A program made the position numbers and the translations under genes. This document shows positions 1 to 24,308 of a stretch of DNA of 24,308 nucleotides, in pieces. Each line of letters starts with the position of its first letter. Positions within the stretch are counted from its first letter, which is position 1. Location: IMG/VR virus record IMGVR_UViG_3300042556_002555, positions 1 through 24,308 of that record; one strand, written 5' to 3'. Under the pieces are notes generated by a model, which was not told the origin of the DNA, made no database searches, and saw only the letters and a list, made by a program, of their open reading frames with translations. This DNA comes from a virus.

Positions 1-2
1 TC

Positions 3-68
3 TATGTCTTTGAATATAATTTTACTGCGGAGAGCTCAAATGACACACAGAATCGGGTTTTGTTGTAA
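3..68 (+). CDS. Possible C-terminal end of an upstream gene (partial)
   Basis: One frame is open from the left edge and stops with TAA at 66-68, giving a tail that ends TQNRVLL. It would overlap the start of the uvdE fragment by 29 bases, which is compatible with the tight packing elsewhere in this window. No family can be recognised from about 21 residues, and the frame of the uvdE fragment is also open to the left edge, so the assignment is weak. Confidence 0.22.
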   Translation, partial: YVFEYNFTAESSNDTQNRVLL

Positions 69-223
69 ATGGATTGACACACCGGCCCAAGTCAATGGTA
101 TTAAAGCAACTGATGATTGTAAAAAAATATAACACTGGTACTACTACAGTAGCATGGCTCAATCGTCAAACGAAATCAACTGCTGAATCAAAGCTTTGGT
201 CTTTAATCAAACAAAATATTAAA
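40..223 (+). pseudogene. uvdE: 5' remnant of a UV-damage endonuclease gene, frameshifted and cut off
   Basis: An ATG at 40 with a good ribosome binding site (GGAGAG, 29-34) begins MTHRIGFCCKW, a typical UvdE N-terminus. The frame runs into a TAA at 130 straight after a run of seven A (121-127). Dropping one A restores a reading that continues KYNTGTTTVAWLNRQTK and TAESKLWSLIKQNI, which parallels residues 26-58 of the complete UvdE encoded at 1069 (KYNTKTTTIAWLNKQTK). Similarity ends at about 223, where a palindromic terminator and the opposing HNH gene begin. The fragment covers only the first fifth of the enzyme and lacks all the metal-binding residues, so it cannot be active. It differs at many codons from the complete copy, so it is not a recent tandem duplicate. 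It looks like the displaced native 5' end of uvdE. Confidence 0.85.
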
Positions 224-242
224 CCGGTCTATAGACCGGTTT
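221..242 (-). terminator. Palindromic terminator of the HNH gene
   Basis: A perfect 22-base palindrome, 9-bp arms (AAACCGGTC / GACCGGTTT) around TATA, lies 14 bases beyond the stop codon of the minus-strand HNH gene. On the minus strand it is followed by AATATTTTGTTT. It also marks the junction where similarity of the uvdE remnant ends. Confidence 0.65.
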
Positions 243-256
243 CTATATCTAGCATT

Positions 257-1024
257 TTATATTTTATGTTTACATTGTTCGCCGTGCCATCTCTTATGCA
301 TAGCTGGGCTAGATAATTTCCCACAATATACGCAACTAATTTTTGGTATTTGTTTTAATTTTAATTTTCGTTCTTCAGTAAATAATTTCCCTGCATTAGC
401 TTCGGATAATTTTTTTCTGTGCGATTCAGATTTAGGTTTTCCTTGTAATTTAACATTTCGTTTGTCTAATTTAGCTTTTGATTGTTTTAATTTTGTTTCT
501 TCTGTGTGAGTTCTTCCATACATCGGATTATTAGAACCAGATGTTGCTTTAGAAATTTTTATTTTAGTGTCTTCTGTATGATGTTTTCCTTTATTTGCAG
601 GAATTCTTCCTTTATGAAATTTAGACATCTTTAATCTAGCGTCTTCTGTATGTGTTTTTCCATACATAGGATTCCCACTTTCAGCCATGAATTTTGATTG
701 TTCTTCAGAGTATAATTTACGGGAAATTGCATAAAGTTTGGATGTAGGGATATACCTATCTTGATGTTTATTTGATAAAGTTGACATCGCATTGAGCGCA
801 AACGCCATATTTCTTTTAAATGTACCTGTAACGAATTTGACTAATAATAAATGACAAATAAAATGTTCTCTAGCTGTTAATTTAACTAAATTGGATTTAG
901 CATTGACACCGCCCATTGATTTCGGTATAATGTGATGCAATTCTGTATATCCATTGGTGTTTCTAGTTTTAGCTTTATCTATAATATTAAAATACCATTT
1001 ATGATATTTATTTTCCACAAACAT
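257..1024 (-). CDS. HNH homing endonuclease with NUMOD3-type repeats and a C-terminal zinc finger
   Basis: A 255-residue DNA endonuclease of the phage HNH/NUMOD class. The N-terminal nuclease core is at residues 26-60: ELHHIIPKSMGG with H30/H31, then N45 and H54, matching the HNH pattern. Residues 115-225 hold several NUMOD3-like DNA-binding repeats (GNPMYGKTHTEDARLKMS, NNPMYGRTHTEETKLKQS and further copies). The C-terminus has a finger-like cluster, C231-x2-C234 with H243, H247 and C251 (CVYCGK, then KRWHGEQC), as often seen in such enzymes. The start codon at 1024 has a site AAAGGAAA upstream and a T4-late-type box further up. The gene is opposed to its neighbours and sits inside a disrupted uvdE locus, as expected for a free-standing homing endonuclease. 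The exact cleavage site is unknown. It is about 27% G+C by hand count of sample lines, lower than most flanking genes. Confidence 0.93.
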   Translation of the reverse strand: MFVENKYHKWYFNIIDKAKTRNTNGYTELHHIIPKSMGGVNAKSNLVKLTAREHFICHLLLVKFVTGTFKRNMAFALNAMSTLSNKHQDRYIPTSKLYAISRKLYSEEQSKFMAESGNPMYGKTHTEDARLKMSKFHKGRIPANKGKHHTEDTKIKISKATSGSNNPMYGRTHTEETKLKQSKAKLDKRNVKLQGKPKSESHRKKLSEANAGKLFTEERKLKLKQIPKISCVYCGKLSSPAMHKRWHGEQCKHKI

Positions 1025-1054
1025 AATTATTTTCCTTTTAACTGAGTTATTACC

Positions 1055-1062
1055 TATTTATA
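1055..1062 (-). promoter_or_regulatory. T4-type late promoter box for the HNH gene
   Basis: The minus strand reads TATAAATA here, identical to the T4 late -10 consensus, 31 bases upstream of the HNH start codon. Its position, 7 bases from the uvdE start codon, means the two divergent starts crowd each other. Confidence 0.6.
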
Positions 1063-1068
1063 AAAATT

Positions 1069-2103
1069 ATGAATTTTAATAAGATTGGATTTGCCTGTAA
1101 AATTTCTGCTGTTAATGATAAAAATGAAATTGTTTCTATCCCAAAATATAATACAAAAACAACAACTATTGCATGGTTGAATAAACAAACTAAAAAAACT
1201 GCTGAAACTAAATTGATGTTATTATTACGGCATAATTTAGAAGCAACTTGTAAAGCAGTAGAATATGTTTCTAAACAAAATCCATCATTGAGACTTTTCA
1301 GATTAACGTCTGATATTTTACCAGTCTATACTCATACGGACTGGACATATTTTTATCAATCAGAATCTATTCAACAACTATTACAGCAAAAATTTGCGGC
1401 AATTGGTGATTTAGCAAGACACCACGATGTGCGATTATCTTTTCATCCTGGACAATTTTGTTGTTTAGCAAGCGATCGACCAGATGTGGTAGAAAATAGT
1501 ATTGCAGAATTTGAATACCACGCTGATATGGCACGTTGGATGGGATATGGTAAAACCTTCCAAGATATGAAAATTAATGTACACATTGCTGGTAAACGTG
1601 GTCCTGCAGGAATGCTTGAAGCATATGAAAAATTAAGTGATGTTGCTAAAAACTGTATAACAATTGAAAATGAGGAAATGACCCATGGACTTGATGCTTG
1701 TCTTACTATTGCTGACAGGATTCCTGTCGTTCTCGATATTCACCATCATTTTATCAAAACTGGAGAATACATCAACCCCGATGACCCACGGGTTGAAATG
1801 GTTATTCAAAGTTGGCGAGGTGTTCGCCCTACTTTACATTATTCTATTAGTAGGGAAGATGTTTTGGTCAATCATTGCGCCAGCACTAAACCAGATCTTA
1901 ACTTACTTTTAGAAGCTGGACATTCTAAACAAAAACTTCGCGCACATTCTGATTTCTACTGGAACGATGCTGTTAATAACTGGGCATTGACATTCTCAGA
2001 TAAATTTGATATACTTTGTGAATCAAAAGCCAAAAATTTAGCGAGTTTTAAATTATATGATTATAGAACAAGAAAATATCTGGACCAATCAGTGGTTTTA
2101 TAA
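1069..2103 (+). CDS. uvdE: UV-damage endonuclease UvdE
   Basis: A 344-residue enzyme of the UvdE/UVDE family, a TIM-barrel, metal-dependent nuclease that nicks DNA 5' of UV photoproducts and starts alternative excision repair. Family hallmarks are visible in order: KIGFACKI at the N-terminus, RLTSDILP (78-85), RLSFHPGQF (122-130), NVHIAGKRG (170-178), ENEE (200-203), VLDIHHHF (221-228), LHYS (256-259), AHSDFYW (292-298) and CESKAKN (317-323). The conserved His, Asp and Glu metal ligands are all present and the length is normal. The start is fixed by the conserved N-terminus, but no Shine-Dalgarno sequence precedes it. The first 58 or so codons are far more AT-rich than the rest (about 24% versus 35% G+C by hand count). 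The 5' part therefore probably came in with the neighbouring endonuclease gene and was joined to the native remainder. Confidence 0.96.
   Translation: MNFNKIGFACKISAVNDKNEIVSIPKYNTKTTTIAWLNKQTKKTAETKLMLLLRHNLEATCKAVEYVSKQNPSLRLFRLTSDILPVYTHTDWTYFYQSESIQQLLQQKFAAIGDLARHHDVRLSFHPGQFCCLASDRPDVVENSIAEFEYHADMARWMGYGKTFQDMKINVHIAGKRGPAGMLEAYEKLSDVAKNCITIENEEMTHGLDACLTIADRIPVVLDIHHHFIKTGEYINPDDPRVEMVIQSWRGVRPTLHYSISREDVLVNHCASTKPDLNLLLEAGHSKQKLRAHSDFYWNDAVNNWALTFSDKFDILCESKAKNLASFKLYDYRTRKYLDQSVVL
1987..2015 (+). promoter_or_regulatory. Possible intragenic sigma-70 promoter near the end of uvdE
   Basis: TTGACA (1987-1992), a 17-base spacer, and TATACT (2010-2015) lie inside the uvdE coding region. 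A start near 2022 would give a leader of about 35 bases for the gene at 2057. The bases also encode a conserved stretch of UvdE (ALTFSDKFDIL), so coincidence is possible. Confidence 0.4.
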
Positions 2104-2308
2104 TAATGCTAAATGGAAACTTAAATTTGTTTGGTTTCCAACCAGATGCGATTTATCGAAAAAAATAATGTGGCTTACATATGCATATCGAGGTATAAGT
2201 ACGTATTACTTGCCTGCAGATATGGGTATGAATAAACACCTAGTAATTGGTACACGTTGGATTACAAAACAAGAATTTATTTTTGGTAAAATAAAAGGCA
2301 CGATATAA
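2057..2308 (+). CDS. Small conserved phage protein, function unknown
   Basis: An 83-residue basic, tryptophan- and tyrosine-rich protein. The stretch KFVWFPTRCDLS, then MWLTYAYRG, then IGTRWITKQEFIFGKIKG resembles small proteins of about this size that I recall from T4-like marine phages, with one cysteine and regularly spaced aromatic residues. No catalytic motif, signal peptide or membrane segment is visible. The start at 2057 overlaps the end of uvdE by 47 bases and has only a weak ribosome binding site; no better in-frame start follows closely. It ends just before a strong bidirectional terminator. A sigma-70-like promoter inside uvdE may drive it separately. Function is not known. Confidence 0.75.
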   Translation: MIIEQENIWTNQWFYNNAKWKLKFVWFPTRCDLSKKIMWLTYAYRGISTYYLPADMGMNKHLVIGTRWITKQEFIFGKIKGTI

Positions 2309-2309
2309 A

Positions 2310-2330
2310 AAAGGGGCGTATAGCCCCTTT
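2310..2330. terminator. Bidirectional terminator between convergent genes
   Basis: Arms AAAGGGGC (2310-2317) and GCCCCTTT (2323-2330) flank the loop GTATA, with an A tract before and T-rich sequence after. It lies between the 2057 gene and the minus-strand gene at 2334-2702, so it can serve both. Confidence 0.85.
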
Positions 2331-2333
2331 GAT

Positions 2334-2702
2334 TTATTTTGCTTTCGGTTTTCTACCACGTTTTTTAGGTAGAGGTGGTTCTACAATTTCTGGCTTGACA
2401 ACTGATTTTGGTGCGACTGGTTTTTTAATTTTTTTAGATACAGCTTTTACTGCTTCTTTAACATCATCAACATTAACAACACCATCATTATTCACATCTG
2501 CAACTTCTTTAAGTTTTTTAATTTCTTTAAGTTTTTTTGTAAGTCTTTTTTTAGCTTCTCTAACATCATCAATATTAACAACACCATCATTATTTACATC
2601 AGCTAACTTTTTTACACGTTTAGATGCAGTTTTAACAACTTCTACAGTTTCTTCAATTTGTGCTGGTTTGCACCCAAATAACTTTTTTATAAAATCAAAC
2701 AT
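2334..2702 (-). CDS. Small EF-hand (dockerin-like) protein with AT-hook-like tail
   Basis: A 122-residue, lysine-rich protein. Two near-identical calcium-binding loops are visible: DVNNDGVVNIDD (35-46) and DVNNDGVVNVDD (69-80). They have the D-x-N-x-D-G-x-V-N-x-x-D spacing of EF-hand/dockerin type I loops. Each is followed by a charged helix, and the DNA of the two repeats is also similar. The C-terminus is proline- and lysine-rich and ends with KKRGRKPKAK, where RGRKP (115-119) resembles the minor-groove-binding AT hook. The ribosome binding site AAAGGAGA and a TATAAATA box lie upstream on the minus strand, suggesting late expression. There is no signal peptide. The fold call is good; a DNA- or calcium-linked role is inference. 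Confidence 0.88.
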   Translation of the reverse strand: MFDFIKKLFGCKPAQIEETVEVVKTASKRVKKLADVNNDGVVNIDDVREAKKRLTKKLKEIKKLKEVADVNNDGVVNVDDVKEAVKAVSKKIKKPVAPKSVVKPEIVEPPLPKKRGRKPKAK

Positions 2703-2720
2703 AAAATCTCCTTTGTTAAT

Positions 2721-2728
2721 TATTTATA
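2721..2728 (-). promoter_or_regulatory. T4-type late promoter box for the EF-hand gene
   Basis: The minus strand reads TATAAATA, 19 bases upstream of the start codon at 2702 and just upstream of the ribosome binding site. Confidence 0.6.
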
Positions 2729-2758
2729 TTTAGAATTCCAACAGATTAAAAAATTGTT

Positions 2759-2766
2759 GATAAATA
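2759..2766 (+). promoter_or_regulatory. T4-type late promoter box (GATAAATA) for the structural genes
   Basis: GATAAATA followed by C lies 33 bases upstream of the ATG at 2799. The same variant box precedes genes at 9625 and 16214 at similar distances. Confidence 0.5.
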
Positions 2767-2798
2767 CAACAATAACCAAATTTAAGGAAACGTTTAAC

Positions 2799-4112
2799 AT
2801 GGAACAAAAACATATTAATACTGGTGCTACCGGCCCAGGTAATGATGGGACTGGTGATAGCATTAGAGTTGCATTTGAAAAAGTAAATGACAATTTTGAT
2901 GTGTTATATGGAGTGTTTGGTGCATCTGGTGCTATTAGATTTACTGCGCTTGGTGATGCACCATCATCATATTCCGCAAATCAAGTGATAATGGCTAATA
3001 CAGCCGGATCAGCATTAACTGCTAGAACAATTAAATCAAGTGATTCTAGTATACAAATTGTTGCATCAAACAATACCGAATTAGATATAAAGGTCGCATC
3101 AGTACAAGCAGACACATCACCTGAACTTGCTGGTCCATTAAATGCTAATTATTTCACAATAGGGCGGTTGCGTAACCCAAGTGTAGATGCAGTAAATGCG
3201 TTTAATGATACATGGGCAGTATTAAACCCAGATTATACAACATCTATATTAGAACTCCCAGTAACGGTGCATCACGGATTGCATAATTATGTAGCTGGTG
3301 TTCCAAGACAATCAAATGGTGGTCCTATTATCACACATAATGATATTGCCACCTATATCGTGTCTACGGCATTGAAAACAAGAGATCAACCAACCACTGA
3401 ACAAACCGATGACCCAGATTATGATTCTACATTAACGAGTAATTATCTTGCTACCGAAGTAATGCAGCGAAAGGATGTTGTTTATCGAGGTGGTGACACA
3501 ATGACTGGTGTATTGACGTTATCTGATCATCCACATCCATTAGAAGGGGAAATCGGATCAAGACAGGCTGTAACTCAACATTATGTTGATGAATTATATG
3601 TTTCAAAATTATCATTAGCAGATAGTGTAACGACTGACGATATCACAGTAAAAAACATATACAATGGTGCGACCGGGCCTGGTCTATTCCATGGTAATTG
3701 GCAATTGGCATCTGGTAGTACACTTCAATCAACCTACGCTGACTTGGCTGAATATTATGAATCGGACGTAGTCTACCAACCTGGTACTGTTCTTGTATTT
3801 GGCGGATCTAAAGAAGTCACTAGTTCATCGGTAGTGAATGATACAAAAGTAGCGGGAGTTGTTACAACAGATCCTGCATATGTGATGAATATTAACCAAT
3901 CAGGTGTCAAGACTTGTATAGCATTGGCAGGTCGTGTACCATGTAAGGTAATTGGTAAAACAAAAAAAGGTGATTTATTGACTACATCTAATTCATCTGG
4001 ACATGCGATTAAAGCATTAGATCCAAAAATAGGTGCTATTGTTGGAAAATCGTTAGAAGATAAAGAATATGGTGAGGCTGGTATTATTGAAATATCAGTT
4101 TGGAGAGCGTAA
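2799..4112 (+). CDS. Phage structural protein (tail fibre or baseplate type)
   Basis: A 437-residue virion protein. The N-terminus (INTGATGPGNDGTGDSIRVA, then FEKVNDNFDVLY, residues 6-37) matches a module I recall at the start of many structural proteins of T4-like marine phages. The centre is repetitive beta-rich sequence. The last 125 residues (from YADLAEYYESD at 313) form a recognisable C-terminal domain: PGTVLVFGG, KVAGVVTTDPAYVMN, GRVPCKVIGKTKKGDLL and GAIVGKSLE. It is glycine-rich and typical of fibre or tail-tip proteins. The start at 2799 was chosen over an upstream TTG because AAGGA lies at the right distance. Its TAA overlaps the next start by one base. Exact position in the virion is inferred. 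Confidence 0.85.
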   Translation: MEQKHINTGATGPGNDGTGDSIRVAFEKVNDNFDVLYGVFGASGAIRFTALGDAPSSYSANQVIMANTAGSALTARTIKSSDSSIQIVASNNTELDIKVASVQADTSPELAGPLNANYFTIGRLRNPSVDAVNAFNDTWAVLNPDYTTSILELPVTVHHGLHNYVAGVPRQSNGGPIITHNDIATYIVSTALKTRDQPTTEQTDDPDYDSTLTSNYLATEVMQRKDVVYRGGDTMTGVLTLSDHPHPLEGEIGSRQAVTQHYVDELYVSKLSLADSVTTDDITVKNIYNGATGPGLFHGNWQLASGSTLQSTYADLAEYYESDVVYQPGTVLVFGGSKEVTSSSVVNDTKVAGVVTTDPAYVMNINQSGVKTCIALAGRVPCKVIGKTKKGDLLTTSNSSGHAIKALDPKIGAIVGKSLEDKEYGEAGIIEISVWRA

Positions 4113-6091
4113 TGACTCTTGATATATGGACGAAGCCTTCTGGATACGATATTGGATCATTTAATGATCAAATTACATTAGTCATAGATCTTCCAGTGAC
4201 TAATGATACCGGAGTTACGTATGGGATAATTGCGGGTGCACTTCCAGAAGGATTGTATATTAATGGGAATCAAATTACTGGGATTGCTAATATTGTCAAA
4301 ACTGACAGTATTTATAAATTTTGTATAAGAGCTTCTCACGATAGTCAAACGGCAGATAGAACTTTCTATCTTACCATTACTAGCAAAAATCCATTATCAT
4401 TCGTTACACCGTCTGGTAGATTGCATTGTGGAATAAATCAGCAACTTTTTGCTATTGATAATACTAATGTTAATTTTCAAATACTGGTTGAATCGGACAT
4501 TCCAAATGATATCGTAACTTTCAGGTTGGAATCTGGTTCATTGCCAGGTGGCCTATCGCTTTCAACTGACGGAATTATTTCTGGATTTCTTTCAAAACTA
4601 TCAACGGACGAGCTGGATCATGAATATCAAGAATCACAATTCATAATTCGGGCAAGCAACCAAGCATATTCAATAACACAAAGTTTTATATTTATTGTTG
4701 TTGGACCATATTATTTAACTGCTGACAATACATTAATGCATACTGGGACCAGTATTTTTACTGCAGATGTTACTAATATTAGACCTGTACAATGGATAAC
4801 CAATCCATATTTAGGACCATATCGTTACGATAATTATTTAACTGTGGAATTCGAAACATATGAAAGTGATTCTATCTTATACTCATTGGATATAAATCAA
4901 CCTATTCCACCTGGTACAACACTCACCGATGGAATTTTATCTGGGTATATACCATCACAAACAACCTATAATACTGCTTATGACTTTGAAATTGCTGCTA
5001 TTAGAACTAACAATGTTTCAGGTGAATCTATTACTAATAAAAGAACATTTTCAATAGATATAATTGGAAAGTTGGATGATACTTTGGAATGGTTAACGCC
5101 GACTAATGCTGGCACTATTACTGAAGGAATTCCGGTTAATCTTTCCATTATTGCGGTTAGTTCGTTATCAAATTCAAATCTTATATATGAAATTATAGAT
5201 GGGATATTACCTAATGGCGTTACAATGGGAACAGATGGTATTATTACAGGTGTACATTTTAGTTCAGCTTCTGATGACTTTATTGATTATTACACGTTTA
5301 CGGTTAGAGTTTCTAATCAATATAGTGGAATTTTTTCTGATTCTATTACTCATTATGGGGTTTTTGAAAAAATATTTACGATAACTGTTATCCAATCTGA
5401 AAAAATGTATAGCAATATCATTGTAAAACCTTATTTGGAAATAGAACAACGAGAAAGATGGGGTTCGTTCATTACAAACCAAGAAATATTTCCACTTTCA
5501 ATGATGTATAGACCATATGACACTAATTTTGGAATACAGAAACAATTAGAAATGTTAATATTTCCTGGTATCGATACATCGTCGATAGAAACGTTTGTTA
5601 ATGCTGCTAATCTTAACAATGCCAAAAAAAGATTCCAATTTGGTAGTATTACATCAGCGAAGGCTATTGACCAAACTACATTTGCTGAATTATATGAAGT
5701 AGTTTATATAAACATGCTTGATCCATTAGAGCCAAATGGAGAACATTTGCCATTGAGTATTAATAATGAATATATTGGCACATATTATCCAAGTAGTGTG
5801 ACATTATGGAGAGAACGATTAGTCACGGTAACTGATGTAGATAGTGGAACTGTATTATCAACTAATATTGAATTTGTTCCGTTATGGATGAGAAGTATTC
5901 AACCATCAGATAGATCGAGAATTGGGTTTACACTAGCAGTTCCATTATGCTATTGTAAAGTTGGTACTTCTTCACAGATTTTACGAAACATTGAATTGTC
6001 AGGTATTAATTTATCATCATTCGATTATACTGTTGACCGGTATATTGTTAATGATTTTATTAATCCACAATATGTCGTATTCAATCATTGA
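4112..6091 (+). CDS. Virion protein with four putative Ig-like (He_PIG) repeats
   Basis: A 659-residue protein, probably a tail fibre or baseplate component. Four repeats carry the He_PIG signature (short Leu-Pro-x-Gly-Leu then Gly-x-Ile-x-Gly): LPEGLYINGNQITGIA (about 44-59), LPGGLSLSTDGIISG (144-158), IPPGTTLTDGILSG (265-278) and LPNGVTMGTDGIITG (366-380). These cadherin/Ig-like folds often act as stalks or bind carbohydrate in phage fibres. The C-terminal third (about 430-659) is a different domain ending with LWMRSIQPSDRSRIGFT, VPLCYCKVG and FDYTVDRYIVNDF, a pattern I recall from other T4-like phage structural proteins. The ATG at 4112 has GGAGAG upstream and overlaps the previous stop (TAATG), so the pair is co-translated. 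Confidence 0.85.
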   Translation: MTLDIWTKPSGYDIGSFNDQITLVIDLPVTNDTGVTYGIIAGALPEGLYINGNQITGIANIVKTDSIYKFCIRASHDSQTADRTFYLTITSKNPLSFVTPSGRLHCGINQQLFAIDNTNVNFQILVESDIPNDIVTFRLESGSLPGGLSLSTDGIISGFLSKLSTDELDHEYQESQFIIRASNQAYSITQSFIFIVVGPYYLTADNTLMHTGTSIFTADVTNIRPVQWITNPYLGPYRYDNYLTVEFETYESDSILYSLDINQPIPPGTTLTDGILSGYIPSQTTYNTAYDFEIAAIRTNNVSGESITNKRTFSIDIIGKLDDTLEWLTPTNAGTITEGIPVNLSIIAVSSLSNSNLIYEIIDGILPNGVTMGTDGIITGVHFSSASDDFIDYYTFTVRVSNQYSGIFSDSITHYGVFEKIFTITVIQSEKMYSNIIVKPYLEIEQRERWGSFITNQEIFPLSMMYRPYDTNFGIQKQLEMLIFPGIDTSSIETFVNAANLNNAKKRFQFGSITSAKAIDQTTFAELYEVVYINMLDPLEPNGEHLPLSINNEYIGTYYPSSVTLWRERLVTVTDVDSGTVLSTNIEFVPLWMRSIQPSDRSRIGFTLAVPLCYCKVGTSSQILRNIELSGINLSSFDYTVDRYIVNDFINPQYVVFNH

Positions 6092-6099
6092 GGTATATT

Positions 6100-6330
6100 A
6101 TGCATCCGTTAATTAATGACATGACAACATTAAAAGATTCCGAATTGGAATCTAGAATCTATGATTTAACAAAAAAGTATTTCATGACAACAAATGTTAA
6201 CATGAGATCACAAATTTCAATGGTACTCGAATCGTACACCTCTGAACAAGCAAAACGCCAGAAAGAATTGTGGCAAACTACCATGGAAAATAAAAATAAA
6301 GGACTTGACAAACTGATAAATGTAGGGTAA
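6100..6330 (+). CDS. Small conserved phage protein, function unknown
   Basis: A 76-residue, helical, charged protein (for example LKDSELESRIYDLTKKYF and MRSQISMVLESYTSEQAK). Such short helical proteins lie among structural genes of T4-like phages; none has a function I can name with confidence. The ATG at 6100 is preceded by TGAGG at proper spacing; a TTG at 6088 in the same frame is a poorer choice. It follows the Ig-repeat gene by 8 bases and is probably the last gene of the late structural unit. Confidence 0.8.
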   Translation: MHPLINDMTTLKDSELESRIYDLTKKYFMTTNVNMRSQISMVLESYTSEQAKRQKELWQTTMENKNKGLDKLINVG

Positions 6331-6333
6331 AAT
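6305..6333 (+). promoter_or_regulatory. Sigma-70-like promoter, possibly giving a leaderless mRNA
   Basis: TTGACA (6305-6310), 17 bases, TAAAAT (6328-6333). The expected start point, about 7 bases after the -10, coincides with the ATG at 6340. It lies in the last codons of the preceding gene, so chance cannot be excluded. Confidence 0.45.
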
Positions 6334-6339
6334 CTCTTA

Positions 6340-6843
6340 ATGAGATTAGATAAATTTAGTAACCCAATTTTTAACGAGTGTGACATTTTTGATGCAATTT
6401 ATCATGGTCATATGGAAAAACTTTCATCATTAATGGTTGATCCGAGTGATGATATTGAACGATTACAAGAAATATCAGAATTTGCATTCGTTCCACCAAT
6501 CAATAGTAATCGCCAACTTTCTGATTATGATAAAGAGCAGCAATCGATTTGGTTCATGCCTGAAGAATATTATCATTTTGATATCAAACAATATTGTTTG
6601 ACTAAATGTACAACCGATGATGAAAAAAACAGAGTTGAGGAAGAACTACATGCGTTTGAGAAACATGGCATGCTTCTTTTACTTCAATGGCTGAAATATT
6701 TTGTTGATACATGCAATAATAATAATGTATTCTGGGGGGTTGGAAGAGGGTCTAGTGTATCTAGTTTTGTGTTATATTTAATTGGTGTTCACCGGATCAA
6801 TAGTATTAAATATAAGTTAGACTGGAAAGAATTCTTAAGATAA
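6340..6843 (+). CDS. Mini-protein resembling a segment of DNA polymerase III alpha (DnaE/PolC)
   Basis: A 167-residue protein. Residues about 100-167 parallel the region of bacterial C-family polymerases just before the active-site aspartates: EEELHAFEKHGMLLLLQWLK, then a glycine-rich GVGRGSSVSSFVLYLIGV (133-150; compare GPGRGSxAGSLVAYxL in DnaE), then INSIKYKLDWKEFLR (compare DPLxxDLLFERFL). The protein stops exactly there, so the catalytic Asp-x-Asp is missing, as are the finger and beta-binding domains. It cannot polymerise by itself. I recall similar short proteins from other T4-like marine phages, so it is probably a stable small family rather than debris. No ribosome binding site is visible and the start codon lies in the loop of a small hairpin. 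Role unknown. Confidence 0.85.
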   Translation: MRLDKFSNPIFNECDIFDAIYHGHMEKLSSLMVDPSDDIERLQEISEFAFVPPINSNRQLSDYDKEQQSIWFMPEEYYHFDIKQYCLTKCTTDDEKNRVEEELHAFEKHGMLLLLQWLKYFVDTCNNNNVFWGVGRGSSVSSFVLYLIGVHRINSIKYKLDWKEFLR

Positions 6844-6854
6844 AAGGAATAATT

Positions 6855-7151
6855 ATGGCAAATATTAGAACTGTTTATAGAACAGCACAAGGGAAAGAAA
6901 TCGATTTAAATAAACTTATTAACCGTAATGAGTTAACACTGGCAGTTGGTAATATGAAAGTAAACGCCAGAGGTGATAAGATCGGCGCTGGTGGACAAAT
7001 AGTCAAAGATACAACAAATGGTGTCACCATCCCCGATCAAATCAGTAAAAGTGTAGATCAACCAGTTCCCTCACTGGAAGAGCAAAAAGTGGAAGAATCA
7101 GCCAAACCATCACGAAAAGGTCAGTCTTCTGAGGAAACTACACAACAATGA
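6855..7151 (+). CDS. Conserved phage protein with MANIRT-type N-terminus, function unknown
   Basis: A 98-residue protein. The N-terminal half (RTAQGKEIDLNKLINRNE, then LAVGNMKVNARGDKIGAGG) is a conserved block I recall from T4-like marine phages. The C-terminal half is polar and low-complexity (KVEESAKPSRKGQSSEETTQ) and probably disordered. The ribosome binding site AAGGAAT precedes the ATG. Its TGA stop overlaps the next start in ATGA, so it is translationally coupled to the GroES-like gene. No enzymatic motif is visible. Confidence 0.82.
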   Translation: MANIRTVYRTAQGKEIDLNKLINRNELTLAVGNMKVNARGDKIGAGGQIVKDTTNGVTIPDQISKSVDQPVPSLEEQKVEESAKPSRKGQSSEETTQQ

Positions 7152-7537
7152 GTCTTATAAAATGTAATAAAGTTATTCCAATTCATGATGGAATAATTGT
7201 AACTGACATGAGTTTTGACAATCAAGTAACTGATACTGGAATCATTGTCGGCAGCGATGATGGTAAAAGTGAGGGAATAAAGCCTAGATGGGCTAAAGTT
7301 TTTGCAATAGGCAAAGATCAAACCTCCGTTAAAATTGGGGATTGGATATTAGTTGAGCATGGTAGATGGACCCGTAACGTCAAAATCGAAGATGAAACGG
7401 GTAATGAATACGAAATTAGACGTGTTGAACCAAAATCTATCATAATGAAAGGCGATACGAAACCATCTGATGTTTATTTGGGTAAATCAAATAAATCTAC
7501 AACACAAACTTTTGATTTTAGTAAACCAATGTTTTAA
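7148..7537 (+). CDS. groES: GroES-like co-chaperonin (T4 gp31-like)
   Basis: A 129-residue member of the GroES/gp31 group. GroES rings cap GroEL; T4 gp31 replaces host GroES so that the large capsid protein can fold. Visible family features are the N-terminal strand VIPIHDGIIVTDM (9-21), a mobile-loop region ending TDTGIIV with the hydrophobic tripeptide IIV at 32-34 (compare IVL in GroES), and KPRWAKVFAIG followed by VKIGDWILVEHGRWTR. The last is the form seen in T4-like phage proteins rather than in bacterial GroES. The C-terminal 30 residues are extra and polar. It is coupled to the preceding gene by ATGA and followed by a terminator. The function in host GroEL-dependent folding of phage proteins is inferred from the family. 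Confidence 0.88.
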   Translation: MSLIKCNKVIPIHDGIIVTDMSFDNQVTDTGIIVGSDDGKSEGIKPRWAKVFAIGKDQTSVKIGDWILVEHGRWTRNVKIEDETGNEYEIRRVEPKSIIMKGDTKPSDVYLGKSNKSTTQTFDFSKPMF

Positions 7538-7543
7538 TCTTAT

Positions 7544-7570
7544 GCAGGGTCTTGACAGGCCCTGCTTTTT
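7544..7570 (+). terminator. Terminator whose loop contains the next promoter's -35 box
   Basis: GCAGGG (7544-7549) and CCCTGC (7560-7565) form a stem with loop TCTTGACAGG, followed by TTTTT. It lies 7 bases after the co-chaperonin stop codon. The TTGACA of the clamp-loader promoter is in the loop. Confidence 0.8.
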
Positions 7571-7580
7571 CTTATACAAT
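7552..7580 (+). promoter_or_regulatory. Sigma-70 promoter of the clamp-loader unit
   Basis: TTGACA (7552-7557), 17 bases, TACAAT (7575-7580). The expected start near 7587 gives a 25-base leader with AAGGAATG before the ATG at 7612. Matches 11 of 12 consensus bases. Confidence 0.8.
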
Positions 7581-7611
7581 ACTCATTTTACACACAACCA
7601 AGGAATGGTTA

Positions 7612-8532
7612 ATGGCAACGAAGGAACTTTGGGTCGAAAAATATAGACCTAAAACATTAGATGGATATGTTTTTAGGGATTCACATCAAAAAAATCAAAT
7701 CGAATCATGGATTAAAGATGGTTCGATCCCTCATTTATTATTAAGCGGCAGTGCAGGAGTTGGTAAAACTACATTAGCTAAATTATTATTGAATTTACTC
7801 AACATCCACCAATATGATATTTTAGAAATCAATGCATCTAGAACTAATTCGGTTGATGATGTGAGAGATAAGATTGTAAGCCATTTAGAATTTATTCCAT
7901 TTGGTACATTTAAAGTGGTATTATTAGATGAAGCTGATTATTTATCCCCAAATGCACAAGCTGCATTACGTGGGGTTATGGAAGAATACCATGAATTTTC
8001 TAGATTTATTCTTACCTGTAATTACCCAAACAAGATAATGACAGCTATTCATAGTAGATGTCAGGGGTTTCATATTGATAAAGTTGATCAAACCGAATTT
8101 ACTGCAAGGGTTGCCACTATATTGATTGAAGAAAATATCGAGTTTGATTTAGACACATTAGATACATTTGTTAAAGCTACCTATCCTGATCTACGAAAAT
8201 GTATTAATCTAGTACAAATGAACAGTCTGGGTAATATGTTAGTAACACCACACAACGGTGATAGTGGTGAGGCTGATTATAAAATAGAAATGGTCGAACT
8301 GTTTAAATCTGGTAAAATTTCAGAAGCAAGGAAATTGATATGTAAACAAGCCAGACCTGAAGAAATGGATGAAATTTACAGATGGCTATATAATAATATA
8401 GCTATATTTGGCGATGAGTCTAAACAGGATGACGCAATTTTAATCATAAAACAAGCAATTGTTGATCACACGTTATGTATAGATCCAGAAATAAATTTGG
8501 CTGCATGTATGATTAGGTTGGCTAGGTTATGA
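7612..8532 (+). CDS. 44: Clamp-loader ATPase, small-subunit RFC / T4 gp44-like
   Basis: A 306-residue AAA+ ATPase that, with its partner, opens and loads the sliding clamp at primer junctions; T4 gp44 is of similar length. Motifs are LWVEKYRPKTLDGYVF at the N-terminus (the RFC-box start), Walker A GSAGVGKT (46-53), Walker B LLDEADYL (104-111), the sensor region TCNYPNKI, and the SRC arginine-finger motif (148-150). The C-terminal helical collar follows. The ATG at 7612 has AAGGA upstream; an in-frame TTG at 7552 is part of the promoter and is rejected as a start. The stop overlaps the next gene as ATGA. The clamp and the gp62-like partner are not in this window. In T4-type phages the loader also serves late transcription, in line with the late boxes here. 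Confidence 0.95.
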   Translation: MATKELWVEKYRPKTLDGYVFRDSHQKNQIESWIKDGSIPHLLLSGSAGVGKTTLAKLLLNLLNIHQYDILEINASRTNSVDDVRDKIVSHLEFIPFGTFKVVLLDEADYLSPNAQAALRGVMEEYHEFSRFILTCNYPNKIMTAIHSRCQGFHIDKVDQTEFTARVATILIEENIEFDLDTLDTFVKATYPDLRKCINLVQMNSLGNMLVTPHNGDSGEADYKIEMVELFKSGKISEARKLICKQARPEEMDEIYRWLYNNIAIFGDESKQDDAILIIKQAIVDHTLCIDPEINLAACMIRLARL

Positions 8533-8735
8533 CAGACACTCCCAAGCGAACCGTAGCGAAAACGTTTAGTTGGCGTATTATTGCCACATTTGCTACCTTT
8601 TTTGTATCATACATTGTTTCAAAAGATGTTTCTATTGCAAGTGGAATTGCTGGAACACAGATAATAATGCATACATTCTTATATGTTATTCATGAACGTA
8701 TATGGAATAAAATACAATGGGGTAAATTTGAATAA
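8529..8735 (+). CDS. DUF2061 small membrane protein
   Basis: A 68-residue protein with the DUF2061 pattern: basic N-terminus then KTFSWRIIATFATFF, a second hydrophobic stretch around IASGIAGTQIIMHTFLYV, and the conserved ending HERIWNKIQWGKF. Two membrane helices are predicted (about 15-32 and 37-54). The family is widespread in bacteria and occurs in some T4-like phages; its function is unknown. It is coupled to the clamp loader by ATGA and followed by a strong terminator. Confidence 0.9.
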   Translation: MTDTPKRTVAKTFSWRIIATFATFFVSYIVSKDVSIASGIAGTQIIMHTFLYVIHERIWNKIQWGKFE

Positions 8736-8762
8736 AAAAGGGGGCATTTAGCCCCCTTTTTT
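8734..8762. terminator. Strong bidirectional terminator between convergent genes
   Basis: A perfect 12-bp stem, AAAAAAGGGGGC and GCCCCCTTTTTT, around loop ATTTA. It is bounded by A and T tracts and serves both the DUF2061 gene and minus-strand phoH, whose stop codon begins at 8765. Confidence 0.92.
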
Positions 8763-9479
8763 CTATTCACCATAGATGGATAATACTTCTTTAACTGCTT
8801 CGTGACGTTCTATATCCATCGCTGTAAATTCAGCAACATCAATATGCGTCAACTCTGGACGCTCGGCAAGCAATCTGCAAAAATCAATCAAACCATTGTC
8901 GTTTAATCTATCTGCTTGAGCCAAATCACCAGTTACAACCATTTGTGATCCTTCACCAATTCGGGTTAATAACATCTTCATTTGACTTACTGTTGCATTT
9001 TGCATTTCATCAGCAACTATATACGCATTTTTAAATGTTCTGCCTCGCATATACGCAAGCGGACTAATTTCAATAATACCTTCTTCTAAATATCTTGTGA
9101 TATCGCGTTTTTGATAATATTCAGAAAATACATCAAAAATTGGTCGAGTCCAAGGTGCCATCTTTTCTTCCAGTGTACCTGGTAAAAACCCTAAATCTTC
9201 ATCCACGCTTACGGCTGGTCTAGTCACAACGATTTTTTCAATCTTACCTTCTTGAAACAATTTAATACCGTTTTGTACGGCTAACATTGTTTTACCAGTA
9301 CCGGCTGGCCCAATAGCAAAAACAATACTGTTTGACTCATCTTGTAATTTATTTAAGTATTCTTTTTGACTTTTATTGCGCGGGGACAGCGTTACTTGTC
9401 TACGTTTTTGAGGCATGTAAGGTTGAAAATCTATTATGTTAACTTCTGAGGTAAAACGTTTTTTTACTTTTCTACTCAT
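8763..9479 (-). CDS. phoH: PhoH-like ATPase
   Basis: A 238-residue P-loop NTPase of the PhoH family. Walker A GPAGTGKT (57-64), VVTRPAVSVDEDLGFLPG (84-101) and Walker B VADEMQN (155-161), then VVTGDLAQAD, are all diagnostic. PhoH is common in phages of aquatic bacteria. Its biochemical role is unsettled: host PhoH is phosphate-regulated in E. coli, and related proteins are linked to RNA helicase or nuclease activity. The N-terminal 30 basic residues are typical of the short phage form. The ribosome binding site TAGGAGAT precedes the ATG. The 145 bases between this gene and the divergent gene at 9625 must hold its promoter, but I see no consensus box for it there. It shares a terminator with the convergent DUF2061 gene. 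Confidence 0.95.
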   Translation of the reverse strand: MSRKVKKRFTSEVNIIDFQPYMPQKRRQVTLSPRNKSQKEYLNKLQDESNSIVFAIGPAGTGKTMLAVQNGIKLFQEGKIEKIVVTRPAVSVDEDLGFLPGTLEEKMAPWTRPIFDVFSEYYQKRDITRYLEEGIIEISPLAYMRGRTFKNAYIVADEMQNATVSQMKMLLTRIGEGSQMVVTGDLAQADRLNDNGLIDFCRLLAERPELTHIDVAEFTAMDIERHEAVKEVLSIYGE

Positions 9480-9587
9480 TCAGTATCTCCTACTTGTGTG
9501 AGAAATCAGGACGTGTGGTAACCAGCTTGATAACCATATTGGTCCTGTAATAGTATTTACCTTTTATAAAAAATAAACTTTATTATA

Positions 9588-9595
9588 GATAAATA
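9588..9595 (+). promoter_or_regulatory. T4-type late promoter box (GATAAATA)
   Basis: GATAAATA is followed by further A/T, 29 bases upstream of the ATG at 9625, with AGGAAT between. It heads the unit that ends in the lysis genes. Confidence 0.5.
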
Positions 9596-9624
9596 AATAT
9601 AGAACATAATTAGTAGGAATAAAC

Positions 9625-10212
9625 ATGCATGATATTTTAGATGTCATTAAAAATATACAAAGTTTATATGAAAATAATTCTAGCTTGGCTGTATTAAAAG
9701 ATTTTGAAAGAGTATTAGATGAATTAGATTTATATGTATACGAAAATTGGATAGATGGCGAAATTGCGTATGGTCCCAAAGTGGACCGCCATTGGATTAC
9801 TGCGGGGTTTATGTGGCCAGAAAATAAAATGCCAGATCCAACTGGAGGAAAGCGGTTAGTAGAAAATGGTTGTAAATTGAAATATCAAAAATCTCAATTA
9901 ATATTACCGAGACCAATAAAAAACCCAGATGATGTTAGACCAGGTACTAAAAAGGGCAAACTAGATGAACACCCCATATGGATTGTTGAAATTAGAATGC
10001 CGAAAGAAGTTGCATTTGATATGTATCGTGGGTACATGAACAAAATGAAAAGTGAGAATAAATCATCAAATACATCTAAACAAGAATCACAAATCCCCCC
10101 ACCAGCAGCCGCTCCAACTGGAGCTCCCCCAATGAGTCCAGCTGGCACAGGGGCACCTGTAGGTGGATCGCCTGCCGGTACAGGCATGCCAGCACCAGTT
10201 CCAGGAGTTTAA
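9625..10212 (+). CDS. Conserved T4-like phage protein with Pro/Gly-rich tail, function unknown
   Basis: A 195-residue protein. Residues 1-140 form a conserved block I recall from T4-like marine phages (VLKDFERVLDELDLYVYENW, VDRHWITAGFMWPENKMPDP, PIWIVEIRMPKEVAFDMY). The remaining 45 residues are low-complexity and rich in proline, glycine and alanine (for example PPPAAAPTGAPP), probably a disordered linker or tail, with higher G+C than the surroundings. No enzymatic motif is visible. The ribosome binding site is TAGGAAT. The next gene starts 1 base after the stop. A virion role is plausible from the late box and neighbours but not shown. Confidence 0.85.
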   Translation: MHDILDVIKNIQSLYENNSSLAVLKDFERVLDELDLYVYENWIDGEIAYGPKVDRHWITAGFMWPENKMPDPTGGKRLVENGCKLKYQKSQLILPRPIKNPDDVRPGTKKGKLDEHPIWIVEIRMPKEVAFDMYRGYMNKMKSENKSSNTSKQESQIPPPAAAPTGAPPMSPAGTGAPVGGSPAGTGMPAPVPGV

Positions 10213-10213
10213 T

Positions 10214-10942
10214 ATGAGTTTAAGAGCAAACGATCTTCAAGACCTGGTTAAAAAAGTATTTGAAATTGACTCATACCAAAGCAAAATTGGGGATGATGAA
10301 AATGTTATCGTATTGACATTTACTGTGGATAGAGAAGATCCAGCCAAAGATATGGAAAATTTCATTGAGATGGGTTTTGATTTTGTTTTAGATGCTGATG
10401 TAAGTCCAGGTGAAACTGATGATGGAACATATAAAGTTTTTGTTGAAATAGAACGATCACGCCACGCCCCTGCTCAAATTCTTGAATTATTGGATGGTAT
10501 AGAACGACTTACTGGGATGCCAGATATGCGGTTCAGATACTTCAAAAGTTTTAAAAGTTTGGACGCTACACACGCCAATTTAGCAACAGTCGTGCCAACT
10601 GACAAAAAATCATATATAGCAGCAACTAAACGATACCAAGAAGATAATTATGAAAATTTCTTCTCTACTAGTCCTGTAAATAATATTAAAGTTATTAATG
10701 AAAGTATAACGTTTTCTAAAGACTGGGTACAACCTGTCACATTTGATATTGCTGCAAGTGGAACAATAAATGAGGTGTATGGTTCAATCAATGGGCCTAT
10801 AATGATTGAAAGTAGGGATATTTCAGAAATTATGTTTTATACGAAGTATATTGGCAATTACAATATTAATAAAATTGGTAAGACATTTATTTTTGAAAAT
10901 AACGGATGGGCGGTAGCGTTGGAGGAACGGAATGTCATTTGA
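10214..10942 (+). CDS. Conserved T4-like phage protein, function unknown
   Basis: A 242-residue protein with the block MSLRANDLQDLVKKVFEIDS, then KIGDDENVIVLTFTV, then FIEMGFDFVLDADVSPGETD and YKVFVEIERS. I recall this block from marine T4-like phages, where it stays unnamed. The second half is beta-rich without clear motifs. The start at 10214 is set by AGGAG just upstream; an earlier in-frame ATG at 10163 would overlap the previous gene by 50 bases and is rejected. It overlaps the endolysin start by 11 bases, so the two are probably coupled. Confidence 0.85.
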   Translation: MSLRANDLQDLVKKVFEIDSYQSKIGDDENVIVLTFTVDREDPAKDMENFIEMGFDFVLDADVSPGETDDGTYKVFVEIERSRHAPAQILELLDGIERLTGMPDMRFRYFKSFKSLDATHANLATVVPTDKKSYIAATKRYQEDNYENFFSTSPVNNIKVINESITFSKDWVQPVTFDIAASGTINEVYGSINGPIMIESRDISEIMFYTKYIGNYNINKIGKTFIFENNGWAVALEERNVI

Positions 10943-11558
10943 ATTTGAGTTTACAAAGGAAAAATTAGCTAAAATATTACCTGGTAATCCATACATTGAT
11001 TATTGGTTTGATGCACTTAATATGATATTACCAGATTATGATATCAATACTTTACCAAGAGTAGCTGCATTTATGGCGCAAACTGCACATGAAAGTGGTA
11101 ATTACAAATTCCTTAAAGAGAATTTAAACTATCGAGCGGTTACTCTCAGAAAAGTATTTCCTAAATATTTCCCAACCGATGCGATTGCTGCACGATATGC
11201 ACATAACCAGGAAGCCATTGCAAATAAAGTGTATGGCGGTCGAATGGGCAATGGACCAGAATCAAGTGGCGATGGGTTCAGATATTGTGGAAGAGGATTA
11301 ATTCAATTAACTGGAAAAAACAACTATGTTAAGTTTGCTGAATCGATAGAAACTCCAGTTGAAGAAATTCCAGAATATTTGTCCACATTTGAAGGGGCGA
11401 TTCAATCAGCATGTTGGTACTGGGAAACAAATAATTTGAATATATGGGCTGATAAAAGTGATATGTTAACACTGACCAAACGCATAAATGGTGGTACAAT
11501 TGGACTTAACGATAGAGTTAAACATTACAATCATGCATTGTCAGTACTGAAGGGTTAA
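10932..11558 (+). CDS. GH19 chitinase-like endolysin
   Basis: A 208-residue, probably cytoplasmic muralytic enzyme of the glycoside hydrolase 19-like fold, used by many Gram-negative phages to cut peptidoglycan. The catalytic acid is likely E54 in MAQTAHESGNY (48-58). The region GRMGNGPESSGDGFRYCGRG then LIQLTGKNNY (to 132) is the family's substrate-groove signature. No signal peptide is present, so release depends on a holin, and one is encoded downstream. The ribosome binding site GGAGGAAC is strong. It is followed without gap by the spanin genes, placing it first in a canonical lysis cassette. Confidence 0.93.
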   Translation: MSFEFEFTKEKLAKILPGNPYIDYWFDALNMILPDYDINTLPRVAAFMAQTAHESGNYKFLKENLNYRAVTLRKVFPKYFPTDAIAARYAHNQEAIANKVYGGRMGNGPESSGDGFRYCGRGLIQLTGKNNYVKFAESIETPVEEIPEYLSTFEGAIQSACWYWETNNLNIWADKSDMLTLTKRINGGTIGLNDRVKHYNHALSVLKG

Positions 11559-12005
11559 ATGATTATCCTACACTTTCTACCAGATAGTTTTTTAGAAATG
11601 ATAGTTCATCTCATTTTAATATTTGGAATTGCTGGTACAGTGTTAGGATTTTTCTTAAATTATATTCCTGGTATAGTTCAATACCGTATACCAATTAAAG
11701 TAATATCTACTATGCTATTATTTTCTGGAATCTACTTGGAAGGTAGTTATTCGACTGAACTAGTATGGAGAACTCGTGTAAAAGAAGTTGAAGATAAAGT
11801 TGCAATAGCTGAAATAAAATCACGTGAAGCAAACATCGTAATTCAAGAAAAAATAGTTGAAAAAGTTAAAATAGTAAAAGAAAAAGTGTTTGTTAATCAA
11901 ATAAAAATTCAAAAAGAAAAAGAAATTATAAACGCTGACTGCAAGATACCATCTGTTGCAATTGATGTTTATAACAATGCTGTAAAAGGTGGGTCTAATG
12001 AATAG
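11559..12005 (+). CDS. Inner-membrane spanin-like protein (i-spanin)
   Basis: A 148-residue protein with two N-terminal hydrophobic segments (about 10-34, with LILIFGIAGTVLGFF, and 45-62), followed by a long charged, heptad-like helix (about 70-130: VKEVEDKVAIAEIKSREAN, then EKIVEKVKIVKEKV) reaching into the periplasm. This is the architecture of an Rz-type spanin, although two membrane segments instead of one is unusual. The partner lipoprotein gene overlaps its 3' end. It begins immediately after the endolysin stop (TAAATG). Confidence 0.75.
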   Translation: MIILHFLPDSFLEMIVHLILIFGIAGTVLGFFLNYIPGIVQYRIPIKVISTMLLFSGIYLEGSYSTELVWRTRVKEVEDKVAIAEIKSREANIVIQEKIVEKVKIVKEKVFVNQIKIQKEKEIINADCKIPSVAIDVYNNAVKGGSNE

Positions 12006-12261
12006 ATATTCGATTATCTTACTGTTAGGAATAACTGGATGTTCCACAGCTGTCCCTGTCACGGTTAAATTTCCAGAAGTGCCAAATATTTTATTAGAAC
12101 CTGCTCCATTATTAACACCATTGGCCGTTGATAAACATGATTTAAGTGATTTATTGGAAAATGTTAATGAAAATTATGGAACTTATTATGAAATTCGTGA
12201 AAAGTTGAATAATTGGCAGGAATGGTACAAAACACAAAAAACAATATATGACAAAATTTAA
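11998..12261 (+). CDS. Outer-membrane spanin lipoprotein (Rz1-like)
   Basis: An 87-residue protein with a lipoprotein signal: MNRYSIILLLGITGC, with the lipobox ending at C15. The mature part is proline-rich near the start and has a short coiled helix (LENVNENYGTYYEIREKLNN). The small size, lipobox and overlap by 8 bases with the i-spanin gene are the hallmarks of an o-spanin, which joins the inner-membrane partner to disrupt the outer membrane. The ATG at 11998 has AGGTGGG upstream; a GTG three codons earlier is less likely because the lipoprotein signal begins at MNRYS. Confidence 0.82.
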   Translation: MNRYSIILLLGITGCSTAVPVTVKFPEVPNILLEPAPLLTPLAVDKHDLSDLLENVNENYGTYYEIREKLNNWQEWYKTQKTIYDKI

Positions 12262-12270
12262 GGAGTAATG

Positions 12271-12747
12271 ATGTCAAAAAAACAATATAACAATATGACT
12301 GCTGCTGAACAATCAGGTGAAGATTTTATGAGTAAAAATTGGCGACCAATGATGGCAATGACGTACATGCTAACGTGCTTGTTTGATTTCGTTATTGGTC
12401 CAATTTTATATAATCTGTTGCAATTTTACAATCCAGGACAACATTTGGATATGTGGCAACCATTGACTTTACAAGGCGGTGGTCTATATCATATCGCAAT
12501 GGGTGTTGTGTTAGGTATTACTGCACATGGAAGAACACAAGAAAAAATTAATGGTGTGGACTCACTGCCAATACCATCATTGCCAAATCTAGGCGGAATG
12601 ATAGGTTCGACAGAACAAGTGCAACAACCAATCCAACAATTCAGCCAACCAGCAAGTTCGTCATTCCCAACACCGAGTTTTTCAGCACCAGTTATAGATG
12701 GTAAATTTGGTAAAATGGTGCCACCTGCAGAAGATCCAATATTATAA
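12271..12747 (+). CDS. Holin (3TM-type) with extended C-terminus
   Basis: A 158-residue membrane protein. NWRPMMAMTYMLTCLFDFVIGP and PLTLQGGGLYHIAMGVVLGITA followed by HGRTQEK match the holin group found with gene-transfer-agent type 3TM holins and many marine phages. Membrane segments lie at about 26-45 and 70-88. The C-terminal 60 residues are Pro/Ser/Gln-rich and probably disordered. Two start codons are adjacent (12268 and 12271); the second is better spaced from AGGAG (12261-12265). The gene directly follows the spanins. The call rests on the membrane pattern plus context. Confidence 0.8.
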   Translation: MSKKQYNNMTAAEQSGEDFMSKNWRPMMAMTYMLTCLFDFVIGPILYNLLQFYNPGQHLDMWQPLTLQGGGLYHIAMGVVLGITAHGRTQEKINGVDSLPIPSLPNLGGMIGSTEQVQQPIQQFSQPASSSFPTPSFSAPVIDGKFGKMVPPAEDPIL

Positions 12748-12756
12748 GGAAGAAAT

Positions 12757-12948
12757 ATGAAATTAGCATTATCATTATTATTATCGTTTTCAATAGTAAC
12801 TCCATCATTAGCAGCTGACGCTATTTGGTGCATACCCGTTGAAAAGAAAGTTGAAGAAAAGAAAATTGCAGAATCAACTACTGAAAAACCGGAAAAGAAA
12901 AAACATAAAAAATACGAAGGCACTAAAGTCCCAGATGCTAAAAAATAA
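12757..12948 (+). CDS. Small secreted protein in the lysis cassette
   Basis: A 63-residue protein with a clear signal peptide (MKLALSLLLSFSIVTPSLA, predicted cut after residue 19). The mature part is short and rich in lysine and glutamate (VEKKVEEKKIAE, KPEKKKHKKYEG) with a single cysteine near its start (IWCIP). No family is recognised. The position after the holin and strong ribosome binding site (AAGGAAG) indicate a real gene acting in the periplasm during lysis or adsorption control. Confidence 0.8.
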   Translation: MKLALSLLLSFSIVTPSLAADAIWCIPVEKKVEEKKIAESTTEKPEKKKHKKYEGTKVPDAKK

Positions 12949-12955
12949 GTAAAAC

Positions 12956-12984
12956 TTGACAGGTTAAGTGGTAAATAGTATAAT
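12956..12984 (+). promoter_or_regulatory. Perfect-consensus sigma-70 promoter of the dnaJ-clpA unit
   Basis: TTGACA (12956-12961), 17 bases, TATAAT (12979-12984): 12 of 12 consensus matches with ideal spacing. The expected start near 12991 gives a leader of about 27 bases for dnaJ. Confidence 0.9.
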
Positions 12985-13015
12985 AACAACATATTTTTCA
13001 CTTAACCTGATTTTA
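12960..13015 (+). terminator. Inverted repeat enclosing the dnaJ promoter, probable read-through terminator
   Basis: CAGGTTAAGTG (12960-12970) and CACTTAACCTG (12999-13009) are perfect 11-bp arms, followed by ATTTTAC. RNA reading through from the lysis genes would form the stem; RNA started at the enclosed promoter would lack the left arm. The U tract is short, so termination strength is uncertain. Confidence 0.5.
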
Positions 13016-13017
13016 CT

Positions 13018-13872
13018 ATGACTGACTACTATCAAATATTGGGCGTTTCAGATGACGCCTCCTCAGAAGAAATCAAAAAAGCATATAAGAAGCTTGCAAA
13101 TAAACATCATCCAGATAAAGGTGGTGATGAATCAAAATTTAAAGAAATATCAGTTGCCTACGACACGTTAGGCGACGAGACAAAAAAACATGATTATGAC
13201 ATGCAACGTAAATTTGGTGGATCATCAAGCTCATCACGGCCATTTTATGAAAATTCGTATGAAACCTCATTTGAAGATATTTTTGGTTCTCAATTTGGTT
13301 TTGACCCGTTTAGTGGCATGTTTGGCCGACGTCAACAACGTAGAAATAGGGATTTAAATCTTAATTGTAATATTTCATTACTTGACTCGTTTGTAGGTAA
13401 GAAACTAGAAGCAAAATTTACATTACCTAGTGGGAAGCCACAAAATGTAGTTATCGATATTCCAGCCGGTGTAGAAAATGGAGATACTATCAAGTACCCA
13501 GGATTAGGTGATGATACTATCCAAGGCTTGACACGTGGTGATTTGCATGTTACCATTTATGTATCCTCTGCTGAAAATTTTGAAAGACGTGGAGATGATA
13601 TATTCACAACGGTGGAAATTAATCCTATTGAAGCTATGATAGGATGTAAAAAAACGGTAAATTCAATCACTGGTGATTCAATGATGCTAGATATAAGAGC
13701 AGGAGTTGAAACCGGGGTTGAATATGCAAAACAAGGTGCAGGATTTAAGAATATTCATACGGGACGTACTGGCCGATTTGTTTCGGTTATTAAAATAAAA
13801 ACACCAAGTATAAAAAACATTGAGTTGATTAATAAACTGACTCAACTTAACATTGAAATCAACAATCTTTAA
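13018..13872 (+). CDS. dnaJ: DnaJ-type Hsp40 co-chaperone without zinc finger (CbpA-like)
   Basis: A 284-residue J-protein that would stimulate the ATPase of host DnaK and pass it substrates. The J domain (about 1-65) has YYQILGVSDDASSEEIKKAY and the essential HPD at 31-33 (HHPDKGG). A Gly/Phe/Ser-rich linker (about 70-110) follows, then two beta-rich C-terminal substrate-binding domains (NLNCNISLLDSFVGKKLEA; VIDIPAGVENGDTIKYPGLG). The four CxxCxGxG zinc repeats of classical DnaJ are absent, so it is of the CbpA/DnaJB type. No Shine-Dalgarno sequence is visible between the right arm of the inverted repeat and the ATG. It heads a two-gene unit with clpA. Confidence 0.95.
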   Translation: MTDYYQILGVSDDASSEEIKKAYKKLANKHHPDKGGDESKFKEISVAYDTLGDETKKHDYDMQRKFGGSSSSSRPFYENSYETSFEDIFGSQFGFDPFSGMFGRRQQRRNRDLNLNCNISLLDSFVGKKLEAKFTLPSGKPQNVVIDIPAGVENGDTIKYPGLGDDTIQGLTRGDLHVTIYVSSAENFERRGDDIFTTVEINPIEAMIGCKKTVNSITGDSMMLDIRAGVETGVEYAKQGAGFKNIHTGRTGRFVSVIKIKTPSIKNIELINKLTQLNIEINNL

Positions 13873-13884
13873 GGAACCTAATAT

Positions 13885-16161
13885 ATGGTAACCCCAAGCA
13901 GAGAATTAGAAGAAGCTATCACAGTGGCCGCTGATACAGCAGTTAAGCTTAATCACGAATATGTGACAGTAGAACATTTAATGTATAGCATGATGCTGAA
14001 TAAAGAATTCGTTAATATCATTAACGAATTCGGTGCGAATGCTGATATTTTGAAAGCAGATTTATACAATCATTTGTCAAACAAATGCAGTGATATTACC
14101 GTGTCTGGCAAGGTTTCTCCTAGAAAAACTGCAGCATTTGAACGTGTGTTAAATAAAACATTCACACAGGTTTTATTTAATAACCGCCAAGATGTTGAAT
14201 TAATCGATGCATTTTTAATAATTTTAAATGAATCCAGAGGATGGGCGTTTTATTACGCTTCTAATGTTGGTATTTCAAAAGAAAAATTTGCTGAATTTGT
14301 GTCAGTTACCGGTAGTGCAACTGAAGATAGTCAAGAAGAAAATCCAAAAGCGACCAAAGCATTAAAAGCATTCACTACAAATTTAAACGATCAAGTAACA
14401 AAAAACAAAATTGATCCAGTTATTGGTCGTACTGACGAACTTGAAAACATTGCACTAGCACTCGGCAGACGTAGCAAAAATAATGTAATTTTAGTTGGTG
14501 ACCCAGGTGTTGGTAAAACTGCTATTGCAGAAGGTCTTGCACACAATATCGTTAACGGTAATGCACCAGAATTTTTAGCTGGGTATACAGTATACAATCT
14601 CGATATTTCAGCCATGTTAGCTGGATCAAAATATCGTGGTGATTTCGAAGACCGGTTTAAACAAGTTTTGGCAGCGCTTGAACATAAGGGTGATACTGTT
14701 CTATTTATTGATGAAGCACACATGATCAGTGGCGCTGGTGCTGGTAATAATTCCGCGAACGATTTGGCAAACATGATGAAACCGGCATTGAGCAAAGGTA
14801 ACATCAAAGTTATTGCATCAACTACTTGGGATGAATACCGCAAACATTTTGAGAAAGATCGTGCGCTAATGAGACGGTTCCAACGCATTACCGTGGATGA
14901 ACCATCACAAGAAATGGCGTTGAAAATTCTTAAAGGTATCAAAAAATACTATGAAAAACATCATAGCGTAAAAATCAAAGACGATGCATTACAAGCGGCA
15001 GTTAAATTATCAGTAAAATATCAAGCTGATAAAAAACTCCCAGACAAAGCAATTGATCTTATTGATTGTGCTTGTTCACGTTTTAATTTGGTTGATGTTA
15101 ATCAACGTGTTGTGTCATTACCAGAAATTCAATTTGAGCTGGCAAAAATGATTAATATGCCTGTTGAGCAAATCATGGAAACTGAAAGCTCATCACTTGT
15201 GTCACTGCAAGAAAAATTAGAGAGTGAAGTGTATGGACAAGATGCAGCATTGACCGAAGTTGTTGACAAAATCATGGTAGCTCAAGCAGGGTTAAAACCT
15301 GAAAATAAACCAATCGGTTCGTTTGTATTCATGGGTCCAACTGGTTGCGGTAAAACAGAAACTGCGAAAGCATTGGCTAAACATCTTGGCTCTAAACTGT
15401 TGCGGTTTGATATGTCGGAATATCAAGAGAAACATAGTATCAGTAAATTGATTGGCTCTCCTCCAGGATATGTTGGTTTTGAAGAAAATGCTGGGTTATT
15501 AATCACTCAAATTCAAGAAAACCCAAATGCAGTATTACTGTTTGATGAAGTTGAAAAATCACATCCAGATGTGTCTACTGTATTGTTGCAAATTATGGAT
15601 AACGGATTTATTACTGGGTCTAATGGTAAGAAAGCCGATTGCAGAAATGTTGTGTTGATCTTGACAACTAATGCCGGTGCACAAGCTGCTGAAAAAAATG
15701 CTATCGGGTTTGGAACACAAGAAAAAGTATATAATGATGGTGATTTGAAGAAATTCTTTACTCCTGAGTTCCGTAACAGATTAGACGGTATTATTACCTT
15801 CAACAAACTTGGTAAACCTACAATGACCAAAGTTGTCAATAAATTTATTGACGAATTACGTGCACAAGTGAAAGACAAAGCAGTTCGTATTAAAATCAGT
15901 AAAGATGCAATTAATTGGCTTATTGATAAAGGGTTTGATCCTAAAATGGGCGCTAGACCATTGCAACGAGTGATTGATAAAGAAATCAAACGCGACCTTG
16001 CAAAAATGATGTTGTTTGGCGACTTGAAAGATGGTGGTGTTTTAGATATCAAACTAAAAGATAACAAAATCAACCTGGCTGCTTTACCTAAAAAACAAAA
16101 ACAGGTAGAGTTTGTTGAAGAAGATGTTAAATTATTATCAGTGGAAGAAATAGTAGTTTAA
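13885..16161 (+). CDS. clpA: ClpA-like AAA+ unfoldase with ClpP-docking loop
   Basis: A 758-residue, two-ring AAA+ ATPase, about the length of bacterial ClpA. The Clp N domain is at 1-145. First AAA domain: Walker A GDPGVGKT (205-212), Walker B LFIDEAH (273-279). Second: GPTGCGKT (484-491), GSPPGYVGFEE, LLFDEVEKSHPDV (551-563), and sensor 2 GARPLQR (689-695). There is no long coiled-coil middle domain, which excludes ClpB. The loop KNAIGFGTQ (604-612) corresponds to the IGL/IGF loop by which ClpA and ClpX dock on ClpP, so it could feed substrates to host ClpP. No phage clpP is in the window. The ribosome binding site is AAGGAAC. A 27-base perfect palindrome lies in the N-domain coding region. 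A terminator follows. Targets are unknown. Confidence 0.95.
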   Translation: MVTPSRELEEAITVAADTAVKLNHEYVTVEHLMYSMMLNKEFVNIINEFGANADILKADLYNHLSNKCSDITVSGKVSPRKTAAFERVLNKTFTQVLFNNRQDVELIDAFLIILNESRGWAFYYASNVGISKEKFAEFVSVTGSATEDSQEENPKATKALKAFTTNLNDQVTKNKIDPVIGRTDELENIALALGRRSKNNVILVGDPGVGKTAIAEGLAHNIVNGNAPEFLAGYTVYNLDISAMLAGSKYRGDFEDRFKQVLAALEHKGDTVLFIDEAHMISGAGAGNNSANDLANMMKPALSKGNIKVIASTTWDEYRKHFEKDRALMRRFQRITVDEPSQEMALKILKGIKKYYEKHHSVKIKDDALQAAVKLSVKYQADKKLPDKAIDLIDCACSRFNLVDVNQRVVSLPEIQFELAKMINMPVEQIMETESSSLVSLQEKLESEVYGQDAALTEVVDKIMVAQAGLKPENKPIGSFVFMGPTGCGKTETAKALAKHLGSKLLRFDMSEYQEKHSISKLIGSPPGYVGFEENAGLLITQIQENPNAVLLFDEVEKSHPDVSTVLLQIMDNGFITGSNGKKADCRNVVLILTTNAGAQAAEKNAIGFGTQEKVYNDGDLKKFFTPEFRNRLDGIITFNKLGKPTMTKVVNKFIDELRAQVKDKAVRIKISKDAINWLIDKGFDPKMGARPLQRVIDKEIKRDLAKMMLFGDLKDGGVLDIKLKDNKINLAALPKKQKQVEFVEEDVKLLSVEEIVV
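14005..14031. repeat. 27-base perfect palindrome within clpA
   Basis: GAATTCGTTAAT (14005-14016) and ATTAACGAATTC (14020-14031) are perfect 12-bp arms around ATC, encoding EFVNIINEF. No T tract follows, so it is not a terminator. Confidence 0.7.
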
Positions 16162-16167
16162 CAATTA

Positions 16168-16210
16168 AAAGCCCAGTTAATCGATAAATACATATTATTA
16201 ACTGGGCTTT
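16168..16210 (+). terminator. Terminator of dnaJ-clpA with a late promoter box in its loop
   Basis: A perfect 14-bp stem, AAAGCCCAGTTAAT (16168-16181) and ATTAACTGGGCTTT (16197-16210), encloses a 15-base loop containing GATAAATA. It lies 6 bases after the clpA stop, and its right arm ends 3 bases before the next ATG. Confidence 0.85.
16183..16190 (+). promoter_or_regulatory. T4-type late promoter box inside the terminator loop
   Basis: GATAAATA followed by CAT. Transcripts starting just downstream would contain only the right arm of the hairpin, leaving the start region of the 16214 gene unpaired. Confidence 0.5.
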
Positions 16211-16213
16211 ATT

Positions 16214-16588
16214 ATGCGTATCAAAGAATTATTAGAAGGAAAAAACTTTAACGATTTAGATTTTGTAAAAACAAAAAATGATTCTGGTGAGAAAGAACTA
16301 GATTTTGATCTGGCCGATGATTTAATTTTTTACATGAATAATGACGATGATGTCTATCGAAAACATGTACATCCAGTCATTGCAAAATGCGTTAACGGAA
16401 AAAAAGACAACATGGAAATTAATCCGTCTGCATTTGCAAATGCAGTGAAGGAATGCTATAATTCGTATTTAGAAGAATACCCAATTCGTGAATTACCAGA
16501 TTCTTTAGATAATAAAACATTGAAAGAAATTTGTGAAAAATTCCACGAGGAGGTTCATAAACATATTGAAGATGGCAAATACAAATGA
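16214..16588 (+). CDS. Conserved phage protein with leader-like N-terminus, function unknown
   Basis: A 124-residue acidic protein: MRIKELLEGKNFNDLDF, DFDLADDLIFYMNNDDDVYR, YPIRELPDSLDNKTLKEICE. I recall similar short acidic proteins in T4-like marine phages without a known role. The first nine residues with LLE followed by G resemble the capsid-targeting leaders of T4 internal proteins. No good ribosome binding site is visible, because the start lies just after the right arm of the terminator. The stop overlaps the next start as ATGA, so it is co-translated with the nucleotidyltransferase genes. Confidence 0.82.
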   Translation: MRIKELLEGKNFNDLDFVKTKNDSGEKELDFDLADDLIFYMNNDDDVYRKHVHPVIAKCVNGKKDNMEINPSAFANAVKECYNSYLEEYPIRELPDSLDNKTLKEICEKFHEEVHKHIEDGKYK

Positions 16589-17238
16589 GCGGAAACGCAA
16601 TTAAAAATTCCAAACCAATTAAAAAAGAAGACTATTCAACTTTAATCACCAATCTAAAAAATGTATTGCCATATGGATTAAACATTTATCCATATGGCAG
16701 TATTGGAAAAAAAGAAATTAGTGGAGATGCTGATTTCTTTATTGATGCAGAAGAATTACTATCAATTTTACCGGCACAATACCCAGTTCCAAACATTTCT
16801 GAAAGCAGAAAATTGCTTCAACAATATTTTATCAATCAAGGTCTTGAATCAACCCGCTCTGGAGTATCTGTGTTTGTCGGTATACCAATGTATGATGAAA
16901 TAGTCCAAGTCGATTTAACAACAGTTGATGATGCATACAATATGATGTACCTACATGATCACGTGTATGAAAATGAAACTATGAAAGGAAAAGACGTTGT
17001 TAGTATCTGGTGTGATTTAGCTAACCTTACTTCAACTTCATTGAAGATTAGTCCATATAAAGGATTAGTCAATCGTGAAACAAATCAAATTATTGAAATT
17101 GATCCAGATAAAATTGCCAAAATCATCATAGGCCCTCATGCCAAAGTGCATGATATGCGATCACCTTCAAGACTGCTAGTAGCAGTCATACATGACCCAA
17201 TTAAATATCAACACATAAAAAATAACTATTTTCAATGA
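16585..17238 (+). CDS. Nucleotidyltransferase of the DNA polymerase beta superfamily
   Basis: A 217-residue protein. PYGSIGKKEISGDADFFID holds the superfamily signature: GS at 38-39, then D48-x-D50; the third carboxylate is likely D110 in IVQVDLTTVDD. These residues bind two metals and transfer a nucleotide to RNA, DNA, protein or small molecules. The substrate cannot be read from the sequence. Tail residues 145-217 (SPYKGLVNRETNQIIEIDPD) have no recognised motif. The start and stop both overlap neighbours as ATGA, so it is firmly in a unit with 16214 and the ligase-like gene at 17235. Confidence 0.85.
   Translation: MSGNAIKNSKPIKKEDYSTLITNLKNVLPYGLNIYPYGSIGKKEISGDADFFIDAEELLSILPAQYPVPNISESRKLLQQYFINQGLESTRSGVSVFVGIPMYDEIVQVDLTTVDDAYNMMYLHDHVYENETMKGKDVVSIWCDLANLTSTSLKISPYKGLVNRETNQIIEIDPDKIAKIIIGPHAKVHDMRSPSRLLVAVIHDPIKYQHIKNNYFQ
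16668..16698. repeat. Inverted repeat of two CCATATGG sites in the nucleotidyltransferase gene
   Basis: GCCATATGGAT (16668-16678) and ATCCATATGGC (16688-16698) are perfect 11-bp arms with a 9-base spacer. Each arm contains the self-complementary CCATATGG, centred 21 bp apart. They encode the two PYG tripeptides near the active site. Confidence 0.65.
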
Positions 17239-18308
17239 AAAAATACGGTAGGGCATTTAACCATTTAGAAGATTTAACTTTCTTTTATGGTTCTGATGGT
17301 GCGCTTGAAGCACTTCAACATTTAAAAGAAATTAATGATGATGCATCGTCTATGCGTATGAAATGGGATGGTGGACTTCAAATCTACTGGGGTCGAGAAA
17401 CAGAAGACGGCCCATTGATTTTTACTGGGCACAATGGATGGTCACGTGGTATTAAATCAACTTCTGGTAGTGAATTATTTGAATTCATCACAAAACATTC
17501 TGGTAAAAATAATTTAACGGTTGATGAATCGGTGAACCGTATTTTCTTTGCATCGGAATTTGCAAGTCTATATGAAATATTTGATAAAGCTACTCCAAGA
17601 GAGTTTGTTGGATTTGTATATGGCGACGCATTGTATAAAACACGCCCTATTTCATCTAACGGGTTCTTTAATTTATACCCTAATGGCAAAACTGGTTATC
17701 ATATTGATGATGATTCAGAACTAGGGATTAAAATACAAAATTCCGAATGTATGGTTGTTCTACATGCGTATTTCCCACAGTTTGGGTTAACCGATGATAG
17801 TCAGATACCAATGACAGATTTTTCATTTCTGGGCAATGATCAATTGATAGTGATAAATCCATATTATGCGTCTACTTCTATTAAAATTGATGTATCTGAA
17901 TTAGAACATCATATAATCATTACTAAAAACGATTTAGATGAGTTAATATCACCGATTGATAAAGTCAGTTCATATAAAGATTATTTCTATCGATATACTA
18001 ATTTTAAAGCTAAACAAAAAGAACTAGATACATTGGGTGATGATTTTACTATATGGCTGAAAAATAGCAATATAAGTAAAAATCAACAACAAAAAATTAT
18101 AAAACGTATTGAAGAATTCCCCGATGCAATAGAAAATATGTTTAAAACAGTTAAATACATAATGCATTTGAAAAATTCAATTATTGATCAATTGGAAAAA
18201 AATTCAGGTGATATAAAAACTTCTAATTCCGAAGGATGGGTTAGATATGCGGATGATAAAAAATTTGGGAATGTAAAATTTGTTCCGAGGCACCGATGGT
18301 TACCGTAG
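17235..18308 (+). CDS. DUF6267-like protein with ATP-grasping ligase motifs (KxDG)
   Basis: A 357-residue protein. MKWDGGLQIYWGRE has K43-W-D45-G46, matching motif I (KxDG) of covalent nucleotidyltransferases (DNA/RNA ligases and capping enzymes), in which the lysine receives AMP or GMP. EFVGFVYGDALY (123-134) could be motif III. EGWV (333-336) resembles motif IV, with K348 in VKFV as a motif V candidate. The N-terminus RAFNHLEDLTFFYGSDGALEAL matches phage proteins I recall under DUF6267. The middle (about 220-320) is helical and charged. No oligonucleotide-binding domain is evident. It overlaps its neighbours at both ends (ATGA; 13 bases). Nucleotidyl transfer is inferred; the substrate is unknown. 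Confidence 0.8.
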   Translation: MKKYGRAFNHLEDLTFFYGSDGALEALQHLKEINDDASSMRMKWDGGLQIYWGRETEDGPLIFTGHNGWSRGIKSTSGSELFEFITKHSGKNNLTVDESVNRIFFASEFASLYEIFDKATPREFVGFVYGDALYKTRPISSNGFFNLYPNGKTGYHIDDDSELGIKIQNSECMVVLHAYFPQFGLTDDSQIPMTDFSFLGNDQLIVINPYYASTSIKIDVSELEHHIIITKNDLDELISPIDKVSSYKDYFYRYTNFKAKQKELDTLGDDFTIWLKNSNISKNQQQKIIKRIEEFPDAIENMFKTVKYIMHLKNSIIDQLEKNSGDIKTSNSEGWVRYADDKKFGNVKFVPRHRWLP

Positions 18309-18826
18309 GTGTATGTTTTGGTAGGTTTAATCCCCCTCATAAAGGGCACCGAGAAGTTTGGGAAACTGCTGCTAAATGTGATGCTTATTATGTTGGTACA
18401 AATGCTAGTACTCGCGGTCCAAAAGATCCACTCCCATTTGATATCAAATTAAAAGCAATGTCCGCTTTATACCCAGATGTAGTGCAGCATGTCGTGCCAT
18501 CCCATAATATATTTTCTTTAGTAGTTAAAATATATCAAGAATTTGGGGAACATATAGAATTAAAAATATGCACTGATGAAGATTGGATAATTAATTCTTT
18601 ATCAAGGTACAATGGCATCAGTAGTTCGCATGGGTTTTTTAAATTTGCTAATATTACCCAACATATTACACCTAGATTGAGTTCTGCTTCAACATTAAGA
18701 GAAGCAGTGAAAAATGGTGATAAAGAATTATTCAGTGATGCAGCTGGAATATCAGCTGATACTGAAATTGAAATAAATAATAGAGTATTTAAATTCTTCG
18801 ATATTGTAGGAGAATTTATCGAATAG
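18296..18826 (+). CDS. Cytidylyltransferase-fold (HIGH-motif) nucleotidyltransferase, NadM-like
   Basis: A 176-residue Rossmann-like enzyme. GRFNPPHKGHREV has the GxFxPxHxGH motif (H15-x2-H18), and SSASTLRE (129-136) corresponds to the second nucleotide-binding motif (ISSTxxR). These define the group including NMN adenylyltransferase, FAD synthetase and CoaD. The product length suits a NadM- or RibF-like enzyme. Phages sometimes carry NAD-salvage enzymes, but no NadV/PncA partner is visible here; the neighbours are two other nucleotidyltransferases. The ATG at 18296 has GAGG upstream and overlaps the previous stop by 13 bases. Confidence 0.88.
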   Translation: MVTVGVCFGRFNPPHKGHREVWETAAKCDAYYVGTNASTRGPKDPLPFDIKLKAMSALYPDVVQHVVPSHNIFSLVVKIYQEFGEHIELKICTDEDWIINSLSRYNGISSSHGFFKFANITQHITPRLSSASTLREAVKNGDKELFSDAAGISADTEIEINNRVFKFFDIVGEFIE

Positions 18827-18840
18827 TTAAGGATAACAAA

Positions 18841-19752
18841 ATGAGTGATAATAGTTTAAATCCAAAAGCATTATTGGAAGGATTGTATGACATTCTTAAA
18901 AATAATGGCGAACGATTAGATGAAAAAGCAGAAAGTAAAGCCCAACAAAGATTAATGGGCATGGTACATGCGGCTCAACAAGGCGAAAAAGCTGCTAGTC
19001 CAACAGTTGCGAAAATTGCTAAATCAATGAAAAAGAAAGATGTCAAAGATTTTGCAAAAACAAAACACAAAGGTCTACCAAATAAAGTAAAAAAAAGTAA
19101 AAAAGTAAAAAAAGAATCGGGTGAGCCAGATTTGGTAGCTGATGAAGAATTAAAAATGTTTTCCAGGAAAAATGTCGGGAAACGTGCTGGTAGAAATCAA
19201 GTAGATAATCCATGGAATCAATTACACAAACGTGGACGTGGATATTCTTCACGTACAAGAAAACGTGTACGTGAAGAAGATGGTATGGAAGAATGTGCAG
19301 GTGTTGGAATAGTAAATAAACAAAACTCAACCCAGGATGTAGGATCCGGTACTCTTCAAAAAAATCTGTCAGCATTCAATTTAGAAGAAGCTATGCAAGA
19401 TATGGTTAATACTATGATGAAAGAAGGTAGATTGAGAAAAGGTACTGAATTGGCAGTTCCTGGCATTGAAACATGGGATCAGTTAGATAATAATAACAGC
19501 CCATATGCCGCTTATCGGTATGGCATTGCATTAGCTGGTGCGCCACACGATTCTATTGATAAAGGTGGTCCTGTTGGTGGTAATTTTGTCACGATTGGTT
19601 ATTCAGACGAAGATCGTAATATTATTGATGCAGCTGCTCGTAATATGGGTGTTTCTTCCAAAAAACAAGGAAATGATACATCAGTTGAATTACCGGATGT
19701 TAACAAAAAAAGTGTTATAGCCACACCAAAAAGAAATAGGTATGGTATATGA
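18841..19752 (+). CDS. Modular lysine-rich protein with DUF3008-like block, likely virion protein
   Basis: A 303-residue protein. Residues about 30-85 match the short bacterial DUF3008 family: KAESKAQQRLMGMVHAAQQG, then VAKIAKSMKKKDVKDFAKTK and HKGLP. A basic low-complexity segment follows (KKSKKVKKE; RGRGYSSRTRKRVREED). The C-terminal ~90 residues (SPYAAYRYGIALAGAP; FVTIGYSDEDRNIIDAAARN; KRNRYGI) form a module I recall from many T4-like marine phages. The N-terminus has LLEG at 12-15, like a head-targeting leader. The ribosome binding site is AAGGATAA. Its stop overlaps the next start as ATGA. A role inside the capsid or at the portal/neck is inference. Confidence 0.85.
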   Translation: MSDNSLNPKALLEGLYDILKNNGERLDEKAESKAQQRLMGMVHAAQQGEKAASPTVAKIAKSMKKKDVKDFAKTKHKGLPNKVKKSKKVKKESGEPDLVADEELKMFSRKNVGKRAGRNQVDNPWNQLHKRGRGYSSRTRKRVREEDGMEECAGVGIVNKQNSTQDVGSGTLQKNLSAFNLEEAMQDMVNTMMKEGRLRKGTELAVPGIETWDQLDNNNSPYAAYRYGIALAGAPHDSIDKGGPVGGNFVTIGYSDEDRNIIDAAARNMGVSSKKQGNDTSVELPDVNKKSVIATPKRNRYGI

Positions 19753-20012
19753 AGCAATATAGGATAACATCTGCTGATTTTGTTCCAAAAAGTGATGACG
19801 ATTGTTATCTATCACCGGATGACCCAATTCATGAATTAATGAAAACAAGCCAACTCGGTGGAATTGGTAGTGAAGCAGCATTAGCAAGATATAACCATTC
19901 ATCACTTCCTATAATCACAGGCAGTGATAAAGGTCAAATAGCACGGGAACAAAACATACAATCAGGCACTAGCGAATGGTTCAAGCACTGGTTTGGAAGG
20001 AATAATCAATGA
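19749..20012 (+). CDS. Small conserved phage protein, function unknown
   Basis: An 87-residue protein: KQYRITSADFVPKSDDDCYL, SPDDPIHELMKTSQLGGIGS, IAREQNIQSGTSEWFKHWFG. This conserved arrangement with a C-terminal Trp-Phe patch is one I recall from T4-like marine phages next to the preceding gene. It overlaps both neighbours as ATGA, so expression is coupled. No motif suggests an enzyme. Confidence 0.85.
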   Translation: MKQYRITSADFVPKSDDDCYLSPDDPIHELMKTSQLGGIGSEAALARYNHSSLPIITGSDKGQIAREQNIQSGTSEWFKHWFGRNNQ

Positions 20013-20209
20013 AAATATCGGAATTATTAGGGCATCCGTTGCAGGAAACTGCAACATCTGGCAGCACTATGGCAGCTAATGTCAATGTTGGTGCAGTTTA
20101 TCAAGATGCACCACCTAAACAACGAAAAAACAAAGACGGTACTGTAAAAAACGCATTGGATGTAAATGATAATCTACTAACTGGTGGAAGTATCGCAAAA
20201 AGAGTATAA
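20009..20209 (+). CDS. Small protein with leader-like N-terminus, function unknown
   Basis: A 66-residue protein: MKISELLGHPLQETATSGST, then a glycine-, alanine- and valine-rich middle and PPKQRKNKDGTVKNALDV. The N-terminus MKISELL and the site LQE followed by T fit a capsid-targeting leader cut by a T4-type prohead protease. The body is polar and probably unstructured. It is coupled by ATGA to the preceding gene and ends just upstream of a TATAAATA box. Confidence 0.75.
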   Translation: MKISELLGHPLQETATSGSTMAANVNVGAVYQDAPPKQRKNKDGTVKNALDVNDNLLTGGSIAKRV

Positions 20210-20212
20210 ATA
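20205..20212 (+). promoter_or_regulatory. T4-type late promoter box (TATAAATA)
   Basis: TATAAATA overlaps the stop codon of the preceding gene and lies 20 bases upstream of the ATG at 20233. It is identical to the T4 late consensus. Confidence 0.65.
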
Positions 20213-20232
20213 CAAGATAAATGGAGTTTATC

Positions 20233-21849
20233 ATGACAAACAAAAACCAACAATTAGATGAATTTGCGCCACCTGCAAATTCAGCTACCGTTGAACCTTC
20301 AGCAGGTCTTTTGCCAGATGGCACGGTTGATCGAGAAGGCGCAATGGCAAAAGCCGACTTATTCAAACTATCAAATTATAGTTATAAATTATTTAAAAAA
20401 ATTAATGATGAAGATCAATTAGAAGCATGGATCCAAGCTAAAATTACCAAAGCTGCTGATTATATTGCATCAGTATATCATTATTTAGAATATGAAATGA
20501 AATTCAGTGAGTACGGAAAAAAACTAGAAAATAGTGATATGTACACTGAAAGTGAAAAACAAATCATCCAACAAAAATTAAATGAAGCTCGTGCTGCCGT
20601 AAAAGCATTGAAAGTTACACAAGCTAGTAAATTATTGGAAGGTACATCTGCTAAAAAAGATAAAGATTTCGCAGCATTGGCAGCACCAGTGGATAAAATT
20701 ACATATGCCGATAAAATTGCGGGTGCCAACAAAAAAGCGAAAGCAGCAACATCAAAAGTTGCAAAAGAAGGGTTGGCAGAAGATAATTATTCAGACGATG
20801 ATGATTATGTAAAACGTCCATATATGCCGAAATCTGGTAAATATGCTGATAGTCCATTTTATGATCCAGCAGATGCAGAAGAAGATGCAGAAAAAGCATA
20901 TAAAGACGGTATTAAAAAAAGAGAACAAGCTAGAAAAAATAAAAATAAAAAAGATATTGATGAATCTGCAAAACCAAGTGCTGGATTATCAAAAGCTAAA
21001 AAATCTGCAACCGTTGAAAAAGATAAAAAACGTGGTGATATTGGTAAACCAGGAAAAAACTTCGAAAAAGTAGCTTCTAAAGCTGCTAAAAAATATGGTT
21101 CAAAAAAAGCAGGTGATAAAGTAGCGGCTGCTGCAATGTGGAATAACATTAAAGAAGGTGTCGAAATTTCTTTTGGCGAAGGTGTATATGCAGCAGATGC
21201 TCAACAAACCGAAGACCTGTCAGGTGATGTTGCAAAATTAAATAAACCAGAAAAATTCTCACCAGTAGTACCAAAAAATATCAAAGGTGCTAGACCAGCT
21301 GGTAATACCTGGGATCCTGATCCAGATGAATATTCTGCAGGAGTGAGTGATCCAACAAAATCTGTTAACAATATTAAACCATCGCCATCAAAAACAGATA
21401 TTCATCCAGCAATTGCTAAATTGCAAAAAACCCATCCAAAATTATATGCATATATGATTAAAACCCCGGGTTCTATGCAAAAATTTTTAAGTAATTCTAG
21501 TTATGCAATAGACTTGTTAACTAAACCAGAATTTCAACCAGTTTTCAAAGAAGATCAACAACTTGATGAATTAAATTTAAAACCTTGGGAAAAGCAAAGT
21601 CCATTTTCTGAAAAGGGTTATAAAGGTGTTGCACGTCGTCAAGAAACTAAAATGAAAGATGCTGAAATAGCAACGGATGCCGCTGATGAAAAAGGTGATA
21701 ACGCTGGAATTAAAAAAGCTGGTCAAGAGTGGAGACAAGCCAAAGCAAGAAAAGAAAAAGCTGAAAGAAAAGCTTCACTAGCTAAAAAAGAATCAATTAA
21801 TGAATCATCTGAAGTATCGGCAATTAAAATATTAAGCGGATTACAGTAA
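20233..21849 (+). CDS. Large lysine-rich modular protein, probable virion-internal protein
   Basis: A 538-residue, highly charged protein. Residues about 35-130 are a helical block I recall from T4-like marine phages (KADLFKLSNYSYKLFKKIND; LEAWIQAKITKAADYIASVY; HYLEYEMKF). A second module at about 270-310 is KNFEKVASKAAKKYGSKKAG and DKVAAAAMWNNIKEG. The remainder is disordered, rich in Lys, Ala, Asp and Glu, including a DDDD patch (about 188) and a helical charged C-terminus (KARKEKAERKASLAKKE). LDE follows MTNKNQQ at the N-terminus (8-10), and the QQLDE peptide recurs near residue 443, so both could be prohead-protease sites. The start at 20233 is set by TGGAG; an in-frame ATG at 20221 is less well placed. 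The next gene overlaps by one base. Confidence 0.85.
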   Translation: MTNKNQQLDEFAPPANSATVEPSAGLLPDGTVDREGAMAKADLFKLSNYSYKLFKKINDEDQLEAWIQAKITKAADYIASVYHYLEYEMKFSEYGKKLENSDMYTESEKQIIQQKLNEARAAVKALKVTQASKLLEGTSAKKDKDFAALAAPVDKITYADKIAGANKKAKAATSKVAKEGLAEDNYSDDDDYVKRPYMPKSGKYADSPFYDPADAEEDAEKAYKDGIKKREQARKNKNKKDIDESAKPSAGLSKAKKSATVEKDKKRGDIGKPGKNFEKVASKAAKKYGSKKAGDKVAAAAMWNNIKEGVEISFGEGVYAADAQQTEDLSGDVAKLNKPEKFSPVVPKNIKGARPAGNTWDPDPDEYSAGVSDPTKSVNNIKPSPSKTDIHPAIAKLQKTHPKLYAYMIKTPGSMQKFLSNSSYAIDLLTKPEFQPVFKEDQQLDELNLKPWEKQSPFSEKGYKGVARRQETKMKDAEIATDAADEKGDNAGIKKAGQEWRQAKARKEKAERKASLAKKESINESSEVSAIKILSGLQ

Positions 21850-22526
21850 TGGATATGAAAAAAATTCTACAGGCACTAGATGGTACTGCCGTTAAACCAG
21901 TAGAAGGTGCAAATGATATGAAACAATTCATGAGCATAATTAACGAGGGGGCTAATCCACACAAGGTTAGCCTTCCTGTTCAAATGGCTATGCAACATTA
22001 TTCTACCCTGGTAATAAAAGAGCAACCTAAACCATCATTACTAAAACAATATTTTGCAGAAGCAGAAGAAACTTTGCAACAAGCAAAAGCAGTTGAAAAG
22101 AAAAAACTCAACCAATTTGCAAGAACCATTGCTGAACGTGTTCAAATGAAAGAATCAGCAATTCCCGGGCATTCTGCTGGATTTACTGGTGGTGTTGGTC
22201 CAGGAGCGCAAAGTAATTTGCCAATGGAAGATATAGATAATCCGAAAGATATTGTTAAGATGGATATACCATTACTAATTCGTTTATTAGAATATGCACG
22301 TGAAGATGCTAAAACTGATATGGATTTGCATAATGTTACTGAAAAATTAATTGATTTTAGCAAACAGGGTGATGTATTGACCATGGATCAGTATGATGCG
22401 ATTGTCGGTGAACAAAAACTTCTCCCAAATCCAACCAATGAAAGTTGTTGGAACGGATACAAACAAGTCGGGATGAAAAAGAAAGGTGCAAAAAATGTAC
22501 CTAACTGTGTCCCAAAGGGAAAATAA
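21849..22526 (+). CDS. Conserved phage protein with CWNGY-type C-terminal motif, likely virion protein
   Basis: A 225-residue protein. MDMKKILQALDGT at the N-terminus parallels the next gene's MDIRNILNTIDN. The middle has IPLLIRLLEYAREDAKTDMD and LHNVTEKLIDFSKQGDVLTM, a helical block I recall from T4-like marine phages. The C-terminus CWNGYKQVGMKKKGAKNVPN followed by CVPKGK is a short two-cysteine motif seen in many marine phage proteins. INE followed by G (31-33) is a possible processing site. The start and stop each share one base with a neighbour (TAATG), so the three large genes are translated as one unit. Confidence 0.83.
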   Translation: MDMKKILQALDGTAVKPVEGANDMKQFMSIINEGANPHKVSLPVQMAMQHYSTLVIKEQPKPSLLKQYFAEAEETLQQAKAVEKKKLNQFARTIAERVQMKESAIPGHSAGFTGGVGPGAQSNLPMEDIDNPKDIVKMDIPLLIRLLEYAREDAKTDMDLHNVTEKLIDFSKQGDVLTMDQYDAIVGEQKLLPNPTNESCWNGYKQVGMKKKGAKNVPNCVPKGK

Positions 22527-24169
22527 TGGATATTAGAAATATTTTAAATACAATAGATAATATATCTGAGGGTGTGTTTGATAATCAAGAAGTAGCTGAT
22601 AAGAATAAACAAGCCCAAGCTGATTTGGAAAAATGGCAGACTGATCGAAAAGCATCACAAGAAGCCGAGATTAATCAAATTAAAGCATTGATAAATCAGT
22701 ATGCTAAATTAAAAGGTATTAATTACACTGTTAAGGAATCTATCTCACGAGAATTAATTGAAAGTTTCGGGTATGAATATGATGACTTATTACAAGAATA
22801 TAGTAAAGAGCAATTTAAAAGTGATGCAGCTGATTTTGGCAGAGGTGTAGCATCAGGTGCTACATTGGGATATGCACCAGAAATAGCAGCGAAAATTAGA
22901 TCAGCGACTGGTGATATTAGTTACGAAGATGCCCTTAAACAAGAAATAGAAAAAAATAATGCTGCAAAAAAACGTAGTCCGTGGTTGTATGATGCTGGCT
23001 CATTTGCACCATCAATGGCGGTCGGTGGACCACTTGGGTGGGGATTAGCAGCTGCTGATTTGGCATATGGGAAGGATGAATTGGCAAACCCATTTGCTGA
23101 TGATAAAGCGCCTACTGCAACACCTGATACCAAGCAAACCTCAACCCAGGTTGATAATTCAGCAAAACCGGCTGCTACTAATGATGGTAATCATATTGAG
23201 AATCAAGCTAGTCCACATGATATAGTTTCAGAACTTCAAACAAAGCTGATCAATGCTGGATTTGATGTTGGGCCAACTGGCTCAGATGGGAAATTTGGTG
23301 ATAAGACCGTAGCTGCATTAAAACAATATACAGCCTCTAAAAAACTACCATCTGATTTAGAAGCATATGTGAAATTAGTAGGAGATGCGGCAAATGATGA
23401 AGTTAAAGCAGCTGTAACCGAAGCGGAGAAAATTGCAGCATTGCGAAAAACACTAGATGCGCTAGATGAAGGCTGGAAAACTGCTGCTATTACCGGTGCG
23501 GTGAATGCTGCAAAGAATTTCGGCAGAGGTATTGGTAATAAATCCACAGTTGGGCGCAAGCTTACACAAGCAGAAAAAGACGCAGGGTATGCAAAATCAT
23601 TAGAAAAAGGTGATGTGGAATTTGTAAACCCATACCATCAACCATCAAATGCTGACAACTTTGCAAATAAACTTGGAAAAGGCACTAGAGGAGCTGCAAT
23701 TTTTGGTGGCAAAGCGGCTGCTAAAGCTGCGGTACTGAGTGGCAAAGCCGCCGTATTTGGTGCTGGACTCGCGGCCAAAATTGGTGGGAAACTTGCTAAA
23801 TTTGCTGGCAATCACAAAATTGCAACAATATTAGCGGGATTAGCATTGTATGGATATACATTTAATCCAGAGGGTAATATTGTTGTTTCAAATGATACCG
23901 CACCAGATATTAAACCAGATATTAAACCAGATACCACCACTAATCAGCATGGCAAACCAGATATATCTGCTCCATCTAATATCCCCGGTAACTCAGAGAA
24001 ACCATCTGAACCTACCAATGCGCCAGGAATTGGTGGTAATACACCAGAATTATCACAACTTTCGTCACAAATTGACTGGTTGATTAAGTATGCAAGTACT
24101 GACACATCACCAGCATTGGCTCAAGAGCTATCCAGCTTAAAAAGTCAATGGGATCAATTAAAGAAATAA
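22526..24169 (+). CDS. Virion-internal-type protein with peptidoglycan-binding-like and hydrophobic segments
   Basis: A 547-residue mosaic protein. The leader MDIRNILNTIDNISEG ends in a possible prohead-protease site (ISE, 13-15). Residues 103-170 (FGRGVASGATLGYAPEIAAK; YEDALKQEIEKNNAAKKR; SFAPSMAVGGPLGWG) resemble a glycine/alanine-rich module of phage and prophage virion proteins thought to contact membranes. Residues about 232-275 look like a peptidoglycan-binding domain (IVSELQTKLINAGFDVG, DGKFGDKTVAALKQYTASK). Two Ala/Gly-rich hydrophobic stretches (388-420 and 431-446) may insert in membranes. A Pro/Asp/Thr-rich linker with IKPDIKPDT follows, then a short coiled C-terminus. The pattern suits a protein ejected with DNA or attached to the tail tip; this is inference. 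A terminator lies 1 base after the stop. Confidence 0.8.
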   Translation: MDIRNILNTIDNISEGVFDNQEVADKNKQAQADLEKWQTDRKASQEAEINQIKALINQYAKLKGINYTVKESISRELIESFGYEYDDLLQEYSKEQFKSDAADFGRGVASGATLGYAPEIAAKIRSATGDISYEDALKQEIEKNNAAKKRSPWLYDAGSFAPSMAVGGPLGWGLAAADLAYGKDELANPFADDKAPTATPDTKQTSTQVDNSAKPAATNDGNHIENQASPHDIVSELQTKLINAGFDVGPTGSDGKFGDKTVAALKQYTASKKLPSDLEAYVKLVGDAANDEVKAAVTEAEKIAALRKTLDALDEGWKTAAITGAVNAAKNFGRGIGNKSTVGRKLTQAEKDAGYAKSLEKGDVEFVNPYHQPSNADNFANKLGKGTRGAAIFGGKAAAKAAVLSGKAAVFGAGLAAKIGGKLAKFAGNHKIATILAGLALYGYTFNPEGNIVVSNDTAPDIKPDIKPDTTTNQHGKPDISAPSNIPGNSEKPSEPTNAPGIGGNTPELSQLSSQIDWLIKYASTDTSPALAQELSSLKSQWDQLKK

Positions 24170-24170
24170 T

Positions 24171-24196
24171 AATGGCGGGAAATCCCGCCATTTTCC
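24171..24196 (+). terminator. Terminator after the head-protein unit
   Basis: AATGGCGGG (24171-24179) and CCCGCCATT (24184-24192) form a 9-bp GC-rich stem with loop AAAT, followed by TTTT overlapping the last arm. Confidence 0.9.
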
Positions 24197-24206
24197 TCTA
24201 AATCAC

Positions 24207-24235
24207 TTGACAACTATCCTGCATTATTGTATAAT
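24207..24235 (+). promoter_or_regulatory. Perfect-consensus sigma-70 promoter
   Basis: TTGACA (24207-24212), 17 bases, TATAAT (24230-24235): full match to consensus. The expected start near 24242 gives a 27-base leader containing AAGGAG before the ATG at 24269, the same geometry as the promoters at 7552 and 12956. Confidence 0.9.
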
Positions 24236-24268
24236 AAATTTTTTTAATCACTCATATAAGGAGATATC

Positions 24269-24308
24269 ATGAGTCGTTCGTATGGACCAGAAGAAAAAGC
24301 TAAACTAG
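24269..24308 (+). CDS. Start of an early gene, cut by the window edge
   Basis: Only 13 codons are present (MSRSYGPEEKAKL). AAGGAG at an ideal distance and a consensus promoter make this a real start. The N-terminus is reminiscent of small T4-like phage DNA-binding proteins such as DsbA, but 13 residues cannot establish this. Confidence 0.75.
   Translation, partial: MSRSYGPEEKAKL

Follow-up and report, generated by a model that had tools for sequence, protein, structure and literature searches.

A recurring row of three genes, NT, LIG and HIGH, coding for nucleotide-transfer enzymes of three different folds, is found in many uncultivated phages related to T4. Our tentative reading, to which we give somewhat less than an even chance, is that the row is a nucleic-acid mending module composed of a Pol X-like NT, of LIG and of a NAD-producing HIGH, and carried in the head in most relatives. 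The row lies in a stretch of 24,308 nt (hereafter the window; positions 1-24,308 of the IMG/VR record IMGVR_UViG_3300042556_002555), the gene content of which is T4-like (clamp loader, PhoH, Clp-type ATPase). Four ORFs on the + strand overlap successively by 4, 4 and 13 nt; these overlaps, the motifs and the recurring gene order bear out the claim of a first-pass annotation of this DNA that three different nucleotide-transfer folds are encoded in one translational unit, and the small acidic protein that it placed ahead of NT corresponds to the first ORF, ACID, which overlaps NT by 4 nt. The features of the region are as follows:

16168..16210 (+): strong hairpin separating the operon from the Clp-type ATPase gene; 14-bp uninterrupted outer stem and 4 inner pairs
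16214..16588 (+): ACID, small acidic protein, 124 aa; starts MRIKELLE/G, a capsid-targeting leader of the T4 kind in which a prohead-protease site is predicted
16585..17238 (+): NT, 217 aa; predicted minimal family-X-polymerase-like nucleotidyltransferase with palm and thumb; catalytic D48, D50 and D110
17235..18308 (+): LIG, 357 aa; DUF6267, putative ligase-type covalent nucleotidyltransferase core; helical insert at ~221-321
18296..18826 (+): HIGH, 176 aa; HIGH-superfamily nucleotidyltransferase, closest to NadR/NadM (NMN adenylyltransferase)
18841..19752 (+): DUF3008-domain protein (PF11450, 9.5e-7), often the downstream neighbour of the operon in relatives

No family above the cut-off was found for ACID in Pfam and PHROG searches. 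The hairpin (dG -20.8 kcal/mol, z -5.9 against shuffles) holds in its apical part the sequence GATAAATA (16183-16190), which has one mismatch to TATAAATA. The late promoter that had been proposed here was not supported, as TATAAATA-like sites showed no excess over shuffled sequence (74 observed against 87 expected).

Recurrence of the gene set in phages

A LIG profile search of IMG/VR returned at least 533 encoding stretches. We retrieved 80 loci with LIG (58 LIG clusters at 95% identity) and searched them with in-house HMMs; co-occurrence was counted in the 39 non-redundant clusters having at least 2.5 kb on both flanks. Both NT and HIGH accompany LIG in 21 of these, HIGH only in 12, NT only in 6 and neither in 0, counts that are not fully independent since the clusters come from related phages. 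NT lies directly 5' of LIG in 28 of 49 clusters, mostly with an overlap of 4 nt, HIGH directly 3' in 31 of 46, and ACID homologues precede LIG in 31 of 49. The genes form a modular set: 12 of the 39 clusters have no NT next to LIG, so that NT is dispensable to the LIG-HIGH pair, and in the Agrobacterium jumbo phage Atu_ph07 NT is paired with another ligase type. The first-pass annotation had named independent occurrence of the three genes, or loss of catalytic residues across homologues, as grounds for abandoning the idea of a system; the genes co-occur in order and the residues are conserved in the aligned NT, LIG and HIGH sequences, so both objections fail. Fusions of DUF3008 to HIGH occur in some relatives.

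In T4-like cyanophages (Syn1, P-HM1, S-8S55 and S-MbCM6) a DUF6267 gene is followed by a HIGH gene. This pair (T4-GC 71 and 190/534; phrog_455 and phrog_395) belongs to the same families as LIG and HIGH, with the same adjacency and order, and conserves the KWDG, GDL, EGxV and K motifs (by eye, KWDGAPS, QGDLMF, PEGYV and KFVNR); however, it lacks NT, its upstream gene is from a different, unnamed family, and its identity to relatives of the window's LIG is ~22-29%. phrog_455 covers both DUF6267 and HIGH, consistent with fusions. DUF6267 occurs in 411 cultured phage records, nearly all of them T4-like cyanophages. Because DUF6267 is already a Pfam family and DUF6267 followed by HIGH is a standing arrangement in these phages, novelty cannot be claimed for two of the three genes, and the earlier view that the set is undescribed holds, within the literature searched, for the NT/LIG/HIGH combination. 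In cyanophages, the gene preceding DUF6267 looked by eye like a PD-(D/E)XK protein, a reading that we set aside; the gene had no Pfam match.

In cultured phages, tblastn with the window NT and LIG, or with a divergent NT query, gave no match. A homologue of NT in Atu_ph07 (3.3e-16) surfaced via the fold search only; NT was not found in seven other cultured phage genomes searched, which implies that most DUF6267/HIGH pairs function in its absence. The Atu_ph07 homologue overlaps a gene that carries KxDG, EGVV and K motifs of its own and that matches RNA_ligase (PF09414) below the cut-off (E 0.002) over nearly the whole profile, and DUF6267 was not found in that genome. Thus, ligases of two different types are found as partners of the Pol X-like enzyme. 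Beside the Atu_ph07 NT stands a series of leader-bearing genes that look ART-like by eye.

Active sites and predicted folds of NT, LIG and HIGH

NT had been annotated as a pol-beta-type enzyme on the strength of a GS...DAD motif and D110; the residues G38-S39, D48, D50 and D110 are present and the superfamily is right, but the term is too broad, as the fold predicted for NT is closest to DNA polymerase family X. In an alignment of 27 sequences, many only 22-30% identical to that of the window, G38, D48, D50, Q108 and D110 are invariant, which is not expected by chance. With the AlphaFold2 model (pLDDT 93) as query against the PDB, the best 50 Foldseek rows and the best 50 VIA rows were all family X DNA polymerases (Pol mu, 4.4e-6 in Foldseek; Pol beta, Z 11.1 and rmsd 3.3 over 165 residues, and ASFV Pol X, Z 10.9, in VIA). 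Pol beta structures are heavily over-represented in the PDB, which makes the less redundant BFVD a fairer test of the fold; there, phage relatives came first, followed by viral Pol X at 1e-6 to 1e-5, whereas a CCA enzyme (1.7e-2) and a poly(A) polymerase head (4.2e-2) were far weaker. Of the characters of family X, NT has a palm with three catalytic carboxylates (D48, D50 and D110) and a thumb, the VIA alignment extending to residue 335 of Pol beta and residue 174 of ASFV Pol X. The arginine of the GSxRRG motif of Pol X was not found in NT, in which GS is followed by IGKK, AGHK or AATP. The window NT had no Pfam match and a single PHROG match at chance level (E 0.41), and a scan of the 27 NT sequences against Pfam at E 0.1 gave nothing to Pol X above chance. 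We therefore call NT Pol X-like, and not a member of the family. Comparison by hhalign of the NT profile with single sequences (an approximate Pol beta sequence and the CCA domain of relative L031) was uninformative, so the Pol X reading of NT rests on predicted structure. PF10127, which we take to be the Pfam family of RlaP, is absent among the seven families listed for the 27 NT sequences at E 0.1.

Judged by its motifs, DUF6267 belongs to the ligase/capping superfamily, with K43 of LIG as the candidate lysine. LIG matches PF19782 (DUF6267) with 47.5 bits, over a curated cut-off of 27, the best stretch being residues 126-353. The KxDG and EGWV motifs noted in the first annotation are in place as motif I (K43-W-D-G) and motif IV (E333-G-W-V), together with D131 (motif III) and K348 (motif V), and K43, D45, G46, D131, E333, G334, V336 and K348 are invariant in an alignment of 44 sequences. 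In the AlphaFold2 model (pLDDT 94), a helical insert of ~100 residues separates motifs IIIa and IV, and the protein ends nine residues past motif V. The OB domain and motif VI that characterise DNA ligases are absent from LIG, which is thus by definition not a DNA ligase. Foldseek matches were weak (best E 0.08), and it is motif conservation that carries the superfamily assignment. The 50 VIA rows listed were without exception DNA or RNA ligases, with RNA ligases in the first six places; Rnl2, REL1 and Trl1 came at the top with Z 6.0-6.4, where rows within 1 of each other are tied and a Z of 6.4 lies within the background range (best row, Z 6.4 and rmsd 4.4 over 176 residues). The LIG profile found no match among PDB sequences, PF09414 (RNA_ligase) was not among the Pfam matches of LIG, and no relatives were confirmed in bacterial and archaeal genomes. 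Seven of ten long relatives encode a separate gp30-type DNA ligase, which argues that LIG is not the replicative ligase.

The HIGH motif had been correctly identified: the protein contains GRFNPPHKGH and SSASTLR, corresponding to the GxFxPxHxGH and C-terminal SSxTxxR-like motifs of the superfamily, and passes the cut-off of PF01467 (CTP_transf_like; 24.4 bits, cut-off 21). In an alignment of 21 sequences, G9, R10, N12, H15, G17 and H18 are invariant. HIGH matches phrog_3041/395, and PHROG and GenBank annotate it as a 'cytidyltransferase'; against the PDB, its profile gave weak matches to NadR (1lw7, 3e-4) and NadM (2qjt, 2e-3). On this sequence evidence, HIGH is plausibly a NMN adenylyltransferase. 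The idea that it recycles NMN for a NAD+-dependent LIG was unsupported, since LIG lacks the Ia domain of the LigA type: PF01653 was found neither among the LIG Pfam matches nor in the ten long relatives, and there are just 42 residues ahead of K43.

Two known associations resemble this set. Phages encode RlaP beside Rnl1/Rnl2 RNA ligases, again a pol-beta-fold nucleotidyltransferase next to a KxDG ligase (PMC7824862), but NT is closest in predicted fold to Pol X and has no RlaP-type Pfam match among the 27 sequences, LIG is DUF6267 and not Rnl1/Rnl2, and HIGH is added. A minimal Pol X fold beside a KxDG ligase is also found in ASFV and in PgVPolX (PMC5537341); those viruses are eukaryotic whereas here the carrier is a phage, in which LIG has no OB domain, NT has no GSxRRG arginine and a NadR/NadM-like gene is present. 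A table of DNA polymerase families in a review has no phage member of family X (PMC8775771); NT is a candidate that is widespread in phages.

Capsid-targeting leaders

Leaders were scored with the pattern M[KRL]xx[EDQ][FLI]...[LIFVY]xE, with the conserved domain after it. T4 leaders such as that of IPIII have this form. The pattern was found on 55 of 64 LIG, 31 of 50 HIGH and 18 of 35 ACID proteins (fewer than 0.5 expected for each from shuffles) and on none of 40 NT proteins; across whole contigs, the background was 10 of 214 and 6 of 246 genes. These leaders suggest that LIG, HIGH and ACID of most relatives are probably packed in the head, and they predict ligase and NadR/NadM-like enzymes inside the virion. 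In the window only ACID has a leader, and NT, LIG and HIGH have none; in the window's clade the leader has been lost from LIG and HIGH and kept on ACID, so that packaging there would proceed by piggy-back or would have been lost. A gp21-type protease is encoded in 4 of the 10 long relatives, which may be fragments; in T4, gp21 cleaves Alt at ITE-6 (PMC5694885). The likeness to the internal and ejected proteins of T4 (IP I-III and Alt) lies in the N-terminal leader, M[KR]xxE[FL]...[LI]xE, but the cargo here is nucleotide-transfer enzymes, and in the window the acidic protein alone bears the leader.

The cytidylyltransferase gp154 of cyanophage S-CREM2 was reported among the virion proteins identified by mass spectrometry, in a study whose authors warn that proteins may co-purify (PMC10665884). 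gp154 is a HIGH homologue (6.7e-27) starting MKNFSSFLTE/A; DUF6267 and this gene are not adjacent in S-CREM2. A putative protein kinase has been found in S-CRM01 virions (cited by PMC10665884), and a kinase gene near DUF6267 in S-CRM01, which we take to encode it, starts MISFDQFLSE/K. In one relative, L009, an ART-PolyVal protein (1.6e-28) with a leader is encoded just downstream of HIGH.

RlaP with RNA ligases (PMC7824862), Pol X with a ligase in eukaryotic viruses (PMC5537341) and the injected proteins of T4 were already known. New with respect to the literature searched, in which no paper naming DUF6267 was found, are the combined set, a phage Pol X-like family, the proposed assignment of DUF6267 to the ligase superfamily and the leaders on DUF6267 proteins.

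Possible roles of the gene set

From the gene order, the conserved active sites, the predicted folds and the leaders, we infer the packaging of LIG, a function in repair, its timing and the role of HIGH. Among the pathways suggested by the first-pass annotation, end repair fits best; the capsid-targeting leaders, seen in relatives, were invisible to its author. In the proposed mending module, NT would replace or fill in missing nucleotides at a break, and LIG would adenylate itself on K43 and then join the strand in the manner usual for ligases. HIGH would supply NAD+, or a dinucleotide like it, at the same early stage of infection, and may serve NAD+ users such as the leader-bearing ART-PolyVal protein of L009. 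Where LIG, HIGH and ACID bear leaders, they would be packaged into heads, lose the leader to the prohead protease and reach the cell along with the genome, acting ahead of new phage protein synthesis.

As to the substrate, we slightly favour RNA, for example tRNA cut by a host defence, over gapped DNA, because LIG is without an OB domain, its counterpart in Atu_ph07 is RNA-ligase-like, a gp30-type ligase is present in seven of the ten long relatives, and a tRNA-nucleotidyltransferase protein is encoded close to LIG in two near-identical relatives (L031 and L032) in which NT is absent. The Pol X fold predicted for NT favours DNA. A CCA-adding enzyme as a general substitute for NT was rejected, being found at just these two loci.

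That the module acts on DNA, by gap filling and nick sealing of damaged or incoming genome ends in the manner of viral Pol X and ligase or of Pol mu and Lig IV in NHEJ, is possible but rather unlikely. The closest folds to NT are those of DNA polymerases mu, lambda and beta, of ASFV Pol X and of giant-virus Pol X, PgVPolX, in which Pol X is fused to a NAD+ ligase for base excision repair, offers a precedent (PMC5537341), and the ART, the kinase-like and other leader-bearing proteins resemble an ejected set. Against this stand the missing OB domain and motif VI of LIG, the sub-threshold RNA_ligase match of the Atu_ph07 partner, the gp30-type DNA ligase already present in most long relatives and the CCA-adding enzyme near LIG at the two loci that lack NT.

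The mending module in its most specific form, a virion-carried kit in which a polymerase resembling Pol X, an OB-less ligase from a new family (DUF6267) and a NMN adenylyltransferase enter the cell together with the phage genome and mend broken tRNA or DNA before phage gene expression begins, is unlikely to be right in every part. If it were, DUF6267 would acquire a function across its 411 cultured phage records.

It is improbable that the set is primarily a NAD+ module, in which HIGH would make NAD+ for co-injected ADP-ribosyltransferases or for a pool drained by a defence, with LIG and NT secondary. The affinity of HIGH to NadR/NadM, the ART-PolyVal gene of L009 and the ART-like genes, recognised by eye, beside the Atu_ph07 NT are in line with it; however, a nicotinamide phosphoribosyltransferase occurs in just one of the ten long relatives, and the tight coupling of NT and LIG would be left unexplained.

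In general, small substrates or proteins can be targets of pol-beta-fold enzymes and of ligase-fold enzymes that lack accessory domains. By this general precedent, the enzymes could nucleotidylate a host protein or add a nucleotide or NAD tag to RNA, with no mending of strands, which we consider very improbable, as the thumb of NT, aligned to residue 335 of Pol beta, indicates a nucleic-acid end as acceptor, and no tagging system with the NT/LIG/HIGH set was found in the literature searched. Synthesis of NDP-sugars, with HIGH as a cytidylyltransferase for surface polysaccharide, has been proposed for the HIGH enzymes of cyanophages (PMC7824862) and agrees with the PHROG and GenBank annotation, but it is scarcely credible here, since no sugar-nucleotide or glycosyltransferase genes were recognised beside the operon, in the window or in the cyanophage regions inspected, and the best profile matches of HIGH are NadR and NadM.

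Variants of the ligase-type and HIGH genes

The HIGH protein (NadR/NadM-like) is fused in some relatives to a DUF3008-like region, which links the operon with the DUF3008 proteins encoded downstream of it:
L063, 8089-9609, HIGH-DUF3008-like fusion
L078, 8089-9177, HIGH-DUF3008-like fusion
L084, 8114-9139, HIGH-DUF3008-like fusion

In several GenBank phage records HIGH homologues (H4, H6, H9, H30) are labelled 'ribonucleotide reductase A', apparently a transferred misannotation. The ligase-type DUF6267 protein of cyanophage S-MbCM6 (L010, 4866-5780) is annotated as two ORFs because of an in-frame stop.

Neighbouring genes in relatives of the operon

The genes immediately 5' of DUF6267 in cyanophages and Melnitz represent several unnamed families:
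L113, 3481-4980
L115, 3523-4980
L114, 4863-5948
L116, 3955-4989

Some of the products have VEFK or SLK motifs reminiscent of PD-(D/E)XK nucleases, and the N-terminus of Mel15 is a capsid-targeting leader, MQGFKTFLSE/A (slash, predicted prohead-protease cut). Other neighbours are:
L009, 8880-9677, ART-PolyVal ADP-ribosyltransferase (1.6e-28), second gene past HIGH; leader MRAREFIFE/A
L031, 8833-11469, 878-residue protein whose head is of the CCA-adding/poly(A)-polymerase type (9e-36), close to a ligase-type locus without the nucleotidyltransferase; leader-like N-terminus MKINDVTLQEG
L155 (Agrobacterium phage Atu_ph07), 416-4593, minus strand, five related genes in a row near a nucleotidyltransferase homologue; capsid-targeting-like N-termini (MRLFQLLE, MRWHQLIE, MKWHQLTE and similar)

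By eye, the Atu_ph07 proteins look like ADP-ribosyltransferases; a Pfam scan of two of the five returned no match backing this reading.

Endonuclease genes and a hairpin in the window

257-2103, a pair of neighbouring genes for endonucleases, phrog_655 (homing; minus strand) and phrog_8420 (plus strand)
16168-16210, strong hairpin between the Clp-type ATPase gene and the operon

The apical part of the hairpin contains GATAAATA, and the structure is possibly a terminator that has a late promoter within it.
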